In this document: positions 1 to 64,000 of the stretch, piece after piece
Layout of the letters: each line of letters opens with the position of its first letter
Numbering within the stretch: the first letter of the stretch is position 1
NCBI GenBank assembly: GCA_002839315.1
Contig: PGXV01000005.1
Coordinates: 62,001-126,000 of the forward strand
DNA: 64,000 bases
Source of the DNA: Spirochaetae bacterium HGW-Spirochaetae-3
GTDB taxonomy: Bacteria; Spirochaetota; Spirochaetia; Treponematales; UBA12059
Direction: 5' to 3'
The notes under the pieces: generated by a model
The model's database searches: none
The model's input: the letters and a program-made list of their open reading frames with translations, nothing else
Told to the model about the DNA's origin: nothing
Translations under genes and position numbers: made by a program

Positions 1-34
1 ATACTCGAATTCCGCCATGCGGCGGGGGAGGTGA

Positions 35-850
35 GTGTTGCGCTTCGATGATATCGTCTTCGTCTACCATCTTCAGGACGAGCGCCAGATCGCCTGGCAC
101 GGGCGGCGGCACTCCCATGGCGAGGGAGAGTTCGAGTTCCATTACTTCATCTCGGGCGAAGGCAGCTTCAAGAACGGTTCCTCGACGTGGACGATACGCC
201 CCGGCAGCCTCCACCTGACGCCCCCCGGCTCGGTCCACCAGATACTCGCCACGAACCTACGCAGGCCTATCACCTACTTCGCGATACTCTTCAGCGCCGG
301 AGCGGACGCCGAGATCGGAACGCTCCTGGAGCGCCTGGTCGCCTCGATGGATCGTCCCGCGGATATCGGCACCTCGCACCGGTTCTTCTTCGCGGATCTC
401 CTGGAGCGAAACTCCTCGTGCCAGGCCGACCTCGTACAGGCTTGCCGCCATTCCTTCATGTCCTTCCTGTACGGCCTCCTGGCCGGGGCGCCCTCGGCGT
501 ACGGCGCGCCGGAGAACGCCCACGTAGAGAAGGCGATAGCCATTATGCAAGCCTCTATAGAGGATAGCATCGACCTGGACGTGCTCTGCGGCAAGCTGGG
601 TCTCTCTCGCGAGCACTTCGTCAGGCTATTCAGCATGCGCATGCGCATACCCCCGATGCGCTACTACTCGAGGCTCAAGATAGAAGCCGCCCGGGCCATG
701 CTGTCGAGCACCAACCTGGGCATCGGCGCTATTTCCGAGAAGCTTGGCTTCGCGAGCCAGTTCGGGTTTTCCAGGGCCTTCAAGAGCGTGGCCGGCCTGT
801 CTCCCTCGGGCTATCGCGCGAAGTGCCTGCAGAAAGCAGACTTCACCTGA
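35..850 (+). CDS. AraC-family transcriptional regulator
   Basis: A 271-residue protein with an N-terminal cupin-like sensing half (about residues 10-150) and a C-terminal AraC helix-turn-helix pair (about 170-265). The second helix-turn-helix carries the typical pattern ending SRAFKSVAGLSPSGYR. The start is GTG at 35, or TTG at 38, which is better spaced from the GGGGGAGG ribosome site at 24-31. It lies 150 bp upstream of a sugar ABC operon on the same strand, so it probably controls that operon in response to a sugar. That link is inferred from position only. The window begins 34 bp upstream, so its own promoter is not visible. Confidence 0.88.
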   Translation: MLRFDDIVFVYHLQDERQIAWHGRRHSHGEGEFEFHYFISGEGSFKNGSSTWTIRPGSLHLTPPGSVHQILATNLRRPITYFAILFSAGADAEIGTLLERLVASMDRPADIGTSHRFFFADLLERNSSCQADLVQACRHSFMSFLYGLLAGAPSAYGAPENAHVEKAIAIMQASIEDSIDLDVLCGKLGLSREHFVRLFSMRMRIPPMRYYSRLKIEAARAMLSSTNLGIGAISEKLGFASQFGFSRAFKSVAGLSPSGYRAKCLQKADFT

Positions 851-908
851 TCCCGCCCGGTTCCAGCGCGACGCGATCGGTTCCGGTACCTTCTATATCA
901 ATTTTCGG

Positions 909-932
909 TATGGAAAATCAATCCTTCCCATA
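909..932. promoter_or_regulatory. Inverted repeat upstream of the first chvE-like gene
   Basis: TATGGAAA and TTCCCATA face each other across an 8-bp gap with one mismatch, about 70 bp before the binding-protein start. This is a plausible operator in the promoter region, perhaps for the adjacent AraC-type protein. It was seen by eye and there is no comparative support. Confidence 0.3.
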
Positions 933-1001
933 GTTCATATTCCTGATGCGCTCCTATCATCTGCTTAGCTTACGGTTTCTATCTTTTTCGAGGAGGCATC
1001 T

Positions 1002-1983
1002 GTGATGAAGAAAGTCTTACTCATTGTCCTGGCCTTCAGTGTCGCGGTCGCGTCCGCGTTCGGCCAGGGACAGCTCATCGGCGTGGCCATGCCGACGCAG
1101 TCGCTCCAGCGCTGGAACCAGGACGGCGCTAACATGAAGGCCCAGCTCGAGGCCAAGGGCTATCGGGTCGACCTCCAGTACGCCAACAACGACATCAACA
1201 CCCAGATCCAGCAGCTCGAGAACATGATAACGAAGGGCTGCAAGGTCCTCGTCATACGACAGGCTCATCATGAACACGCCGAACGTCGACTATTACGCGA
1301 CCTTCGACAACTTCAAGGTCGGCGTTATCCAGGGCCGGTACATCGAGTCCGCCCTCGGCCTGGCCCTGGGGAAGGGCCCCTTCAACATCGAGCTCTTCGC
1401 CGGATCCCCCGACGACAACAACGCCGTCTTCTTCAACAAGGGAGCGATGAGCATCCTCCAGCCCTACATCGATTCCAAGCAGCTCGTCGTCCAGACCAAG
1501 CAGACCGAATTCACGACCATCGCTATCCAGAGCTGGAGCTCCGAGAAGGCGCAGGCCAGGATGGATAACCTCATCGCGATGAAGTACTCCCGCAAGACCG
1601 TGCTGGACGCCATCCTCTCGCCCAACGACAGCCTGGCCATCGGCATCGTCGCGTCCCTCAAGAACGCCGGCTACGGCACGGCGAAGAAGCCCTACCCGGT
1701 ATTGACCGGCCAGGACTGCGACAAGCCCAACGTGAAGGCCATGATCGCGGAGCAGCAGTCCATGTCCATCTTCAAGGACACGCGGACCCTGGCCGCCCAG
1801 GTGGTCGCGATGGTCGAGGCCGTCATGCAGGGCAAGGAAGCGCCCGTCAACGACAAGAAGACCTATAACAACGGCGTTAAGGTCGTGCCGTCGTTCCTCT
1901 GCGACCCCGTCTACGCCGACAAGTACAACTATAGGGCCCTCCTCATCGACTCGGGCTACTATACCGAGGCGGACCTGCAGTAA
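1002..1983 (+). pseudogene. chvE: ChvE-type sugar-binding protein, broken by an internal deletion and frameshift
   Basis: The periplasmic binding protein of a multiple-monosaccharide ABC importer. The first frame (1002 to about 1256) encodes a signal peptide (ending ASAFGQ) and the fold up to KVLVI. The second frame (from 1255 to 1983) resumes at YDRLIMNTPNVDYY and continues to the normal C-terminus. In the intact paralogue at 12460, KVLII and YDRLI are separated by 24 residues. Here they are fused and out of frame, so roughly 70-odd bp are missing. Both halves are otherwise well conserved, and the downstream transporter genes are intact. Either this is a recent inactivating deletion or an assembly or sequencing error removed the segment. 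The ribosome site GAGGAGG lies just upstream of the start. Confidence 0.8.
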
Positions 1984-2014
1984 CGCGGGACCAGTCCCGG
2001 GACCAAACCAAAGC

Positions 2015-2046
2015 GCCGGCCCGCGAGCCCATGCCCGCGGGCCGGC
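2015..2046 (+). promoter_or_regulatory. Intercistronic stem-loop between binding protein and ATPase
   Basis: A perfect 11-bp stem (GCCGGCCCGCG with CGCGGGCCGGC) and a 10-nt loop, with no T-tract. It lies between the binding-protein gene and gguA. Such structures usually stabilise the upstream message or lower read-through, so that binding protein exceeds transporter. Confidence 0.6.
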
Positions 2047-2080
2047 ATCCAATAGCGTTGAGCGCGAGGAGAACGCGGCA

Positions 2081-3631
2081 GTGGACGATACGATCCTCGA
2101 GATGAGGAACATCACGAAGCTTTTCCCTGGAGTACGGGCGCTGGACGACGTCAGCTTCTCCGTCAGGCGGGGCGAGATCCACGCTCTCGTCGGCGAGAAC
2201 GGGGCCGGCAAGTCGACGCTGATGAACGTCCTTGGCGGCGTGTATCCGCACGGAACCTATTCGGGGCAGCTCGTCTTCGACGGCGAGGAGTGCTCCTTCA
2301 GGACGATCCACGACTGCGAGAAAATGGGGATCGTCATCATCCACCAGGAGCTCGCCCTGATCCCCTATCTATCCATCGGCGAGAATATATTCCTCGGGAA
2401 CGAGCGCGCCAGGCGCGAGGTGATAGACTGGAACGAGACCCACCGGGACTCTGCCAAGCTCCTCGACCTCGTAGGGCTGAAGGAGAGCACCCGTACCGCG
2501 GTCAAGGATATAAGCGTCGGGAAGCAGCAGCTGGTGGAGATCGCCAAGGCGCTGTCCAAGAACGTCAGGCTGCTCGTATTGGACGAGCCCACCGCCTCGC
2601 TCAACGAGGACGACTCGGAGCACCTCTTGAGGCTGCTCCTGGAGCTGAAGGCGAAAGGGGTGACCTCGATCCTCATATCGCATAAGCTCAACGAGGTCGT
2701 CGAGGTAGCCGATACGCTGACCGTACTGCGGGACGGCGCCACCATAGAGACCCTGGACATGGCTTCCGGCGGCGTCGACGAGGACCGAATAATAAAGGGC
2801 ATGGTGGGGCGCGACCTGGTCGATCGGTTCCCCAAGCGTGAGCCGAAGATAGGCGGGGTCGCTTTCGAGATCCGGGATTGGAACGTGTTCAGCCCCCTGA
2901 ATCCCGAGCGTAGGGTTATCAAGGACGTTTCCCTCAACGTTCGCAAGGGCGAGGTCGTCGGGCTCGCGGGACTCATGGGCGCTGGGCGGACCGAATTGGC
3001 GATGAGCGTATTCGGACGGTCATACGGCCTGCGCATCAGCGGCCGAGCCTTCAAGGACGGCAAGGAAATCGAGCTGAGGCGCGTCCGCAAGGCGATCGAT
3101 CAGGGCATCTCCTACGCCACAGAGGATCGCAAGTCCGCCGGCCTGAACCTCATAGGCGATATCCGGGAGAACATCACCATCGCCGGGCTGCGGAAGGTGG
3201 CCAAGCGCCTGGTCCTGGACCACGACCTCGAGGCGGGGGTCGCCGAGGAGTATCGCGCCAAGCTCAAGATCCGCTCGACGAGCATCAGGCAGAAGGCGGG
3301 GAACCTCTCCGGCGGGAATCAGCAGAAGGTCGTACTGTCGAAGTGGATATTCACGAAGCCGGATGTACTCATACTGGACGAGCCGACCCGCGGGATCGAC
3401 GTGGGAGCCAAGTACGAGATTTACACCATCATCAATCAATTGGCGGACGAGGGCAAGTCGGTCATCTTCATCTCGTCGGAACTCCCGGAGATACTCGGGA
3501 TCAGCGACCGCATCTACGTCATGAACGACGGGAGGATCGTTGGCGAGTTCGCGCGCGAGGAAGCTACGCAGGAAGGCATCATGAAGTGCATCATGCAGAG
3601 CGTTAGGGAGAACGGAAATGGGAAGCATTAA
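2081..3631 (+). CDS. gguA: Multiple-monosaccharide ABC transporter, ATP-binding protein
   Basis: A 516-residue double-ABC ATPase of the XylG/MglA/GguA class (also called mmsA). The first domain has Walker [10 protein letters not shown] at residues 38-46 and Walker [11 protein letters not shown]. The second has signature LSGGNQQK and Walker [11 protein letters not shown]. As is usual for this class, the second domain has a degenerate P-loop (GLMGAGRTE). It starts at GTG 2081 with AGCGCGAGGAG upstream. Its last 14 bp overlap the permease gene. It would energise import of a hexose or pentose at the inner membrane. Its partner binding-protein gene just upstream appears broken, so it may depend on the second ChvE at 12460. 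Confidence 0.93.
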
Positions 3632-4790
3632 GGATTTCCTCCGGAATAATATCCGGCAGTACGCGATGCTCATCGCGCTCGTATTCATCATGCTGTTCTT
3701 CCAGGTAAGCACGGAGGGGATACTGCTCGTTCCGATGAACGTGACTAACCTCGTCCTACAGAACGCGTACGTGTTCATCCTGGCCATAGGCATGACGCTA
3801 TGCATCCTTACCGGGGGGAATATCGATCTCTCCGTAGGGTCCGTCGTGGCTTTCGTCGGGGCTCTATGCGGTACGTTCATCGTGACCATGAAGATGAGCG
3901 TCGGGCTCGGGATCGTCCTTGCCCTCGGCGTAGGCCTGGCTATCGGGGTTTGGCAGGGCTTCTGGATAGCCTACGTGCGCCTCCCCGCGTTCATCGTCAC
4001 GCTCGCCGGGATGCTCACCTTCCGGGGGCTGACGACGTTCATGCTCAAGGGGCTTACGATAGGTCCCTTCCCGGAAGTATTCCAGCAGATCAGCTCGGGC
4101 TTCCTGCCTGACTTCTTGGGTAGCGAGGAGTCCGCGTTCAACGTAACGACGTTGTTCGCGGGCGCGGCGCTCGTTTTCCTGTACGTCCTGATGCAGCTCC
4201 GACAGCGCGCCAATCGCAGGCGGAACGGGTACGAGAGCACGCCGCTCGCGCTGTTCGCGATCAAGCTCGCCCTCGTGGTCGGCGTCATCGCCATGGCGTC
4301 TTTCTGGCTCGCTTCCTACCGCGGCGTGCCGATCATATTCATCATCATCGGCGTGCTCGTTATCGCCTATTCCTTCCTGACCTCAAGCACCGTCCCCGGC
4401 AGGTATCTCTACGCGACGGGAGGGAACGAGAAGGCCGCGCAGCTTTCGGGGATCAATACCAACAAGGTGCTCTTCCTGGCCTACGTCAACATGGGCGTGC
4501 TTTCCGCCATAGCGGGCATCGCGGTGGCTTCGCGCCTGAACGCGGCGTCTCCCCTGGCCGGCCAGAACTTCGAGCTGGACGCCATCGCGGCCTGCTTCAT
4601 CGGCGGCGCGTCCGCCACCGGAGGCATCGGCACCATCGGAGGCGCTATCATAGGAGCCTTGGTCATGGGCGTGCTCAACAACGGCATGTCCTTGCTCGGC
4701 ATTGGCAGCGATATTCAGCAGTACGTGAAGGGTATGGTGCTTCTCGCGGCCGTCGCATTCGACGTCATATCCAAGAGGAAGGCGCGGTAG
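3618..4790 (+). CDS. gguB: Multiple-monosaccharide ABC transporter, permease
   Basis: A 390-residue polytopic membrane protein of the BPD_transp_2 type. The C-terminal region ([18 protein letters not shown], then [10 protein letters not shown]) is characteristic of GguB/MmsB permeases. About ten hydrophobic segments are visible. It overlaps gguA by 14 bp and is translationally coupled to it. It is paralogous to the permease at 15187. It is followed by a strong terminator, so it ends the first sugar operon. Confidence 0.92.
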
Positions 4791-4822
4791 CGGCGGTCAC
4801 AGGCTCCCGACGCGCTTATTAT

Positions 4823-4865
4823 CGCCCCCGGCCGTATCGAGTACGGTCGGGGGCGTCGTTTTTTT
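4823..4865 (+). terminator. Rho-independent terminator of the first sugar operon
   Basis: The stem CGCCCCCGGCCGTA pairs with TACGGTCGGGGGCG (one G-T pair) around a short loop, followed by a run of seven T. It lies 33 bp after the gguB stop. Confidence 0.9.
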
Positions 4866-4930
4866 AAACGACGCTAATGCGGAATCCTCACCGAGCGGCT
4901 TCAAAATTTCTATAAAATATCAATTTCCAA

Positions 4931-4959
4931 TTGACCTTGAAGCCACTTGAGGCTTTATC
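4931..4959 (+). promoter_or_regulatory. Candidate promoter for the chemotaxis receptor gene
   Basis: TTGACC, a 17-bp spacer and TTTATC, ending about 68 bp before the receptor start. The spacer holds the small inverted repeat AAGCC/GGCTT. The -35 match is good and the -10 match is weak. Confidence 0.4.
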
Positions 4960-5026
4960 CTCCATCGCTTAGCCCGGATCGGCCGGGTGTGCCGAGAAAG
5001 CATATTCACTAAATACGGAGTCCTTA

Positions 5027-7120
5027 ATGCGCCTACATAGCTTGGCTTTTCGCCTGACATCAATCATGAGCCTCCTTACGGCCGTCGTCCTAGGGAGCGT
5101 CGGCGTCTTCGTCGGGAAACGGCTGGAGTCGGACCTTCGGACCGTTATTACCGACGATTACGGTCGCGTCGTCGACGCCCGCGCGGCAGAGGTCGGCCGT
5201 CTCCTACAGGGGCACCGGAACGAGTTGGCCATGCTGTCGGTAACCGCCGCGATGACGAGCGGCACGATGGAGGAGGCGCTCGCGCTCATAGCGCCCATCA
5301 CGACGTCGGGGGTCGTGTCCGAGGTCATATCGCTCGCGGTTATCGACGGCGCGGGGACCATACGCCTGGAATCCGGCAAGCTGATAGACGTCTCCGGCCG
5401 CGACTACTACAAGGCCATCTTCGTCGAGGGCAAGGACTGGTACGTCAGCGACGTGCTGATACCCCAGAGCCGGGACAAGCCGGCCGTCATGCTGACGAAA
5501 GCCGTGGCGCGGCCCGACGGCCATAAGCTTGCCGTCGTCATGCAGATATCGCTCGAGAAGCTGTCGGAGATCGTATCGGAGATGGACGTCGGCAACGGGG
5601 GCTACGGGTGGATCGTGGACCAGCGCTCGACCGTCATCGTCCATCCCGTGGTCGAGAAGATCATGAAGTTCAGGCTCTCCGAGGCGGAAGGGGACGGCGC
5701 CTACGCGACGAGCATGCGGGCCCTGGCCGAGACGATGCTCGCGGGGCAGCGCGGCGTCTCGGGCTATACCTCCGAGGAGGGCGAGGACGTCATAACGTTC
5801 TACGGGACCATACCGGATTCGCCGAACTGGAAGATAGGCATCAGCGTGCGGGCCCACGAGGTGTACGCGGCCGTCGCCCGGCTCCTGTCCGTACTCGTCA
5901 TCGTCTTCGCCTTGGCGCTCATCGCTACCGTCGCGCTGGCTATGGCCGTAGCCAGGTCCATCAGCAAGCCGATGAAGCTCGCCGCCGCCGAGTTCCGCGA
6001 GCTGGCCGGCGGCGAGGCCGACCTGACCAAGACGCTGGAGGTCGCTTCCAAGGACGAGATAGGCGAGCTGTCCTCAGACTTCAACCTGTTCATCGCGAAG
6101 CTGCGCGAGATGGTCGTCGAGCTCAAGTCGACCCAATCCAGGCTCGGCGTCATAGGGGACGAGCTACGGTCCAACGTCGAGAGTAGCGCCGGGGCCGTCG
6201 ACCAGATAGGCGAGCGCGTCGAGCATATGCGCGTCCAGGCCCAGGCCCAGGGCGAATGCGTCTCCGAGTCGTCGGGCGCCGTCGAGGAGATAGCCAAGAC
6301 GATCGAGAGCCTCGACGCCCTAATAATAAGCCAGACGGCCGCGATCACCGAGGCGTCGGCGTCCATCGAGCAGATGGTAGGCAACATCTCCGCCGTGTCC
6401 GCTTCGGTAGGGAGGATAGGGGAGAACTTCGCCGCCCTTTCCGCGGCTTCCGAGCGGGGCGTCGCGATGCAGGACGAGTCCGGAAAGCGCGTGCTCGAGA
6501 TATCCGCGCTTTCCGATACGCTGCTGGAGGCCAACCAGGTCATCGCCAACATAGCGTCCCAGACCAACCTCCTGGCCATGAACGCGGCCATCGAGGCCGC
6601 GCACGCCGGGGAGGCCGGCAAGGGATTCTCGGTCGTGGCCGACGAGATACGGCACCTGGCGGAAACGTCGACGGAGCAGTCCAAGTCCATAGGCGCGGGC
6701 CTCAAGAACGTCCAGAAGGCGATAGCGAGCGTCGTGGATACGTCGAACGGCACCGGCGAGGCTTTCGGCCGCCTGGCCGAGATGATAGGCGTTACCAGCG
6801 ACCTCGTCCGCGAGGTCGGATCGGCGATGAGCGAGCAGAAAGAGGGCTCGTCGCAGATACTGTCGGCGCTCAAGGCCATGAACGACATCAGTTCCGAGGT
6901 GCGCGCGGGCTCCTCCGAGATGAGCGCGGGCAACGCGACGATCCTCGAGGCCATCGCCAGGCTCAAGGCGAGCGCGCAGGAGATAGACCGTAGCGTCGGC
7001 GACGTAGTGCTTGGCATAGCCGACGTGGAGCGCAGCACGGCCGCTATCGCCGGCGTCACCGATCGTACCGGCGAGCTGCTGTCGAGTATGGACGCCGCCG
7101 TGGGGCGCTTCCGCACCTGA
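5027..7120 (+). CDS. Methyl-accepting chemotaxis protein
   Basis: A 697-residue transmembrane receptor. It has a membrane segment at about 10-30, a large dCache-like periplasmic sensor (about 35-280, including the [11 protein letters not shown] pattern), a second membrane segment at about 285-310, a HAMP linker, then a long coiled-coil signalling domain. The universal hairpin tip contains [20 protein letters not shown]. It signals to CheA/CheW and is modified by CheR/CheB. It lies alone between a terminator and a sugar-sensing cassette, so it may mediate taxis to the sugars handled here. That ligand guess is inference. The start at 5027 has ACGGAG upstream. Confidence 0.95.
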
Positions 7121-7204
7121 TGCGTTAGAGGGCGTGCGGCTACTCCGGATCAGTCGCATATTCGCGCTCCCGTCCTTTTTTTTCGATGCTATACTGTCCG
7201 GAGG

Positions 7205-8191
7205 ATGAAGCGAGCCGCATGGATCCTGGTCGCGCTGTTCGGCGCCGCCTTCTTGGGAGCGACTCTCATGAACGCGAGCCTGGTCGAAACGAGCAGGCGG
7301 GCCTTGGCCGGAGGCGTATTCCGCGAGACGTCCTCCGTCCCGCCCGCCCGGTACCACCTCGTGCTCGTGGTGCCGGACGACGACGACTCGTTCTTCTCGG
7401 GGCTCGTAGAGGGCGTGCGCGCCGGCGTCGGAGAGGCCGACGCGGCGCTGCAGGTATTCAGGCATTCCGTATCGTCGCCTTCGGAGGTCGAGCGCTTCTT
7501 CGAGATAGCGCTCGGCGCCGGCGTCGACGGACTCATCATGTATTCGCCCCGAGGCGACCCGGTCATGGACCGAGCCCGCCGAGCCGCCGCGAACGGCGTC
7601 GTGTTCGTGCCCGTCGGCACGGATCTGCCCGAGGGAAGCCCGCCCGGCTTCATAGGCTCGGCCTCGCTGTTGCAGGGATTCGAGGGCGGCAAGCGCATCT
7701 GCGCGGCTCTCGGGGCGTCCGCGCGCGTCGGCGTCATCCTGCCCGCGAACGGCGCGGGGCCCGAGGAGGAGGAACCGCTCTTCCGCGGGCTGGTAGCGTC
7801 GCTGCAGGCTTTCCCCGGCGCCGTCGTGTCCGCGCTTACCCGCGCACGGCCCGGCACGCTCGCCGGAGAGGAGGCCGCCACGGCGATGCTGGCCTCCGTC
7901 CCCTCGATCAACGCGATCTTCTGCGCTAACTCGCGCGATACTATGGGCGTGGCCCAGGTGCTGGTGGACATGAACCGGGTCGGCAGCGTATTGGTGATAG
8001 GCGCCGACGAGACGCCCGAGATACTCCGCTATATCGAGAAGGGCGTGGTGGCCGCGAGCGTCGTCCGGGACTCCAGGTGGATAGGCCGGGAAGCCGTCCG
8101 CGCGTTCATGCGCATCAAGGACGGCGAGCCGCCCGCCCCGCCCGTCGAGGCGGGGTTCTACGTTCGCACCGCCGAGGGGCAGACGCCGTGA
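7205..8191 (+). CDS. Periplasmic sugar-binding-like protein of a sensory cassette
   Basis: A 328-residue type I periplasmic binding protein (Peripla_BP_4-like). The N-terminus (KRAAWILVALFGAAFLGATL) is a membrane anchor or signal sequence. It is followed by the beta-alpha repeats YHLVLVVPDDDDSFFSGLVEGV and VDGLIMYSPRG. No transporter gene follows it. The next genes are a YesM-type kinase (10 bp away) and a YesN-type regulator, so it most likely presents a ligand to the kinase. The ribosome site GGAGG lies immediately before ATG 7205. The ligand cannot be told from the sequence. It is divergent from the ChvE family and shorter. Confidence 0.85.
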   Translation: MKRAAWILVALFGAAFLGATLMNASLVETSRRALAGGVFRETSSVPPARYHLVLVVPDDDDSFFSGLVEGVRAGVGEADAALQVFRHSVSSPSEVERFFEIALGAGVDGLIMYSPRGDPVMDRARRAAANGVVFVPVGTDLPEGSPPGFIGSASLLQGFEGGKRICAALGASARVGVILPANGAGPEEEEPLFRGLVASLQAFPGAVVSALTRARPGTLAGEEAATAMLASVPSINAIFCANSRDTMGVAQVLVDMNRVGSVLVIGADETPEILRYIEKGVVAASVVRDSRWIGREAVRAFMRIKDGEPPAPPVEAGFYVRTAEGQTP

Positions 8192-8201
8192 GGCGGGCTC
8201 C

Positions 8202-9674
8202 ATGAGGCGAGCGGGCATCCGCGGCAAGATCATACTGAACTCGGCCCTCATCCTCCTGATCGTCGCCTCCGCGGTGCTCTATACGGGCCTGGCCTCCGTC
8301 GAGCTGGCGCGCAGCGTCGAGATACTGTTCCGCAACAACATGCTGATGGATGACCTTCGCGTTTCCATAGAGGAGACCGAGGCCAGCCTGACGGCCTATC
8401 TATCGATGAAGAGCTCCGACGCGCTCAAGGATTATATCAAGTACTCTACCCGGCTGGCCGAGTATTCCCGGCGCCTCAACCGCGAGATACGCGCGGACGA
8501 GCTGCTGTTGCTTCAGCGGGACCTCGCGGGAATCCTCGACGGATTCCTCGCCGACGCCGAGGCGAGCGTCGCGGCCAAGCGCGGGCGCGACGTGTCCGCG
8601 TACACTGAGCGCTTCGAGAGCGCCGAGCGGAATCTCCAGCTGATCGGATTCCTGATCGACCGGATCGACGGGATGTTCATATCCGACTCGCTGGCGGCCT
8701 TCTCGGGCTTCAATTCGCGCGTCAGCTCGGTGCTGGCGACGAACGCGGCGCTCGTGGTCTGCGCCACGCTCATGGGTATGTCGGTGCTGGTCAGCGTATC
8801 CTATAAGCTGACCGAGCCTCTGGCCAAGCTGGCGAAGGCGGCGGAGGCGCTGGGACGCGGCGACTACGACCACGAGCTGCCGGAAGCGGGCGACCATCCG
8901 GACGAGATCAGCGTGATGGCCGCGTCGTTCTCGAGCATGCGCGACGGCGTGCGACGCGCGTTCGAGGAGCAGAGGGCCAAGTCCGACCTGGAACGGAAGC
9001 TCATGGAGGACAGGGTCCGCCTGCTCGACATGGACCACAAGCTCAAGGACGCCGAGCTGCTCGCCCTACAGACGCAGATCAACCCCCATTTCCTCTTCAA
9101 CACGCTTACGGCGGGGCAACAGTTGGCCATGTCCGAGGGCGCCGACCGCACTGGCGACTTCATGGAGAACCTCGCCGCCTTCATCCGCTACGCGCTCAAG
9201 CCTCCTTCCCGCTCGGTGAGGGTTTCCGACGAGCTGGAATGCGTGCGGCTCTATATCTGGCTTCTCCGTATACGGTTCGGCGAACGTTACCGATTCGAGG
9301 TGGAGGCGGACGACGCGGTCATGCGCGTCGAGACGCCGGCGCTGGTGCTCCAGCCGCTGGTGGAGAACGCGGTCGGCCACGGCCTGCGCGGCAGGGAAGA
9401 GGGCGGTAGCGTGCGGGTCCGAGCCAGGCTGGACGGCGGCGAGGCGGTACTGTCCGTAGAGGACACGGGCGACGGCATGAGCCGGGAGGAGATGGACCGG
9501 GCGCTCGGGGAAGGCCGCGACGACGAGCCCGACGGCGGCGGCATCGGCCTCCGCAACGTCATACGCCGGGTGACGCTGGCTACGGAGGGGCGCGGACGGG
9601 TCGAACTCGAGTCTACGCCCGGAGCGGGTACCGTCGTGACGATACGGTTGCCCGCGGAAGGGAGCGCCCGATGA
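8202..9674 (+). CDS. YesM-type sensor histidine kinase
   Basis: A 490-residue membrane kinase. It has a transmembrane segment at about 10-30, a helical extracytoplasmic region at 35-175, a second membrane segment at about 178-200, HAMP at about 205-255, then a His_kinase domain with the phospho-acceptor H296 in the motif INPHFLFN. The HATPase domain carries PLVENAVGHGL, DTGDGM and GGIGLRNV. It belongs to the LytS/YesM class. It overlaps the regulator gene by 4 bp (ATGA) and so is coupled to it. It probably reads the binding proteins encoded at 7205 and 11226. Confidence 0.94.
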   Translation: MRRAGIRGKIILNSALILLIVASAVLYTGLASVELARSVEILFRNNMLMDDLRVSIEETEASLTAYLSMKSSDALKDYIKYSTRLAEYSRRLNREIRADELLLLQRDLAGILDGFLADAEASVAAKRGRDVSAYTERFESAERNLQLIGFLIDRIDGMFISDSLAAFSGFNSRVSSVLATNAALVVCATLMGMSVLVSVSYKLTEPLAKLAKAAEALGRGDYDHELPEAGDHPDEISVMAASFSSMRDGVRRAFEEQRAKSDLERKLMEDRVRLLDMDHKLKDAELLALQTQINPHFLFNTLTAGQQLAMSEGADRTGDFMENLAAFIRYALKPPSRSVRVSDELECVRLYIWLLRIRFGERYRFEVEADDAVMRVETPALVLQPLVENAVGHGLRGREEGGSVRVRARLDGGEAVLSVEDTGDGMSREEMDRALGEGRDDEPDGGGIGLRNVIRRVTLATEGRGRVELESTPGAGTVVTIRLPAEGSAR

Positions 9675-11239
9675 AGCGCGTGCTGGTGGTGGACGACGAG
9701 CGTCCCGTGGTGGACGCGGTGGAGCTGATGGTCCGTCGCGGGCTGTCCGACGAGTTCCAGATAGTCGGCGACGCGTCGTCCGGTCGCGACGCGGTCGAGA
9801 AGGCGATGGCGCTGTCTCCCGATATCGTGCTGATGGACGTCCTGATGCCCGGCGTGTCGGGTTTGGACGCCGTACGCGAGATACGGGCTCGCGGTCTTCC
9901 GTGCGTCTTCATCATGGTTACGGCATACGAGCGATTCGATATTGCCAGGGAGGCGATGGAGCTCGGCGTGCTCGATTACCTGCTCAAGCCGGTCTCCAGG
10001 GACAAGCTCGCCTCCGCCCTACGGGCCGCCGCCGGGTTCGTCGACCGACGATTCGAGTTGGAGCGGCGCGAGATGGCCCATCGCGAACACGAGGAGCGAC
10101 TCCGCTCGTTCGTAGAGGAGGCCTTCCTCAGGGCCTTGATGACGGACGGCCGCGCCCACTTCGACGCGGGGCGCTATACGGAGGCGCTGGGCATATGCGA
10201 GACGCGGGCGATCGTGGCGGCCTTCACCTTCCTGCCGCTTCCCGGCGCTCCCGATCCCGAGTCGGAGAAGCGCGCCATGTACGAGCGCTTGCGCTCCACC
10301 GTCCGATACAAGACGCGGGCGCTCGCCGGTCCCTTCGTGGCGGGCTTCATGGTAGCCGTCCTGACGTTGCCTGATTCCGGCGACGACTGGAAGAAGATCC
10401 AGGCGTTCCGCGCCGTCGTCGAACGGGAGCACGGAGAGGAACTGTCCCGCGACTCGCTACGCGTCGGGTACTCGGCCGCGGTTCCGCTCGCGGAGGCTAC
10501 CTCGGCCTGGAGCGGCGCTCTTATGGAGGCGCTATCGCGGCGAAGCCCCGTCGGAGACGGCGAGGACGGGGGGATCGCCGGGGGCGGCTGGGAAAACGTC
10601 CATGCCTTCGTCGCCGCCCTGGTGAGCGGCGATACGGGACGAGCCCGGGTAGCCTTGGACAGGGCCCTGGAATCTCTTCCGGGGGAGGCCGTCCCGTTGC
10701 CTGACCGGTACGGCATCATCGCCATGTTCGCCGAGGCGTACCGGGATTTCGAGCGAAGGGGGTTCCTGAGCCCGGGCGACGCGCGCGAGGCGATGAACCT
10801 CGACGACATCCGTACCGCCGAAGGCTCCGCGGGCCTGGCCCTGGCGTCGAGGTCGCGCCTCGACGCTCTCGCCGCGGTTTCGCTACGGGCGCCGCGCTGG
10901 TCGGCGCCGCTGGCTCAGGCCATCGCCTTCGTCAGGGGGAACTACGGCAAGCAGATATCGCTGGAATCGACCGCCTCCGCGACCATGCTGTCTCCTAACC
11001 GCCTGTCCAGGCTGTTCGTAGAGGAGACTGGCCGCGGGTTCTCCGATTTCCTGAACGAGGTCAGGATGGAGCGGGCGAGGGAACTCCTGTGCGAACCCGG
11101 CGCCTCCATCAAGCAGGTAAGCGTCGAGTGCGGGTATCCCGATCCCAATTACTTTTCCCGCCTGTTCAAGAAGGCCACGGGCATGACCCCTACCGCCTTC
11201 TCGTCCGGGCCGATGGAGGAACCAGATGCGGAACCATGA
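9671..11239 (+). CDS. YesN-type response regulator with AraC DNA-binding domain
   Basis: A 522-residue protein. The N-terminal receiver has D8/D9, phospho-acceptor D56 (VLMDV) and the conserved T-A-Y and L-K-P switch residues. A poorly conserved middle region follows (about 130-410), then a C-terminal AraC double helix-turn-helix (about 415-515, FSRLFKKATGMTPTAF). It is the cognate partner of the upstream kinase. The likely targets are the ChvE/GguAB operon at 12460 and perhaps the one at 1002. The downstream gene overlaps it by 14 bp. Confidence 0.93.
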   Translation: MKRVLVVDDERPVVDAVELMVRRGLSDEFQIVGDASSGRDAVEKAMALSPDIVLMDVLMPGVSGLDAVREIRARGLPCVFIMVTAYERFDIAREAMELGVLDYLLKPVSRDKLASALRAAAGFVDRRFELERREMAHREHEERLRSFVEEAFLRALMTDGRAHFDAGRYTEALGICETRAIVAAFTFLPLPGAPDPESEKRAMYERLRSTVRYKTRALAGPFVAGFMVAVLTLPDSGDDWKKIQAFRAVVEREHGEELSRDSLRVGYSAAVPLAEATSAWSGALMEALSRRSPVGDGEDGGIAGGGWENVHAFVAALVSGDTGRARVALDRALESLPGEAVPLPDRYGIIAMFAEAYRDFERRGFLSPGDAREAMNLDDIRTAEGSAGLALASRSRLDALAAVSLRAPRWSAPLAQAIAFVRGNYGKQISLESTASATMLSPNRLSRLFVEETGRGFSDFLNEVRMERARELLCEPGASIKQVSVECGYPDPNYFSRLFKKATGMTPTAFSSGPMEEPDAEP

Positions 11240-12275
11240 GGCGCGAACGCCGGCCCTCCCTGCCATCGCGGCGAGCATGGCCATACTCATGCTGTTCACG
11301 TCCTGTCACGGGAACCGCGGGCGAGCCGAACCGGGCCAGACGCCTCTCATCGGGTTCTCGCTCGACTCGCTGGTCGTGGAGCGCTGGAGCCGCGACGTAG
11401 ACATCTTCACCCGCTCGGCGAACGAGCTCGGGGCCGACGTCCTGCTCCGCGTAGCAGACCAGGACCCAGCGGTACAGGAGCGGCAGATACGGGAGCTGGC
11501 GGACGCCGGCATCCACGTCCTGGTCGTGGTGCCAAACGACGCCGATCGTCTGTCGGCCGTGATCGCCGAGGTCCGGGCCCGGGGTATACGGGTGCTCAGC
11601 TATGACAGGCTCGTACGCAATGCCGACGTCGACCTGTACGTATCCTTCGACAACGAGAAGGTCGGCCGCTTGATGGCCGAGTCCGTCGCTCGCGCGGTTC
11701 CCAGGGGCGGCTTCGTTATCATCAACGGCGCGAAGACGGACAACAACGCGTTGATGCTCAACTCGGGCATCCACGGGGTGCTGGACCCGATGATCGCTGC
11801 CGGGGCGATTCGGCTCGTCGGCGAGATATGGCCCGATTCCTGGGACAACGAGGTGGTAAAGGCGGCGTTGGAACGGGTGGTCGAATCCGACCGCGGCGTA
11901 GACGCCGTCATCGCCGGGAACGACATGCTGGCAGAGGCGGCGATATCGGTGCTTTCGGAGAATCGCCTGATGGAAGGCGTACGGATAGCCGGGCAGGACG
12001 CCGACCTGGCCGCCTGCCAGCGGATAGCTGAAGGCTCCCAGTACGCCACCGTCTACAAGCCTATAGAGCGGCTGGCGCTGAAAGCCGCGGGGTACGCGGT
12101 CATGCTGGCCCGCGGAGAGGAGATACGTACCGACGCCGTAATCGACGACGGCCGCTACGAGGTTCCGTACGTACGCCTGGAGCCCATACTCGTCACCCGC
12201 GACCTCCTGGAGTCCACGGTGATAAAGGACGGGTTCCACGCAGCGGAGGACGTATACCGCAATCTTCGAAAATAA
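11226..12275 (+). CDS. Sugar-binding lipoprotein of the sensory cassette (ChvE/XylF-like)
   Basis: A 349-residue type I binding protein with a lipoprotein signal ending LFTSC. The mature fold is clearly ChvE/XylF-like: LIGFSLDSLVVERWSRD, VLVVVPNDADRLS, VLSYDRLVRNADVDLYVSFDNEKVG, and the C-terminal TGQDA-type GQDADLAACQ. It is translated from within the end of the regulator gene (14-bp overlap) and not with transporter genes. It is therefore the second binding protein of the sensory cassette, although it could also feed the GguAB transporter downstream. A 184-bp gap with no further gene separates it from chvE at 12460. Confidence 0.88.
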   Translation: MRNHEARTPALPAIAASMAILMLFTSCHGNRGRAEPGQTPLIGFSLDSLVVERWSRDVDIFTRSANELGADVLLRVADQDPAVQERQIRELADAGIHVLVVVPNDADRLSAVIAEVRARGIRVLSYDRLVRNADVDLYVSFDNEKVGRLMAESVARAVPRGGFVIINGAKTDNNALMLNSGIHGVLDPMIAAGAIRLVGEIWPDSWDNEVVKAALERVVESDRGVDAVIAGNDMLAEAAISVLSENRLMEGVRIAGQDADLAACQRIAEGSQYATVYKPIERLALKAAGYAVMLARGEEIRTDAVIDDGRYEVPYVRLEPILVTRDLLESTVIKDGFHAAEDVYRNLRK

Positions 12276-12459
12276 CGCCGCCTGATCTGGATTCTGCCTT
12301 CTCCGTCGCGCGGCAGAGTGCTAGTCCGCGCGTGGGCGGCTATCGCGTGGATAGAGTGAAGAACTTCGCGTGATGTTTCCTGACGACTGATTCCCGATAG
12401 GCGCCAATACTATACCCTAGTAGCCAGCATGGCCGCTAATCGAAGTTAGGGGGGTATAT

Positions 12460-13554
12460 ATGAAGCGTTTGATTACGTTCCTGTGCGCATTCCTCATGCT
12501 GACGGGCCTCGTCACCGCAGCCTTCGCCCAGGCCGGTAGCCTGCCTGTAGGCATCGTGCTTCCGACCAAGGACGAGCCCAGGTGGCTCCAGGACGAGGCC
12601 AGGTTCAAGGCCGCGCTCATCGCAGCCGGGTACAACGTGGAAATCCTGTTCAGCCAAGGCGACTCGGCCAAGGAGAAAGCCAACGTCGAGTCCCTGATCA
12701 CCAAGGGTATAAAGGTCCTGATCATCTGCCCGCAGGACGGTACAGCCGCCGCGGCCGCCGCCGACGCCGCGAGGAAAGCTGGCGTCAAGGTCATATCCTA
12801 CGATCGGCTCATCCGCGGGACCGATTCCGTAGATTACTACGTGACCTTCGACTCCTTCGCCGTAGGCGCCGCCTGGGGCGATTATCTCGTGAAGAACGCG
12901 TCAGGCAAGGGCAATAACCTGTATCTGTACGCAGGAGCGTCCTCGGACAACAACGCCTTCATATTCTTCGAAGGCGCCTGGAGCGCTCTGCAGCCCAAGA
13001 TAGCGGACGGCACGTTCGTCGTACGCAACTCCACGGAAGCCGTCAAGCTGATGGGCAAGGCCAAGCTGAGCCGCGAGGAATTGGGCAAGATCATCGGCCA
13101 GGTCACGACCGACTGGAATTTCGGCGTAGCCAAGAACAAGGCCGAGGCCGACCTGACGAAGAACAAGCGTTCCGCCAAGGGCACCGTTTTCGTATGCGCC
13201 CCGAACGACGGAACCGCCCGCGCCATAGCGGACGTCTTCGCTATCGACCGCGACGTCAAGAAATTCTATATCACCGGACAGGACGCCGAGGTCGCGTCCA
13301 TCCAGTACATCATCAACGGCAAGCAGTCCATGACCGTGCTCAAGGACGTCCGCGTCCTGGTCAACGACGCCATCGCCGCGGCCGTCGCCTATCTCAAGGG
13401 CAGCACTCCAGCCAAGACGACGACCTACAACAACGGCAAGTTCGACGTTCCGGCCAAGCCGTCCGCCATCACCACCGTCACGAGGGACAACGTGAAGGCG
13501 GCCATAGTCGATTCCGGCTACTATCCCTCCAGCTATTTCTCCGGCCTGGAGTGA
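12460..13554 (+). CDS. chvE: ChvE-type multiple-sugar-binding protein
   Basis: A 364-residue periplasmic binding protein with a signal peptide cleaved after AFAQA. It is intact, with KVLIICPQDG, VKVISYDRLIRG, VDYYVTFDSFAVG, NNAFIFFEGAWS and ITGQDAEVASIQYI. These are the sugar-contact strands of the ChvE/XylF group. The ribosome site GGGGGG sits 7 nt before ATG 12460. It heads the second sugar operon and serves as the reference that shows the deletion in the paralogue at 1002. It binds a monosaccharide. Galactose, arabinose, glucose and xylose are all possible in this family, and the sequence alone does not decide. Confidence 0.93.
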   Translation: MKRLITFLCAFLMLTGLVTAAFAQAGSLPVGIVLPTKDEPRWLQDEARFKAALIAAGYNVEILFSQGDSAKEKANVESLITKGIKVLIICPQDGTAAAAAADAARKAGVKVISYDRLIRGTDSVDYYVTFDSFAVGAAWGDYLVKNASGKGNNLYLYAGASSDNNAFIFFEGAWSALQPKIADGTFVVRNSTEAVKLMGKAKLSREELGKIIGQVTTDWNFGVAKNKAEADLTKNKRSAKGTVFVCAPNDGTARAIADVFAIDRDVKKFYITGQDAEVASIQYIINGKQSMTVLKDVRVLVNDAIAAAVAYLKGSTPAKTTTYNNGKFDVPAKPSAITTVTRDNVKAAIVDSGYYPSSYFSGLE

Positions 13555-13578
13555 TCGTTAGGATAGATACTCGTTGAG

Positions 13579-13618
13579 AAGGGGGCGCGTGCGGTCCGGC
13601 CGTCCGCGCCCTCCTTTT
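13579..13618 (+). promoter_or_regulatory. Intercistronic terminator-like hairpin after chvE
   Basis: AAGGGGGCGCG pairs imperfectly with CGCGCCCTCCTT, with a smaller inner stem, and runs into TTTT. It lies between chvE and gguA and probably attenuates transcription into the ATPase and permease genes. Confidence 0.6.
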
Positions 13619-13655
13619 GACCTCGCGCGATTGAACGACGATGGAGGCCGGAACG

Positions 13656-15176
13656 ATGAGCACTCCCATTCTGGAGATGAAGAATATTACGAAGACCTTT
13701 CCGGGGGTCCGCGCGCTCAGCGACGTCAGCTTCCGCGTAACCCCAGGAGCGATACACTGCCTCGTCGGTGAGAACGGCGCGGGCAAGTCCACCCTTATGA
13801 AGGTATTGAGCGGGGTGTATCCGTACGGTGATTACACCGGCGACATACTCCTCCGTTCGGCGCCCCAGAAATTCCGGGGTATAGCGGATAGCGAGCGGGC
13901 CGGCATAGGCATCATCTACCAGGAGCTAGCCCTGGTCCCCGACATGACCGTGTTCGATAACATCATGCTGGGGCACGAGATAAAGAACGGATTAACCGTA
14001 GATCTGAACGAGACGATAAAGAAAGCCACCGAGATGCTGAAGAAGGTACGGCTCGACCTGAATCCCTCGACCAAGGTCAAGGATCTCGGGGTCGGCAAGC
14101 AGCAGCTCGTGGAGATAGCGAAGGCGTTGAGCCGCGACGTGAGCATACTGATCCTGGACGAACCGACGGCGGCGCTTAACGAGGACGATTGCGACAATCT
14201 CCTGGACATACTCCGAGCGCTCAAGCGCGACGGGGTCACGTGCATCATGATCTCCCACAAGCTCAAGGAGGTCATACGGATAGCGGATACCGTTACCGTG
14301 CTGCGCGACGGCCAGACCGTGTGCACGCTGGACGCGGCGAGCGGGGAGGTGTCGGAAGGCGTGCTTATAAAGCACATGGTCGGCAGGGAGATAGACGACG
14401 TCTATCCAAAGCGCGAAAAGAAGATCTCCGACGAGGTCGTGCTCGACGTCAAGGATTGGACGGTATTCTCTCACGGCCTCGGCCGGACCGTCCTCAAGGA
14501 CGTCAATTTCCACGTCAGGAGGGGCGAGATCGTCGGCTTCGCCGGGCTGATGGGCTCGGGCCGGACCGAGCTGGCCAGGAGCGTGTTCGGCAATCCGGAC
14601 GGCTATCGCATAGCTGGCGAGGTAGCCGTGGAGGGCGTGCCGAAGCGCTTCTCCGAGCCGAGGGCCGCGATAGACTCGGGCGTCGCCTATGTCACCGAGG
14701 ATAGGAAGAAGAACGGGCTGATACTGATACAGGACGTCAAGCAGAACGTCACGCTGGCTAACCTCCGCTCCCTGGCGAGCCGAGGCGTCGTCGACGCGAA
14801 CGGCGAGACTAAGGTGGCGGAGGATTACCGCGCCGCGCTGGCTATCAAGACGCCGAGCATCGGCCAGACGGTCGTTAACCTGTCCGGAGGCAATCAGCAG
14901 AAGGTGTCGGTGGCCAAGTGGCTCTTCGTAAAGCCCAAGGTGCTGATCCTGGACGAGCCGACGCGCGGTATAGACGTCGGCGCCAAGTACGAGATCTACA
15001 CGCTGATGAACCGGCTGGTGGACGAGGGGATGAGCATCGTGATGATATCGTCGGAGCTACCCGAGATCCTGGGCATGAGCGATCGTATATACACCGTTTC
15101 CAGCGGCAGGATTACCGGCGAGCTGGCGATCAAGGACGCTACCCAGGAAAAAATCATGCAACTGGCAACGAGCTGA
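13656..15176 (+). CDS. gguA: Multiple-monosaccharide ABC transporter, ATP-binding protein (second copy)
   Basis: A double-ABC ATPase of about 506 residues, paralogous to the one at 2081, with Walker [10 protein letters not shown], Walker [11 protein letters not shown], a second-half signature LSGGNQQK and [11 protein letters not shown] place the start at ATG 13656 and not at the in-frame ATG 13641. The 13641 codon is itself part of the sequence ATGGAGG, which is a good Shine-Dalgarno site 8 nt before 13656, and the alignment with the paralogue begins just after it. It works with ChvE (12460) and the permease (15187). Confidence 0.93.
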   Translation: MSTPILEMKNITKTFPGVRALSDVSFRVTPGAIHCLVGENGAGKSTLMKVLSGVYPYGDYTGDILLRSAPQKFRGIADSERAGIGIIYQELALVPDMTVFDNIMLGHEIKNGLTVDLNETIKKATEMLKKVRLDLNPSTKVKDLGVGKQQLVEIAKALSRDVSILILDEPTAALNEDDCDNLLDILRALKRDGVTCIMISHKLKEVIRIADTVTVLRDGQTVCTLDAASGEVSEGVLIKHMVGREIDDVYPKREKKISDEVVLDVKDWTVFSHGLGRTVLKDVNFHVRRGEIVGFAGLMGSGRTELARSVFGNPDGYRIAGEVAVEGVPKRFSEPRAAIDSGVAYVTEDRKKNGLILIQDVKQNVTLANLRSLASRGVVDANGETKVAEDYRAALAIKTPSIGQTVVNLSGGNQQKVSVAKWLFVKPKVLILDEPTRGIDVGAKYEIYTLMNRLVDEGMSIVMISSELPEILGMSDRIYTVSSGRITGELAIKDATQEKIMQLATS

Positions 15177-15186
15177 GGAGGAACCC

Positions 15187-16374
15187 GTGATATTTAAGGA
15201 TTTACGTACCGCCGTGCGGAGCAATATCAGGGAATACGGCATGTACATAGCGCTCGTGGTCATCATGGGAATTTTTACCATTACCACGGGCGGCGTGTTC
15301 ATATCGTCCCGCAATATAGCCAACCTGCTGAACCAGACCGGTTACATAGCGGTGCTCGCTATCGGCATGACGCTGGTCATCGTGATTCGCCATATAGACC
15401 TATCGGTCGGCTTCCTGTCGGGATTCCTCGGCGCGATAGCCGCCATAGCGATGACCGCATGGGGCTTTCCCGCGTGGGCGGCTATCCTGGCGGCGCTGGC
15501 GATGGGTACGCTCGCGGGCCTGCTGACCGGATTCCTCGTCGCGAACGTGGGCATCCCCGCGTTCGTCGCGTCGTTGGCCGGATGGCTCATATACCGCGGA
15601 GCCCTGCTGCTCGTGACGCTCAAGACGGGGACGATCATCATTCCCAGCAAGTTTTTCAATGCGATAGGGAACGGGTACCTGCCCGATATTTTCCCGGTGG
15701 ACAGCACGTTCCTGCCCGACCTGCACAAACTGACGCTGCTGATCGGTATCCTGGCTATAATCCTGTTCAACTTCCAGTCGCTCCGCGATCGCAAGAATCG
15801 ACAGACCTACGGCTTCGAGGTTCCGCATTCTGATATGTTCGTTATGAAGCTCGTCTTCATATCGATCGTGTTGGGCCTTATCACTTGGGTAATCGCTGGA
15901 TATAACGGCATGTCGTGGACCCTGGCCATCGTGCTCGTCGTAGTGATGGTCTACCATTTCGTCACGACCAAGACGGTGCTCGGGCGGCACATCTACGCCG
16001 TCGGCGGCAATCCGGAGGCGGCCGAGCTCTCAGGGGTAAGCGTCAAGAAGATAACGCTAATAGTATTCGGATCCATGGGGCTCATGTGCGGGCTCTCGGG
16101 CATCCTCTTCGCGTCGCGGCTCCAGTCCGCGACGACGACGGCGGGGACGCTGTTCGAGCTGGACGCGATAGCCGCGGCGTATATCGGCGGCGTATCGGCG
16201 GCCGGCGGCGTAGGCAAGGTGACGGGATCCCTGATAGGCGCCATCGTCTATATGTCCCTGACGAGCGGCATGAACCTTATGGGTACCGATATCTCCCTGC
16301 AGTACATCATACGCGGCGCGGTGCTCGTCGCCGCCGTGGTGTTCGACGTGACGACGCGCAGGGCCAAGTCGTGA
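15187..16374 (+). CDS. gguB: Multiple-monosaccharide ABC transporter, permease (second copy)
   Basis: A 395-residue polytopic inner-membrane permease related to the one at 3618. It keeps the family blocks AIGMTLVIVIRHIDLSVG, LGRHIYAVGGNPEAAELSG and LDAIAAAYIGGVSAAGG. It starts with GTG at 15187, preceded by GAGGAGGAA. It closes the second sugar operon. Confidence 0.93.
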   Translation: MIFKDLRTAVRSNIREYGMYIALVVIMGIFTITTGGVFISSRNIANLLNQTGYIAVLAIGMTLVIVIRHIDLSVGFLSGFLGAIAAIAMTAWGFPAWAAILAALAMGTLAGLLTGFLVANVGIPAFVASLAGWLIYRGALLLVTLKTGTIIIPSKFFNAIGNGYLPDIFPVDSTFLPDLHKLTLLIGILAIILFNFQSLRDRKNRQTYGFEVPHSDMFVMKLVFISIVLGLITWVIAGYNGMSWTLAIVLVVVMVYHFVTTKTVLGRHIYAVGGNPEAAELSGVSVKKITLIVFGSMGLMCGLSGILFASRLQSATTTAGTLFELDAIAAAYIGGVSAAGGVGKVTGSLIGAIVYMSLTSGMNLMGTDISLQYIIRGAVLVAAVVFDVTTRRAKS

Positions 16375-16398
16375 CGGGAGCGCGCAGATAAGGAGACG

Positions 16399-16450
16399 GG
16401 CCCGCGTCGTACTCGGCGGTACGGATTAATCGCCGGGGCGCGAGCGGGCC
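16399..16450 (+). terminator. Possible terminator after the second sugar operon
   Basis: A nested stem-loop: GGCCCGC pairs with GCGGGCC, and within it CGGCG pairs with CGCCG. There is no T-run, so it may only slow or protect transcript ends. The rest of the 190-bp gap before the MFS gene shows nothing I recognise. Confidence 0.35.
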
Positions 16451-16565
16451 TTCAAGCCGCGCTTGTCCGGGATGGACGACCGCGGGGAGCCCGGCTGGGA
16501 CGCCCCGATAGCGGCGCCCGGCCGTTCCGATTGACCCGCTCGCCGCTTAGCGCTAAGCTCCCGCG

Positions 16566-17804
16566 GTGAATACGCTGCGCCGCATCTACGAAGATTACAG
16601 GGAAGCCTTCAAGTCTTTCAGTCCGAACGCCCGCCGATTCCTCGCGGGGATGTTCCTGTTGGGCATAGGGGCGAACCAGATCAGCCTCCTTTTCAGCCTG
16701 TACCTGAAACGGCTGGCGTATACGGAAGCCGGCATAGGGGCGGTGCTATCGACCCGCGCGCTCGGGTCGACGCTTATCGCGCTGCCGGCGTCAATGCTCG
16801 CCGCCCGCTTCGACCCGCGCAGGCTGCTACCGGTCGCCGCCGCGATGACGGCCGCGGCCTACGTCGCGCAGTCGCTGTCTACCGCGGGGGCCGCGATAAG
16901 CGGGGCCGTATTCCTGGCCGGCGCCCTGTCAACGATATTCCAGGTAAGCGCCGGGCCGTTCTTCATGCGCAACTCGGGCGAGCTAGAGCGCCAGCACCTC
17001 TTCAGCCTGAACGGCGCGCTGGTAATGGGTACGGGCCTCGTCGGCTCGCTGCTCGGCGGCGGGCTCAAGGACGGCCTCGTGGCCATCGGTTTCGACGAGA
17101 TACTCGCGTACAGGGCGGCCCTCCTCGCCGGCGCCGCTTTCGTATTAGCCGCCGTCGTTCCATTCTCGCGTATAGCGCCGACACCCCTCGCGCCGCGCGC
17201 CCCCGGCGTTCGTGTCGGGCGCCTTGACGGCATAGACGTCGCGCTATGGGCGAAGCTGATCATACCGAGCTTCCTCGTCGGCATGGGGGCGGGCCTGACC
17301 ATCCCGTACCTCAACCTGTACTTCAAGGACGTCTTCGGCATGAGCGACGCCTGGATAGGCGCGGCGGTCGCGGCGGGACAGATCTCCACCTTCGTCGGTA
17401 TCGCCGCCGGCCCGCTCCTGGCCAAGCGACTCGGCAAGCCGCGGGCGGTATTCTGGACCCAGATCCTGTCCGTGCCGCTGATACTCGTCCTCGGCTGGGT
17501 CCGCGCCCTGCCGCTCGCCCTGCTCGCGTACTTCGCGCGGCAGGTGCTCATGAACATGTCGGCGCCGATACAGGATAACTTCGCGCTGGAGCTGGTGCCT
17601 CCGGAGCGCCAGAGCCTGCTCAACGCCGTCAAGATGCTCTCGTGGACGGGTAGCTGGACGGTAGCGGCCAGGGTCTCAGGCGAGCTCATCTATAGGGGCG
17701 GATTCGCGACGTCGTTCGCGTTGACCGCGGCGCTCTACCTCGCCTCGACCGTATGCTACCGGGCGTTCTTCATTCCCCGCCGCCGCGTCGGCCGGAGCGA
17801 TTAG
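16566..17804 (+). CDS. Major facilitator superfamily transporter
   Basis: A 412-residue membrane protein with about twelve hydrophobic segments. It has an MFS-like loop after helix 2-3 (ARFDPRRLLPVAAAM, a variant of the GxxxDRxGRR motif) and a central cytoplasmic loop near residue 210. It starts with GTG at 16566, and I see no good ribosome site. It is a single-gene unit that converges on the fusion gene at 17817 with only 12 bp between the stops. The substrate is unknown. Sugar or drug efflux are both possible in this broad family. Confidence 0.82.
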   Translation: MNTLRRIYEDYREAFKSFSPNARRFLAGMFLLGIGANQISLLFSLYLKRLAYTEAGIGAVLSTRALGSTLIALPASMLAARFDPRRLLPVAAAMTAAAYVAQSLSTAGAAISGAVFLAGALSTIFQVSAGPFFMRNSGELERQHLFSLNGALVMGTGLVGSLLGGGLKDGLVAIGFDEILAYRAALLAGAAFVLAAVVPFSRIAPTPLAPRAPGVRVGRLDGIDVALWAKLIIPSFLVGMGAGLTIPYLNLYFKDVFGMSDAWIGAAVAAGQISTFVGIAAGPLLAKRLGKPRAVFWTQILSVPLILVLGWVRALPLALLAYFARQVLMNMSAPIQDNFALELVPPERQSLLNAVKMLSWTGSWTVAARVSGELIYRGGFATSFALTAALYLASTVCYRAFFIPRRRVGRSD

Positions 17805-17816
17805 GCGCCTCCGTGC

Positions 17817-20800
17817 CTACGGCGCGGGATCGAGCATCGTTATGCCCGGCAGCGACATACGCTCCATGTACTCGAGGAAAGCCCGAGGCCCGGAAGACAG
17901 GTGAAGCCTGGATCCCGGCACTCCGGGACGATACCGGTCCTCCTCGCTGCAGACGACGGTAAGTACGCCGCGATCGATGGCCCGCCTCAGCGCGGCCTCT
18001 CCCTCCGTCGTCGCTCCTTCCGCGATATGGGCGGGGCCAGCCCATAGCACGGTACCCGCGTCGTCCAGATCCCGGGAAAGGTCCCCCTGATCCGGTTGAA
18101 GTACGAGTCGGTCGGGGAATGTCGAGCTGAGCGACTCTATCATCGCCGCCGTCGCCCGCGGATCCGCGCGCGGCCTCCGGTCGAGTACGGCCAGCCTGGC
18201 GACGCGCGGCAGCAAGGCCGCCATCACCCCGAACTGGGCGCTGATATCGTCGCCGCAGAATACCGCGACGAAAGGGGCCGCGGGTTCGTCGAGCAGCGTC
18301 TCGAGGACGGCTAGCTCCCTGGCGACCAGAGGGCCGGCGAGCCTGCGCTCGCAGAAGCGGGGAACGCCGGTGATGCTCGCGTGACGCCGGTGGCAGACGT
18401 TGAAGGCGTCGTTGATGAAACAGCCTTCGCCCAATTCAGCTAGCGAGCGCGAGAAGGTCTCGTCGTTGTCCTTCTCTCCGGTCGCGAAGCGCAGGTTCTC
18501 CAGCAGATTGACGGATCCCGCTTCCATGTCCCTGCCAGAGACGAGCAGGCCCGAGGAACCGACGCTCGTCTCGTGGAACGCGAATCGCCCGCCCAGCTCG
18601 GCGCTCAGTATATCGGCCGCCGGCCTCAGGCTATAGTCGTAGTAGAGTTCCTCCCGCGATCGGAGAGAGCCGGGAACGGCTCCGGGGTCCCCGATATGGG
18701 AGCAGACGACCGGCGTGGCGCCGCGATCCAACAGCATGCGCAGCGTGGGCGCCATGCGCCGGACGCTCTCCGGATCGACGACGCGGCCGTCGGCTATTCC
18801 CACGTTGGCGTCGACGCGCACGAGCACGCGCCTCCCTTCCAGCCCGCGGGCGTCTTCGATGCCCGCCCGGCGAAGGTTCGTCTCGCGGCTCAGTCCGGAC
18901 ATCCTGTCGGCTATCAGCGCTCGGACCGCATCGGCGACCTCGTCCGCCGATGCGCCGGCGCGCGCGGCCGCCGAAACGGACGATATCGGCAGGAAGAATT
19001 CCGATATCGGGGCGAGCCCGCGGTAGACGGCTCCGGTATTGCCGTCGGCCGTGACGCGCTCGCCTTCCCGCACCGGAACCGAACCGGCGGAATGGAAAAC
19101 GACGCGCCTGCCCGCGAGGTCTATCTCGGCGTCGTCGCAGCCGACGATGCACGGCTTGTTGATTGACATAGCGGTTATCGCCGCGTGCGATGTCCTGCCC
19201 GGATAGACCGTTACTATGGCGTGAGCCCCGTTCATGATGGTGAAATCCGTCGGCTTCGTGGTATGGGCGAAGTAGACGACGCTCTCGCGTCGGCGTTCGG
19301 CCTCTTGTAGCCGTTCCTCGGTGAGCACGAGCGTGCCCGATACGACGCCGCCGTTTATCGGCACGCCTACGGTAAGCGGCGGGTTCCAGCGCCTGGACCG
19401 GAAATCGGCGCGGGGAAGGGCCACCGAGGCGTTGGCTAGCTCCAGCCTTTCCAGGCGATTGCGGTAGCGCCCCAGGTCTATGAGGCCGCGCTTGAGGAAA
19501 TCGGTGTCCGCGACGAGCTGGGCAAACGCGCCGAGCCTGGCCGCCCGGGTCTGTAGCAGGTACAGCTCCCCGTCCTCGACGGTGAATTCCAGGTCGAGGT
19601 CCTGCTTGAAATGCTCCACGAGCCTCTGCTTGCATTCGTCCAGCTTGACGGCGATACCGGGCTCGATACCGGCGATCGACTCGGTGCCCGCGCTGCCCAT
19701 CACGACTTCCTCGCCTTGCGCCAGCCATTTGAAATCGCCGAATAGACAGTCCTCGCCGGTGATGGGATTGCGCGTAATTACGACGCCGCTCAGGGAATCC
19801 TCGTTCAGGTTGCCGAAGACCATGCGCTGCACGGTCACCGCCGTATCCGCCCTGACGTTCGTCGCGAGCGTCCTCGAGAACGCGTCTACCGCCCGCGATT
19901 TTCGGGAGGCGTATACCAGGCGTATAGCCTGGAGAAGCTGGGCCCGCGGATCGGAGAGGAAGCCGGGGCCGAGCGCGGCCGTCAGGTAGGCCTCTAGATC
20001 GTCCGGGAGCGCGCCTGCGTTATCCGCTTCCCCTGCCGCCCGGGCCGCCACCGCGCCCGCGCAGTTCTCGAGGAATCGGCGATACAGCGAATTCGCGAAC
20101 GGCGCGCCGGCGCGCCTGCCCAACGCCTCGCGGACCTCCGGTACGAGCCCCACGTTAAGGACGGTGATCATGACGCCGGGCATCGATACCGGGGCGCCCG
20201 ACCGGACCGAGACGATCAGCGGGCGCTCGGGGTCGCCCAGCCTGCGCCCGCAGCGGCGCTCGAGCTCGGCTAGCTGCGCATCCACGATGGATACGAGCGT
20301 CTCGTCGAGCGGGTCGTCGGCTTCGCAGGAGGCGAAGAGGGGGAAGCCCAGGATGAAGGCGGGCGGTACGCGCAGCCCGAGCCTGGCCATATCGATAAGG
20401 CCGTTTCCCTTGCCGCCGAGGGTCGGCCGTACGCGGTCGTCGACGTCGCGCCAGGTAGCCGCGACGCAGTATTCACGGGCGGGCTTGCCTCCGTCCCCCG
20501 GCTCGCGGTAATCGGCGTACAGTTGCATGCTGGCGCTCTGGCGCTCGAGTTCCTTGTCCACCGCGGCGGTCACCTTCTCCACGAACTCGGAGAGTACGTG
20601 TATCTGGGTACGGCGGATGAAGTTGTTGAAGAAACGCGTCTTGATGGGCGACAGCCTGGAGGTAGGCACCTCGTAGGCCTCGAGTACGCGGTTCAGCGTG
20701 CCGCTCATCTTTCCTATGATGTCGGACTGCAAGTAGCGTTGCACCTCGTCGCAGATGGAGCCGAGGCAACGCTTCGCCCGGATGTATTCGTGGGTAGACC

Positions 20801-21848
20801 GCTCGCATATATCCTCGAGCTCCCGTTGGCGCCGTTCGACGTCGCCTATGGCCAGGCCCTTTACCGTAGAAATATTCAGGAGCTCCCCGATGACCCCGAG
20901 CGCGGCCTTGCCGTTGCGCGGCGTCACTTCGAGGAAATGGTTATTGGTCAGGTCGTTCGCGAGCAGGAAGATGAGCCGACCGAGCGAAAGGTCGACGAGC
21001 AGCATGTCGTAGAGGCCTATACGGGACTCGCCGTAGGATTCCTTCAGGACGCGCTTGAAGGTCGCGATCCGCCTGAGCATATCCATCACGAGATGCTGCC
21101 GGCTCAGGCACTCCGGCGTCAGCATCTCCAGGAAGCCCTGCATCTCGGCCTTGAGGAAGCAGCGCTCGAACAGGGGCATGTTCTGCGATAGCGATCGCTT
21201 GACCTCCGCCAGGTCTCCTGCGCCGTAGTCCCACAGGTAGCTCAGGCGCTCGTGCAGGTCATTGGCGATGTCGATGAACGAAGAGGACTCGTCATCGCGG
21301 GAGAAGCGGCTCGGAAGGGCTACGTAACCGGCCCGCATGATAGGCTCGGGATCGCCGTGCTCGACGAGCGCTAGATAAGGGTCCAGATAGGCACTTATGA
21401 TGCGAGGCGAAAGGCGGCGGTGGACCTCTTTCCGCAGGTCGCCGGCGAATCCGCGCATCGGGTCGTCCTCGGCGCGGTCTTCCTCGAAGGCCTCGGCAGC
21501 CATCCTGATCTGCTCTATCATGTTCTCGGAATCCTGCCGTACCGGCAGCTTCTTGAGAACCTCGCGCGCGTAATAGATGAATTTAGCCGAAGGGGCCGCC
21601 ACCGAATCGAGGGTCTCCCGCGTGCGGCGTTCGAGCGCGGCGTATATCGACTCGATATCCCCGCTTCTCGTGCGCCGGTCGCGTATAGCCTCGTCCTGGC
21701 CGAGCAGGCGCAGGTTGACGAGCAGTTCGATGAGCAGCGCTATCTTTTCCGCCTCGTCCGAGGCGTCGCCGACGCGTCCGAGCCGTTCGAGTATAGCGTC
21801 CCATGTATCGAGCCGCGGCGACGCGTACGCCGGATCCTTGATGTGCAT
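17817..21848 (-). CDS. Fusion of PPDK-like ATP-grasp and phosphohistidine domains with a PGK-like domain
   Basis: A 1343-residue protein. Residues 1-470 are helical and unrecognised. Residues about 475-790 are the ATP-grasp domain of the pyruvate phosphate dikinase/PEP synthase family (LGGKGNGLIDMARLGLRVPP, then SVRSGAPVSMPGVM, and TRNPITGED). Residues about 825-945 are the swivelling phosphohistidine domain, with the catalytic-type motif PGRTSHAA (H888) and NKPCIVGC. The PEP/pyruvate-binding TIM barrel that normally follows is absent. In its place, residues about 1000-1343 resemble phosphoglycerate kinase: RVLVRVDANVG, CSHIGDP (for SHLGRP), LLENLRFATGEKDND, INDAFNVCHRRHAS, TVLWAGP, HLSSGPRAFLEYM and LPGITML. 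The PGK nucleotide motifs GGAKVSDK and GGGDS are not conserved. I chose ATG 21848 because the longer open frame upstream is the shadow of the small gene at 21869-22144. The reaction is unknown. A phosphohistidine enzyme with an unusual acceptor domain is the most direct reading. Confidence 0.85.
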   Translation of the reverse strand: MHIKDPAYASPRLDTWDAILERLGRVGDASDEAEKIALLIELLVNLRLLGQDEAIRDRRTRSGDIESIYAALERRTRETLDSVAAPSAKFIYYAREVLKKLPVRQDSENMIEQIRMAAEAFEEDRAEDDPMRGFAGDLRKEVHRRLSPRIISAYLDPYLALVEHGDPEPIMRAGYVALPSRFSRDDESSSFIDIANDLHERLSYLWDYGAGDLAEVKRSLSQNMPLFERCFLKAEMQGFLEMLTPECLSRQHLVMDMLRRIATFKRVLKESYGESRIGLYDMLLVDLSLGRLIFLLANDLTNNHFLEVTPRNGKAALGVIGELLNISTVKGLAIGDVERRQRELEDICERSTHEYIRAKRCLGSICDEVQRYLQSDIIGKMSGTLNRVLEAYEVPTSRLSPIKTRFFNNFIRRTQIHVLSEFVEKVTAAVDKELERQSASMQLYADYREPGDGGKPAREYCVAATWRDVDDRVRPTLGGKGNGLIDMARLGLRVPPAFILGFPLFASCEADDPLDETLVSIVDAQLAELERRCGRRLGDPERPLIVSVRSGAPVSMPGVMITVLNVGLVPEVREALGRRAGAPFANSLYRRFLENCAGAVAARAAGEADNAGALPDDLEAYLTAALGPGFLSDPRAQLLQAIRLVYASRKSRAVDAFSRTLATNVRADTAVTVQRMVFGNLNEDSLSGVVITRNPITGEDCLFGDFKWLAQGEEVVMGSAGTESIAGIEPGIAVKLDECKQRLVEHFKQDLDLEFTVEDGELYLLQTRAARLGAFAQLVADTDFLKRGLIDLGRYRNRLERLELANASVALPRADFRSRRWNPPLTVGVPINGGVVSGTLVLTEERLQEAERRRESVVYFAHTTKPTDFTIMNGAHAIVTVYPGRTSHAAITAMSINKPCIVGCDDAEIDLAGRRVVFHSAGSVPVREGERVTADGNTGAVYRGLAPISEFFLPISSVSAAARAGASADEVADAVRALIADRMSGLSRETNLRRAGIEDARGLEGRRVLVRVDANVGIADGRVVDPESVRRMAPTLRMLLDRGATPVVCSHIGDPGAVPGSLRSREELYYDYSLRPAADILSAELGGRFAFHETSVGSSGLLVSGRDMEAGSVNLLENLRFATGEKDNDETFSRSLAELGEGCFINDAFNVCHRRHASITGVPRFCERRLAGPLVARELAVLETLLDEPAAPFVAVFCGDDISAQFGVMAALLPRVARLAVLDRRPRADPRATAAMIESLSSTFPDRLVLQPDQGDLSRDLDDAGTVLWAGPAHIAEGATTEGEAALRRAIDRGVLTVVCSEEDRYRPGVPGSRLHLSSGPRAFLEYMERMSLPGITMLDPAP

Positions 21849-21868
21849 ATCCCCGCTATCTCGCCGTT

Positions 21869-22144
21869 CTACCGGCGGCCCGGCTTCGTCCTGCCCTCGC
21901 CGAAGTACTTCTCGCTGCGGTACCTGAGCCATACGAGGAGGACCTGCGGGATCTTCTTCTTCTGCTCCGGAGACAGCCTGGCGTATAGCTGTAGCGCCCT
22001 GTCCCGCTCGGCCCTGCAGGCCCCGTTCTCGTGGGCGTCCCAGTGGGAGCGCGCCAGCCGGATGAGGCGAGAGGTTTCCTTTATGAGCGCTTCCCCCGAC
22101 AGCTCGGGAGCGTCCTTCTTTTCCACCCCGCGAGTATACGGCAT
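21869..22144 (-). CDS. Small charged protein of unknown function upstream of the fusion gene
   Basis: A 91-residue, highly charged, probably helical protein (SRLIRLARSHWDAHENG, LSPEQKKKIPQVLLVWLRYRSEKYFGEG). No family is recognised. It is 20 bp upstream of the dikinase/PGK-like fusion and on the same strand, so the two are probably co-transcribed. The start may be ATG 22144 or the GTG seven codons further in. A TATACT box lies across the first codons on this strand and would favour the later start. Coding is supported by the operon position and by the stop just before the next start. Confidence 0.6.
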   Translation of the reverse strand: MPYTRGVEKKDAPELSGEALIKETSRLIRLARSHWDAHENGACRAERDRALQLYARLSPEQKKKIPQVLLVWLRYRSEKYFGEGRTKPGRR

Positions 22145-22205
22145 CGCGCGGGGTTTGACTGCCCCGTGCTATACTGGGGCGATCATATACCTTCGGAGGC
22201 AATCG

Positions 22206-22694
22206 ATGGCTGAAGGACTCGCGATCATCCTCGACGTCCTGGAGACGGAATTCCGCGGCAAGTCATGGAACGGTTTATCCCTGGCTCCGACCCTGGGCAA
22301 GCTAGGAGCGGCCGAGGCGGCGAGGACCGATACCTTCGAGGGCTACAGCGCCTGGAGCGTCGCCCTCCACTGCACGAAATGCAAGATACTCGCCGCTCGC
22401 GACCTCGGCGTGGCCGCGCCCGAATGGGCCTTCCCGGCCGAGACCTGGTTCCCCGAGCCGGGCGACAAGGGCCAGCCGGCCTGGGACCGAGACCGGGCGA
22501 CCCTCGCCGACGCCCATGACGCGATGATGGCCGGCCTCCGCGCCTTTCCCGCCTCGTCGCTCGGCGACGAGATGCCGACCTGGAAGTCGCCGTGGGAGAC
22601 GGTGATAGCCTGGCTCGTCACCCACGATTCCTTCCACGGCGCCCAGGTCCGCTCCATGGGCCTGCCGACCTTCAGGACCAAACGGCACGATTAG
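22206..22694 (+). CDS. DinB-like protein
   Basis: A 162-residue protein with the DinB/YfiT four-helix style: a histidine after an early helix (WSVALHCTKCKI) and a C-terminal THDSFHGAQVRSM segment that would supply metal-binding histidines. DinB-like proteins are often thiol-dependent metalloenzymes, but most are uncharacterised. The start is ATG 22206 with TTCGGAGG 7 nt upstream. The open frame runs further upstream only by chance. A TATACT box at 22170-22175 may be its -10. It converges with yjfF (3-bp gap). Confidence 0.72.
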   Translation: MAEGLAIILDVLETEFRGKSWNGLSLAPTLGKLGAAEAARTDTFEGYSAWSVALHCTKCKILAARDLGVAAPEWAFPAETWFPEPGDKGQPAWDRDRATLADAHDAMMAGLRAFPASSLGDEMPTWKSPWETVIAWLVTHDSFHGAQVRSMGLPTFRTKRHD

Positions 22695-22697
22695 GAG

Positions 22698-23786
22698 CTA
22701 GCCCCGGTCCTCGGCCGTCCTCCTGCCCGGTAGCAGCCAGGACGGCAGCGCGAGCCTGAAATCGCCCCTGCCGCGCAGCCACACGACGACGCTCTGCAGC
22801 ACGATGAAGACGTACAGCAGGAACCCGCTCACGATGGCCTGGTAGTTGGAGTTAACGCCCGCGGCGCGTATCAGCTCGTTAATCGTCAGCAGGGTTAACG
22901 CCCCGACGGGCGAGCCGAACAGGTTCCCGACGCCGCCCGTCAGCATCGTGCCGCCTATTATCGCCGCGGCTATGGCCTTCATCTCGAAACCTGCCGCGTT
23001 TCCGACGTTGCCGGCTCCCGTCGTCATGATGTACACGAAGCCCGCGATGCCGGACAGCAATCCGCATAGCGCGTATGAATAGAATTTCGTCCTCCTCACG
23101 TTGATGCCGAGCATCAGGGCGCTCTGGCTATTACCGCCCACGGCGTAGAGGTTGCGGCCGAAGCGCGACCACTTCATGACGACGACGAGGATGACGATCA
23201 GGGCCGCCGCGATGACGGCGCCCGGCTTGATCTCGAGAGGGATGAAGTTGCCCAGCCTGTTCTTCGTGCCGAGCCAGGGTATCACTAGCTCGAAGTCCCG
23301 CAAGGAGACGAAAGCCGGCAGGGTCACGTTGAGCGGATCCTTGTGGATCGTCGTCAGCAGCCCGTTGGCAAGGAACATCCCCGCCAGCGTTATGATGAAC
23401 GGCTGTATCTCGAGATAGGAGATGAGGTAGCCCTGCAGGAGGCCGAACGCGACGCCTATGCCCAGCGCGAGGAGTACGGCGCTCCAGACGCTCCCCGTTC
23501 CCGACTCCAGTAATACGGCGCAGCACATCGTCACGAGGCCGGTCACCGCGCCTACGGAAATATCGATGCCGCCTCCGATCATGACGATGCTGATGCCGAG
23601 CGTTATGATGATGAGCGGGGCGTTCAGGCTGAACAGGTCGAAGAAGGTCTGGAACTGCAGGAAGCTGCCCGGGTATCGCAGGATGGCGAACCCGTACATG
23701 AGTACGAATATGACCGCGGCGATGAGGAACAGCAGGTTGGAATTCGATATCGCGTCTTTTGGCTTGCCGGCATTCAGGGATCGCAC
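22698..23786 (-). CDS. yjfF: Galactofuranose-type sugar ABC transporter, permease YjfF
   Basis: A 362-residue BPD_transp_2 permease. It carries the family blocks LGISIVMIGGGIDISVGAV, LEIQPFIITLAGMFLANG, RNLYAVGGNSQSALMLGINV and EMKAIAAAIIGGTMLTGGVG. It starts with GTG at 23786, with GGAGGT 5 nt upstream, immediately after the ytfT stop. It is the last gene of a ytfQ-R-T-yjfF operon and forms the membrane channel with YtfT. The galactofuranose assignment comes from family resemblance. Related systems take other sugars. Confidence 0.88.
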   Translation of the reverse strand: MRSLNAGKPKDAISNSNLLFLIAAVIFVLMYGFAILRYPGSFLQFQTFFDLFSLNAPLIIITLGISIVMIGGGIDISVGAVTGLVTMCCAVLLESGTGSVWSAVLLALGIGVAFGLLQGYLISYLEIQPFIITLAGMFLANGLLTTIHKDPLNVTLPAFVSLRDFELVIPWLGTKNRLGNFIPLEIKPGAVIAAALIVILVVVMKWSRFGRNLYAVGGNSQSALMLGINVRRTKFYSYALCGLLSGIAGFVYIMTTGAGNVGNAAGFEMKAIAAAIIGGTMLTGGVGNLFGSPVGALTLLTINELIRAAGVNSNYQAIVSGFLLYVFIVLQSVVVWLRGRGDFRLALPSWLLPGRRTAEDRG

Positions 23787-23787
23787 T

Positions 23788-24885
23788 CTATACCTCCATC
23801 TTCGCTGGAGCGTCCGGGCCTGAAGCCGCCGTGTCCGCCTCCGCTACGGCGCAGTCGTCCGCCCCGGCTCGTACCCGTCTCAGGGCCTTCGAGGCGTATT
23901 CCCTGACGACGGGCGACGCGACTACCATCAGGATGATTATGAATACCGCCTTGAAGGCCTTGATCGTCTCGGTACCTATTTCCAGCCTGAGCAGGGTCCT
24001 GCTAAGCACCTCGATGGTATACGCGCCGATGATGGAGCCGGTGACGCTGAACTTGCCGCCGGAGAGCGCGTTGCCGCCTATCGCCACGGCGAGGATCGCG
24101 TCCATCTCGACGAACTTGAGCAGGTTGACGCTGTCGTGCCGCCCCGCCTTGGTGACCGCGATGAAACCCGCTACCGCGGAGCAGACTCCCAGGATCATGT
24201 AGGTCAGGAACTTTATCCTCGTCGGGTCGATGCCGTTCAGGCGCGCCGCCTTCTCGTTTATTCCTACCGACTCCGCGTAGAGCCTGAGGTTCGTGGTCTT
24301 GAGCAGCGCCGCGAACAGCGCGATGAAGACGACGGTAAGGATTATCGGCGTCTGTATCGGCACTCCCGGTATAACGCCGCCTAACTGGCTCGTCAGGTCG
24401 TTCGCCAGCACGGGGGATAGTTTGCCGTCGATCATGAACGCGATAGACCTGCCCGCCGTGAATAGTATTAGGGTAGCGACCATGGGCTGGACCTTGAATA
24501 CGGCGACCAGCGAGCCGTTGAACGCGCCGATGAGCATCCCCGCCGCGCAGCTCGCGAGGAAGCTAGCCGCGATGGTCCACCACGTTATGTCGCCGGCTCC
24601 CTGGAGGACCTGGACGAAGACGGCCGAGGTGATGGCGGCCGCTACGCCTACGCTTATGTCCTGGCCGCGCGACGACGCGGTTACCAGGGTCATGCCTATC
24701 GCCAGGATGACCAGTTCCGAGGCGCCGAACAGTATATTCGGGACGTTACCGTACAGGGCGCCGTTTATGATGGTCATGCTGAAGTAGTCGGCGCCCTTTA
24801 TCAGGTTTATAACGATGAGGATAGCCAGGACCGACAGGGGGAGGAACAGATGGGACCCGCGCGCCTTCGTCTTGACCGTGCTCAT
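23788..24885 (-). CDS. ytfT: Galactofuranose-type sugar ABC transporter, permease YtfT
   Basis: A 365-residue polytopic permease with the YtfT-like blocks [16 protein letters not shown]-type (here [20 protein letters not shown]), GQDISVGVAAAITSAV, GINEKAARLNGIDPTRIKF and EMDAILAVAIGGNALSGG. It overlaps the ATPase gene by 4 bp (ATGA) and is followed directly by yjfF, so translation is coupled through the operon. Confidence 0.88.
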   Translation of the reverse strand: MSTVKTKARGSHLFLPLSVLAILIVINLIKGADYFSMTIINGALYGNVPNILFGASELVILAIGMTLVTASSRGQDISVGVAAAITSAVFVQVLQGAGDITWWTIAASFLASCAAGMLIGAFNGSLVAVFKVQPMVATLILFTAGRSIAFMIDGKLSPVLANDLTSQLGGVIPGVPIQTPIILTVVFIALFAALLKTTNLRLYAESVGINEKAARLNGIDPTRIKFLTYMILGVCSAVAGFIAVTKAGRHDSVNLLKFVEMDAILAVAIGGNALSGGKFSVTGSIIGAYTIEVLSRTLLRLEIGTETIKAFKAVFIIILMVVASPVVREYASKALRRVRAGADDCAVAEADTAASGPDAPAKMEV

Positions 24886-26384
24886 GCTTCCCCCCGCGCT
24901 ATCACGTGCATGACGTCGCTCTGCGTCAAATTCGTACCGGAAAGCTCACCGACGATCTGTCGGTCCTTCATGACTATCAACCTGGAGCAGGTCCTGAGCA
25001 TTTCCTCGATCTCGGACGATATGAACGTCACGCTGACCCCGTCCTCGGCTAGCTTGAGCACGAGTTTCTGAATTTCCACTTTGGTGCCGACGTCGATCCC
25101 CCGCGTGGGCTCGTCGAGGATCAGGTAATCGGGGTGCGTGAGTAGCCAGCGGGCCAGGATGACCTTCTGCTGGTTGCCGCCGGAGAGTGACTTGATGGGC
25201 GTGTCGGTCGACGGCGTCTTGATGTTCAGGCTCCTTACGTATTCTTCGGCGAACGCCTCGGCCCGCTTTCGCGAGATGGGCCTGAGGAAGCCTTCCATGA
25301 CCTGCAAGGCCAGGATGATGTTGTCGCGTACCGATAGCTCGGCTATGATCCCGTCGCCCTTGCGGTCCTCCGGTAGATAGCCTATTCCCTGCTTCATCGC
25401 GTGCAGGGGCGCGCGGATCCTCACCCTCTCGCCGTTCATCCTGACCTCGCCGCCCTTGACCTTGTCGGCGGCGAAGATAGCGCGGACGCTCTCGCTGCGC
25501 CCGGAGCCGAGCAGCCCGATGAACCCGTTCACCTCGCCCTTCCGTATAGCGAAGTCGAAGGGCCTTATCCCGGCGTCGCTCGAGAGCGCCTTACCCTCGA
25601 ACACCGGGGCTTCCGCGTCTGACGCGAGCGGCTCGCGCCTCTTTATCTTCGCGACGTCGCCCAGCGCCTTACCCATCATCTTGGAGACGAGCTCGAACTG
25701 CGACAGCGACGCCGCCTCGTACTCGCCTATCAGCTCCCCGTTGCGGAGCACCGTTATCCTGTCGCTTATCTCGTATACCTGGTCGAGGAAGTGGGTCACG
25801 AAGACGATGCCCACGCCCCTGGACTTGAGCTCGCGCATCAGCGCGAAGAGCTTCTTCACCTCGTCCTCGTCCAGCGACGACGTCGGCTCGTCGAGGATGA
25901 GGATCTTGCAGTCCATGTCGATCGCCCGGGCTATCGCTATCATCTGCTGGACCGCGAGCGAGCAGCTGGAGAGCTGCTGGGTCGGCCTCACGGGTATGTC
26001 GAGGGAGTCGAGCAGCCGCGCCGCCTTCGCGTTCATCCGCTTCCAGCGGACGATGGCGTACCGGCCGCGGCCGATGAACATGTTCTCCGCGACGGTCAGG
26101 TTCGGGCACAGCGATATCTCCTGATAGACCGTGCCTATCCCTGTCTCCTGCGCTTCCTGCGGGGACCTGAAGTGTACCGGCTTCCCGTCCACCTCGACCC
26201 GCCCGGCATCCTTTTCGTAGACGCCCGTCATGACCTTTATGAGCGTCGACTTGCCCGCTCCGTTCTCGCCCATCAGGGCGTGGATCTCTCCCTTACGGAG
26301 CGCGAAGCCCACGTCGTGAAGGGCCCTGACCCCTGGAAAGGATTTGCATACGCCATGCATCTCGAGCACGTTCTCCGACCGCAA
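24882..26384 (-). CDS. ytfR: Galactofuranose-type sugar ABC transporter, ATPase YtfR
   Basis: A 500-residue double-ABC ATPase with Walker [10 protein letters not shown], signature region SLAVQQM, Walker [11 protein letters not shown], and in the second half [17 protein letters not shown] and [10 protein letters not shown]. The start is TTG at 26384, supported by GAAGGAGG 7 nt upstream and by alignment of the N-terminus. It hydrolyses ATP to drive uptake through YtfT/YjfF. Confidence 0.92.
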   Translation of the reverse strand: MRSENVLEMHGVCKSFPGVRALHDVGFALRKGEIHALMGENGAGKSTLIKVMTGVYEKDAGRVEVDGKPVHFRSPQEAQETGIGTVYQEISLCPNLTVAENMFIGRGRYAIVRWKRMNAKAARLLDSLDIPVRPTQQLSSCSLAVQQMIAIARAIDMDCKILILDEPTSSLDEDEVKKLFALMRELKSRGVGIVFVTHFLDQVYEISDRITVLRNGELIGEYEAASLSQFELVSKMMGKALGDVAKIKRREPLASDAEAPVFEGKALSSDAGIRPFDFAIRKGEVNGFIGLLGSGRSESVRAIFAADKVKGGEVRMNGERVRIRAPLHAMKQGIGYLPEDRKGDGIIAELSVRDNIILALQVMEGFLRPISRKRAEAFAEEYVRSLNIKTPSTDTPIKSLSGGNQQKVILARWLLTHPDYLILDEPTRGIDVGTKVEIQKLVLKLAEDGVSVTFISSEIEEMLRTCSRLIVMKDRQIVGELSGTNLTQSDVMHVIARGEA

Positions 26385-26425
26385 CCAAGGGCCTCCTTCG
26401 GGTGCTATATAAACTAAGCGCGGCG

Positions 26426-26453
26426 CGGCGTGCCGGGTTGGATCCGAACGCCG
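26426..26453 (-). promoter_or_regulatory. Intercistronic stem-loop between ytfQ and ytfR
   Basis: CGGCGT pairs with ACGCCG with a smaller inner stem, in the 116-bp gap between the binding-protein gene and the ATPase gene. This is the same arrangement as in the other ABC operons of the window. Confidence 0.4.
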
Positions 26454-26500
26454 TACCGCGTACGCAAGCTATCGAATGATTATTCTAGGCTGAGAGGTAG

Positions 26501-27517
26501 TTACTTCGTAATGACGCCCTTGCCGGGATCGGCGTTGAGCCCCAGGTTGGCGATGATGTCGTCGGTGATAGAGGCGGTATCGACGAATATCTCCTTCTGG
26601 AAGACGATCCCGGTCGGGAGCGCCGTGCCGGCCGCCTTGGCCTTGATCCAGCGGGATATCTCGGCCGCCTGGCGGGGGCTGCACTGGATATTACAGTCCC
26701 AGTAGCCGGCCTGTACGTTGCGCAGCGCGAAACGGTTGAAGTCGAAGCCTATGACCTTGACCTTGCCGCCCTTGCCGTGGGTGATGCCGGCCGCGTCGAG
26801 CGCCTGGACGGCGCCTTGCGCCATGCCGTCGTTCTCCGCGTAGATGACGTTGAAGTCCTTGCCCGAGGTGATAGCGGCTTCGACGACCTTGCGGGCCTCT
26901 TCGAGGCTCCAGCTGTCGCCGCCGGTGCCGTCGGCCACGATGGTGAGCTTGCCTGAGTCGCGGGCCTTGAGGACGGCGGCGCTACGGCCCTGCTCGGCCG
27001 CGGAACCCAGCTGGCCGCGGATGAGGATTACCTTGTACTCGGGGAGCTTCTGGGCCAGCAGCCAGTTCACCGCGGTGTTGCCCTCGGTAGCCATGTCGGA
27101 GACGAGGGCCGCCTGGAAGTTGGAGGCGTCCGTCTGTATGAGGCGGTCGAAGAGGAAAACCGTGACGCCCGCGGATTTCGCTGACTTTAGGACGTTGTCC
27201 CAGCCGGACGCGTTCGCGGCGGATATGAGGAGGTAGTCGACGCCGTCCCGTATGTACCCCTGAGCGGCCGCGATCTGCTCGCTGTTGTCGCCGGTGTTGG
27301 TCTGCTTCGCGTCGTAGCCGTTCGCCGCGGAGAAGACCTTGTTCATGTCCTCGACATTGGCCTGGCGATAGCCGGATTCCTCCGGAGGCAGGTTCACGAT
27401 GCCGACCTTGATCAGCGAGCTCGTAGCCGTTTCCTTATCCCCGACGGCGAAGGCGGCGGGTGTCAGCATGAGCAGTACCAATGCGCACAGCATGCTGATT
27501 TTTAGCAGCTTCTTCAT
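26501..27517 (-). CDS. ytfQ: Sugar ABC transporter substrate-binding protein (YtfQ-like)
   Basis: A 338-residue periplasmic protein with a signal peptide (MKKLLKISMLCALVLLML, cleaved near AAFA). The type I binding fold shows VGIVNLPPEESGYRQANVEDM, VTVFLFDRLIQ, NVIYAENDGMAQGAVQAL and VKVIGFDFNRFALRNVQAG. It leads the operon that continues with ytfR, ytfT and yjfF. A ribosome site AGGGGGA precedes ATG 27517. Its ligand-contact segments differ from typical YtfQ, more so than in the sensory protein at 27846, so the sugar may not be galactofuranose. Confidence 0.86.
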   Translation of the reverse strand: MKKLLKISMLCALVLLMLTPAAFAVGDKETATSSLIKVGIVNLPPEESGYRQANVEDMNKVFSAANGYDAKQTNTGDNSEQIAAAQGYIRDGVDYLLISAANASGWDNVLKSAKSAGVTVFLFDRLIQTDASNFQAALVSDMATEGNTAVNWLLAQKLPEYKVILIRGQLGSAAEQGRSAAVLKARDSGKLTIVADGTGGDSWSLEEARKVVEAAITSGKDFNVIYAENDGMAQGAVQALDAAGITHGKGGKVKVIGFDFNRFALRNVQAGYWDCNIQCSPRQAAEISRWIKAKAAGTALPTGIVFQKEIFVDTASITDDIIANLGLNADPGKGVITK

Positions 27518-27631
27518 CTATTCCCCCTGTTTTCGTTAAGGCTCGAGACTAATGTCTCAACGACTATTAAGAGGGCATAATCGCCGTGCCGCTACGTACA
27601 TCCTTTCGCTCTTGGTACGATCTTTTATGAA

Positions 27632-27655
27632 AAGCGCGCGGCGGGCGGCGCGTTT
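27632..27655. promoter_or_regulatory. GC-rich hairpin in the divergent intergenic region
   Basis: AAGCGCGC pairs with GCGCGTTT (one G-T pair) across an 8-nt loop and is followed on the plus strand by a T-rich stretch. It lies in the 299-bp gap between ytfQ and the sensory cassette. It may be a terminator for plus-strand transcription or simply a structured spacer. Confidence 0.35.
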
Positions 27656-27710
27656 CTGTATTATTTTTCTAGGATTCTGCTTTTTCTTACGATTCCCGTG
27701 AATAAGCGGA

Positions 27711-27752
27711 TTCACGTTTCACGTTTACGATCCAGGGTATCCATGCTAGAGT
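27711..27752 (+). promoter_or_regulatory. Candidate promoter of the second sensory cassette, with tandem TTCACGT repeats
   Basis: TTTACG at 27724-27729, a 17-bp spacer and TAGAGT at 27747-27752. Two TTCACGT copies at 27711-27724 run into the -35 box. These could be activator sites. The transcript would carry the GGGGAAGG ribosome site at 27803-27810. Confidence 0.4.
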
Positions 27753-27816
27753 AATCCCGTTGTACCGGAATTGAACCTGTTTGCACTGCGGTGCCGATGT
27801 ACGGGGAAGGTTTTGA

Positions 27817-27845
27817 ATGAATAGGCTGATCCGGTTTTTTTTTTA
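27817..27845 (+). other. Frameshifted 5' end of the YtfQ-like sensor gene at a T10 tract
   Basis: ATG 27817, with GGGGAAGG upstream, reads MNRLIRFFF and then hits TAA at 27844-27846, directly after ten T (27835-27844). One extra T, or a -1 slip on the tract, would give MNRLIRFFFLMLLVLVV leading into the lipobox cysteine of the frame annotated from 27846. The short frame is therefore almost certainly the n-region of that gene's signal peptide. Confidence 0.7.
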
Positions 27846-28790
27846 ATGCTTCTCGTCTTGGTAGTCTGCGCCTGCGGTATCGGTAGCCGATCCGCGACCG
27901 AATCGAAGCCGATAGTGCTGGGGTATTCCCAGCTCGGGGACGAGAGCACCTGGCGGACGCAGAACAGCCGTTCGATCATCGACGCCGCCGAAAAGGCCGG
28001 CGTCAAGATCATGTTCGACGACGCCATGCAGAAGCCCGAGAACCAGATAAAGGCTATACGCTCCTTCATCGCGTACAAGGTTGACGTCATCGCGTTTTCC
28101 CCGCTGGTGGAGACCGGCTGGGACACGGTGCTGCACGAGGCCAAGGCGGCCGGCATCCCCGTGATCATCGTCGACCGCATGATCGATACGGCGGACGAGA
28201 GCCTGTATGCCTGCGCGCTCGGCTCCGACTTCTATAAGGAAGGCCGCCGGGCCGGAGAGTTCCTCGTCAAGAAGTATCGGGGCTCCGGCCGCCCGGTCAG
28301 GATCGTGGAGATCGGCGGAACCATGGACTCTACTCCCGCCATCGGGCGGTACCAAGGATTCAGGGACGTCATCTCCTCCGATCCGAATTTCTCGGTGATC
28401 TTCAGCGATGACGGCGACTTCATGCTCAGCAAAGGCAAGGAGATAATGCGGCGGGTCCTGAGGCTCTACGGCCCGGGCGACCTGGACGTGCTCTACTCCC
28501 ATAACGACGACATGACCTTCGGCGCTATCGAGGTCATGCAGGAAGCCGGGATCGAGCCAGGCAAGGATGTCGTCATCATATCGGTGGACGCGACTCAGCG
28601 GATCGTCGATTATCTCAAGGACGGCGCCGTGAATTGCGTCATCGAGTGCAATCCCAACAGCGGCAGCCAGTTGATGGAGATCGCCCGGGATGTCGCTTCC
28701 GGCGTAGGAGTGCCGAAACGTATCTATATCGAGGAGACGGTCTTTGACGAGTACGCCGACCTCGATGCTATCGCGCCGAGAGGGTATTGA
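27846..28790 (+). CDS. YtfQ-like sugar-binding lipoprotein of a sensory cassette (5' end frameshifted)
   Basis: A 314-residue type I binding protein. It matches the canonical YtfQ pattern closely: ENQIKAIRSFIAYKVDVIAF, VETGWDTVLHEAKAAGIPV, VDRMIDTADESLY, YSHNDDMTFGAIEVMQEAG, and a C-terminus ending RGY. The in-frame ATG 27846 would start inside the hydrophobic core of the signal peptide (MLLVLVVCACG). The natural start is 27817, one base out of frame because of a T10 run. There is no transporter gene downstream, only a YesM kinase and a YesN regulator, so it probably senses the sugar carried by the divergent YtfQRT-YjfF importer. Confidence 0.85.
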   Translation: MLLVLVVCACGIGSRSATESKPIVLGYSQLGDESTWRTQNSRSIIDAAEKAGVKIMFDDAMQKPENQIKAIRSFIAYKVDVIAFSPLVETGWDTVLHEAKAAGIPVIIVDRMIDTADESLYACALGSDFYKEGRRAGEFLVKKYRGSGRPVRIVEIGGTMDSTPAIGRYQGFRDVISSDPNFSVIFSDDGDFMLSKGKEIMRRVLRLYGPGDLDVLYSHNDDMTFGAIEVMQEAGIEPGKDVVIISVDATQRIVDYLKDGAVNCVIECNPNSGSQLMEIARDVASGVGVPKRIYIEETVFDEYADLDAIAPRGY

Positions 28791-28800
28791 CTGTAGCCGC

Positions 28801-30303
28801 ATGGCCGGGGAGACGTTTACGATCGACGGGAAAGCTACTGGAAGGCCGCGTACCAACAGCATCCGCAAGACGCTGCGGGTGACGAACATAGTCATCATCC
28901 TGGCTACCCTCGTGCCTTTCCTGCTAAGTACGCTGTACTACAATATCACCCTGAACCAGTACGAGCGGATCATCGAGAACGTATACAACGCCAACAGCCT
29001 GTCGCGCCTTCTACAGGATGAAATATATATAACCATCTGGGATGTGGTGTCCGGCAAGACCAGGTTCGAGGACAATACCCAATACGCGCTCATGGACAGG
29101 ATCAAGAGGCGCCTCGACGGGCTGGAGAACAACGCCAACAGCGAGGGCGATAGCTACCTGATACGGGTGGCGCGCAACACGCTGGCTACGATAGAGAAGT
29201 ACGTGGATAGGATCGGCGGGAATATCGCGGACGGCCGGCCAGTACAGGACAACGAGAAGATCCTCGGAGAGATCAGCTCGGTCGGCGAGCTGCTATACGA
29301 TGTGATCCAGAAATTCGTGGCGGCCGAGACGGAGATCGCCCATCTCCAGAATACCAGGATACAGCGCTCCCTGGACCTGATGACCTTTTTCCAGACGGCG
29401 TTCTTCGCGTCGATACTCGCGTTCCTCTTCCGGAACTACAGGCAATTGAACCGTAGCATCAGCGACCCTATCTACCGCCTGAAGACCATGGCCTCAAAGA
29501 TCGCCCAGGGCGACCTGTCCATCCGCGTCGAAAAGCCCGAGATCAGCGAGCTCGACGAACTTACCGACAGCCTCAATATCATGGCCGAGAAGCTGGGCGA
29601 GTTGCTCGAGCAGAATATCCAGAAGCAACAGAACCTGAAGAAGGCCGAGATGAAGGCGCTACAGGCTCAGATCGCGCCTCACTTCATGTACAATACCCTC
29701 GATACCATACTCTCCCTAGCGGAGGACGGGCAGAATGAGGACGTGGTGACCACGACCCTGGCGTTATCCAATTTCTTCCGCCTCTCCTTGAACAAGGGCC
29801 GCGACTGGGTCTCGGTGGCGGAGGAGAAGGCCCACGTGGAGAGCTACCTCGCCATACAGAAGATGAGATACGGCGCCATACTCGAATACGAGGTCGATTT
29901 CGCCGAGGACGCCCTGAAGGAGCCCATGCTCAAGATCCTGCTGCAGCCCCTGGTCGAGAACGCTATCTACCACGGCATCAAGATGACCCGGCGCTGCGGC
30001 CTCATAAAGTTGAGCTGCGAGTCGCAGGGCGGCGTCCTCGTCTTCAAGGTGGAGGACAACGGCCTGGGAATGGACCGGGCGGAACTGGAACGGCTACGTA
30101 TGAACCTGTCCCATTTCGACGTGTCCAACCCCGAGATGGGGTTCGGGCTGTACAACGTATATAAGCGCATCGAGCTCTACTACGAGATCGAGGACGGGCT
30201 GACGGTGGAAAGCGAATACAATAAGGGGTGCACCGTCACCCTGCGGCTACCTACGATCAGGCCGCCTGTCCCGGTACAGGTATCGCCGCTGGAAGGAGGG
30301 TGA
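28801..30303 (+). CDS. YesM-type sensor histidine kinase (second cassette)
   Basis: A kinase of about 500 residues. It has a membrane segment at about 30-48, a helical periplasmic region to about 190, a second membrane segment at about 195-211, HAMP at about 212-265, a coiled region, then the His_kinase motif IAPHFMYNTL with H294, and a HATPase domain (PLVENAIYHGI, DNGLGM, GFGLYNV). The start is ATG 28801, 10 bp after the previous stop. An upstream in-frame TTG at 28744 with GAGGAG before it is the alternative. Its partners are the adjacent binding protein and regulator. Confidence 0.92.
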   Translation: MAGETFTIDGKATGRPRTNSIRKTLRVTNIVIILATLVPFLLSTLYYNITLNQYERIIENVYNANSLSRLLQDEIYITIWDVVSGKTRFEDNTQYALMDRIKRRLDGLENNANSEGDSYLIRVARNTLATIEKYVDRIGGNIADGRPVQDNEKILGEISSVGELLYDVIQKFVAAETEIAHLQNTRIQRSLDLMTFFQTAFFASILAFLFRNYRQLNRSISDPIYRLKTMASKIAQGDLSIRVEKPEISELDELTDSLNIMAEKLGELLEQNIQKQQNLKKAEMKALQAQIAPHFMYNTLDTILSLAEDGQNEDVVTTTLALSNFFRLSLNKGRDWVSVAEEKAHVESYLAIQKMRYGAILEYEVDFAEDALKEPMLKILLQPLVENAIYHGIKMTRRCGLIKLSCESQGGVLVFKVEDNGLGMDRAELERLRMNLSHFDVSNPEMGFGLYNVYKRIELYYEIEDGLTVESEYNKGCTVTLRLPTIRPPVPVQVSPLEGG

Positions 30304-30306
30304 CGC

Positions 30307-31926
30307 GTGCACACGGTATTCCTGGTAGACGATGAGCCCCTGATCCGGCAGAACATGCGCAACGCCATCGAGAGGTACGCCGAGTCGTATACCTGCATCG
30401 GGGAGGCGGGGGACGGGGAGCTGGCGCTCTCCATCATACAGGACCTCAAGCCAGATATCCTGATCACGGACATCAAGATGCCGTTCATGGACGGACTGAT
30501 GCTGGCGCGACACGCAAGGACCGCCAGCCCCTGGCTCCGCATCATCATAGTGAGCGGCCACGACGAATTCGAGCTGGCCCGCCAGGCGATCTGCGTCGGC
30601 GTCGACAGCTACCTCCTGAAGCCCGTGGCGGCCAAGGACCTCGTCGACGCCCTGCGCAAAGCCAGCGAGCAGATAACGGAGCATAAGAGGCTAAGCGTCT
30701 CCTTCCTGAAGGACGCGTCCGGCGAGGAAGCCGTCAAGAACGCCTTGGTAAGCACCCTGCTGCAGCAGCTCTGCGGAGGGGAGATCACCGCCGACGAATC
30801 GCTCCGCCGGGCGGACGAGCTCGGCATCGACATCCTGAGCAAGAAGTACGTGGTGCTGGTCTCCCTTTTCGAGGGGAAGGGCGGATACCCGAATCGCCAG
30901 GCGCTCGCCTCCAAGGTGAAATTCATGCTGGTGGACGATCCCGACGTTCTGTATTTCCTGAGCGGCGTGGACAATGTGGTTCTCATCATCAAGGGGAACT
31001 CCGACATCGACGTCACCGAAAAGGCCTACCATACCGCTCGGACGCTCAAGCACGAGGTAGAGGACGACGGCACCACGCTGCTCACGGTGAGCATCAGCAG
31101 CGTGACCTCGCGCATCAGCGGCATCCGCGACGCCTTCCACGAGGCGAGCATCCTGCTTAAGACGTTCGGCCAGAGCAACCTCGGCCGAATATTCTGCGCC
31201 GGGGATATCGGCCGTATCGATAGCCCCGTCACCGCATCCGCCGACTGCTTCTTCAACGTCAACATAGAGAACAAGCTCAAGTTCGCGATCGCGGAGGACG
31301 TACCGGCGATAGTCGCGGAGTTTACCAAGAACCTCGACGTCGACGAGATGCAGGGCGTACTGTACCGATACTATATCCTCATGGATCTCCACAATACAGC
31401 CATCCGCATTATCCGCAATTTCAACCCCGACATCGACCCCGCCGAGATCGCCGGGCATTTCGTGGACCTAAGGCGGGTATTCCAGTCCGCCATATCCGCG
31501 GAGGAATTCATGGATCTCGCTACCCGGATATGCCTGGAGACCATCGAGCTACGGAACTCCGGTAGCAGCAGCCCCCACGTGAAGCTGGTGCGCCGCGCCT
31601 GCGAGTACATCCAGGAGAACTACAACAGCCCCGATATCTCCCTCTGTACCGTCGCCTCCCACGTGTCCCTGAGCCCCGCCCATTTCAGCACGATCTTCTC
31701 CCAGGAGATGTCGGTGACGTTCATCGACTATCTCACCGACGTCCGGATGGAGAAGGTCAAGGAGTTGCTCGCGTTCACCGATGAAAAGGTCGTCAATATC
31801 GCGTTTAGCGTGGGGTATAACGAGCCGAACTACCTGAGCTATCTGTTCAAGAAGAGGGAAGGGCTTACCCTTAAGGAGTATAGGCTGCAGAAGAGGCCCC
31901 AGGGGGGCAAGATCATGGCCTCGTAG
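30307..31926 (+). CDS. YesN-type response regulator with AraC domain (second cassette)
   Basis: A 539-residue protein with a receiver domain (D8, D9, phospho-acceptor D55 in LITDIKMPFMDG, lysine in LLKPV), a middle region of about 130-420, and a C-terminal AraC DNA-binding domain (YIQENYNSPDISLCTVA, then NYLSYLFKKREGLTLKEYR). It starts with GTG at 30307 after GGAAGGAGGG. It is the cognate regulator of the kinase 3 bp upstream. The divergent sugar importer operon is the obvious target. Confidence 0.92.
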   Translation: MHTVFLVDDEPLIRQNMRNAIERYAESYTCIGEAGDGELALSIIQDLKPDILITDIKMPFMDGLMLARHARTASPWLRIIIVSGHDEFELARQAICVGVDSYLLKPVAAKDLVDALRKASEQITEHKRLSVSFLKDASGEEAVKNALVSTLLQQLCGGEITADESLRRADELGIDILSKKYVVLVSLFEGKGGYPNRQALASKVKFMLVDDPDVLYFLSGVDNVVLIIKGNSDIDVTEKAYHTARTLKHEVEDDGTTLLTVSISSVTSRISGIRDAFHEASILLKTFGQSNLGRIFCAGDIGRIDSPVTASADCFFNVNIENKLKFAIAEDVPAIVAEFTKNLDVDEMQGVLYRYYILMDLHNTAIRIIRNFNPDIDPAEIAGHFVDLRRVFQSAISAEEFMDLATRICLETIELRNSGSSSPHVKLVRRACEYIQENYNSPDISLCTVASHVSLSPAHFSTIFSQEMSVTFIDYLTDVRMEKVKELLAFTDEKVVNIAFSVGYNEPNYLSYLFKKREGLTLKEYRLQKRPQGGKIMAS

Positions 31927-31950
31927 CCGGGCCCCCCCCGGTCGCGGCGC

Positions 31951-33099
31951 TTACTTGAGCAGCTCCATCCCCTCGAACTTCCTGTATAGCGACAGTTCCT
32001 CGAATACCTGGGGGGCGACGCCGACGCCGTCGACGATCGCCGACGACAGGATCTTGCCGAGCCCCGGGCCGAGCATATAGCCCTGCCCGCACATACCGAC
32101 GGCGAGCATCAGGTTCGAGTACTCCTCGGTATAGCCGACGATCGGCAGGCCGTCCGGGGTCATCGGATACATGCCGCGCCAGGTACGGCGGACCTTGAGG
32201 TTGCGCAGGCGGGGATACAGCTCGACCATGCGGCGAGACACGAGCGGCAGGAAGCTCGACGTGGAATCGGTGTCCGTGCCCCATATCTGCGGCTTGGGCG
32301 TTATGCAGAAGACGATCTGCCCGGTAACGGTCTGGTAGAAGTAGTAGTTGCCGGATTCGTCGTCGGGGCGTATGTCGACGAGCATCGGCTCGAGGAAGCG
32401 CTCGCATGGCTCGGTGACGCCGGCCTCGTGGCAATCGGGATGCACCGGCAGCTCCAGGTCGACGAGACCGCCGATGTCGGCGGCGAAGGCGCCCGCGGCG
32501 TTGACCACGGTGCCGGCCTCGTATTCGTCCTTGTCGGTCCGTACCGACGCGACGCGGCCGCCTTCGGTCCGTATAGCCGTCACCGTCTCGCCGAATCGGA
32601 ACTCGGCCCCGGCGCCGCGCGCTAGCCGGTGGAACGCGGTGCTCGTCATCAGCGGCGACGCGTATCCGTCGCCGGGGCTGAAGGTGCCGCCGCGCAGGCC
32701 GTCGGTCCTGATGCCGGGACAGAGCTCCGATACGCGGGCGGGGCCTATCCAGTCTATGTCGAGCCCGGCGTCCTTCTGGATAGTGAGGAGGTCGCGGAAC
32801 GCCTTCTCGCGCTGCTCGTCGTACGCGACGAAGAGATATCCGCCGGAGCGCCACTCGACGTCGATGCCGCGCTCGGCCTCGAGGCCCGCGACGATGCGTA
32901 TCGACTCCTGGCACAATCGTATCTTCGCCGGGTCGGAGTGGGTCGCGCGTAGGCCGCCTATCGCGGCGCGGTTCTGGCCCCGTCCCCACGACGCGTTCTT
33001 CTCGATGACTATCGTCGACAATCCGCGCTCGGCGCAGTAGAAGGCGAGGGGCACGCCGACCGAGCCTGCCCCGATTATCAGTACGTCGCAGGTCTTCAT
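31951..33099 (-). CDS. FAD-dependent oxidoreductase (HcnC/DadA-type dehydrogenase beta subunit)
   Basis: A 382-residue DAO-family flavoprotein. The N-terminal FAD fold is DVLIIGAGSVGVPLAFYCAERG. Further in are WGRGQNRAAIGGLRATHSD, VNAAGAFAADIGGL and TPDGLPIVGYTEEYSNLMLAVGMCGQGYMLGPG. Such proteins form the catalytic subunit of amino-acid or amine dehydrogenases (proline, glycine/HCN, sarcosine, opine types). It overlaps the larger electron-transfer subunit by 4 bp. The Liv-type importer upstream suggests that the substrate is an amino acid or derivative that is taken up and oxidised. Confidence 0.86.
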   Translation of the reverse strand: MKTCDVLIIGAGSVGVPLAFYCAERGLSTIVIEKNASWGRGQNRAAIGGLRATHSDPAKIRLCQESIRIVAGLEAERGIDVEWRSGGYLFVAYDEQREKAFRDLLTIQKDAGLDIDWIGPARVSELCPGIRTDGLRGGTFSPGDGYASPLMTSTAFHRLARGAGAEFRFGETVTAIRTEGGRVASVRTDKDEYEAGTVVNAAGAFAADIGGLVDLELPVHPDCHEAGVTEPCERFLEPMLVDIRPDDESGNYYFYQTVTGQIVFCITPKPQIWGTDTDSTSSFLPLVSRRMVELYPRLRNLKVRRTWRGMYPMTPDGLPIVGYTEEYSNLMLAVGMCGQGYMLGPGLGKILSSAIVDGVGVAPQVFEELSLYRKFEGMELLK

Positions 33100-35198
33100 T
33101 CCCGTCCTCCGTTGTCGTCGCGCTCGGTCGTCGTCACGCGCCCGGCCAGTTCGCCCATCGGCGCTTCCAGGGTCAGCGGCCGTACCGTGCCGCTCGTTGT
33201 ATCCGCCGGATCGACGCCCGCCTTGCGGAATACCTGCGGTAGCAGCGTCGAGCAGGTCTTCGAGCCGCAGGCGCCCATGCCCACGCGTATCGTCTTGAGC
33301 TGGTTGACGTCCCGTATCTCGTTTTCCTTTATGAAATCGACGATATCGCCGACGCTTACCCGCTCGCAGCGGCATACGATAGCGTCGTCGGGCAGGTATT
33401 CGTAGCGCGGCTCGGGCAGCGCTCGCGTCACCGCCTCGTCCTGCACGCGAACGCCGATGATGCGCGCGGCGCTCTCGGTCCGGGCCCGTAGCGTCAGCAC
33501 CCAGGTGCGATACTTCTTGTAGTACTTCTTGTCGACGAGCTCGGCGTCTTCGACGAAGCGGCCGTCCTGGTCGAGCGCGGGCAGACGGACGCCGAGGTCG
33601 TAGCCGCTCGCGTCGAACTCGAAGGGGATGCGGACCTCGGCGAAGTCCGCGTCGACGCGCCGTACCAGCGAAACCGCGAGCCCGGGGCACGCCGCGACGC
33701 AGGCGGAGCAGCCCTTGCAGTTCGATCCCTCGAAGTACGGCAGGTCCAGGAGGGAACCCTTGCGCGGCCGTAGCTTTATCGAGGCGGTGGGGCAGACGGT
33801 CGTGCACGGGTTGCACGGTATCTCCTCGGTGCAGAAGAATACCGGCCGCCACGAGTCGCCCGGCTCGACCCGGTCGCGGGCTATAACGTCGCCCGGCTTG
33901 CTCTTGAGCACCTCGCGCTTGTCCAGCCATTCCCTGTCTATCTCGACCTTGCGGCCCATCATCCTGGCCAGCGACAGCGCCGCTATGCGGCCTCCGAACA
34001 TGGCGCTCGACGCCTCGGCTATCTCCTCGGCGTCGCCGGCCTTGACGGCGGTGAATCCGAACGCGATCGCCTGGCGGTACAGCTCGTCGCAGGGCGATAG
34101 GCCCGTCGCGACGAGCACGGTGTCCACCGCGAAGGTACGGGCGGTAGCGAGGATCGGCCTGTAGCCCTCGTCGACGTCGGCTATCGTCACGCGCTCGACC
34201 TTGCCGTCGCCTTCCACAGACACGACGGTCGTCGACAGGTAGACGGGCACGCCCATACGCACGATCTTGTCGGCGTGCACCTTGTAGCCGTTTATCTTCG
34301 GCAGGATCTCGCATATGCCGGCGACCTCGATGCCGGCCTGCAACGCGTGATAGGAGCCGATCAGGCCGACGTTGCCGGAGCCGATGACGAAGACCTTGTC
34401 GGCCGCCTTGACGAGGTCCCGGTTGACGAGGGTCTGGAACGCGCCTGCCCCGTAGACGCCGGGCAGGTCGTTGCCGGGGAACAGGATCGAACGCTCGCGG
34501 GCGCCGGCCGCGACGATGACGGCCTGGAACTCGACCAGCATATAGCGCCTATAGTCGATGTAGAGTCCCGCCTTGCGGTCCTTGAATATCGCTACCACCG
34601 GCGAATTGGCGAGCACGCGCACGTTCGGGAGCGCGCGTACCTTCTTCTCGAGCAACGCGGCTATCTCGTAGCCTCGGGTGCCGGCGTAGCAGTCTTCCTC
34701 GGAACCGAAGAATTTGTGCGTCTGCAGCACAAGCTTGCCGCCGAGCGTCTCCTTGTCGTCGGCGATCACCACGTCGATCCCGCGCTCAGCCAGTTCCACT
34801 GCCGCCGCGAGCCCGGACGGGCCTCCGCCGATGACGAGCACCTCCGTCTTCAGCGTCTCCACGCGGGCCTCGGGCGCCGGGTCGTCGTCCGTCAGCAACG
34901 CGGGAACGCCGTGCACGGTGCGGACGTCCATGCCCGCCTTGAGCCCGGTGACGCAGGCCTTGCGGACGACGCCGTCGACGAGCACGTTGCACTGGGAGCA
35001 TTGGCCGTTGGCGCAGAAGATGCCCTGGGGCGCGCCGCCCTTGCGGTGCTCCGAGAATCGCTTGACGCCGTTCGCGAACAGGGCGGAACTCAGGGCCTCG
35101 CCTTCGTATCCGGTCATGGCCTCGCCGTCGAAGGCGAAGCGCGCCTCGGTCCTCGGGCCTCGCGCGTCTAGTACGGGATGGCTGGTGATTCGGTTCAT
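33096..35198 (-). CDS. Iron-sulphur/flavin oxidoreductase, alpha subunit of an amine or amino-acid dehydrogenase
   Basis: A 700-residue multidomain protein. A Fer2_4 [2Fe-2S] domain (CANGQCSQCNVLVDG, about residues 60-85) is followed by an FAD/NAD(P) pyridine-nucleotide-disulphide fold (VIGGGPSGLAAAVELAERG; FVIGSGNVGLIGSYHA). Then come two ferredoxin-type clusters (CTEEIPCNPCTTVCP and CKGCSACVAACP) and a BFD-like [2Fe-2S] domain (CRCERV to GACGSKTC). It therefore combines the HcnA-, HcnB- and ferredoxin-like parts in one chain. I take ATG 35198, which has GGAGA upstream and fits the domain edge. An 18-bp palindrome sits in its promoter. Confidence 0.88.
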   Translation of the reverse strand: MNRITSHPVLDARGPRTEARFAFDGEAMTGYEGEALSSALFANGVKRFSEHRKGGAPQGIFCANGQCSQCNVLVDGVVRKACVTGLKAGMDVRTVHGVPALLTDDDPAPEARVETLKTEVLVIGGGPSGLAAAVELAERGIDVVIADDKETLGGKLVLQTHKFFGSEEDCYAGTRGYEIAALLEKKVRALPNVRVLANSPVVAIFKDRKAGLYIDYRRYMLVEFQAVIVAAGARERSILFPGNDLPGVYGAGAFQTLVNRDLVKAADKVFVIGSGNVGLIGSYHALQAGIEVAGICEILPKINGYKVHADKIVRMGVPVYLSTTVVSVEGDGKVERVTIADVDEGYRPILATARTFAVDTVLVATGLSPCDELYRQAIAFGFTAVKAGDAEEIAEASSAMFGGRIAALSLARMMGRKVEIDREWLDKREVLKSKPGDVIARDRVEPGDSWRPVFFCTEEIPCNPCTTVCPTASIKLRPRKGSLLDLPYFEGSNCKGCSACVAACPGLAVSLVRRVDADFAEVRIPFEFDASGYDLGVRLPALDQDGRFVEDAELVDKKYYKKYRTWVLTLRARTESAARIIGVRVQDEAVTRALPEPRYEYLPDDAIVCRCERVSVGDIVDFIKENEIRDVNQLKTIRVGMGACGSKTCSTLLPQVFRKAGVDPADTTSGTVRPLTLEAPMGELAGRVTTTERDDNGGRE

Positions 35199-35246
35199 GG
35201 TGTTGTCTCCGATGCGTCCTAATGGAAACATGGCGCGTTTGAACTG

Positions 35247-35275
35247 TCAATACTGAAATTTCAGTATGTGTACAA
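35247..35275 (-). promoter_or_regulatory. Promoter with embedded perfect palindromic operator for the dehydrogenase genes
   Basis: On the minus strand TTGTAC (35270-35275), a 17-bp spacer and TATTGA (35247-35252). The spacer and the edge of the -10 box are occupied by the perfect 18-bp palindrome ATACTGAAATTTCAGTAT (35250-35267). A repressor bound there would exclude RNA polymerase. The start codon is 49 nt downstream of the -10. Confidence 0.65.
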
Positions 35276-35338
35276 AGATATCTTAAAGAGAAACAGCGAT
35301 CCCGCCATTGAACCCGCCCCGCCGCGGCAAGCCCGGCG

Positions 35339-36049
35339 CTATACTCCCAGGTACGCCTTACGGACCATCTCGTCTTGCCTCAGGTTCTCGGCGGTATCGG
35401 ACAGCACTATGTTGCCGGTCTGGAGGACGTAGCCGCGGTGCGCCACCGAGAGCGCCATCAGCGCGTTCTGCTCTATAAGCAGTATGGTCGTGCCACGGGC
35501 GTTCAGCTCCTTGATGATATCGAATATCTGGTCGACGAGCACGGGAGCCAGGCCCATCGACGGCTCGTCCATCAGCAGTATCTTGGGGTCGGACATCAAG
35601 CCGCGGGCGGTGGCCAGCATCTGCTGCTCGCCTCCGGACAGGGTCCCGCCTTTCTGGTCGATGCGTTCCCTGAGCCGCGGGAATAGGCCGAACGCATACT
35701 CCAAGCGCTTCTTGATATCCGCGTGGTCGCGGACGAGGTAGGCGCCCATCTCGAGGTTTTCAAGTACCGTCAGCCGCGGGAAGATGCCTCGGCCCTCCGG
35801 TACGAGGTCGATGCCTTCTCTGTGCACCAGGTGAGCCGGCATGCTCGATATATTTTTACCGTCGAACAGGATGCGTCCCTTCCGGCACCGCAGGAGCCCG
35901 GAAATGGACTTCAGAGTCGTCGTCTTACCAGCGCCGTTAGCACCGATAAGCGTGACTATCTCGCCTTGCTCGACCCGTAGCGAGACGCCCTTGAGGGCGT
36001 GAATGGCGCCGTAGTAGGTATGTATGTCTTCGAGCTCCAGTAGGCTCAT
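35339..36049 (-). CDS. livF: Branched-chain/polar amino-acid ABC transporter, ATPase LivF
   Basis: A 236-residue ABC ATPase with Walker A GANGAGKTT, signature LSGGEQQM and Walker B ILLMDEPSMGLAP. The C-terminal GNIVLSDTAENLRQDEMVRKAYLGV is typical of LivF. It is the last gene of the livKHMGF cluster, 10 bp after livG. It pairs with LivG to drive import through LivH/LivM. Confidence 0.94.
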   Translation of the reverse strand: MSLLELEDIHTYYGAIHALKGVSLRVEQGEIVTLIGANGAGKTTTLKSISGLLRCRKGRILFDGKNISSMPAHLVHREGIDLVPEGRGIFPRLTVLENLEMGAYLVRDHADIKKRLEYAFGLFPRLRERIDQKGGTLSGGEQQMLATARGLMSDPKILLMDEPSMGLAPVLVDQIFDIIKELNARGTTILLIEQNALMALSVAHRGYVLQTGNIVLSDTAENLRQDEMVRKAYLGV

Positions 36050-36059
36050 CGCTTCCCCC

Positions 36060-36854
36060 TCATGCGCTCAGCCCCGACGCGGCGCCGCGACCCAGGTACG
36101 CTTCTATCACTTTCGGATTCGCGGCGATGTCCTTGGGCTCTCCCTCGGCGATCTTCTCGCCATAGTCCATCACCGTGATCCTCTCCGATACCTTCATCAC
36201 GACGCGCATGTCGTGCTCGATGAGCAGTATCGCTATCCCCAGCTCGTCGCGGAGGCGCCGGAACAGGATGAGCGCGTCCTCGCTCTCGTGCGGGTTCATG
36301 CCGGCCGTCGGCTCGTCGAGGAGAAGCAGCTCCGGTTCGACTGCGAGCGCCCTCGCTATCTCCACGCGGCGCTGAGCGCCGTACGGTAGGTTGCACGCCA
36401 GCTCGTTTCCCAGTCCGTGGACGCCGACGTATTCCATGAGCTCCTCGGCCTTGATCTCCGCGGCGCGCTCCTCGTCCCGGAATCGCTTAAGCCGGAGGAG
36501 TATATCCAGCGGCGATTGCCTCAGCCTCGTGTACCCTCCGACCATGATATTCTCCACGACCGTCATGCTGCTGAACAGCCGTATGTTCTGGAAAGTCCTC
36601 GCGATGCGATGCGCCGTAATCGCGTCCGCTGACATCCGCCCTATATGCTTGCCCTTGAAGGTTATGCTGCCCTCGTCCGCGCGGTATATGCCTGATATCG
36701 TATTGAAGAAGGTCGTCTTGCCGGCGCCGTTCGGTCCGATTATGCTGTAGATCTTGCCCCGGTCGATGGTAAAGTCCATCTTGTTGACGGCGATCAGGCC
36801 GCCGAAGCGCTTGACCACGCCCTCGGTGACGAGGAAAGGCTCGTTATCGGTCAT
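36060..36854 (-). CDS. livG: Branched-chain/polar amino-acid ABC transporter, ATPase LivG
   Basis: A 264-residue ABC ATPase with Walker A GPNGAGKTT. It has a LivG-type insertion after it (HIGRMSADAITAHRIARTFQNIRLF), the signature region LPYGAQRRVEIARAL and Walker B LLLLDEPTAGMNPHE. It overlaps livM by 11 bp. The C-terminal IAANPKVIEAYLG block is typical of the family. Confidence 0.94.
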   Translation of the reverse strand: MTDNEPFLVTEGVVKRFGGLIAVNKMDFTIDRGKIYSIIGPNGAGKTTFFNTISGIYRADEGSITFKGKHIGRMSADAITAHRIARTFQNIRLFSSMTVVENIMVGGYTRLRQSPLDILLRLKRFRDEERAAEIKAEELMEYVGVHGLGNELACNLPYGAQRRVEIARALAVEPELLLLDEPTAGMNPHESEDALILFRRLRDELGIAILLIEHDMRVVMKVSERITVMDYGEKIAEGEPKDIAANPKVIEAYLGRGAASGLSA

Positions 36855-38262
36855 CGTCGGCCTCCTCTGGCGCGTCGCCGTTAGCGTCGCCGTTCGTTTC
36901 GCCGTCGCTCACGGACGCGTCCGGCGTGCCCTTGAGCTCGCGTATCCTCCGTGACGCCGGTATCAATCCCGCCGGCCTGTATATCATCATCAGCACGAGG
37001 ATGAGACCGAACAGGAGCCGCTGGTACTTGGCCGGGTCGAGCTGGGTCGACAGGTCTTTCCACGCGAAGTTCAGTATGGGTATCACCGCGTCGCTCTGCC
37101 TGAGCTGGGTCAGGTAGAGCGAGAAGCTCTGCAGCACCTGGAGGTTCAGGATGATCACCACGGCGGCGCCGATTATGACGCCTGGGATAGAGCCTATGCC
37201 GCCGAGTATCACCATGGTCAGCACGCCGATCGACTGCATGAAGTTGAAGGAGTCCGGGCTGACGAAGGTACGGCTCGCGGCGAATATTACGCCCATGCCG
37301 CCGGCGAACGACGCGCCGACCGCGAACGCGGCGAGCTTCAGCTTGTTGGCCGGTATGCCCATCGCCGTAGCCGCCAGCTCGTCCTCGCGGATGGCCGTCC
37401 ACGCCCTGCCTATCTTGGAATCGTCGAGTCGATGGGTCACCACGATCGCGGCTAATACGACGATCAGCGCGATGAAATAGAAGACGATGTTGTAGAACTG
37501 GCTAGGCGTCACCCGGTTGCCTACCAGAGGCCCTACGACCGCGTTGAAGGCGTCGACGACCCCCTGCGGCAACGTGGGCTTCTGTATCGGCGTGATGCCC
37601 TGCGGCCCGTTCGTCAGGTTGAGCGGCTTGTCCAGGTTGTTGACGAGCTGCCGTACCACCTCTCCGAAGCCTAGCGTCACGATCGCCAGGTAGTCGCCCC
37701 GCACGCGCAGCACCGGGAGGCCGAGGAGGAGCCCGACGAAGGCCGCGACGATTATCCCGAGCAAGACGAATACGTAGAACCATTCCGGCGCCAGCAGAAA
37801 AGGCGTGTCGAGCGGAGCGGTGCCCGGTATCTCATGGAGCAGGAACGCCTGCTGCGAGCCGAAGAAGCCCCACAGGTAGGCGCCCGCGGCGTAGAACGCG
37901 ACGTAGCCCAGGTTGAGGATGCCGGAGAAGCCGACGACTATGTTCAGGCCGAGGGACAGCGCCGCGAATACGGCTATCTGGAATATTACCTCCAGGTAGA
38001 AGATGTTCCGCGCTCCCAGGATGGGGACGAGCACGACCGCTACGAAGACGGCGAGCGCTAGCTTCGCCGTCTTGTTCATCCTGAGGAAGTATATCATAGC
38101 CGTAGCGCCGGCGAAAACCAGGAACGCCAGTATCGACCGTGGGCTCAGATAGACGAGGGCTGTCCCTACGACGAGGAGCGAGATCGAGACGACATACGGA
38201 TTGCGTCCGGTATTGAGGTGGTTAGCCAGCCTGGCCAGCGATTCGCGCATTGAATTCTTCAT
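36844..38262 (-). CDS. livM: Branched-chain/polar amino-acid ABC transporter, permease LivM
   Basis: A 472-residue membrane protein with about ten or more hydrophobic segments. The LivM blocks are GLNIVVGFSGILNLGYVAFYAAGAY, RVRGDYLAIVTLGFGEVVR, GRAWTAIREDELAATAMGI and GGIGSIPGVIIGA. The C-terminal tail is acidic and rich in Asn/Asp (GETNGDANGDAPEEADDD), which is longer than usual. It pairs with LivH. Confidence 0.93.
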   Translation of the reverse strand: MKNSMRESLARLANHLNTGRNPYVVSISLLVVGTALVYLSPRSILAFLVFAGATAMIYFLRMNKTAKLALAVFVAVVLVPILGARNIFYLEVIFQIAVFAALSLGLNIVVGFSGILNLGYVAFYAAGAYLWGFFGSQQAFLLHEIPGTAPLDTPFLLAPEWFYVFVLLGIIVAAFVGLLLGLPVLRVRGDYLAIVTLGFGEVVRQLVNNLDKPLNLTNGPQGITPIQKPTLPQGVVDAFNAVVGPLVGNRVTPSQFYNIVFYFIALIVVLAAIVVTHRLDDSKIGRAWTAIREDELAATAMGIPANKLKLAAFAVGASFAGGMGVIFAASRTFVSPDSFNFMQSIGVLTMVILGGIGSIPGVIIGAAVVIILNLQVLQSFSLYLTQLRQSDAVIPILNFAWKDLSTQLDPAKYQRLLFGLILVLMMIYRPAGLIPASRRIRELKGTPDASVSDGETNGDANGDAPEEADDDR

Positions 38263-38271
38263 CGCTAGCTC

Positions 38272-39447
38272 CTATGCCTTCTGGGAGACCTGCTCGCCGA
38301 GCAGGCCCGAGGGGCGGAATATCAGGATGAGTATCAGGATGGCGAACGCGATGATGTCCTTGTACTCCGCGCCCATCGCGCCCATCGTGAACGTCGTCAG
38401 GTACGCGCCGGCGAAGCTCTCGAGCATTCCCAGCACTATGCCGCCGAGCAACGCCCCGGTGAGGTTGCCTATGCCGCCGAGGACGGCCGCCGTGAAGGCC
38501 TTCATTCCCGGGAAGAAGCCTATGAACGGGTCGATGCGCGTGAACTTGAGCGCGTAGAGGACGCCCGCCGCGCCGCCCAGCGCTCCGCCGAGCAGGAACG
38601 TGAACGAGATGATCCCGTTGACGTAGACCCCCATCAGGGACGCGCTGCTCCTGTCCTGCGCTACGGCCCGGATCGCCTTGCCTACGCGCGTAGCGTTGAC
38701 GATATAGTTGAGGCCCGCCAGCATCAGCACGGCGGCCACTATTACCACGATCGATTTGACCTGTATATCCACGTACACGGTTCCCATCTTCATCTCGAAC
38801 GCGAACAGGGAAACGCGGTCGTCGAAGTTGCCGAAGGTCGGGAATATCCTGTGGAACTGCCCGCTGGTCAGGCTCTCGACGAGGCGTATCAGGTCCTGGA
38901 GAACGAAAGAGACGCCTATGGCCGATATCAGCGGGACGATGCGAGGCGCTCCGCGGAGCGGTCGGTACGCCGTGCGCTCCACGATGACGGCCGTCGCGCC
39001 CGACGCCATCATGCCGGCGAGGACGGCCATCATCAGCAGCATATACGCGAATAAGGGCCCCGCGCCAGCCAGGATCCCTAGCCGTTCCATGAACAGCAGG
39101 AACTCGACGCCGGCGAATGCGCCGATAGCGAATATCTCGCTGTGGGCGAAGTTGATGAACTCGAGCACGCCGTAGACCATGGTATACCCGAGCGCGATAG
39201 CGGCGTAGACGAAACCGAGCGTAACGCCGTCGATGAGCACCTGGGGCAGGATCGAGACGGTATACGGGAGTATGCCGACGTCCATGGACTCGAGGAGGAG
39301 CCTGTCCGCCGCCGAACCCTTGAAGACGAGCGCTAGCAGTACCATGAACGCCGAGAATACGGCCCCGGCGCCTACGACGAAGACCACCATCCTGCCGATA
39401 GGCTTGACGATTTCGCGCACGGATACCGGCAGCTGGGCAATTCGCAT
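38272..39447 (-). CDS. livH: Branched-chain/polar amino-acid ABC transporter, permease LivH
   Basis: A 391-residue permease with the blocks DGVTLGFVYAAIALGYTMVYGV, INFAHSEIFAIGAF, GKAIRAVAQDRSSASLMG and LGGIGNLTGALLGGIVLGM. The start is ATG 39447, which has a perfect GGGAGGA site. The longer open frame upstream is chance. Compared with classical LivH (about 300 residues) it has an N-terminal extension with an extra hydrophobic segment. Confidence 0.92.
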   Translation of the reverse strand: MRIAQLPVSVREIVKPIGRMVVFVVGAGAVFSAFMVLLALVFKGSAADRLLLESMDVGILPYTVSILPQVLIDGVTLGFVYAAIALGYTMVYGVLEFINFAHSEIFAIGAFAGVEFLLFMERLGILAGAGPLFAYMLLMMAVLAGMMASGATAVIVERTAYRPLRGAPRIVPLISAIGVSFVLQDLIRLVESLTSGQFHRIFPTFGNFDDRVSLFAFEMKMGTVYVDIQVKSIVVIVAAVLMLAGLNYIVNATRVGKAIRAVAQDRSSASLMGVYVNGIISFTFLLGGALGGAAGVLYALKFTRIDPFIGFFPGMKAFTAAVLGGIGNLTGALLGGIVLGMLESFAGAYLTTFTMGAMGAEYKDIIAFAILILILIFRPSGLLGEQVSQKA

Positions 39448-39465
39448 AGATCCTCCCGTGACCCG

Positions 39466-39497
39466 CCCCCGCCCGCAGGCAAGCCTTCGAGCGGGGG
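39466..39497 (-). promoter_or_regulatory. Intercistronic stem-loop between livK and livH
   Basis: CCCCCGC pairs with GCGGGGG across an 18-nt loop, 21 bp after the livK stop, with no T-run. It probably protects the livK message or lowers read-through to the permease genes. Confidence 0.55.
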
Positions 39498-39518
39498 TGA
39501 GTCGGTGCGATGGTATGA

Positions 39519-40706
39519 TTATTTCGGGGGCTCGATCTCCAGGGTCTGGGCGATCTTGTTGTTCGACCACTGCAGCGGATCTGCGGACGTGACCTGTATT
39601 ATGAAGTACTTGGCCTTCAGCAGGTCGCCTTTACTATTGAATGAAATGGTTCCCGTTATGCCTTTATAATCCGTTATAGCACGAACGGCTTTGGCTATAG
39701 CCGCCCTCGTGGGCGCCGCGCCGCCGGACGACTTGGCCGCGGCCTCTATGGCCAGCAGGGCCAGGGCCGTGCTGTCATAGGCCTGCGCCGCGAAGGGTTG
39801 GGGCTCGGAACCGAAGCGGGCCTTGAAGTCCGCTATGAACTTGGCCGTACCCGGGTACGCGGACGCGGGGCCCGAGACCGTCGAGTAATACGTCCCCTTG
39901 CCGTCGAGCAGGACCTTGCCGCCTATCTTGGTCGCGTCGCTGGAATCGAAGCCGTCGTCCGACAGGAACATGCCCTTGTAGCCTTTTTGCCTGGCCTGCT
40001 TGAAGAGCACCGCGGCCTGGTCGTACATGCCGCCGAAATAGATTACGTCGGGCCTCGACGCCAGGATCGGCGTGAGTATCGAGTCGAAATTAGCCTTCTC
40101 CTCGGTACCAGCGAAGCCTCGAACCTTGATGCCGAGCTTCTCGGACTCGCGCTTGAAGTATTCGGCGATGCCCTGGCCGTAGGCCGTCTTGTCATGGATG
40201 ATATAGGCGCTCTTCATGCCCATGGACATGGCGAACTGGGCTCCGACGGCTCCCTGCACATCGTCGCGACCGCAGATGCGGCTTATCTCGAGGTAATTGC
40301 GTTCCGTGACCTTGGGATTGGTGTTCGCGGGCGATACATTGGCGAGACCCGCGGAATGATACTCCTCGGAAGCGGGGATCTGTACGCCAGAGTTATAATG
40401 GCCCACGATGACGAGGACCGCCGGATCGGCGACTATGTTCTTGGCGTTGGCCACGCCGGTATCGGGGTTGCCTTGGTCGTCGAATGGGGCAAGCTCGATC
40501 TTGAATCCAAGCTTGGTTAACGATCCGGATAGTTGCTCTATCGCGAGCTGGGCGCCGTTCTTTATGTCCGTGCCCACCGCCGACATGCCGCCTGATAGCG
40601 GGCTCTGCGTCGCGATCTTGATGACCTTGGCCTGGGCGCCTGTCGCCGACACGGCGAAGGCGAGCATCGCGGTCGCCAGAATGACGCTACATAACCTTTT
40701 TCCCAT
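39519..40706 (-). CDS. livK: Amino-acid ABC transporter substrate-binding protein LivK-like
   Basis: A 395-residue periplasmic binding protein of the Peripla_BP_6 type. The signal peptide is cleaved near TGAQA. The Leu/Ile/Val-binding fold shows IATQSPLSGGMSAVGTDIKNGAQLAIEQL, VIVGHYNSGVQIPASEEYHSAG, YIIHDKTAYGQGIAEYF and PDVIYFGGMYDQAAVLFKQAR. It has a good GGAGG site 7 nt upstream. It heads the livKHMGF operon. The following dehydrogenase genes suggest that the ligand is oxidised for energy. Confidence 0.92.
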   Translation of the reverse strand: MGKRLCSVILATAMLAFAVSATGAQAKVIKIATQSPLSGGMSAVGTDIKNGAQLAIEQLSGSLTKLGFKIELAPFDDQGNPDTGVANAKNIVADPAVLVIVGHYNSGVQIPASEEYHSAGLANVSPANTNPKVTERNYLEISRICGRDDVQGAVGAQFAMSMGMKSAYIIHDKTAYGQGIAEYFKRESEKLGIKVRGFAGTEEKANFDSILTPILASRPDVIYFGGMYDQAAVLFKQARQKGYKGMFLSDDGFDSSDATKIGGKVLLDGKGTYYSTVSGPASAYPGTAKFIADFKARFGSEPQPFAAQAYDSTALALLAIEAAAKSSGGAAPTRAAIAKAVRAITDYKGITGTISFNSKGDLLKAKYFIIQVTSADPLQWSNNKIAQTLEIEPPK

Positions 40707-40721
40707 ACGCGTAACCTCCGA

Positions 40722-40738
40722 ATTCTTTCTGAAAGAAT
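40722..40738. promoter_or_regulatory. Inverted repeat immediately upstream of livK
   Basis: ATTCTTTC-T-GAAAGAAT is a perfect 8-bp inverted repeat with a single central base, 16-32 nt before the livK start. In RNA it could form only a tight hairpin, so a DNA operator is more likely. It differs from the palindrome at 35250, although both contain CTGAAA. Confidence 0.4.
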
Positions 40739-41125
40739 GTCTTTAGCGCCGCTATTCCCGCAGCGCCTGGTTGGTAGGTGGAATGGCCTAGCATGTCCGG
40801 CCGCCTCGCCCGGTCCCGAGGGGACGGAGAACGGGCGAAGGCTGATTGGGGGGCGCACCGCGAGGGTGCCTTGGTTATCGTGGTGGTATAGTACGTATCC
40901 TGTTGCCTCCTCCAGACCCTTGGCGGGGTCGAATCGTTTTACGCGATTAAAGGGGCTCGGAACGTCTGGCGTTGAGCGAGGATGACAAAGGCTACGTTTG
41001 CCGATTAAGGCAATGCTAGTTCCGCTTTTTTACCTAGTCAAGCTTTATTTATTTAGTGCTCCGCTCCGTCGAGATATGGCGCGGCGTCAGTCGTTCGGTT
41101 ACAGTATTCCTAAAGGAGCCCGGCG
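40739..41125. other. Divergent intergenic region, no gene recognised
   Basis: A 387-bp stretch between livK (minus) and the CHASE kinase gene (plus). It becomes AT-rich near 41000-41060, where plus-strand promoter elements are likely. TATAC-like boxes occur near 40888. I could not assign a convincing -35/-10 pair on either strand and saw no coding signal. Confidence 0.5.
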
Positions 41126-43081
41126 GTGCGACGTCCATACTCTCGCTTGCGCGCTTTCCTCTTGCCTTCGGCCGCCGCGATCTTCGGGCTCGTATGTACG
41201 GCGGCCGTGTACCGGGCTATCTCCTCGGATCAGAGGGCCCGAATAGCGGACCAGTTCCGCTATGACGCCTCGCAACGCGTGGAGCTCGTCGCCGGCGCGT
41301 TCACGGGGCATACGGACGCGTTGGAATCGGTCGGGCGTTTCTTCGAGGACTCGATAGAGATTACCAGCGATGAATACAACCGCTTCGCTTCCGCTTGGGT
41401 GTCGCCGAGGCTGTTCTCCGCCATCGCGTGGTGCGTACCGAAAGACGGCTCCGACTGGATGGGCGCCGCCGGCGGGCTGGAACCGTACTATTTCGTACCG
41501 ACCCTCGAGCCCTTCCCGGCGCTCGTATCGATGCTCGATTCTCCCGAGGTCCGTTCCGCGGTAGCGGTCGCGGCGACCAGCGGTCGCGCGGCCGCTTCGG
41601 CGATGGTTTTCCTGCCATGGGACCGGCCGCAGCCCGCGATCGCGCTGTGCAGGCCGGTTTTCTCCGCATCCGACGAATCCGGCGTGAGGCGGTTCGGGGT
41701 GCTCGTGGGATTCGTCGCCATTCCTATCGTGGTCCAGGGCGCGATCCTGGCCGAGGAAGCCACGGGCCTGCCGATGACGATACGCGACGTCTCTTCAGGC
41801 TCGAACGCGCCGTACTACTCGTACTCCCCGCGCATCGGAGTCCCGGTAGAGCCCGGCAACGCCTTGGACTGGCTCGTCTTTTCCAAGGAAACGCGGTTCG
41901 CAGACAGGTCGTGGCGCATCGAGGTCAGGGCTTCGACGAAGTACGTAGCCGCGATGGACAGGGAAGCGGACTACTTCGCGATCGCCGGAGCCATCGCGTC
42001 GCTCGGCCTCGCGGCGCTGACGCTGGCGCTCGTCAGGGGCAGGGAAAGCGCCGAGGCGTTGGCCGAGGCGTCGAGCGCGGAGTTTGAGCGCTTCTTCACG
42101 CTGAGTCTCGACCTGTTCGCGATCGCCGGGATCGACGGCGTATTCCGGCGCCTCAACCCGGAATGGAGCGCCGTGCTCGGGCGACCCCTAAGCGAGCTCG
42201 AGGGCACCGGCTTCCTCGATTTCGTCCATCCCGAAGACGTGGAGGCGACGCGTAGCGCCATGTCGAGACTGGCGGCGGGAGAGGAAGTCGTCGGCTTCGT
42301 CAACCGCTATCGGGCCGCTGACGGTAGTTTCCGTAACATCGAATGGCGTTCCAGGATGGCTCCGGACGGGGATACGGTATTGGCCGCCGCTCGCGATATA
42401 ACCGACCGAATATCGATGGAGGACGCGTTGCGGCGATCCGTCGCCGAGAAGGAATCGCTGATCAAGGAAGTTCATCATCGCGTGAAGAACAACATGCAGG
42501 TCATTTCCAGCCTCCTGGACCTCGATGCCATGAATCGCGCGGAACCGCGGCTCGTCGAGGCGGCCAAGGAGGCGCAGGGCCGTATCAGGACGATGGCGAT
42601 GGTTCATGAGCAACTGTACCGGAGGGATTCACTATCCGAGATCGACTTGGGCGACTACCTGCGTGAACTGGCCGGTCGCGTCGTCGGCGAGTATTCGTCT
42701 CTGGGCGTCCGGCTGTCGATAGACGCCGACTCGATGTTCCTCGACCTGGATGCGGCCATTCCTTGCGGGCTCGCCGTTAACGAGCTGCTGACGAACGCTC
42801 TCAAGTATGCGTGCAAGGACTCGGGCTCGGCGGTGCGGATACTGGCTTGCGTGGCCGACGACGGAACGTACTCCATCCGCGTAGAGGACGACGGCCCGGG
42901 TATCTCCGCGGACGCGCTCGATCGATCGATCGCCGGCGAGACTCTGGGGCTTTCGCTCGTCTTCGGGCTCGCGGCGCAGCTGGGCGGCGAGTTGAGCGTC
43001 CTGCCCGGGCCGGGAGCCCGCTTCGAGTTGCGGTTCCCGTATCCCAGGCGGGCGACCGCCCCGTTCAGCCCTACGAGTTGA
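41126..43081 (+). CDS. CHASE-PAS sensor histidine kinase (HisKA_2 type)
   Basis: A 651-residue membrane kinase. It has a membrane segment at about 10-30, an extracytoplasmic CHASE domain at about 35-290 ([18 protein letters not shown] near its start), a second membrane segment at about 290-310, and a PAS fold at about 320-430 ([30 protein letters not shown]). Then comes HisKA_2 with the motif [20 protein letters not shown] and a HATPase domain ([17 protein letters not shown]). It starts with GTG at 41126 after AAAGGAG. No response regulator is adjacent, so it is an orphan in this window. CHASE domains sense small extracellular molecules. It overlaps udk by 11 bp tail to tail. Confidence 0.9.
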
Positions 43082-43685
43082 GTATCGTGTTTATGAAGGT
43101 GACGAGCACCTGCAGCGCGTTCTCGTTGGCGCCGCCTTCGGGGATGATGATGTCGGCGAAGCGCTTGGTCGGCTCGATGAACTGATAGTGGCCCGGCCTC
43201 ACGACGTTGAGGTACTGGTCGATTACCGAGTCCACCGTACGCCCGCGTTCCTTGATGTCCCTGCCCAGCCGCCTGATGAAGCGAATGTCGTCGGGCGTGT
43301 CCACGAATATCTTCAGGTCGATGAGGTCGCGAACCCTCTCGTTGGTGAATACCATGATGCCCTCGAAGATGACAAGCTTGCGCGGCGTCACCTTGATCGT
43401 CTCTTCCGCGCGGCGGTGATGTACGAAGTCGTAGGTCGGCATCTCCACGGGCTCCATGCGCTTCAGCGCCGACAGCTGGGTCCATAGGAGGTCGTTGTCG
43501 AACGCCTCGGGGTGATCGAAGTTGAAGGCGGTGATGTTCGAATTGGAGATATACTCCGCCGACTTGTAATAGTTGTCCTGGGGGATGAACACGAAGTCCG
43601 ATACCAGCTCGGAAATTTTGCGCACGATCGTCGTCTTGCCCGAGCCCGACCCGCCGCATATCCCGATGAGTTTTGCTTCTGCCAT
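43071..43685 (-). CDS. udk: Uridine kinase-like P-loop kinase
   Basis: A 204-residue protein with Walker [10 protein letters not shown] at residues 11-19 and the uridine kinase/phosphoribulokinase signatures [36 protein letters not shown] and VIFEGIMVF. It phosphorylates uridine or cytidine to the monophosphate in pyrimidine salvage. The start is ATG 43685. The longer open frame lacks similarity. It is a single-gene unit. Nearby genes also handle nucleosides, so the function fits the locality. Confidence 0.87.
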
Positions 43686-43773
43686 GACCGCGAGGATAGC
43701 ACGGTATGGTCGGCTTGGGAACGGGGAGCCAGACCGCGCCCGCTTCGTACGCGCTCGCCAGGGCATCCGCTTC

Positions 43774-43802
43774 TTGCCCCGCCGCCCGGCAGGACGTATA
43801 CT
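43774..43802 (+). promoter_or_regulatory. Promoter of the small lipoprotein gene
   Basis: TTGCCC, a 17-bp spacer and TATACT, with 44 bp from the -10 to the start codon. It is one of several TATACT boxes upstream of genes in this window. Confidence 0.55.
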
Positions 43803-43846
43803 TCTGACGGGCCCGCCAGTGGGCGCCGCGCTATAAGGGGGAATCC

Positions 43847-44146
43847 ATGAACCGTCGCCTCGCCTTGGTTGTCATGTGCGCTCTTAGCCTCGTCTTGCTC
43901 GCGTCGTGCCTGCCCGGGGACGGTCGCGCTACGCCCGATACGCCCGCCGGCTTCTTTATCGGCTTCTGGCACGGTATGGTCGCGCCTCTCTCTCTCATCG
44001 TCCAGATCTTCAGGCCGGCCATACGGGTCTACGAGTCGAACAATACGGGTTTCTGGTACGATTTCGGCTTCTGGCTGGCATTGGCCTCCGGAACGGGCGG
44101 CGGTGGAGCCGCGGCTAGTCGCCGATCCAGGCGCCGCCGGGTATAG
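43847..44146 (+). CDS. Small lipoprotein of unknown function
   Basis: A 99-residue protein. It has a lipoprotein signal ending LLASC, then [21 protein letters not shown] and [19 protein letters not shown], a pattern shared by a widespread family of small uncharacterised membrane or lipoproteins. It ends in a glycine run and a basic tail (RRSRRRRV). AAGGGGGA lies 8 nt before ATG 43847 and a promoter is visible at 43774. Its end overlaps a 33-codon reading frame on the other strand. Confidence 0.7.
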
Positions 44147-44216
44147 CCGTCGGAAGCGGCTCGGAGGACGGAGCCCCCAGGGCCCTCCTGTCGGCTATGG
44201 CCTTGATGATCTCCAT
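44115..44216 (-). CDS. Possible 33-residue remnant or small protein downstream of ispH
   Basis: ATG 44216 follows a strong GGGAGG site (7 nt away) 30 bp after the ispH stop. The frame reads MEIIKAIADRRALGAPSSEP and ends after 33 codons. The opening resembles the N-terminus of nitroreductase-family proteins (an AI..RRA helix), so it may be the stump of a truncated gene. It is short, and the tail overlaps the lipoprotein gene, so coding is uncertain. Confidence 0.3.
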   Translation of the reverse strand: MEIIKAIADRRALGAPSSEPLPTAIPGGAWIGD

Positions 44217-44246
44217 CCGTATGCCTCCCGCTCGCGGCGTGGCGGG

Positions 44247-45134
44247 CTATGCTCTCGTCGCTTGTCGGCGGCCTGGAAGCCGCGCCAGCTCCAGTAGCCG
44301 GGCTTCGGCCTCGTCTATGTCCTCGTCCGGCGTCGACGCGCCGGCTGACAGACCTACCGTCTCGTAGGCGCCGAGCTCTCCGGGAATGCCGGCGGCGTTC
44401 TCTACGTGCCAGGCGGGGATGCCGAGCGAGCGCGCTAGCTCGGCGAGCCTGCGCGTATTGGCCGAGTTCCTGCCGCCGACGACGACGACGGCGTCGACGA
44501 GGCCGCGGAATCCCTCTACGGCGGACTGGCGCTCGCGGCTCGCGGCGCAGACGCCGCCCGAATCGGCGAGGTCCGGCCTTCGCGAGAGTAGCGCCGAACG
44601 GATCGCATCGTATTCGACCTCCGATATCGTCGTCTGGGCTATAAGCGCTATCGGGCGATCGGCGGGGACGGCGAGCGCCTCCTCCGGGGAGGACACCACG
44701 ATGGCGCCGGGCGCGTGGCCGGCGACGCCGAGCGTCTCGCCGTGTCCCTTGTCGCCGGCTATGACGACGAGGAACCCGCGCGCCGCGAACGAAGCGGCCG
44801 CCTTCTGGTTGGCCGCGACCTTCGGGCAGGTAGCGTCGACGATATCGGCGCCGGAGGCCGCGAGCCGCTCGAACGTAGCGGGCGCGGCGCCGTGCGAGCG
44901 CACGACGACGACCGCGTCGGCGAGCGATCCGGGCGCGAGCGCGTCCAGGTCGTCGAGGCGGCCCATGCCGAGGCCGGCGAGCCTCGCCGAGACGCGGGGA
45001 TTGTGCACGATCTCTCCGAGCACGTAGCTTCGCCTGCTCGTCGCTTCCGCGTCCGCCGCCGCCTTCTCGGCGCTGGCGACGGCCCGCCTGACGCCGGGGC
45101 AGAAGCCGAGCGTCCTCGCCCTCAGTACTCGCAT
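44247..45134 (-). CDS. ispH: 4-hydroxy-3-methylbut-2-enyl diphosphate reductase
   Basis: A 295-residue [4Fe-4S] enzyme that makes IPP and DMAPP in the last step of the MEP isoprenoid pathway. The three cluster cysteines are C12 (GFCPGVRRAV), C103 (DATCP) and C196 (GGVCAAS). Other conserved pieces are EIVHNPRV (H44), VRSHGAAP (H81), GDKGHGE (H131, E133), AQTTIS and SAGASTPDEDI. It starts on the base after the deoD stop, so it is translated as the last gene of the nucleoside salvage operon, an unusual location for an isoprenoid gene. Confidence 0.93.
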   Translation of the reverse strand: MRVLRARTLGFCPGVRRAVASAEKAAADAEATSRRSYVLGEIVHNPRVSARLAGLGMGRLDDLDALAPGSLADAVVVVRSHGAAPATFERLAASGADIVDATCPKVAANQKAAASFAARGFLVVIAGDKGHGETLGVAGHAPGAIVVSSPEEALAVPADRPIALIAQTTISEVEYDAIRSALLSRRPDLADSGGVCAASRERQSAVEGFRGLVDAVVVVGGRNSANTRRLAELARSLGIPAWHVENAAGIPGELGAYETVGLSAGASTPDEDIDEAEARLLELARLPGRRQATRA

Positions 45135-45836
45135 CTACGCCAGCTCGAGCGCTATCTCCATCATCGCCTTGAACGTGGTCTGGCGTTCCTCGGCGGTGGT
45201 CGCCTCGTTCGCGACGATGCTGTCGCTGACGGTCAGGAGGGTCAGCGCGCGCTTGCGGTACTTGGCGGCGATGGTATAGAGCGCGGCCGTCTCCATCTCG
45301 ACGGCGAGCACGTTGTACGCGGCCCACATCCTCCAGGAGTCGGGGTCGTCGCCGTAGAAGGTGTCGGACGTGAGTATGTTGCCGACCTTGAGCGCTACGC
45401 CCTTGGCCTCGGCGGCCTTCCACGCCTTCTGCATCAGGCCGAAGTCGGCGATAGGCGCGTAGTCGAGTCCCTTGAAGCGAACGCGGTTGACGTTGGAGTC
45501 CGTGCACGAGCCCTGGGCCATGATGACGTCGCGCACCTTGACGTCGGGCTGGATGGATCCGCAGGTACCTATGCGTATCACGTTGTCGACGTCGTACTGC
45601 TGTATCAGCTCGGTCACGTATATCGACAGCGACGGTACGCCCATGCCGGTGCCCTGTACCGATACCGGCCGGCCCTTGTAGCTGCCCGTGTAGCCGAACA
45701 TGTTGCGCACCGTATTGTAGCAGACGGGGTTCTCCAGGAACGTCTCGGCTATGAATTTGGCCCTCAAGGGGTCTCCGGGCAGTAATACGGTCTTGGCGAT
45801 GTCGCCCTTCTTGGCTCCGTTATGCGGTGTTGCCAT
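45135..45836 (-). CDS. deoD: Purine-nucleoside phosphorylase, DeoD type
   Basis: A 233-residue hexameric-type phosphorylase (PNP_UDP_1 family). It splits purine (deoxy)nucleosides with phosphate to base and ribose-1-phosphate. Visible signatures are H5, [37 protein letters not shown] and VSDSIV, where the aspartate allows both 6-amino and 6-oxo purines. AAGGAGAAG precedes ATG 45836. It lies in the nucleoside uptake and salvage operon between rbsK and ispH. Confidence 0.94.
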
Positions 45837-45853
45837 GGTCTCTTCTCCTTTGG

Positions 45854-46795
45854 TTACGCGGTCCGCCGCGCGATGAAATCATTTACTTCGGCGAGCGTCG
45901 GTATCGACGGCTGGGCGCCGAGCCTCGTAGCGGCCAGCGCTCCGGCCGCGTTGCAGAACGCTAGGTCGTCGGCCGATATACGGCTGCGATGCGCGCCGTC
46001 GGCGTCAGACAGGCGAGTCGCGAGCGCTCCGTTGAAGCTGTCTCCCGCGGCCGTCGCGTCCATAGCGCGTACTTCGTAGGATGGTACCGCGAACGAGCCC
46101 CGTTCGTCCATGCAGAGGCTCCCCTTGCCGCCTAGCGTGACGACGACCGCGCCGACGCCCTTGCCCAGGAGTATCCGGGCGCCTTCCTCTACGCCCTCGA
46201 CGCCGGACAGCAGCCTGAGCTCCGTCTCGTTGGGCGTAACGACGTCGCAGAGCCTGAATAGCTCGTCGGGAAGAGGGCGCGCGGGGGCCGGATTGAGAAG
46301 CACCGGAACGCCGGCGCCTCGCGCTATCCGCGCGGCGGCGAGTACCGAGTCCAGCGGCGTCTCGAGCTGGAGCATCAGGCAGGAGCTCGACCGTATCGCG
46401 TCGCCGTTGGCCGCGACCCAGTCCGGGGTAAGCGCCGCGTTCGCGCCAGGGTAGACGATGATGGTGTTGTCGCCGTTGGCGTCGATGTTGATCATCGCGG
46501 TGCCGCTCGGGTCGGCGGCGACGAGCAGGCCCGTCGCGTCTACGCCGTTCTCCTCGAGGTTTCGCCTCATCGCCTGGCCGGTGGGATCCGAGCCGACCGC
46601 GCCTATCATGCGCACCTCCGCGCCGAGCCTCGCCGCGGCGACCGCCTGGTTCGCTCCCTTGCCGCCGAAGGCGGCGACGTGCGACCGCGCCGTCAGCGTC
46701 TCTCCGAGCGCGGGCAGGCGGTCGAGAACGCAGACGAGGTCGTAGTTGAGGCTGCCGACTACGGTTATAGTGATTTTGGAATCGTTAGAATTCAA
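45854..46795 (-). CDS. rbsK: Ribokinase
   Basis: A 313-residue PfkB-family kinase with [20 protein letters not shown] and [16 protein letters not shown] in the N-terminal lid and sugar site. NPAPARPLP and [12 protein letters not shown] follow in the middle. The C-terminal anion hole is [13 protein letters not shown] with the catalytic aspartate. It phosphorylates ribose released by the nucleoside hydrolases encoded upstream. The gene overlaps the amidohydrolase gene by 11 bp and lies 17 bp before deoD. Confidence 0.92.
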
Positions 46796-48083
46796 GGTAG
46801 GTCTTTCCTTTCCCTTTTCGCAGTATCCCGGCGGCGCGCCCGGCGGCCCGCTCGATGACGGCTCCGACGTCCAGCATCGATTCGCCGTCCTTCTTGAGCC
46901 AGCGGCCGGCGACCATGGAGTGGCGGACGTTGCCCGCGTCGGCGCTGTATATGAGCGCCGCGAGCGGGTCGTAGGCCGGGAACGTATTAGGCCTGCGGAG
47001 GTCCCATAGCACGAGGTCCGCCGGCGCGCCGGCCTCGATTCGGCCGGTGCCGAAGGGTAGGGCGTCGTGGCCGCGCATCAGCATCTTCCACGTAGCCTTG
47101 AGCGGGAACGCCTCGGCGTTCCGTTCCTGGTACTTGGCCGCGAGCGCCAGCGTCCGCGCCTGTTCAAGCGGCGACAGCGTGTTGGAGCTGGCCGCGCCGT
47201 CCGTGCCTATGCACAGCGGTAATTCCTCTGGCCGCCGCCAGACCCGTCCGGGGCCCTCGCCCAGCTTCATATACGTTTTCATGCAGACGGCTATCCAGTT
47301 GCCGTCCCGCAGGAGCGGCCGTTCCTCGTCGAGTATCCAGTAGCCGTGCCCGATGATAAGCGGCAGGTCCATGAGCCCCGAGTCGGAGACGACGCGGAGC
47401 GGCGTCTTGCCGTGCCTCTCGACGCTCGCGGCTATCTGGGCCTCGGAATCCTCGACGTGTATGTGGGCGCCTACGCCCAGGTCGGCCGCCGCGACCGCGC
47501 AGGCGGCGAGGTCGTCCGGGGAGCAGGTGTACGGAGAATGGGGACCGAACCGTAGCGACAGGCGGCCCTCGCGCCCGTTCCACTCGCGCACGAGGTCGGA
47601 GGCATGCTCCAGCTGGCCTGAGAAGTCGCCGGCCATGCCGAACAGCGTCGGGGCGACGTCGGCGCGGATGCCGCTTCCTATCACGGCGGCGCAGATACGC
47701 TCGGCCGAGAAGTAGTGGTCCGCGAACGCGGTGACCCCGTTGTCTATCATCTCGGCTATCGCGAGCATCGCGCCGGCTTCCACGTCGTCGCCGTCCATCT
47801 TGCTCTCGTACGGCCAGATCTCCTCGTTGAACCAGCGGTCGGGCGTAGCGTCCTCGGCTATGCCCTTGAAGATGTTCATCGGCGAGTGCGTGTGCAGGTT
47901 GACCAGCCCCGGCGTGAGGTGGAGCCGAGAGCAGTCGACGACCTCGTCGTCGGGCCGCCGGTCGCCAGGGCGTCCCGCCGCTACCGCGCTTATCAGGCCG
48001 TCCTCGACGACGACGGTCCTCGGCCCCGAGACGTTCCCGTCGCGGTCGACCACCGTCGCGCCCTCGAGCAGTACCCGACCCAT
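46785..48083 (-). CDS. Amidohydrolase, adenosine/S-adenosylhomocysteine deaminase-like
   Basis: A 432-residue metal-dependent hydrolase with the metal ligands of the AtzA/TrzN/MtaD subgroup: VNLHTHSPMNIFKG, AHIHVEDSEAQIA, IIGHGYWI and CIGTDGAASSN. The family deaminates adenosine-like compounds, guanine or related bases. In this nucleoside operon a purine base or nucleoside is the natural substrate. The exact one cannot be told. The start is ATG 48083. It overlaps the nucleoside hydrolase stop by one base, and the longer open frame upstream is the shadow of that gene. Confidence 0.86.
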   Translation of the reverse strand: MGRVLLEGATVVDRDGNVSGPRTVVVEDGLISAVAAGRPGDRRPDDEVVDCSRLHLTPGLVNLHTHSPMNIFKGIAEDATPDRWFNEEIWPYESKMDGDDVEAGAMLAIAEMIDNGVTAFADHYFSAERICAAVIGSGIRADVAPTLFGMAGDFSGQLEHASDLVREWNGREGRLSLRFGPHSPYTCSPDDLAACAVAAADLGVGAHIHVEDSEAQIAASVERHGKTPLRVVSDSGLMDLPLIIGHGYWILDEERPLLRDGNWIAVCMKTYMKLGEGPGRVWRRPEELPLCIGTDGAASSNTLSPLEQARTLALAAKYQERNAEAFPLKATWKMLMRGHDALPFGTGRIEAGAPADLVLWDLRRPNTFPAYDPLAALIYSADAGNVRHSMVAGRWLKKDGESMLDVGAVIERAAGRAAGILRKGKGKTYLEF

Positions 48084-49042
48084 CAGTCCGTACCGAGCGG
48101 CCCGGCGGCGCCTGGCTCGTCGTACGAGCGCAGCAGCCTCGTCAAGAGAGCTATGAAGCGCTCCGCGTCCAGCTCGACGCCGACCTCGGCGTTGGGAGGG
48201 CGCTTGGATACGCCGTGGACGTCGACGATCGTCTTGCCCGAGGTATAGCGGCCGTCGGTCTCTACGTCGACGCGGTACGGTCTCGTCTCCACGAGAGACG
48301 GGTCGATCAGCCAGGCGACGACCAGCGGGTCGTGAAGCGCCAGCGCGTCCCGTCCGAAGGACCTGTACGCGGCGAGGTAGTGGTCGAGCATCGAGCAGCA
48401 GGGGGACAGCGCGCGGCCGCCTACGGCGCGCAGCTCCTCGAGCCCCTCCGCCGAGAGATTGGCGCGGTTCGTCACGTCCAGGCCGAACATCGTTATCGGG
48501 ACGCCGGACTGGAACACCGCGGCCGCCGCGTGCGGGTCGGCCACGATGTTGAATTCGGCCGCGGGCGTCGCGTTGCCGAAGCCTATCGACCCGCCCATCA
48601 GGTGTATCGCCTTGATGCGCTCGCGGGTCTCCGGATACGCGGACAGGGCCAGCGCTACGTTGGTCAGCGGGCCTATCGCGACGATCTCCAGCTCGCCTCG
48701 GAACTCGGCGGCCCTGTCGCGGATGAACTCCCACGCGGGAGCCTCCTCCGCGGCGTAGGCCGGCGCGGGCAGCGGGACGCCGCCGAGCCCGTCGGCGCCG
48801 TGCACCGACTCGGCCCGCTTCTTGTCGACGACCAGCGCCGTGTCGGCGCCGCGGGCGACGGGCACGCGCCTGCCGGCGAGCGTCGCGAGCGCGAGGGCGT
48901 TCCTCGTCGTCGCGTCGACGCCGACGTTGCCGCCGACCGTCGTTACGCCGACGACGTCCAGCTCGGGCGCGGCCAGGGCCATCAGTATCGCGAGCGCGTC
49001 GTCGATGCCCGGGTCGCAGTCTATGAGTATCCTTCGTTTCAT
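48083..49042 (-). CDS. Ribonucleoside hydrolase (IU-NH family)
   Basis: An inosine/uridine-preferring nucleoside hydrolase of about 319 residues. The calcium-site motif is IDCDPGIDDALAIL, followed by VAIGPLTNVALAL, HLMGGS, AEFNIVADPHAA and the active-site histidine region LALHDPLVVAWLIDP. It cleaves nucleosides to base and ribose. The start is ATG 49042 or GTG 49051 (both weakly spaced from GAAGGA). It is a paralogue of the next gene upstream in the operon, and the two probably differ in base preference. Confidence 0.92.
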   Translation of the reverse strand: MKRRILIDCDPGIDDALAILMALAAPELDVVGVTTVGGNVGVDATTRNALALATLAGRRVPVARGADTALVVDKKRAESVHGADGLGGVPLPAPAYAAEEAPAWEFIRDRAAEFRGELEIVAIGPLTNVALALSAYPETRERIKAIHLMGGSIGFGNATPAAEFNIVADPHAAAAVFQSGVPITMFGLDVTNRANLSAEGLEELRAVGGRALSPCCSMLDHYLAAYRSFGRDALALHDPLVVAWLIDPSLVETRPYRVDVETDGRYTSGKTIVDVHGVSKRPPNAEVGVELDAERFIALLTRLLRSYDEPGAAGPLGTD

Positions 49043-49061
49043 CGTTAGCACGCTTCCTTCG

Positions 49062-49988
49062 CTAGTCGAGGCGGCGCAGCGCGCCGTCCAGCATATCTAT
49101 GAACCGCTCGCGGTCGAGCCCCATGACGACGTCTACGTTGCGCTCGCCGGTTCGGCCGTCGAAGTCGACGACGGTAGCCCCGACCGTCAGGCGGCCGCGG
49201 CATTCCACGTCGACGTGGGCCTCGCGCGACTCGAAAACGGTCGGGTCTATGAGCCACGCGACCGCGCAGGGGTCGTGGAGCGGGCTGCCGCCGAAGCTGA
49301 AGTTGGCCTCGTGGAACTTGACGAAGAAGTCCATCAGCTCCGCGACCATCGTCGAGCATCGCTTGCCTATGGAGCGGAAGCGCTCGGTGTCGGCTCGGGT
49401 AACCAGCGCCTTGTGCGTCACGTCGAGGCCGCACATCGTCACCGGGATACCGGAGTTGAACACGATATGCGCCGCCTCCGGGTCTACGAGGATGTTGAAC
49501 TCGGCCGCCGGGGTCCAGTTCCCTCCTATCGCAGAGCCGCCCATCAGGCTGATGCGCTCAACCTTGCTCTTCAGCTCGGGGTGGGCGAGGAATAGCGCCG
49601 CGACGTTGGTCAGCGCGCCGGTCGGCACGAGCGTCACGGGCCGGTCCGACTCGCGCAGCGCCTTCGCGGCCAGCTCCACCGCGGACAGCGGGGACTCGGG
49701 CCTGGTCGGCTCGGGAAGGGCCGGGCCGTCGAGGCCGCTCTCGCCGTGGACCTCGGGGGCGATGATCAGCTCCCGGAACAGGGGCTTCGACGCGCCCCTG
49801 GCGACCGGGGCGTCCGAGCCTATGAACGACAGCACCTTGCGGGCGTTGAGCGTCGTCTTCTCTATGGTCTGGTTGCCCGCGCTCGTCGTCACGGCCAGTA
49901 TCTCTATCTCGGGCGACGCGTGCGCGAGCACGAGCGCTATCGCGTCGTCGTGACCGGGGTCGCAATCCATTATTACGGGTATCGGCAT
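49062..49988 (-). CDS. Ribonucleoside hydrolase (IU-NH family, second copy)
   Basis: A 308-residue IU-NH enzyme with [57 protein letters not shown] and [15 protein letters not shown]. It is closer in style to RihA/RihB than the neighbour at 48083. It lies 4 bp after the nupC stop, so hydrolase production is tied to uptake. Confidence 0.92.
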
Positions 49989-49992
49989 CGCC

Positions 49993-50967
49993 TTATTCTT
50001 TCTTCCCTGCAGTCGCGCCGGTAACGGCGGGAGCAGCGCCGGCAGATTCTCGCGCCAGCCGCTCCTTGCGCGTCTTCTGCACGGTGTAGAGCACGAGACC
50101 TATCACCGTCGCCGCGTACGGCAGCATGTTGACGAATTCCGACGGTATCTTCATGAGCTGCAGCGTGTTCGATAGCGCGTCGAAGAACCCGAACAGGAGC
50201 GACGTCAGCATAGAGCCCAGCGGCGTCGCGCCTCCCATAGCCTCGGCCGCCATCGCTATGAAGCCGCGGCCGGCCGTCATGTTCTTGGAGAACCACGACA
50301 CGTAGCCCATGGACATGTAGGCGCCGCCGAAACCGGCCATCATGCCGCTCAGGGTCAGCGCCAGGTACTGGATCTTCGTGACGCCTATGCCGACCGAGGC
50401 GGCGGCGTTGGGGTTCTCCCCGACGGCGCGTATGCGCAGGCCGAGCGGCGTCCTGTACAGGAATACGAACGTCGCCGCCACCATAAGGAAGGCTACGTAG
50501 GTCAGCACGTTGTGGCCCGACAGCATCGTGCCGAGCACCGGTATCGACGAGATGCCGGGTATGGTCAGCTTCGGCAGCACCTTGGACGCTAGCGAGGAGC
50601 TTATGCCCTTGTCTCCGGCTATCAGGAACAGCGCGAACACCGTGCCGCCGGAGGCCATCAGGTTGAGCGCGATGCCCGACAGGATGATGTCCGTCTTCAG
50701 CTTGAGCGCGCAGTACGCGAGGAACAGCCCGGCGAGGCCGCCGGCCAGCACCGCGGCCAGGAGACCGACCCCGGAGCTGCCCGTGAGCGCGCTGAACACG
50801 ACGCCCGTCAGCGCCGATATCAGCATGATGCCCTCGAGCGCGATGTTCATCACGCCGGCCTTGTCGGAGATGAGCGCGCCGAGCGTCGCGAACATGATCG
50901 GCGTCGTGACGCGGAGTACGGAGTAGCCGAACTCCGGGGCGAAGATGAGCGAGAATACCTGGTTCAT
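49993..50967 (-). CDS. nupC: Nucleoside ABC transporter, permease NupC-like
   Basis: A 324-residue BPD_transp_2 permease of the BmpA-associated type, with [22 protein letters not shown]-type blocks (here [20 protein letters not shown]), [20 protein letters not shown] and [19 protein letters not shown]. The start is ATG 50967, overlapping nupB by 4 bp. The longer open frame upstream is not real. Confidence 0.9.
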
Positions 50968-52034
50968 GCCTCGCCTCCGGTAACGGGCTTGCGGGTGGCT
51001 TCCTTGAATACCAGCTTGTGCCGGTACTTGGCGAGGAAGCTGCTCGCGGCTATCAGGATGATGATCGTGCCCTGTATCAGCGCGACGAACTCGTTGGGCA
51101 CGTCGGAGTAGCGCGACATGATGTCGGCCCCGATGCGCAGGTAGGCCAGGAAGAACGCCGCTATCGGCACGAACAACGGGTTGTTGCGCGCCAGGATCGC
51201 GACGATGACGCCGTCCCATCCGTAGCCGGGCAGGTTCTGCCACGAGAAGCGCGTGTACATGCCCAGGAGCTCGATCGAGCCGCCCATGCCGGCGATCATG
51301 CCGCCGATCACCTGGCTATAGATGACGACGGAGTTCGTGTCGATGCCGGAGTACCGGGAGAACTTGGCGTTGGCGCCGGTCAGCTTGATGCGGTATCCCC
51401 AGCGCGTCCTCTGCATGAATAGCCACGCGACGACGACCAGCGCTATCGCTACGAGGATGCCGACCGAGATCCTCGTCCTGGGCACGAGCTTGGGCAGGAT
51501 CGCCGTCGGCTTGAACAGGTACGATACCATCGCGCCCGCGTTCGCGTCCCTCATGTAGTAGTTGATGAGGAACAGGCCGAAGAAGAACGCGATGTAGTTG
51601 AACATCAGGCTCGATACGAGCTCCGAGGAGCCCCACTTCACCTTCAGGATCGCCGGGATGCCGCAGAACAGCGATCCTACCAGGCTCCCGAAGAGTATGG
51701 CGACGATTGGATGGATGACCGGCGGCAGGCTGAAGTTTATCGCGACGAACGCCGCCGCTATCGCGCCTATGAAGAACCCGCCCTCGGCGCCGAGGTTGAA
51801 CTGGCCGGCGGTGAACATCACGCTTATAGCGATGCCGGTGAAGGTCAGCGGTATCATCAGCTCTATGACGTTGCCGAAGTGCCTGAAGCTATCCAGCGGC
51901 CCGAGGAGGAATTTACCCAGCGCGTCTCCGGGGTCGTCGGATACGACCAGCACGATGACGAGCGCTATCGTCAGCGCTATCAGTATGGCGAGGCTCGTCC
52001 GCACGACCTCGAAAACCCTCTGTTGCCTAGTCAT
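50964..52034 (-). CDS. nupB: Nucleoside ABC transporter, permease NupB-like
   Basis: A 356-residue permease of the same family, with MFTAGQFNLGAEGGFFIGAI, SSLMFNYIAFFFGLFLINYYMRD and GYGWDGVIVAILARNNPLFVP. These blocks are typical of nucleoside/BmpA-linked systems. It overlaps nupA by 8 bp and nupC by 4 bp. Confidence 0.9.
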   Translation of the reverse strand: MTRQQRVFEVVRTSLAILIALTIALVIVLVVSDDPGDALGKFLLGPLDSFRHFGNVIELMIPLTFTGIAISVMFTAGQFNLGAEGGFFIGAIAAAFVAINFSLPPVIHPIVAILFGSLVGSLFCGIPAILKVKWGSSELVSSLMFNYIAFFFGLFLINYYMRDANAGAMVSYLFKPTAILPKLVPRTRISVGILVAIALVVVAWLFMQRTRWGYRIKLTGANAKFSRYSGIDTNSVVIYSQVIGGMIAGMGGSIELLGMYTRFSWQNLPGYGWDGVIVAILARNNPLFVPIAAFFLAYLRIGADIMSRYSDVPNEFVALIQGTIIILIAASSFLAKYRHKLVFKEATRKPVTGGEA

Positions 52035-53577
52035 GGACGACCCTCGCGATCTCTTCCGGAGTCTGGTTCTTGAGTCCCAGCATATAGAGGCCCAGCTCTT
52101 CCTCGCTCACCGCCTTGGCGTCGGGGACGTAAGCCCGTATCCTGCCGCCGTACATGACGATCAGGCTGTCCGACAGCTCCATTACCTCGTTGAGGTCGGC
52201 CGATACGAGCAGTACCGCTGCGCCCTCGTCGCGCAGCTCGACGAGCCGCGACCGGATGAATTCCGTCGCGCCGACGTCTATGCCGCGCGTCGGCTGATCG
52301 GCGACGATAAGCGACGGCCCGGACGAGAATTCCCTCGCCACGACGACCTTCTGGATGTTGCCGCCCGACAGCATGCCGACTTCCTGCTCCGGCGACGAGC
52401 ACTTGATCGCGTACTCCTCGACGAGCCGGCGCGAATTGGCGCGTATCGCCTTGCCCTTGAGGAACACGGGCCCGGTGTACTCCGGCGAATCGTGGTTGCA
52501 CGACATCAGGTTGGCCTCGACGCCGAGCGCCGCCGCGCAGCCGTAGGTCATGCGGTCCTCGGGGACGTGGCATACGCCCGCGTCGCGGATCCGCCGTATG
52601 CTCATGCCGGCGACCGACTCGCCGTCGACGGCTATCGTGCCGGATGAGAACGATCCGAGGCCCGTGATCGCCTCCACCAGCTCGCCCTGTCCGTTTCCCT
52701 CGACGCCGGCGACGCCCAGGATCTCGCCGCGCCGCACCGAGAACGATACGCCGTCGACCGCCCGCTTCTTGAACCGGTCGAGTACCGTCAGGCCGCGTAC
52801 CTTCAGCACGGCGCCGGCGGGCCTCGCGGGGCCCTTCTGCACCTCCAGGATCACGTCTCGGCCTACCATCAGCCGCGAGATGTCCTTCTCGTCGACGCTC
52901 GCCACGTCGAAGGTGCCCTGGACGGTTCCCGAGCGCATGATCGTCACCCTGTCGCACAGTTCCTTGATCTCGTTGAGCTTGTGCGATATGAAGACGATAG
53001 TGTTGCCCTGCTCGCGGAGCAGCTTGAGCTGGGAGAACAGCTCCTCTGTCTCCTGGGGCGTCAGCACCGCGGTCGGCTCGTCCAGTATCAGGATCTTGGC
53101 GCCCCGGTGCAGGGCCTTCAGTATCTCCAGCCTCTGCTTGATGCCTACCGAAAGGTCCCTCACCGCCGCCCTCGGGTCGACGATCAGGTTATACTTCTTC
53201 CCGAGCTCCTCGGTCGTCCGTATCGCAGCCTGGAGGTCCAGGTAGAGTCCTTTCCGCGGTTCGAGCCCCATGACGAGGTTCTCCGCGGCGGTCAGCGACG
53301 GGACGAGCATGAAATGCTGGTGCACCATGCCTATGCCGTGCCCGATGGCGGCGTACGGGGAGTCTACCCGTATCTCCTTGCCTTCGAGCGTTATGCGGCC
53401 TTCCTCGGCCTGGTTCAATCCGAACAGGATCTTCATCAGCGTGGACTTGCCCGCGCCGTTCTCGCCTACCAGCCCGTGGATCTCCCCGGCTCGAACCGAG
53501 AAGTCTACGTTCTTGTTGGCGACGATACCGTTCGGATAGACCTTGGTGATGCCTTCCATCCTCAGCAGTTCATCCAT
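52027..53577 (-). CDS. nupA: Nucleoside ABC transporter, ATPase NupA-like
   Basis: A double-ABC ATPase of about 516 residues. The first half has Walker [10 protein letters not shown], the region [20 protein letters not shown] typical of BmpA-linked ATPases, and Walker [14 protein letters not shown]. The second half has a degenerate loop GVEGNGQGE and signature LSGGNIQK. The start is ATG 53577, better spaced from AGGGGA than the in-frame ATG 53583. Confidence 0.92.
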
Positions 53578-53619
53578 ACCCATCCCCTAATGCGATTAGC
53601 TTGTATACTTCTAAAACGT

Positions 53620-53681
53620 AGAGGATAAGAGGAGGAGAGATCAGGAAAACCCGTTTCCCGCCTCCGATCCTCTTATCCTCT
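53620..53681. repeat. Purine/pyrimidine hairpin between bmpA and nupA
   Basis: A perfect 14-bp inverted repeat, AGAGGATAAGAGGA with TCCTCTTATCCTCT, plus an inner GGAGG/CCTCC pair. Each strand is purine-rich on one arm and pyrimidine-rich on the other. On the minus strand it follows bmpA and could stabilise or attenuate that message. The 13-mer AGAGGATAAGAGG recurs at 58392, which suggests a dispersed element. Confidence 0.6.
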
Positions 53682-53717
53682 TTGTTCGTCTCGTCGCGTT
53701 CTATTCCGTAGCTATGC

Positions 53718-54821
<1,104 letters not shown>

Positions 54822-54885
54822 ATAGGTCCTCCTGGAGAAGAATCGTAGTGCGATTGTGCCGTTATGTCAAAGTAAAAAGGTCTAC

Positions 54886-54919
54886 AATTTACGGAATTAG
54901 CAATGTAATTTACGTAATT
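54886..54919. promoter_or_regulatory. Paired LacI-type operators between bmpA and lacI
   Basis: AATTTACGGAATT (54886-54898) and AATTTACGTAATT (54907-54919) are near-identical and start 21 bp apart, which places them on the same DNA face. Each is centred on CG as in LacI-family operators, and the second has the palindromic core TTACGTAA. They lie in the divergent promoter region, so the LacI protein probably represses both itself and the nucleoside operon. Confidence 0.6.
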
Positions 54920-54957
54920 CTTCCCCCGCTCTTTAAGATGCGATGTATACTGCGTCT

Positions 54958-56001
54958 ATGCATGAAGAAAAGCACCGGGGACCGGGATTGACGGACATCG
55001 CGGCCGATGCCGGCGTATCCATAGCGACGGTCTCGCGCGTAATCAACGCCAGCGCCTACGTCAAGCCCGATGTCGCGCTGCGCGTCAGAACCTCGATAAC
55101 CCGACTGGGCTACGTCAGGTTGCGCTCGGCGCGGAACGCTGGAGGCGACCGGTCGCCTCTTGTCGGCCTGATGCTGCCCGATATCGAGAATCCGTACTTC
55201 GCGTCGCTTATCAAGGGCGTCCAGTCGGTCGCGACGACGATGGGGTTGGACATCGCGTTGGCGGAACCGGGAGCGGAACCGTCGTTCGCGGCGGAAAGCC
55301 TGGCTCGCCTCATCGACCGTCGCGTCGCGGCCATCCTCGTCGTAGCGCCGAAAGGCTTCGAATCCGCCTGCGGGAGGATCGATTCCGACGCGTCGAGGGC
55401 CGGCATTCCCGTCGTTTATATGGATAGGCGGGTCAAGCCTGATGGTATCAACTTCGTCGGTTCCGAGAATTATATGGGAGCCTGCAACGCCGCGGCTTAC
55501 CTGTGCAGCCTCGGACACAGGGATATACTCTACCTCGCCGGGTCCCGCGGCCTGAGTACCGAGACCGAGCGCCGCTCCGGCTTCCTCGACGGCTTGGCCG
55601 CCGCCGGGATCCGGGATTCGGCCGCGCTCGATGGCCTCTTCGAGTTGTGCGATTTCTCCCTTGACGAGGCGTACGCCGCGGTGCGGCGCAGGATAGCGAC
55701 CGGGCTCGATTTCTCTGCCGTCTTCGCCGCGGACGACTATATGGCGTACGGAGCGCTCACTGCGCTGCGAGAAGCGGGGCTAAGAGTTCCCGAGGACGTA
55801 TCGCTCGTCGGTTTCGACGACCTGCCGTTCTCGTCGATGTTCGGCCTTACGACCGTCCGGCAACAAGCCTACGAGATCGGCGTCGCGGCTATCACGATGG
55901 CGCTGGACATCGCCGCCGGCAGGCGCAAGGGGCCGCAGAGCGTTATCCTCTCCACGAGTCTCGTCATACGCGGGTCGTGCTCTATACGAGCGCCCGCATG
56001 A
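54958..56001 (+). CDS. LacI-family transcriptional regulator
   Basis: A repressor of about 347 residues. It has an N-terminal helix-turn-helix (LTDIAADAGVSIATVSRVINAS), a hinge near residue 55, and a Peripla_BP-type effector domain (VGLMLPDIENPYFASLIKGV, SLGHRDILYLAG, VFAADDYMAYGALTALREAG, VSLVGFDDLPFSSMFGLTTV). I use ATG 54958. The upstream in-frame ATG 54943 lies across a TATACT box (54946-54951). If that box is the -10, the message would begin at or near 54958 and be nearly leaderless. The effector is likely a nucleoside or ribose-derived signal. Confidence 0.9.
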   Translation: MHEEKHRGPGLTDIAADAGVSIATVSRVINASAYVKPDVALRVRTSITRLGYVRLRSARNAGGDRSPLVGLMLPDIENPYFASLIKGVQSVATTMGLDIALAEPGAEPSFAAESLARLIDRRVAAILVVAPKGFESACGRIDSDASRAGIPVVYMDRRVKPDGINFVGSENYMGACNAAAYLCSLGHRDILYLAGSRGLSTETERRSGFLDGLAAAGIRDSAALDGLFELCDFSLDEAYAAVRRRIATGLDFSAVFAADDYMAYGALTALREAGLRVPEDVSLVGFDDLPFSSMFGLTTVRQQAYEIGVAAITMALDIAAGRRKGPQSVILSTSLVIRGSCSIRAPA

Positions 56002-56083
56002 CTGGCTGATCGAGCGGAACAGCTCGCCTTTTCGGATAAAAGCGTTACAATACCTCTAGCACAACCAATGGAGGTATCGTCGT

Positions 56084-56908
56084 ATGGGTATTCGGAATCG
56101 TATCGTCGCCGTTGTCTTCGCCGTAGCGGCGCCGGCCCTGCTCGCTTCATGCTTCTCCGTACCGGGCGTCGGCGGCTTCAATCCCCTCGGGGACCTGAAG
56201 GCGTCGGCGGAGGCGAGGGCTTCCGCCGAGGTCTCTTCGGCTGTCGGCGTAACGGGCATGACGCGTAAGATGATGTTCAACGTCATGTACGCCCAGATAT
56301 TCTTCATAGGCGGCTTCGGCGCCGACTACTACGACCTTGAAGAGACGCAGGGGACCGTCTGGCGCATGCAGAGCACGAACGAGGACGGTAGCTTCAGCTC
56401 GGTCGAGGCGGAGCGCGCCTTCCTCAAGGCGATGCCGAACGGCGATCGCTGGTGGTACCTCTCCTGGCGTGCGGACGGCGAGGACTGGGAATTCGAGGCC
56501 CTGATGGACAAGGCCCAGATGGCCAGGAAGATCCGTTACTATAACGCCGACGTGAAGCGCGTCGAGGAGGCCAAGTTCGAGGAAGCGGCCAAGGCCGAGC
56601 CTGATTCCGAGACCGCTCCCCCCGAGGAAGCCCAGTCCGCCGCCCTCGATCCCGACGACCTCCCCAAGTACGTCAAGGCGAAGGAGACTATCAAGGTCGG
56701 TGGCGCGACCTACCGCGCCGAGCGTATCGAATGGACCTTCTACGACGAGGAAGAGAAGACCACCTATCGCTACACCTGGTGGGTCGATCCCGCCGCCCCC
56801 GGCGGGCTCGTGAAATTCGAGTGGACCAAGAGCGGCTCCAAGGAATCCGTGAAGGGCGAGCTCGTCTCGGTGAAGAAGGGGTATACGACCAAGTTCAAGT
56901 CTTACTAA
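56084..56908 (+). CDS. Putative lipoprotein of unknown function
   Basis: A 274-residue protein with a lipoprotein signal ending LLASC. The mature part begins with an alanine-rich stretch, then MMFNVMYAQIFFIGGFGADYYDLEETQGTVW. It is rich in Trp, Tyr, Glu and Lys and has an acidic linker near residue 170-185. The C-terminal half (GGATYRAERIEWTFYDEEEKTTYRYTWWVD) looks like beta strands. No family is recognised. The ribosome site GGAGG precedes ATG 56084. It stands alone before a tandem repeat. Confidence 0.8.
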   Translation: MGIRNRIVAVVFAVAAPALLASCFSVPGVGGFNPLGDLKASAEARASAEVSSAVGVTGMTRKMMFNVMYAQIFFIGGFGADYYDLEETQGTVWRMQSTNEDGSFSSVEAERAFLKAMPNGDRWWYLSWRADGEDWEFEALMDKAQMARKIRYYNADVKRVEEAKFEEAAKAEPDSETAPPEEAQSAALDPDDLPKYVKAKETIKVGGATYRAERIEWTFYDEEEKTTYRYTWWVDPAAPGGLVKFEWTKSGSKESVKGELVSVKKGYTTKFKSY

Positions 56909-56910
56909 CC

Positions 56911-57241
56911 GGGTTTGGATATCGCACCGGGAGCTGCGTCGCTCGGGCGCGGCGCATGCTCACGTACAGTAGTACGCTCCGCGAGCGCCGCTGGTCGCTC
57001 CTTGCTCGCAGCGCGATCTCCGGCACCTGGCTTTACGGGTTTGGATATCGCGCCGGGCGCCGTGTCGCTCGGGCGCGGCGCATGCTCGCGTACCGTAGTA
57101 CGCTCCGCGTGCGCCGCTGGTCGCTCCTCGTCTCGTCCGCGATCTCCGGCGCCCGGCTTTACGGGGGTGGATATCGCGCCGGGAGCCGCGTCGCTCGGGC
57201 GCGGCGCATACTCGCGTACAAGTAGCACGCTCCGCGTGCGA
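56911..57241. repeat. 126-bp tandem repeat, two full copies and a partial third
   Basis: Units start at 56911, 57037 and 57163. The third stops near 57241. The exact 126-bp spacing holds across GGATATCGC and GCTCGGGCGCGGCGCAT. Each unit is itself an imperfect inverted repeat (GCCGGGCGCCG at the outer ends, GGCGCAT...GCGTAC against GTACGC...GTGCGCC inside). It would form a large hairpin. Open frames cross it on both strands, but they look like repeat artefacts and I do not call genes there. The following 57242-57308 shows nothing recognisable. Confidence 0.8.
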
Positions 57242-57308
57242 AGGACGTATGCATCGGCTATACGAAATAGGGCGGGTCGGCGAATAATGATTGCATAATG
57301 CGGATCGA

Positions 57309-57337
57309 TTGTCCGGGCGGCGGCGCTTGCCTATACT
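57309..57337 (+). promoter_or_regulatory. Promoter of the carbamate kinase gene
   Basis: TTGTCC, a 17-bp spacer and TATACT, with about 93 bp to the start codon at 57431. Confidence 0.5.
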
Positions 57338-57430
57338 CGGAATTCTCTCGCCCCGGAACTGTGGCGCTTCGCGAAAGTCGCGGTCGCATCCGGTGGGCCC
57401 GTGGCGGAGCGCTTAAAAGGAAGGTCCAGC

Positions 57431-58372
57431 ATGAGCAAGAAGACTATCGTCGTCGCCCTCGGCGGCAACGCCCTCATCGAAGAAGGCACGGAAGGTACCA
57501 TCGAACAGCAGTTCGAGAATACCCGCAAGAGCATGGCCGCCATCGTCGGCCTCGTGAAGGAAGGCCATCGCGTCGTCCTGACCCACGGCAACGGCCCCCA
57601 GGCCGGCGTTCACTTGATACGCAACGAAGCCGGCGCCTCGCAGGTAGCTCCCAGCTCCCTCAACGTGATCGTGGCCGACACCCAGGGCTCTATAGGCTAC
57701 ATGATCCAGCAGTCGCTGATGAACGCCCTGCTCAAGGCCGGCGTCAAGACGGAAGTCGTGACTGTGGTTACCCAGGTCGTCGTCGACAAGAACGACCCGT
57801 CCATGCTCAACCCCACCAAGTACGTCGGCCCCTTCTTCAAGGCCGAGCACCTGGAGGCCTGCAAGGCCAAGGGATGGATCATGAAGGAAGACCCGGGCCG
57901 CGGTTATCGTCGAGTCGTAGCGTCCCCGATTCCCGTGGACGTCGTAGAGAAGACCGTTATCCGCGAGCTACTCGACTCAGGCAGGGTCGTTATAGCGGTC
58001 GGCGGCGGCGGCGTACCCGTGTGCAGGGCGGCCGACGGCATGCTCGAAGGCGTCGACGCGGTGATCGACAAGGATCGGGCTAGCGCCTTGCTCGCGGGCC
58101 TCATCCAGGCGGACGAGCTCCTCATCCTGACCGGCGTCGACAAGGTCGCCGTCAACTACAAGAAACCCGATCAGCGCGTCCTCGACAGGATGACCGTCGC
58201 CGAGGCCGAGGCGTTCATGGCCGAGGGGCAGTTCCCGAAGGGCTCTATGGGCCCGAAGATAGAAGCCGCCATCGATTTCGTGAAGCGCGGCGGCAAGACC
58301 GTCGTTATCACCAGCCTGGCGAAGGCCCAGGAAGCCGTCGACGGCACCGCCGGTACCCGCCTCGTAAAATAA
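57431..58372 (+). CDS. arcC: Carbamate kinase
   Basis: A 313-residue amino-acid-kinase-family enzyme that makes ATP from carbamoyl phosphate, usually the last step of arginine or agmatine fermentation or purine breakdown. Blocks: VVALGGNALI, LTHGNGPQAGVHLIRNE, PTKYVGPFF, WIMKEDPGRGYRRVVASPIP, VIAVGGGGVPV, AVIDKDRASALLAGLI and KGSMGPKIEAAIDFV. The start is ATG 57431 after AAAAGGAAGG. The ten-residue upstream extension of the frame lacks support. No arcA or arcB lies nearby. Confidence 0.94.
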   Translation: MSKKTIVVALGGNALIEEGTEGTIEQQFENTRKSMAAIVGLVKEGHRVVLTHGNGPQAGVHLIRNEAGASQVAPSSLNVIVADTQGSIGYMIQQSLMNALLKAGVKTEVVTVVTQVVVDKNDPSMLNPTKYVGPFFKAEHLEACKAKGWIMKEDPGRGYRRVVASPIPVDVVEKTVIRELLDSGRVVIAVGGGGVPVCRAADGMLEGVDAVIDKDRASALLAGLIQADELLILTGVDKVAVNYKKPDQRVLDRMTVAEAEAFMAEGQFPKGSMGPKIEAAIDFVKRGGKTVVITSLAKAQEAVDGTAGTRLVK

Positions 58373-58390
58373 CGTTACGCATCGGGATTG

Positions 58391-58500
58391 AAGAGGATAA
58401 GAGGCAAGAAGAGGCTATTGAAGAGGCGTAGGAAGGATTTTCCTATCGGTTCCCTTGCGATTCTCTTTCTTGTCTCCGCCTCTCTCGTTCTCCTCGCCAC
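58391..58500. repeat. Purine/pyrimidine-asymmetric repeat element
   Basis: 58391-58438 is almost all purine on the plus strand and 58440-58500 is almost all pyrimidine. The two halves fold imperfectly around the inner TAGGAA/TTCCTA hairpin (58429-58445). It shares the 13-mer AGAGGATAAGAGG with the element at 53620. It follows arcC and may serve as its transcription end. Confidence 0.5.
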
Positions 58501-58523
58501 GCGGCAGCTACGGTAGGGTAAAC

Positions 58524-58552
58524 TTGACGGTCTATATCTTCTATGGTACCTT
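58524..58552 (+). promoter_or_regulatory. Candidate promoter of yajC-secD-secF
   Basis: TTGACG, a 17-bp spacer and TACCTT, 36 bp before the yajC start. The -35 match is good and the -10 match is weak. Confidence 0.45.
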
Positions 58553-58588
58553 TGGCGACAATCCTTCCTATAAATTGAGGACATAGAC

Positions 58589-58957
58589 ATGAACAGTTTG
58601 TTTTCCGGCCTGAGCCTGTTCCAGGCCGCCAATTCTACCGGTTCGATGATATCGACCGTCGTGATGTTCGGCGCGGTATTCGCGATCTTCTACTTCCTTA
58701 TCATCCGCCCCCAGAACAAGAAGCAGAAGGAAGCCCAGAAGATGATCGCCGCCATCAAGAAGGGCGACCGTATCGTGACCATCGGTGGAATTCACGGCGT
58801 CGTCAATTCCGTCAAGGACAAGACCGTCATCATCAAGGTCGACGACTCCGCGAAGCTCGAATTCTCGAAGTCCGCCGTCGCGACCGTCGAGACCCGCGGC
58901 GACGATGCCGAGGCCCCCGCTCCGGCCGTCGAAGACAAGAAAGAAAACTCTAAGTAA
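58589..58957 (+). CDS. yajC: Preprotein translocase accessory subunit YajC
   Basis: A 122-residue protein with one transmembrane segment (about 17-37, TVVMFGAVFAIFYFLIIRPQ) followed by the family motif RPQNKKQKEAQKMIAAIKKGDRIVTIGGIHGVV. YajC associates with SecDF at the inner membrane. An acidic C-terminal tail follows. The ribosome site GAGGA is upstream. secD and secF follow in the usual order. Confidence 0.94.
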   Translation: MNSLFSGLSLFQAANSTGSMISTVVMFGAVFAIFYFLIIRPQNKKQKEAQKMIAAIKKGDRIVTIGGIHGVVNSVKDKTVIIKVDDSAKLEFSKSAVATVETRGDDAEAPAPAVEDKKENSK

Positions 58958-58962
58958 AGCTC

Positions 58963-58993
58963 CGCGCCTCCGTCCCGCCGGACCGGAGGCGCG
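58963..58993 (+). promoter_or_regulatory. Stem-loop between yajC and secD
   Basis: CGCGCCTCCG pairs perfectly with CGGAGGCGCG across an 11-nt loop, in the 72-bp gap. It is followed by ATTTCT, not a T-run, so it is more likely an attenuator or stabiliser than a full terminator. Confidence 0.55.
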
Positions 58994-59029
58994 ATTTCTA
59001 CCCTCTTTCGACACCACCGGAGTCAACGC

Positions 59030-60757
59030 ATGAACAAGACTAAAAGATTCATCATCGTGCTCGTAGTGTTGGCCGTCGCTTTCGCCTTCCTCCTCCCTTC
59101 GATACAGTGGTACGCCCTGACTCCGAAGGAGGACCAGGCGCTCGCCCTCGGTTCACGCGAGCAGATCCGCGAATTCGCATGGCGCATGGCGCGCACGGAT
59201 CTCGCCGAGATAGAGCGCCTCGTCGCGTCTTCGGACGCCGGCCCTCTTCCCGAACGCTTCGCCCCCGTCGTCAGCCGAGCCAAGAAGATATACAAGGCCG
59301 TCGGCATCACGGCTCCCGAGACCTGGAACGCCAAGGCGTTCCTCGCCGCGTTCGATAACCGGAACGACGCCCTGGCAGAGCTCGAGGACTACCACAGGGC
59401 GCGCGTCCTGTCGCTCAAGAAACTGCACGGTAGCGCGGTCCAGCTCGGCCTGGACCTGTCGGGCGGTATGTCCGTCGTCATACGAGCCGATCTCGAGGCC
59501 CTCGAGGCCAAGACCGGCAAGCCGCTGTCCCCCGCTGAGCGGGACGACGCCGTCGTCCGAGCCGTCGAGGTGCTTAATAACCGCATCGACAAGTTCGGTC
59601 TTACCGAGCCGGTCATCCGCCGCCAGGGCGAGGATCGTATATACGTCGAGATACCCGGCGCGGCCGACCCCGAGCGCATCAACGGCATCATCATGGGCCG
59701 CGGCAGGCTGGCCTTCCATATCGTCGACGAAGAGGCCACCGCTTCGCTGACCGCGTACCTCGAGACCAACCCGCTCGCGATCAACGACGATATGAAGCTC
59801 TCCGACCCGTCGCTCATCCCCGCCGATACCATCGTCAGGAAGTACTATACCAAGGACAAGTACGGACTCGACGAGTGGACCGGTAGCTATATGGTGATCA
59901 AGGCGGAAGCCGGCCTCGACGGCAACCATATCGAGAGCGCCACCGTATCCTCCGACCCCGTCACCGGTCAGCCGGAAGTGGTGTTCAGCCTCGACAAGGA
60001 GGGCGGCGAGCTCTTCTACGCCCTGACGAGCGCCAACGTCGACAAGACGATGGCCGTCGTCCTGGACGACCGCGTCCGTACCGGCGCCCGTATTTCCGGC
60101 CCCATCCAGGCCAACGTGAAGATCACCGGCTTCGCCGCCGACGAGGCCAATAACCTGGCGCTCATACTGCGCTCGGCGGCCCTGCCGGTAGAGCTGATCG
60201 TCGAATCGCAGCAGGCGATCGGCGCCTCGCTCGGCGAGGACTCCATCCTCGAGGGCCGGAACGCGATCCTTATCGGCCTTATCGCCGTGTTCGTGTTCAT
60301 GCTCGTGTACTACAAGGGCGCCGGAGTCAATGCCGCTATCGCCCAGGTGCTCAACCTGTACCTGATGTTCTCGATACTGTCCGCGTTCAACCTGACGCTC
60401 ACGTTGCCGTCTATAGCCGGTTTCGTGCTGACCATCGGTATGGCCGTCGACGCCAACGTGATCATCTTCGAGCGTATAAAGGAAGAGCTGCGTGAAGGCA
60501 AGGGCCGGAAAGCCGCTCTCGAGGCAGGCTTCAACAAGGCGTTCTGGGCCGTCATGGACGGTAATATAACGACTATCATCGCGGCGCTGTTCCTGTCGCA
60601 GCTCGGTACCGGCTCGATACAGGGCTTCGCGGTCAGCCTCGCGATCGGCAATATGTCGTCGCTCTTCACCGCGCTCTTCGTATCGAGGCTCTTGTTCGAC
60701 TTCAACACCGACGTGTTCAAGCATAAGGCGGTGTCGATCAGCTGGAGGGTCAAATGA
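59030..60757 (+). CDS. secD: Protein translocase subunit SecD
   Basis: A 575-residue membrane protein. It has a first membrane segment at about 5-25, a large periplasmic domain (LGLDLSGGMSVVIRADL, VLNNRIDKFGLTEPVIRRQGEDRIYVEIPGA, VVFSLDKEGGELFYALTSAN), then five membrane segments (RNAILIGLIAVFVFMLVYY, LTLPSIAGFVLTIGMAVDANVIIFERIKEEL). It uses the proton gradient to help Sec export. It overlaps secF by 4 bp. Confidence 0.96.
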   Translation: MNKTKRFIIVLVVLAVAFAFLLPSIQWYALTPKEDQALALGSREQIREFAWRMARTDLAEIERLVASSDAGPLPERFAPVVSRAKKIYKAVGITAPETWNAKAFLAAFDNRNDALAELEDYHRARVLSLKKLHGSAVQLGLDLSGGMSVVIRADLEALEAKTGKPLSPAERDDAVVRAVEVLNNRIDKFGLTEPVIRRQGEDRIYVEIPGAADPERINGIIMGRGRLAFHIVDEEATASLTAYLETNPLAINDDMKLSDPSLIPADTIVRKYYTKDKYGLDEWTGSYMVIKAEAGLDGNHIESATVSSDPVTGQPEVVFSLDKEGGELFYALTSANVDKTMAVVLDDRVRTGARISGPIQANVKITGFAADEANNLALILRSAALPVELIVESQQAIGASLGEDSILEGRNAILIGLIAVFVFMLVYYKGAGVNAAIAQVLNLYLMFSILSAFNLTLTLPSIAGFVLTIGMAVDANVIIFERIKEELREGKGRKAALEAGFNKAFWAVMDGNITTIIAALFLSQLGTGSIQGFAVSLAIGNMSSLFTALFVSRLLFDFNTDVFKHKAVSISWRVK

Positions 60758-61989
60758 AGCGCGTGATCAAGTTCCATAAGGCTTTCCTTCCGGCCGTCAT
60801 CGGTTCGGCCATACTGATAACGGTAGGGCTCGTCGGGCTTCTCACTATGGGCCTGAACCTGGGCGTCGACTTCCAGGCCGGTATCAACCAGTCCGTGCAG
60901 CTCGCCTTCCCGGCCGCCGACGTGTCATACGATGGCGCGGGCTCGCCCGTGCTATCGATCGGCGAGGATACCCTTTCTGTCGTATTCTCCGGCGCCGAGG
61001 TCGAGTCCAGGACCGCGTCCTGGGATCTGCGTACCGTCGGGACCGTCGCCGATCTCGCCTCCGCGATGAAGGCCGAGGGGCTGACGATGTCCATCCGCGA
61101 CGGCGCGGGCCTGTCCGCCGATCTGCTCGTCCCTACCTACCAGGGCGACTATACGCTGGGCAAGGGCTCGGTCCTCGTGCATCGCGGCCCGAAGTCGGAC
61201 GCCGAGATATACGGATCGATCGAGAGCATCCGCGAGGCCGTTTCCGGCATAGGCTCCGTCTCGGTACAGAGCGTCGGCGCCGAATCGTCGATGCAGTACA
61301 TGATCCGCATCAGCGACGACGGCATGGACAAGGCCTTTAGCGAGAAGATGCCCGCCCTGATACGATCCGCGCTCGAGTCGAAGTTCGGCACCGGTAAGGT
61401 CGTGACGATCAAGACCGATTACGTCGGCGCCCGCTTCTCCAAGGACTTGTCCGATAGCGCATGGAAACTGACCCTGTTCACCTCGCTCGCGATACTCGCG
61501 TACGCGACGATCCGGTTCAAGCTCCAGTACGGCCTCGGCGCCGTGCTCGCTATCCTCCATGACGGGCTCATCATGGTCGGTTTCATAGTCTGGACGAGGA
61601 TGGAATTCAACACCACGTCTATCGCCGCGATCCTGACGATACTCGGCTACTCGATCAACGATACGATAGTGATATTCGACCGCATACGAGAGGATCGAAA
61701 GCTCGATCCCGGCGCCAAGCTGTCGGCCGTCATCGACAAGTCCGTGACCGAGACGCTCGGACGTACTATTATCACGACGCTAACCACTATGCTCGCTGTA
61801 TTCTCGCTGTATATCTTCACGTCCGGTAGCATAAAGGATTTCGCCCTCGCGTTGCTCGTCGGCATGGTTTCCGGTACGTACTCAACCGTATTCATCGCTA
61901 CCGGATTCGTGCACCTCTGGGAGAACATCAAGAACAAGCGACAGCCCAAGCCCGCAACCGGTCAGATGGTTGCCAAGCCGGCGCACTAA
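60754..61989 (+). CDS. secF: Protein translocase subunit SecF
   Basis: A 411-residue partner of SecD with the N-terminal MGLNLGVDFQAGI motif, a periplasmic loop, and the C-terminal block of membrane helices holding ILGYSINDTIVIFDRIRED and TLGRTIITTLTTMLAV. The start ATG 60754 overlaps the secD stop. It is longer than E. coli SecF because of the periplasmic domain. A strong terminator follows. Confidence 0.96.
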   Translation: MKRVIKFHKAFLPAVIGSAILITVGLVGLLTMGLNLGVDFQAGINQSVQLAFPAADVSYDGAGSPVLSIGEDTLSVVFSGAEVESRTASWDLRTVGTVADLASAMKAEGLTMSIRDGAGLSADLLVPTYQGDYTLGKGSVLVHRGPKSDAEIYGSIESIREAVSGIGSVSVQSVGAESSMQYMIRISDDGMDKAFSEKMPALIRSALESKFGTGKVVTIKTDYVGARFSKDLSDSAWKLTLFTSLAILAYATIRFKLQYGLGAVLAILHDGLIMVGFIVWTRMEFNTTSIAAILTILGYSINDTIVIFDRIREDRKLDPGAKLSAVIDKSVTETLGRTIITTLTTMLAVFSLYIFTSGSIKDFALALLVGMVSGTYSTVFIATGFVHLWENIKNKRQPKPATGQMVAKPAH

Positions 61990-62007
61990 CGGTTTTTCCT
62001 TTACTCC

Positions 62008-62044
62008 ATAGCCGCGCCGTCAGCCTGGCTGGCGGCGCGGCTAT
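62008..62044 (+). terminator. Terminator after secF
   Basis: ATAGCCGCGCCG(T)CAG pairs with CTGGCGGCGCGGCTAT (one G-T pair) around a tight loop, followed by TATTATATAA. Confidence 0.75.
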
Positions 62045-62069
62045 TATATAAGTTACGTATCGGGAGCGC

Positions 62070-62098
62070 TTTACAAAGCAGCCTGCTTTGGGTATATT
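62070..62098 (+). promoter_or_regulatory. Promoter upstream of tRNA-Cys with a palindrome in the spacer
   Basis: TTTACA, a 17-bp spacer and TATATT. A 17-bp palindrome CAAAGCAG-C-CTGCTTTG (62074-62090) overlaps the end of the -35 box and fills the spacer. The tRNA begins 135 bp downstream, across a duplicated leader. Confidence 0.6.
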
Positions 62099-62119
62099 CT
62101 CCGAGCGCCATAATAGAAG

Positions 62120-62239
62120 CTAGACGGCGCACGGGATCTTTAGACATTCAATTAGTATTCTTGGCGCCGAAAACGCCGCGCATACGCGGCTAGGCGGCGC
62201 ACGGGATCTTTAGACATTCAATTAGTATTCTTGGCGCCG
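62120..62239 (+). repeat. Direct repeat of the tRNA-Cys leader (50-bp copies, 70-bp period)
   Basis: 62120-62169 and 62190-62239 are identical except for one base. Both contain GGGATCTTTAGACATTC and end in TTGGCGCCG. The second copy runs into the tRNA, and its last seven bases are the 5' acceptor strand. The first copy therefore ends in an orphan tRNA 5' stub. Confidence 0.85.
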
Positions 62240-62304
62240 TACCCAAGCGGTAAGGGAGAGGTCTGCAAAACCTTCATGCGGCGGTTCGATTCCGCCCGGC
62301 GCCT
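62233..62304 (+). tRNA. tRNA-Cys (GCA)
   Basis: It folds completely by eye. The acceptor GGCGCCG/CGGCGCC is perfect, the D stem is CCC/GGG, and the anticodon stem is GAGGT/ACCTT with loop CTGCAAA (anticodon GCA). The T stem is GGCGG/CCGCC with loop TTCGATT. The discriminator base is U, as expected for cysteine. CCA is not encoded. Confidence 0.96.
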
Positions 62305-62305
62305 T

Positions 62306-62343
62306 AAAAACAACAGCCACCCGTTAGGGTGGCTGTTGTTTTT
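62306..62343 (+). terminator. Terminator of tRNA-Cys
   Basis: AAAAACAACAGCCACCC pairs with GGGTGGCTGTTGTTTTT around the loop GTTA. It is a 17-bp perfect stem ending in T, directly after the tRNA. Confidence 0.95.
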
Positions 62344-62350
62344 ATAATAG

Positions 62351-62372
62351 GGCGCCGGGCGGAATCGAACCG
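62351..62372 (-). repeat. Inverted copy of the tRNA-Cys 3' end
   Basis: 22 bp exactly complementary to 62282-62303, the T arm and acceptor 3' strand. It lies 7 bp after the terminator, so the terminator is enclosed in a larger inverted repeat. It may be a remnant of a second tRNA copy or of a recombination event. Confidence 0.85.
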
Positions 62373-62626
62373 TAGCGAGCGCGCGCCAAGGGCGCGAAGA
62401 GGCGCCATGGAGGGCGCCGTAAGCGAGCGGAGGGCGGTCCCGCCCGGCGTGGATACGCTACGGGCGGATCGGTGCGCGGAGCCTATTGGGGCTCGTAGGT
62501 GACGACTACCTGCATCGGGCGCGCTTCAAGGCAAACGATTCCTCGTTCGGGACTCCTTATCAAGGCTGTCCCCTTTTGGTGTAGTATGGCTATACGACGC
62601 GAGATCGATGGATATGGAGGCGGCTT
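62373..62626. other. GC-rich intergenic stretch with short palindromes, no gene recognised
   Basis: 62371-62463 carries CCGTAGCG and its complement CGCTACGG at the two ends, with several GGCGCC sites between, so it can form a large stem. The rest leads to the DUF3820 gene with TATACG near 62592 as a possible -10. I see no coding potential. Confidence 0.5.
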
Positions 62627-62890
62627 ATGATACAGGACATCCCTCCGATGGGAACGCTACCCGATTCCGGCCTCGATCCCGCCTTTCTCGTGCGCCTCGC
62701 CAACGCCCGCATGCCGTTCGGCAAGTACGCGGGGCGCCTGCTCGTCGACTTGCCCGAGTCCTACGTCGTCTGGTTCTCCCATAAGGGGTATCCCAAGGGC
62801 GAGATAGGCGAGTTGCTCGAATCGCTCTACGCGATAAAGGAGAACGGCCTGGAAGCGCTACTACGGCCGCTCGTCGGGATGAGGGTTTGA
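62627..62890 (+). CDS. DUF3820 family protein
   Basis: An 87-residue protein with the DUF3820 pattern MPFGKYAGRLLVDLPESYVVWFSHKGYPKGEIGELL and a C-terminal IKENGLEALLRPL. The family is small, cytoplasmic and of unknown function. The ribosome site TGGAGG precedes ATG 62627. It converges with the NlpC-like gene (6-bp gap). Confidence 0.85.
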   Translation: MIQDIPPMGTLPDSGLDPAFLVRLANARMPFGKYAGRLLVDLPESYVVWFSHKGYPKGEIGELLESLYAIKENGLEALLRPLVGMRV

Positions 62891-62896
62891 GTCCCG

Positions 62897-63601
62897 TCAG
62901 GGCGTCTCGAGCCCGTAGCCTTTACCGAATACGCGGAACAATTGCGCGGCGTTAGTGCCCGAGCGACCGGGCGAGCCACGCATGCGCAGGGTAGCGTTGA
63001 CCGGACCGTCAGGGCCGCGCGTATCATCGTCGGGGCGGGTCAGGTTCATGCGCTCGATGACGGGCCCGAGCCGATAGTGGTAGTGCAGATAGTAGATCGA
63101 CCCGTCTGGATCGACGGATATGACGACGCCCACGTGGGTAAGCTCGTCGTCCGCCCTTCCGTTCGCGTTCGCGTCGTAGGTGTCGTCCCAGAATACCAAG
63201 TCCGCCGGAGCGGGATAGCGCACGGCGTAGAGCAGGTTCTCGTCCTTTAGCGTCTCGTATAGCCTCCGGACGCCGTTGCCTGCGTACTCATCGAAGCGAT
63301 ACGCAAGGTCGATGGACGCGAACGCGTAGGCGGCCCGTACGAGGCCGGTACAGTCGTTGGGGAACGTAACGCCGTTGACGACCAGGGATCTCTTGCCCGC
63401 TAGCGATCGCCCCCCTTCGGCCACGAGGCGCTGATCCTCCGATACCGCCGCGGGTCGGTACGTCTCTTCCGCGGGCATCGTATAATCGCTACCGCGGGGC
63501 GCCCATCCCGCGGTAGCGCAGGCGCTCGCGAGGGTGATGACGACCGCCGCGGCGACCGATAGCGAGAATGGCGACGCACGGCCCCGATGCTTTCCTGACA
63601 T
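62897..63601 (-). CDS. NlpC/P60-like lipoprotein, putative cell-wall hydrolase
   Basis: A 234-residue protein with a lipoprotein signal (LASAC, C28). A papain-like arrangement follows: the candidate nucleophile C84 in PNDCTGLVRAAYAF, then APADLVFWDDTYDANANGRADDELTHVGVVI with H156 as the likely base, and a further histidine cluster YYLHYHYR. The DANANGRADDE loop looks able to bind calcium. NlpC/P60 enzymes cleave peptidoglycan stem peptides or related amides. The start is ATG 63601, 8 bp from the Nudix stop. The longer frame upstream is the shadow of the Nudix gene. Confidence 0.68.
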   Translation of the reverse strand: MSGKHRGRASPFSLSVAAAVVITLASACATAGWAPRGSDYTMPAEETYRPAAVSEDQRLVAEGGRSLAGKRSLVVNGVTFPNDCTGLVRAAYAFASIDLAYRFDEYAGNGVRRLYETLKDENLLYAVRYPAPADLVFWDDTYDANANGRADDELTHVGVVISVDPDGSIYYLHYHYRLGPVIERMNLTRPDDDTRGPDGPVNATLRMRGSPGRSGTNAAQLFRVFGKGYGLETP

Positions 63602-63609
63602 GGCGGGCT

Positions 63610-64000
63610 CTAGGTCCTGTACCTGAGCGCGCGCGCCTTGGCCGTCATCCGGGTAATGGACGGTTCGGGGTTGCGGCGGACCGCTTCGTCGAGGTCGACC
63701 CACTCGACGGCGCGGGATTCCTCGCTGACCGTGGTCGAGCCCGGCTCTGCGACGAGGAGATAGCGGACGTCGTAGTGGAGATGCGCTGGCTCGTCGCCCC
63801 GGGCCGGGATAGGGTGCATGTCGATATCGAATATGCCGTCGATGCGCGGAGCCCCGGATACGCCCGTTTCCTCTAGCGTCTCGCGGACGGCCGCCTGTAC
63901 GGCCGTCTCCCCGGGTTCGCAGTGGCCGCCGGGCTGGAGCCACTTATCCAGCTTGCGGTGATGGACCAGGAGCGTCCGTCCCATGGCCGGGTCGACTACG
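63610..64000 (-). CDS. Nudix hydrolase (5' end beyond the window)
   Basis: The visible part has the complete Nudix box GGHCEPGETAVQAAVRETLEETG, preceded by VVDPAMGRTLLVHHRKLDKWLQP. The frame stays open to the window edge, and in related proteins the residues before the first visible Met (63984) are part of the fold. The true start therefore lies beyond 64000. It hydrolyses nucleoside-diphosphate-linked compounds. The substrate cannot be told. It lies just upstream of the NlpC-like lipoprotein on the same strand. Confidence 0.88.
   Translation of the reverse strand, partial: VVDPAMGRTLLVHHRKLDKWLQPGGHCEPGETAVQAAVRETLEETGVSGAPRIDGIFDIDMHPIPARGDEPAHLHYDVRYLLVAEPGSTTVSEESRAVEWVDLDEAVRRNPEPSITRMTAKARALRYRT

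Follow-up and report, generated by a model that had tools for sequence, protein, structure and literature searches.

In the family of PEP-utilising dikinases, the reaction carried out is decided by the acceptor domain, which in PPDK lies C-terminal to the phosphohistidine domain. A gene of Spirochaetae bacterium HGW-Spirochaetae-3, located in a window of 64,000 nucleotides (contig PGXV01000005.1, positions 62,001 to 126,000), raises the question of what such an enzyme may do when the place of the PEP barrel is occupied by a module derived from phosphoglycerate kinase (PGK), with the phosphoglycerate pocket kept and the nucleotide pocket lost. The gene runs on the minus strand at 17817..21848 of the window, with an ATG at 21848 and a stop codon at 17817-17819, and encodes 1343 residues in a single open frame, whose start agrees with the alignment of homologues. 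The initial annotation had placed an open reading frame at this interval, and that part holds; the strand, which it did not give, is the minus one, the plus-strand reading being full of stops.

The chain might in principle be the product of an assembly join or a frameshift between two separate genes, for which the initial annotation had pointed to residues 960-1000. The probability of this explanation is negligible, and it is excluded by homologues from other assemblies, which cross the linker at residues 949-998 in one frame. In particular, eight aligned homologues, all from one order of spirochaetes, are 53-71% identical to the window protein and share its architecture in a single frame; one of them is truncated at its N-terminus by a locus boundary. 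Among the other assemblies is a public record of a Spirochaetes bacterium MAG (VKGY01000014.1), whose protein is 60% identical to that of the window, and which came from a scan of public collections with single-sequence patterns that finds close relatives only. Homologous fragments are also present at contig ends.

From the N-terminus, the protein consists of an all-helical domain (residues about 10-445; 20514..21821, minus strand, as all features below), a PPDK-type ATP-grasp (about 464-800; 19449..20459), a swivelling phosphohistidine domain (about 830-948; 19005..19361), a variable linker (about 949-998; 18855..19004), a module like the PGK N-domain (about 999-1186; 18291..18854) and a degenerate one like the PGK C-domain (about 1187-1343; 17820..18290). 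The ATP-grasp is assigned by PF01326 (residues 520-720, the best of three stretches, E 1e-22), by TIGR01828 and by alignment to Clostridium symbiosum PPDK, while the phosphohistidine domain matches PF00391 over residues 855-939 (E 5e-16). The PGK N-domain is defined by PF00162 (residues 1002-1220, corresponding to profile positions 5-211 of 379, E 9.4e-52) and by comparison with 31 resident PGKs, and the C-domain by profile alignment to 1php and a residue table. A profile of the family matches PPDK structures over positions 471-958 (E 2e-88) and covers residues 2-393 of 1php (E 6e-46), so that both PGK lobes are present up to the C-terminus. The PPDK matches stop at the phosphohistidine domain (residue 507 of 1kbl) and PGK comes next; no family of the PEP/pyruvate TIM barrel was matched in Pfam or in the comparison of the family profile with structures. 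The two dikinase domains, the PGK-like region and the missing barrel, which had been read from the letters of the sequence, are thus borne out. The protein scores 311 bits against the PPDK equivalog TIGR01828, below the 843 bits of a full-length match, and 301 bits against the short PPDK model NF004531, below its cut-off of 456. A structure model of residues 450-1343 is poor (pLDDT 61, pTM 0.40), and a Foldseek search with this low-confidence model ranks PPDK and PGK at the top with low TM-scores; given this low confidence, domain geometry was left out of the analysis.

As for the dikinase half, alignment to C. symbiosum PPDK (1kbl) indicates that the fused protein and PPDK correspond end to end in the ATP-grasp and phosphohistidine domains, whereas the fusion lacks the PEP/pyruvate barrel, carries the PGK-like module instead and has 445 additional helical residues in front. 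Specifically, K480, R549, D752, E754, Q766 and R768 are invariant and are equivalent to PPDK K22, R92, D321, E323, Q335 and R337. H888, encoded at 19185..19187, lies in a PGRTSHAA motif that is invariant in 9/9 aligned sequences and pairs with PPDK H455 (GGMTSHAA). These PPDK residues, H455 included, have catalytic roles in that enzyme. As judged from its residues, the PPDK-type ATP-grasp is therefore intact together with His888, and the invariance of the catalytic equivalents leads us to expect ATP-dependent phosphorylation of H888.

The PGK-derived module was compared, in nine fused proteins, with the 31 resident PGKs. Identity to resident PGK is about 35% in the N-domain and 22% in the C-domain, and the columns that are invariant among residents are retained in all fused proteins at 24 of 74 N-domain and 6 of 78 C-domain positions. 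The phosphoglycerate-site residues R21, D23, N25, H62, R122 and R170 of PGK, here R1011, D1013, N1015, H1051, R1120 and R1154, are all kept in 9/9 fused proteins, in line with the 3-phosphoglycerate-type site envisaged by the initial annotation. Five of them (D23, N25, H62, R122 and R170) are published ligand residues of PGK (PMC7729029, PMC3900376). The published ligand list is retained above the N-domain background of 24/74 (P 0.004; P 0.012 without column 65). Position 65, an Arg in published PGKs, is Asp in the fused modules, as it is in the order's resident PGKs. This shared feature would agree with a module of spirochaetal origin, although a tree, which recovers a single well-supported clade of fused sequences on a long stem, does not resolve where it belongs. 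The nucleotide side tells the opposite story: N336 is replaced in 9/9 fused proteins, the loop GGGDS has lost its GGD in 9/9, and GGAKVSDK is gone as well, as had been proposed. In other words, both PGK lobes are recognisable and the module retains, by its residues, a 3-phosphoglycerate-type site and the hinge of PGK, but differs from PGK in the loss of the nucleotide site with its GGG motif and in being joined to a dikinase. As to the hinge, E1178 (PGK E192) and G1320 (PGK G394) are invariant in the fused proteins, and these two residues end the signal path from ligand to hinge published for PGK (PMC3900376).

What, then, is the module for? One possibility is that it acts as the acceptor domain, in which case phosphorylated His888 would swing to the N-domain site and phosphorylate the carboxylate of 3-phosphoglycerate, with the overall reaction ATP + Pi + 3PG = AMP + PPi + 1,3BPG, which could run either way. 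Judged by standard free energies, it would be near equilibrium. The position of the module, directly after the phosphohistidine domain like the barrel in PPDK, speaks for such a role, as does the retention of a phosphoglycerate site next to the loss of the module's own ATP site, which would call for a new phosphoryl donor. The charges that serve closure and transfer are less accommodating, and they add to what had been noticed before. Arg38 is needed for domain closure in PGK; six of the nine fused proteins keep it, a point in favour of an acceptor, but the window protein and both of its congeners have Ser instead. In place of Lys215, 9/9 carry Asp or Glu, and Lys219 is Gln in 8/9. With these charges gone and the ground-state ligand and hinge residues kept, the pattern is unfavourable to the acceptor idea. 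Moreover, this explanation leaves a highly constrained helical domain without a role, in a genome that already has a complete PGK. On balance an acceptor function of the module is rather doubtful. Its specific form, a diphosphate-linked phosphoglycerate dikinase in which the PPDK-type engine would phosphorylate 3-phosphoglycerate by way of a PGK lobe that has given up nucleotide binding, or run the reverse (1,3-bisphosphoglycerate + AMP + PPi -> 3-phosphoglycerate + ATP + Pi), appears unlikely. With the module as acceptor, these spirochaetes would have a new connection between triose phosphates and energy metabolism based on diphosphate.

The loss of K215, K219, N336 and GGGD, and of R38 in 3/9 proteins, would rather suit binding without catalysis. 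The reading that we favour, tentatively and with a probability of about 0.4, is that of a histidine autokinase of PPDK type in which the PGK-derived module would serve as a 3-phosphoglycerate sensor, the acceptor being handled by the helical domain. The ATP-grasp would phosphorylate His888 on the swivelling domain at the expense of ATP and probably, like PPDK, of phosphate; the N-domain site kept in the PGK-derived module would bind 3-phosphoglycerate or 1,3-bisphosphoglycerate; the retained hinge would transmit ligand binding, so that swivelling or phosphotransfer would track the triose-phosphate state of the cell; and the N-terminal helical domain would handle the acceptor, a small molecule or a protein, to which the phosphoryl group of His888 would be passed. 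We infer each of these steps, from the phosphorylation of His888 through phosphoglycerate binding and gating to the role of the helical domain as an acceptor site. The invariant ATP-grasp and histidine residues, the phosphoglycerate-site residues kept above background, the invariant hinge pair E192/G394 and the low dN/dS of the helical and phosphohistidine domains described below are consistent with this sensor function. In this case, an enzyme of glycolysis would have been recruited to sense a metabolite on behalf of a histidine phosphotransfer enzyme. Against it stand the position of the PGK module, which occupies the place that the acceptor domain has in PPDK, the Arg38 kept in 6/9 fused proteins, and a helical domain with neither a known acceptor nor a relative that could be found, whose high constraint does not show that it binds one. 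In addition, the C-terminal model is so poor that no geometry supports gating.

Constraint differs among the domains. Mean pairwise identity is 73% in the phosphohistidine domain, 63% in the helical domain, 57% in the ATP-grasp, 56% in the PGK N-domain and 44% in the PGK C-domain, and falls to 38% in the linker, where only 3 of 50 positions are invariant. Likewise, in three related genomes dN/dS is lowest in the helical and phosphohistidine domains (0.03-0.05), followed by the ATP-grasp (0.06-0.14), the PGK N-domain (0.09-0.12) and the PGK C-domain (0.14-0.17), and ranges from 0.14 to 0.44 when the window protein is compared with its nearest homologue, values that are rough because of near-saturated synonymous sites. 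Purifying selection acts on every domain, and none resembles decaying sequence. These figures bear on the idea that the PGK module has been reduced to a structural remnant that binds no ligand and is kept as a scaffold for the swivel. The C-domain does evolve fastest, with its 44% identity and its 6 of 78 resident-invariant positions; yet purifying selection on both PGK lobes (dN/dS 0.09-0.44) and the selective retention of the ligand site make a remnant very improbable.

The helical domain, whose place among the most constrained parts of the protein had not been noticed before, is the least familiar element. The unrecognised helical N-terminus of the initial annotation corresponds to about 445 residues, which AlphaFold models as all-helical, with 21 helices (pLDDT 84, pTM 0.78). 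Comparisons with Pfam, PDB sequences and folds gave no convincing relative, and the fold search returned only common helical arrangements with Z under 9, as is usual for helical proteins. A kinship with the helical domain of glucan water dikinase (GWD) was considered and found no support in sequence-profile comparisons, in which the GWD query was a plant sequence identical to PDB 9ha9 over 444 residues: hhalign was not significant, profile alignment with shuffles gave z of about 1-2, and sequence searches yielded no bacterial sequences that would bridge the two domains. 9ha9 is absent among the fold matches listed for the helical domain, although the structure library may not include it, given that GWD structures are still described as missing in a review of 2026. 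The helical domain thus represents a family under strong constraint for which no relatives are recognised, and its constraint, together with its exclusive pairing with the fusion, suggests that it is central to function.

A further explanation builds on this conservation. In Mycobacterium tuberculosis, the barrel-less PPDK relative VadK (Rv1127c) autophosphorylates its histidine and regulates a pathway (PMC13400623), so that barrel-less relatives of PPDK can act as regulatory histidine kinases, a precedent that also lends support to the sensor reading. VadK shares the PPDK ATP-grasp and histidine and the missing barrel with the fused protein, but it has about 50 kDa and neither the PGK nor the helical domain. 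The fusion might be a signalling kinase of this kind, in which partner proteins would, by way of the helical domain, receive the phosphoryl group of His888 or read its phosphorylation, and the PGK module would offer a docking surface instead of sensing a metabolite. The VadK precedent (PMC13400623), the strong conservation of the helical domain and the score below cut-off against NF004531 would all agree with it. This explanation, which leaves the selective retention of phosphoglycerate-site residues unaccounted for and finds no partner suggested by the gene neighbourhood, where no neighbour is conserved between genera, seems improbable. The ORF of 91 amino acids directly upstream of the fusion gene is not conserved either.

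PPDK, PGK, barrel-less PPDK relatives and PGKs fused to other domains and predicted to be dead are already known, the last from kinetoplastids (PMC7729029). The latter resemble the present module in being predicted inactive PGKs with additional domains, but they are eukaryotic, carry different fused domains and have no dikinase. A bacterial PGK fusion exists in Thermotoga (PGK-TIM, NF010569), where PGK is active and the partner is another one. Rifampin phosphotransferase, HpeHI and GWD likewise combine the logic of ATP-grasp and histidine swivel with an acceptor domain that is not the PEP barrel, but none of these acceptor domains matched the fusion in sequence. In GWD the histidine domain lies ahead of the ATP-binding domain, while in the fusion the ATP-grasp comes first. 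In the open papers searched, no description was found of a PPDK-PGK fusion, nor of the two together with an unfamiliar third domain; going by its sequence, the protein looks like a candidate for a phosphate-transfer or metabolite-sensing enzyme not described so far.

Of the 394 genomes searched in this spirochaete order, 11 carry the helical domain. They belong to four genera in two families, and the domain is confined to carriers of the fusion gene; one additional carrier (G033) is known by its C-terminal part alone. In a sample of 393 genomes of the phylum, its profile found no convincing match outside the order, and the weak matches are attributed to chance, their translations resembling other proteins such as phosphatase-like and cyclic-nucleotide-binding-like chains. 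Close relatives without the gene exist, so that its distribution is patchy. Finally, the initial annotation had proposed to look for separate pgk and ppdK genes, and these are present: the same genome encodes elsewhere a complete PGK (E 9e-147) as well as PPDK-like and PEP-synthase-like proteins, which identifies the fusion as a paralogue and not as a replacement. Of the 59 genomes searched for PGK, those that carry the fusion also have a separate PGK, in one of them (G053) only as contig-end fragments.

Arg65 of the published PGKs is a listed 3-phosphate contact (PMC7729029). At the corresponding site, the separate PGKs resident in genomes of the same spirochaete order (n = 31; L005, L056-L085) carry the motif SHLGDP, and the fused modules likewise have Asp at position 65.

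Some relatives encode a second, divergent PGK (L086, L087, L088, L089 and L090, from genomes G036, G044, G023, G004 and G034, respectively), with E values of ~1e-95 to 1e-117. In several of these loci, the gene adjoining the second PGK encodes a product whose sequence resembles archaeal-type (type II) GAPDH (VKVGVAGYGVIGQRLADG). Among the 59 genomes searched, co-occurrence of the divergent second PGK and the fusion was not seen, the cases being too few for inference.

Upstream of the fusion gene and on the same minus strand, a 91-aa ORF (21869-22144) ends ~20 bases before it; conservation of this ORF was looked for at related loci and not found. Genes for sugar-type ABC transporters, whose sequences read as ATPase and permeases, lie on each side of the fusion gene, one set at 13641-16374 and the other at 22698-26384, and an MFS-like transporter gene (16566-17804) is oriented towards it.

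Follow-up and report, generated by a model that had tools for sequence, protein, structure and literature searches.

Two minus-strand genes in the 64-kb window (the whole stretch of DNA analysed here) encode the alpha and beta subunits of a dehydrogenase, and an 18-bp palindrome, ATACTGAAATTTCAGTAT, lies in front of them (Table 1), its perfection in the initial annotation being borne out. The start of the alpha subunit is placed at an ATG with GGAGA upstream because most orthologues begin with MNRI or a close variant, and a gene start at 35231 was rejected on the same evidence. For the beta subunit, the closest match of solved structure is 1y56_B (E = 4.7e-48), part of what we take to be the L-proline dehydrogenase complex of P. 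horikoshii. That complex is described as belonging to the hetero-oligomeric proline/hydroxyproline dehydrogenase family (PMC4575208). In contrast to such known systems, among them D-hydroxyproline dehydrogenase, the alpha subunit of the window is longer and carries 4Fe-4S and BFD domains. No curated cut-off was reached by the dehydrogenase, with its family-level similarity suggesting a hetero-oligomeric (hydroxy)proline dehydrogenase that would feed the P5C pool.

The gene for the alpha subunit was found in 31 of 58 genomes searched, and its upstream regions were compared in 29, with G022 (lacking the N-terminus) and G052 (obtained without a locus) dropped from scoring. Comparison of orthologous upstream regions, as the initial annotation had proposed, revealed a TTGACA/extended -10 promoter and a 12-bp core, with TTGACA present in 27 promoters and TTGACG in two, followed after 17 or 18 bp by a -10 element that is usually preceded by TG. 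The palindrome had been placed exactly between a TTGTAC -35 and a TATTGA -10, however the real -35 adjoins it on the downstream side, so that the palindrome abuts this hexamer from upstream. Both annotated hexamers do exist, 17 bp apart, but each matches consensus at three of six positions and neither is conserved, which speaks against a promoter role. The -10 of the window likewise fits consensus at only three of six positions, which is why a promoter scan of the window missed the real dehydrogenase promoter.

Table 1. Coordinates of the dehydrogenase genes, their promoter elements and related sites (window positions unless a contig is named)
Feature	Position	Strand	Remark
Dehydrogenase beta subunit, DAO family	31951..33093	-	Best solved relative 1y56_B
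Dehydrogenase alpha subunit, 700 aa (2Fe-2S, FAD/NAD, 4Fe-4S, BFD domains)	33096..35198	-	Start corrected
-10 hexamer TTCCAT, extended TG element, 17-bp spacer	35222..35227	-	Orthologue comparison
-35 hexamer TTGACA, dehydrogenase promoter	35245..35250	-	Orthologue comparison; one base shared with palindrome
TATTGA, annotated -10	35247..35252	-	Overlaps real -35; judged not a -10
18-bp perfect palindrome ATACTGAAATTTCAGTAT	35250..35267	.	Exact match
Core operator CTGAAATTTCAG, 12 bp, proposed GntR/FCD regulator site	35253..35264	.	Matrix and conserved position
TTGTAC, annotated -35	35270..35275	-	Not conserved; judged not promoter
TTTCA-N15-TTTCA-NN-TTGACA	G001:C497:3375-3407 (L281)		Exact match
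TTTCA-N15-TTTCA-NN-TTGACA	G002:C16:1423-1455 (L280)		Exact match
TTTCA-N15-TTTCA-NN-TTGACA	G004:C25:34335-34367 (L282)		Exact match
TTTCA-N15-TTTCA-NN-TTGACA	G011:C304:6161-6193 (L283)		Exact match
TTTCA-N15-TTTCA-NN-TTGACA	G016:C44:380-412 (L279)		Exact match

The palindrome is the sole copy in the window even when up to three mismatches are allowed, and the genome-wide search that had been suggested showed its exact form to be unique in the source genome (G000; 3.88 Mb, 18 contigs), with one further site carrying three mismatches. Palindromy by itself is not significant, since a second-order Markov model predicts 0.77 perfect 18-bp palindromes per 64 kb, against two present in the window; the weight of the argument rests on comparative evidence. 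A repeat search around the palindrome returned nothing useful.

A conserved core and a candidate regulator

The conserved element at the dehydrogenase promoters is a 12-bp core of pattern CTGAWATWTCAG, with all 18 bp perfect only in G000 and G003, and one mismatch in G006. The palindrome very probably is a regulator-binding site, with the 12-bp core rather than the full 18 bp as the likely functional unit. Relatives carry CTGATATATCAG, CTGATATTTCAG, CTGAAATATCAG or CTGAAATTTCAG at this place, with small departures. Scored with a matrix built only from 20 gntR-promoter sites (threshold 10 bits), the window core reaches 13.8 bits of a maximum of 23.5 and is the top site of the window (runner-up 10.4), with two of its central bases departing from the gntR consensus. 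The core was found at 13 of the 29 scored dehydrogenase promoters, and in ten of these the best core ends 0–2 nt upstream of the -35, the window core being centred near -43. G015 and G020 have one core at the -35 and a second between the -35 and -10; that of G041 lies downstream of the -10.

The pattern drawn from the dehydrogenase promoters has four exact matches in the source genome, located before the window dehydrogenase, gntR-hypD, a ferredoxin-like/aldehyde:ferredoxin oxidoreductase (AOR) operon, and a prolidase-family gene. With one mismatch allowed there are 14 sites, equal to the 14 of a reversed-pattern control, and such sites were therefore not trusted alone; one of them precedes the P5C dehydrogenase (P5CDH) gene and is backed by relatives. 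Another (L066:1501-1512; G000:C18:292682-292693) lies 21 nt before a binding-protein gene, presumably DUF3798-like, with ABC transporter genes behind it. Relatives of this operon occur in 21 of 30 genomes. It could encode a transporter belonging to the regulon, but as an additional target (L066/L072) it was set aside as probable chance, the one-mismatch scan performing no better than its reversed control.

The initial annotation had noted no obvious cognate regulator in the cluster, and none with the site is encoded there, but a candidate lies on a different contig (G000:C11:450647-451381), with hypD next to it. The 245-aa protein scores 59.9 bits against Pfam GntR (cut-off 27) and 53.6 bits against Pfam FCD (cut-off 24.3), domains that place it in the FCD/FadR subfamily of the GntR family; every NCBIfam model falls below cut-off, and its best matches among plasmids are GntR proteins of ~36% identity given without function. 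One clear orthologue is present in 21 of the 58 genomes, the source genome included, and the core stands upstream of gntR in all of these except G009. The layout is typically TTGACA, 2–4 nt, CTGATATATCAG, and then the -10, so that the site falls within the core promoter, a position that would fit the predicted autorepression. The autoregulatory site may have room for more than one dimer, since a further half-site, AYATCAG (ATATCAG/ACATCAG), overlaps the -10 beyond the core in gntR of G003, G004, G006, and G007, and at L055:1513-1523.

The enzyme encoded after gntR is a glycyl-radical enzyme whose best solved relative is 6vxc (E = 1.6e-259). All 12 active-site, contact, and radical residues are identical in the alignment to 6vxc (residues other than the radical glycine as listed in PMC7077986), and this, together with the relationship to 6vxc, identifies the enzyme as HypD, trans-4-hydroxy-L-proline dehydratase. 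Against NCBIfam NF043068 HypD scores 1026.6 bits, under the curated cut-off of 1100, and the P5C dehydrogenase scores 751.8 bits against TIGR01236, over the cut-off of 613.6. P5C dehydrogenase converts P5C to glutamate, and prolidase frees proline from peptides. HypD is described as leading from hydroxyproline to P5C (PMC7077986), and the gene set would thus be coherent as (hydroxy)proline catabolism, with the dehydrogenase placed in it by its predicted substrate. In G041 the AOR and P5C dehydrogenase genes diverge from a single shared core (L094/L257, G041:C15), hinting at a role for AOR in proline breakdown.

Co-occurrence of core and regulator across relatives

Cores of at least 10 bits accompany the regulator across relatives. 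At the dehydrogenase promoter they were found in 12/19 GntR-positive genomes vs 1/10 GntR-negative genomes (those in which GntR was not found), at P5CDH in 6/7 vs 0/3, at the AOR operon in 11/15 vs 0/8, and at prolidase in 3/3, all GntR-positive. Fisher's exact test gives p values of 0.008 for the dehydrogenase, 0.03 for P5CDH, and 0.002 for AOR (the last computed without G017, as 0/7 GntR-negative), values that overstate independence as the genomes are related. Reversed sequences reach 10 bits in 1/29 dehydrogenase and 1/21 gntR upstream regions. The sole GntR-negative genome with a dehydrogenase core, G008, has a completeness of 67%, and its hypD gene begins right at the edge of a contig; removing G008 and G011, in both of which hypD lies at a contig edge, gives 12/19 vs 0/8.

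For AOR, 23 of 27 genomes were scored (22 loci and L246), with L232 lacking upstream sequence, L242, L243, and L245 dropped for want of the N-terminus, and L247 left out as a further fragment of G055, for which L241 was scored. No AOR sites appeared within the 350 nt scored first, because a ferredoxin-like gene stands before AOR, and the upstream regions were rescored over 1200 nt. The P5CDH search covered 30 genomes, and the P5CDH gene of G041 is thus not among the 6/7. The upstream region of hypD itself has no site above threshold by matrix scoring, as expected from its presumed co-transcription with gntR.

An exact search for CTGATATATCAG, covering 17 of the 20 GntR-positive relatives, returned 14 sites vs one for the reversed pattern. 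Eleven of these lie at gntR (five), P5CDH (two), the divergent AOR/P5CDH pair, AOR, prolidase, and the dehydrogenase (one each), with three lacking an assignment.

The core was lacking by matrix scoring at the dehydrogenase of seven of the 19 GntR-positive genomes (G001, G002, G004, G012, G025, G036, and G044), the first three of which belong to the genus of the window. Absence of the palindrome from close relatives sharing the gene order had been put forward as evidence against a regulatory site, and on this point the picture is mixed, with the site present at four and absent from three of the seven scorable promoters of the genus, including that of the window. More distant dehydrogenase loci mostly lack the core; several from rumen and unplaced lineages score 12–14, and L131, L133, and L151 score higher, but the counts cover only genomes of known GntR status.

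Proposed operator function and known HypR systems

Taken together, we consider the palindrome to be the operator of a HypR-like GntR/FCD regulator, probably a repressor, that would control the dehydrogenase alpha and beta genes (probability about 0.78, with binding, ligand, sign, and substrate predicted from sequence). The regulator, encoded beside hypD, would recognise sites resembling CTGATATATCAG and most likely represses its own gene, hypD, and the P5C dehydrogenase, prolidase, ferredoxin/AOR, and window dehydrogenase genes, letting go in the presence of a catabolite of proline or of hydroxyproline. A dimer bound at the window site, near -43 and abutting the -35, would hinder RNA polymerase. 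The dehydrogenase itself would convert proline to P5C or use a related imino acid as substrate.

This arrangement resembles the proteobacterial HypR regulon, in which a GntR-family regulator, autoregulated in most genomes, is described as governing the breakdown of hydroxyproline and proline and, in some taxa, proline dipeptidases and PutA as well (PMC5343134). The resemblance, an autoregulated GntR regulator with hydroxyproline/proline genes, lies here in site and gene content, and the regulator may be called HypR-like by analogy of regulon content rather than by comparison with a HypR sequence. Unlike the proteobacterial regulon as described in that source, the spirochaete set has HypD as its hydroxyproline enzyme, together with P5C dehydrogenase, the two-subunit dehydrogenase, and AOR, in a host that its named relatives place among uncultured Spirochaetota. 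HypR of S. meliloti is reported there to be a repressor with 4-hydroxyproline as inducer (PMC5343134); our literature search found no published source for its site. HypR of S. coelicolor, described as an FCD-type GntR protein that represses both hydroxyproline utilisation and its own gene, with a site in its own promoter covering the -10 (PMC6608401), is alike in regulator type, pathway, and presence of a site in its own promoter. Its reported motif, CTNTGC(A/C)ATGTCAC, is described as lacking clear symmetry and differs from the spirochaete core CTGATATATCAG, and a putative collagenase is listed among its targets where the spirochaetes have prolidase (PMC6608401).

The canonical site of the FadR (FCD) subfamily is given as a TKGT-N2-ACMA palindrome, HypR and UxuR being among the proteins listed with 2-nt spacing (PMC4494728). 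The spirochaete core is likewise an A/T-rich palindrome, in which TGAT-AT-ATCA fits this layout and spacing, however CTGATATATCAG has AT in place of GT in each half and so departs from the canonical TKGT/ACMA box. This does not exclude the regulator from the family, since the subfamily proteins BioR and NanR are also listed with other motifs (PMC4494728).

The regulon proposed here is of a known style (HypR-type), a new instance in a spirochaete, with one alternative promoter element unexplained; a search of titles and abstract openings found no published account of such a regulon in spirochaetes. It would make a palindrome without a partner part of a regulon that is open to testing, with a single regulator, five groups of targets, and a single predicted class of substrate, in spirochaetes for which environmental genomes are the main source of knowledge. 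Furthermore, it points to a function for a two-subunit dehydrogenase that is widespread but unassigned, would link AOR to proline breakdown, and would add a non-canonical FCD-family recognition motif with a predicted protein partner.

Sign of regulation, the direct repeat, and other readings

The annotated classic repressor site is very probably a regulator-binding site, whilst repression is the predicted sign and the position would also permit activation. At the window promoter, a repressor that occludes the -35 is the likely arrangement, favoured about three to one over activation, a spot just upstream of a -35 also being open to an activator. It is unlikely, though deserving of consideration, that the same GntR protein activates the dehydrogenase from near -43 whilst repressing its own gene. 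The position of the best core in ten of the 13 core-bearing promoters and the weak -10 of the window would suit this arrangement, and S. coelicolor HypR is reported as possibly activating one target, with the sign of FadR regulation said to be decided by position (PMC6608401). Set against this are the second site between the -35 and -10 in G015 and G020, the site past the -10 in G041, where activation is implausible, and the gntR and prolidase sites, which overlap or follow the core promoter, lying between the -35 and -10 at gntR and after the -10 at prolidase. The positions at gntR, at prolidase, and at the dehydrogenase of G015, G020, and G041 would all suit repression.

The unexplained element is a direct repeat, TTTCA-N15-TTTCA, of 20-bp period, ending 2 nt before TTGACA. 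Allowing one mismatch in 23 genomes, TTTCA-N15-TTTCA-NN-TTGACA has five matches, all exact and all at dehydrogenase promoters, with none for the reversed control in the same genomes. G001, G002, and G004 possess the GntR protein and lack the palindrome, having the direct repeat in its place, and in G011 and G016 the repeat occupies the same spot. The repeat looks like an activator site for a putative second regulator, and as it shares its proximal box with the right half of the window palindrome (TTTCAG), replacement of one regulator by another at a single promoter spot is conceivable. A switch of this kind within this spirochaete family, with the GntR palindrome of the hydroxyproline regulon in some genomes, a direct repeat read by an activator in others, and the TTTCA half-box bridging the two, is offered tentatively.

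Were the window palindrome itself read by the regulator of the direct repeat, with TTTCAG as its proximal box, the gntR-type sites elsewhere would be look-alikes. The confinement of the repeat to dehydrogenase promoters, the three repeat-bearing genomes with GntR but no palindrome, and the two divergent central bases of the window core would all fit, however the window lacks the distal box, the intermediates CTGATATTTCAG, CTGAAATATCAG, and CTGATATATCAG hold the same place in other genera, G005 has both element types, and core sites co-occur with GntR, making this reading improbable. That the palindrome arose by chance and is functionless agrees with the number of palindromes expected in the window and with preservation of the complete 18 bp in two genomes, yet is very hard to reconcile with a core at the same promoter in 13/29 orthologues and with the regulon pattern. 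A YesM/YesN-type two-component system (28744-31926), although its regulator genes are the closest to the dehydrogenase operon, was rejected as the cognate regulator and is scarcely credible in that role, as none of the 20 neighbourhoods compared from relatives has a YesN relative beside the dehydrogenase.

The dehydrogenase may plausibly be controlled apart from the upstream liv genes, as initially annotated, but relatives do not keep the liv-dehydrogenase gene order: liv relatives lie beside the dehydrogenase in only one of the 20 neighbourhoods, and are divergent there. In G001 and G002 a gene that at its C-terminus resembles the uridine-kinase-like gene at 43071-43766 of the window ends immediately before the dehydrogenase promoter. 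In the window, a histidine kinase gene and the liv operon (35199-41125) stand between the uridine-kinase-like gene and the dehydrogenase. Elsewhere in the window, at 62305-62344, lies a perfect inverted repeat whose 18-bp arms enclose a 4-nt loop, starting TAAAAACAACAGCCACCC, which is probably a two-way terminator.
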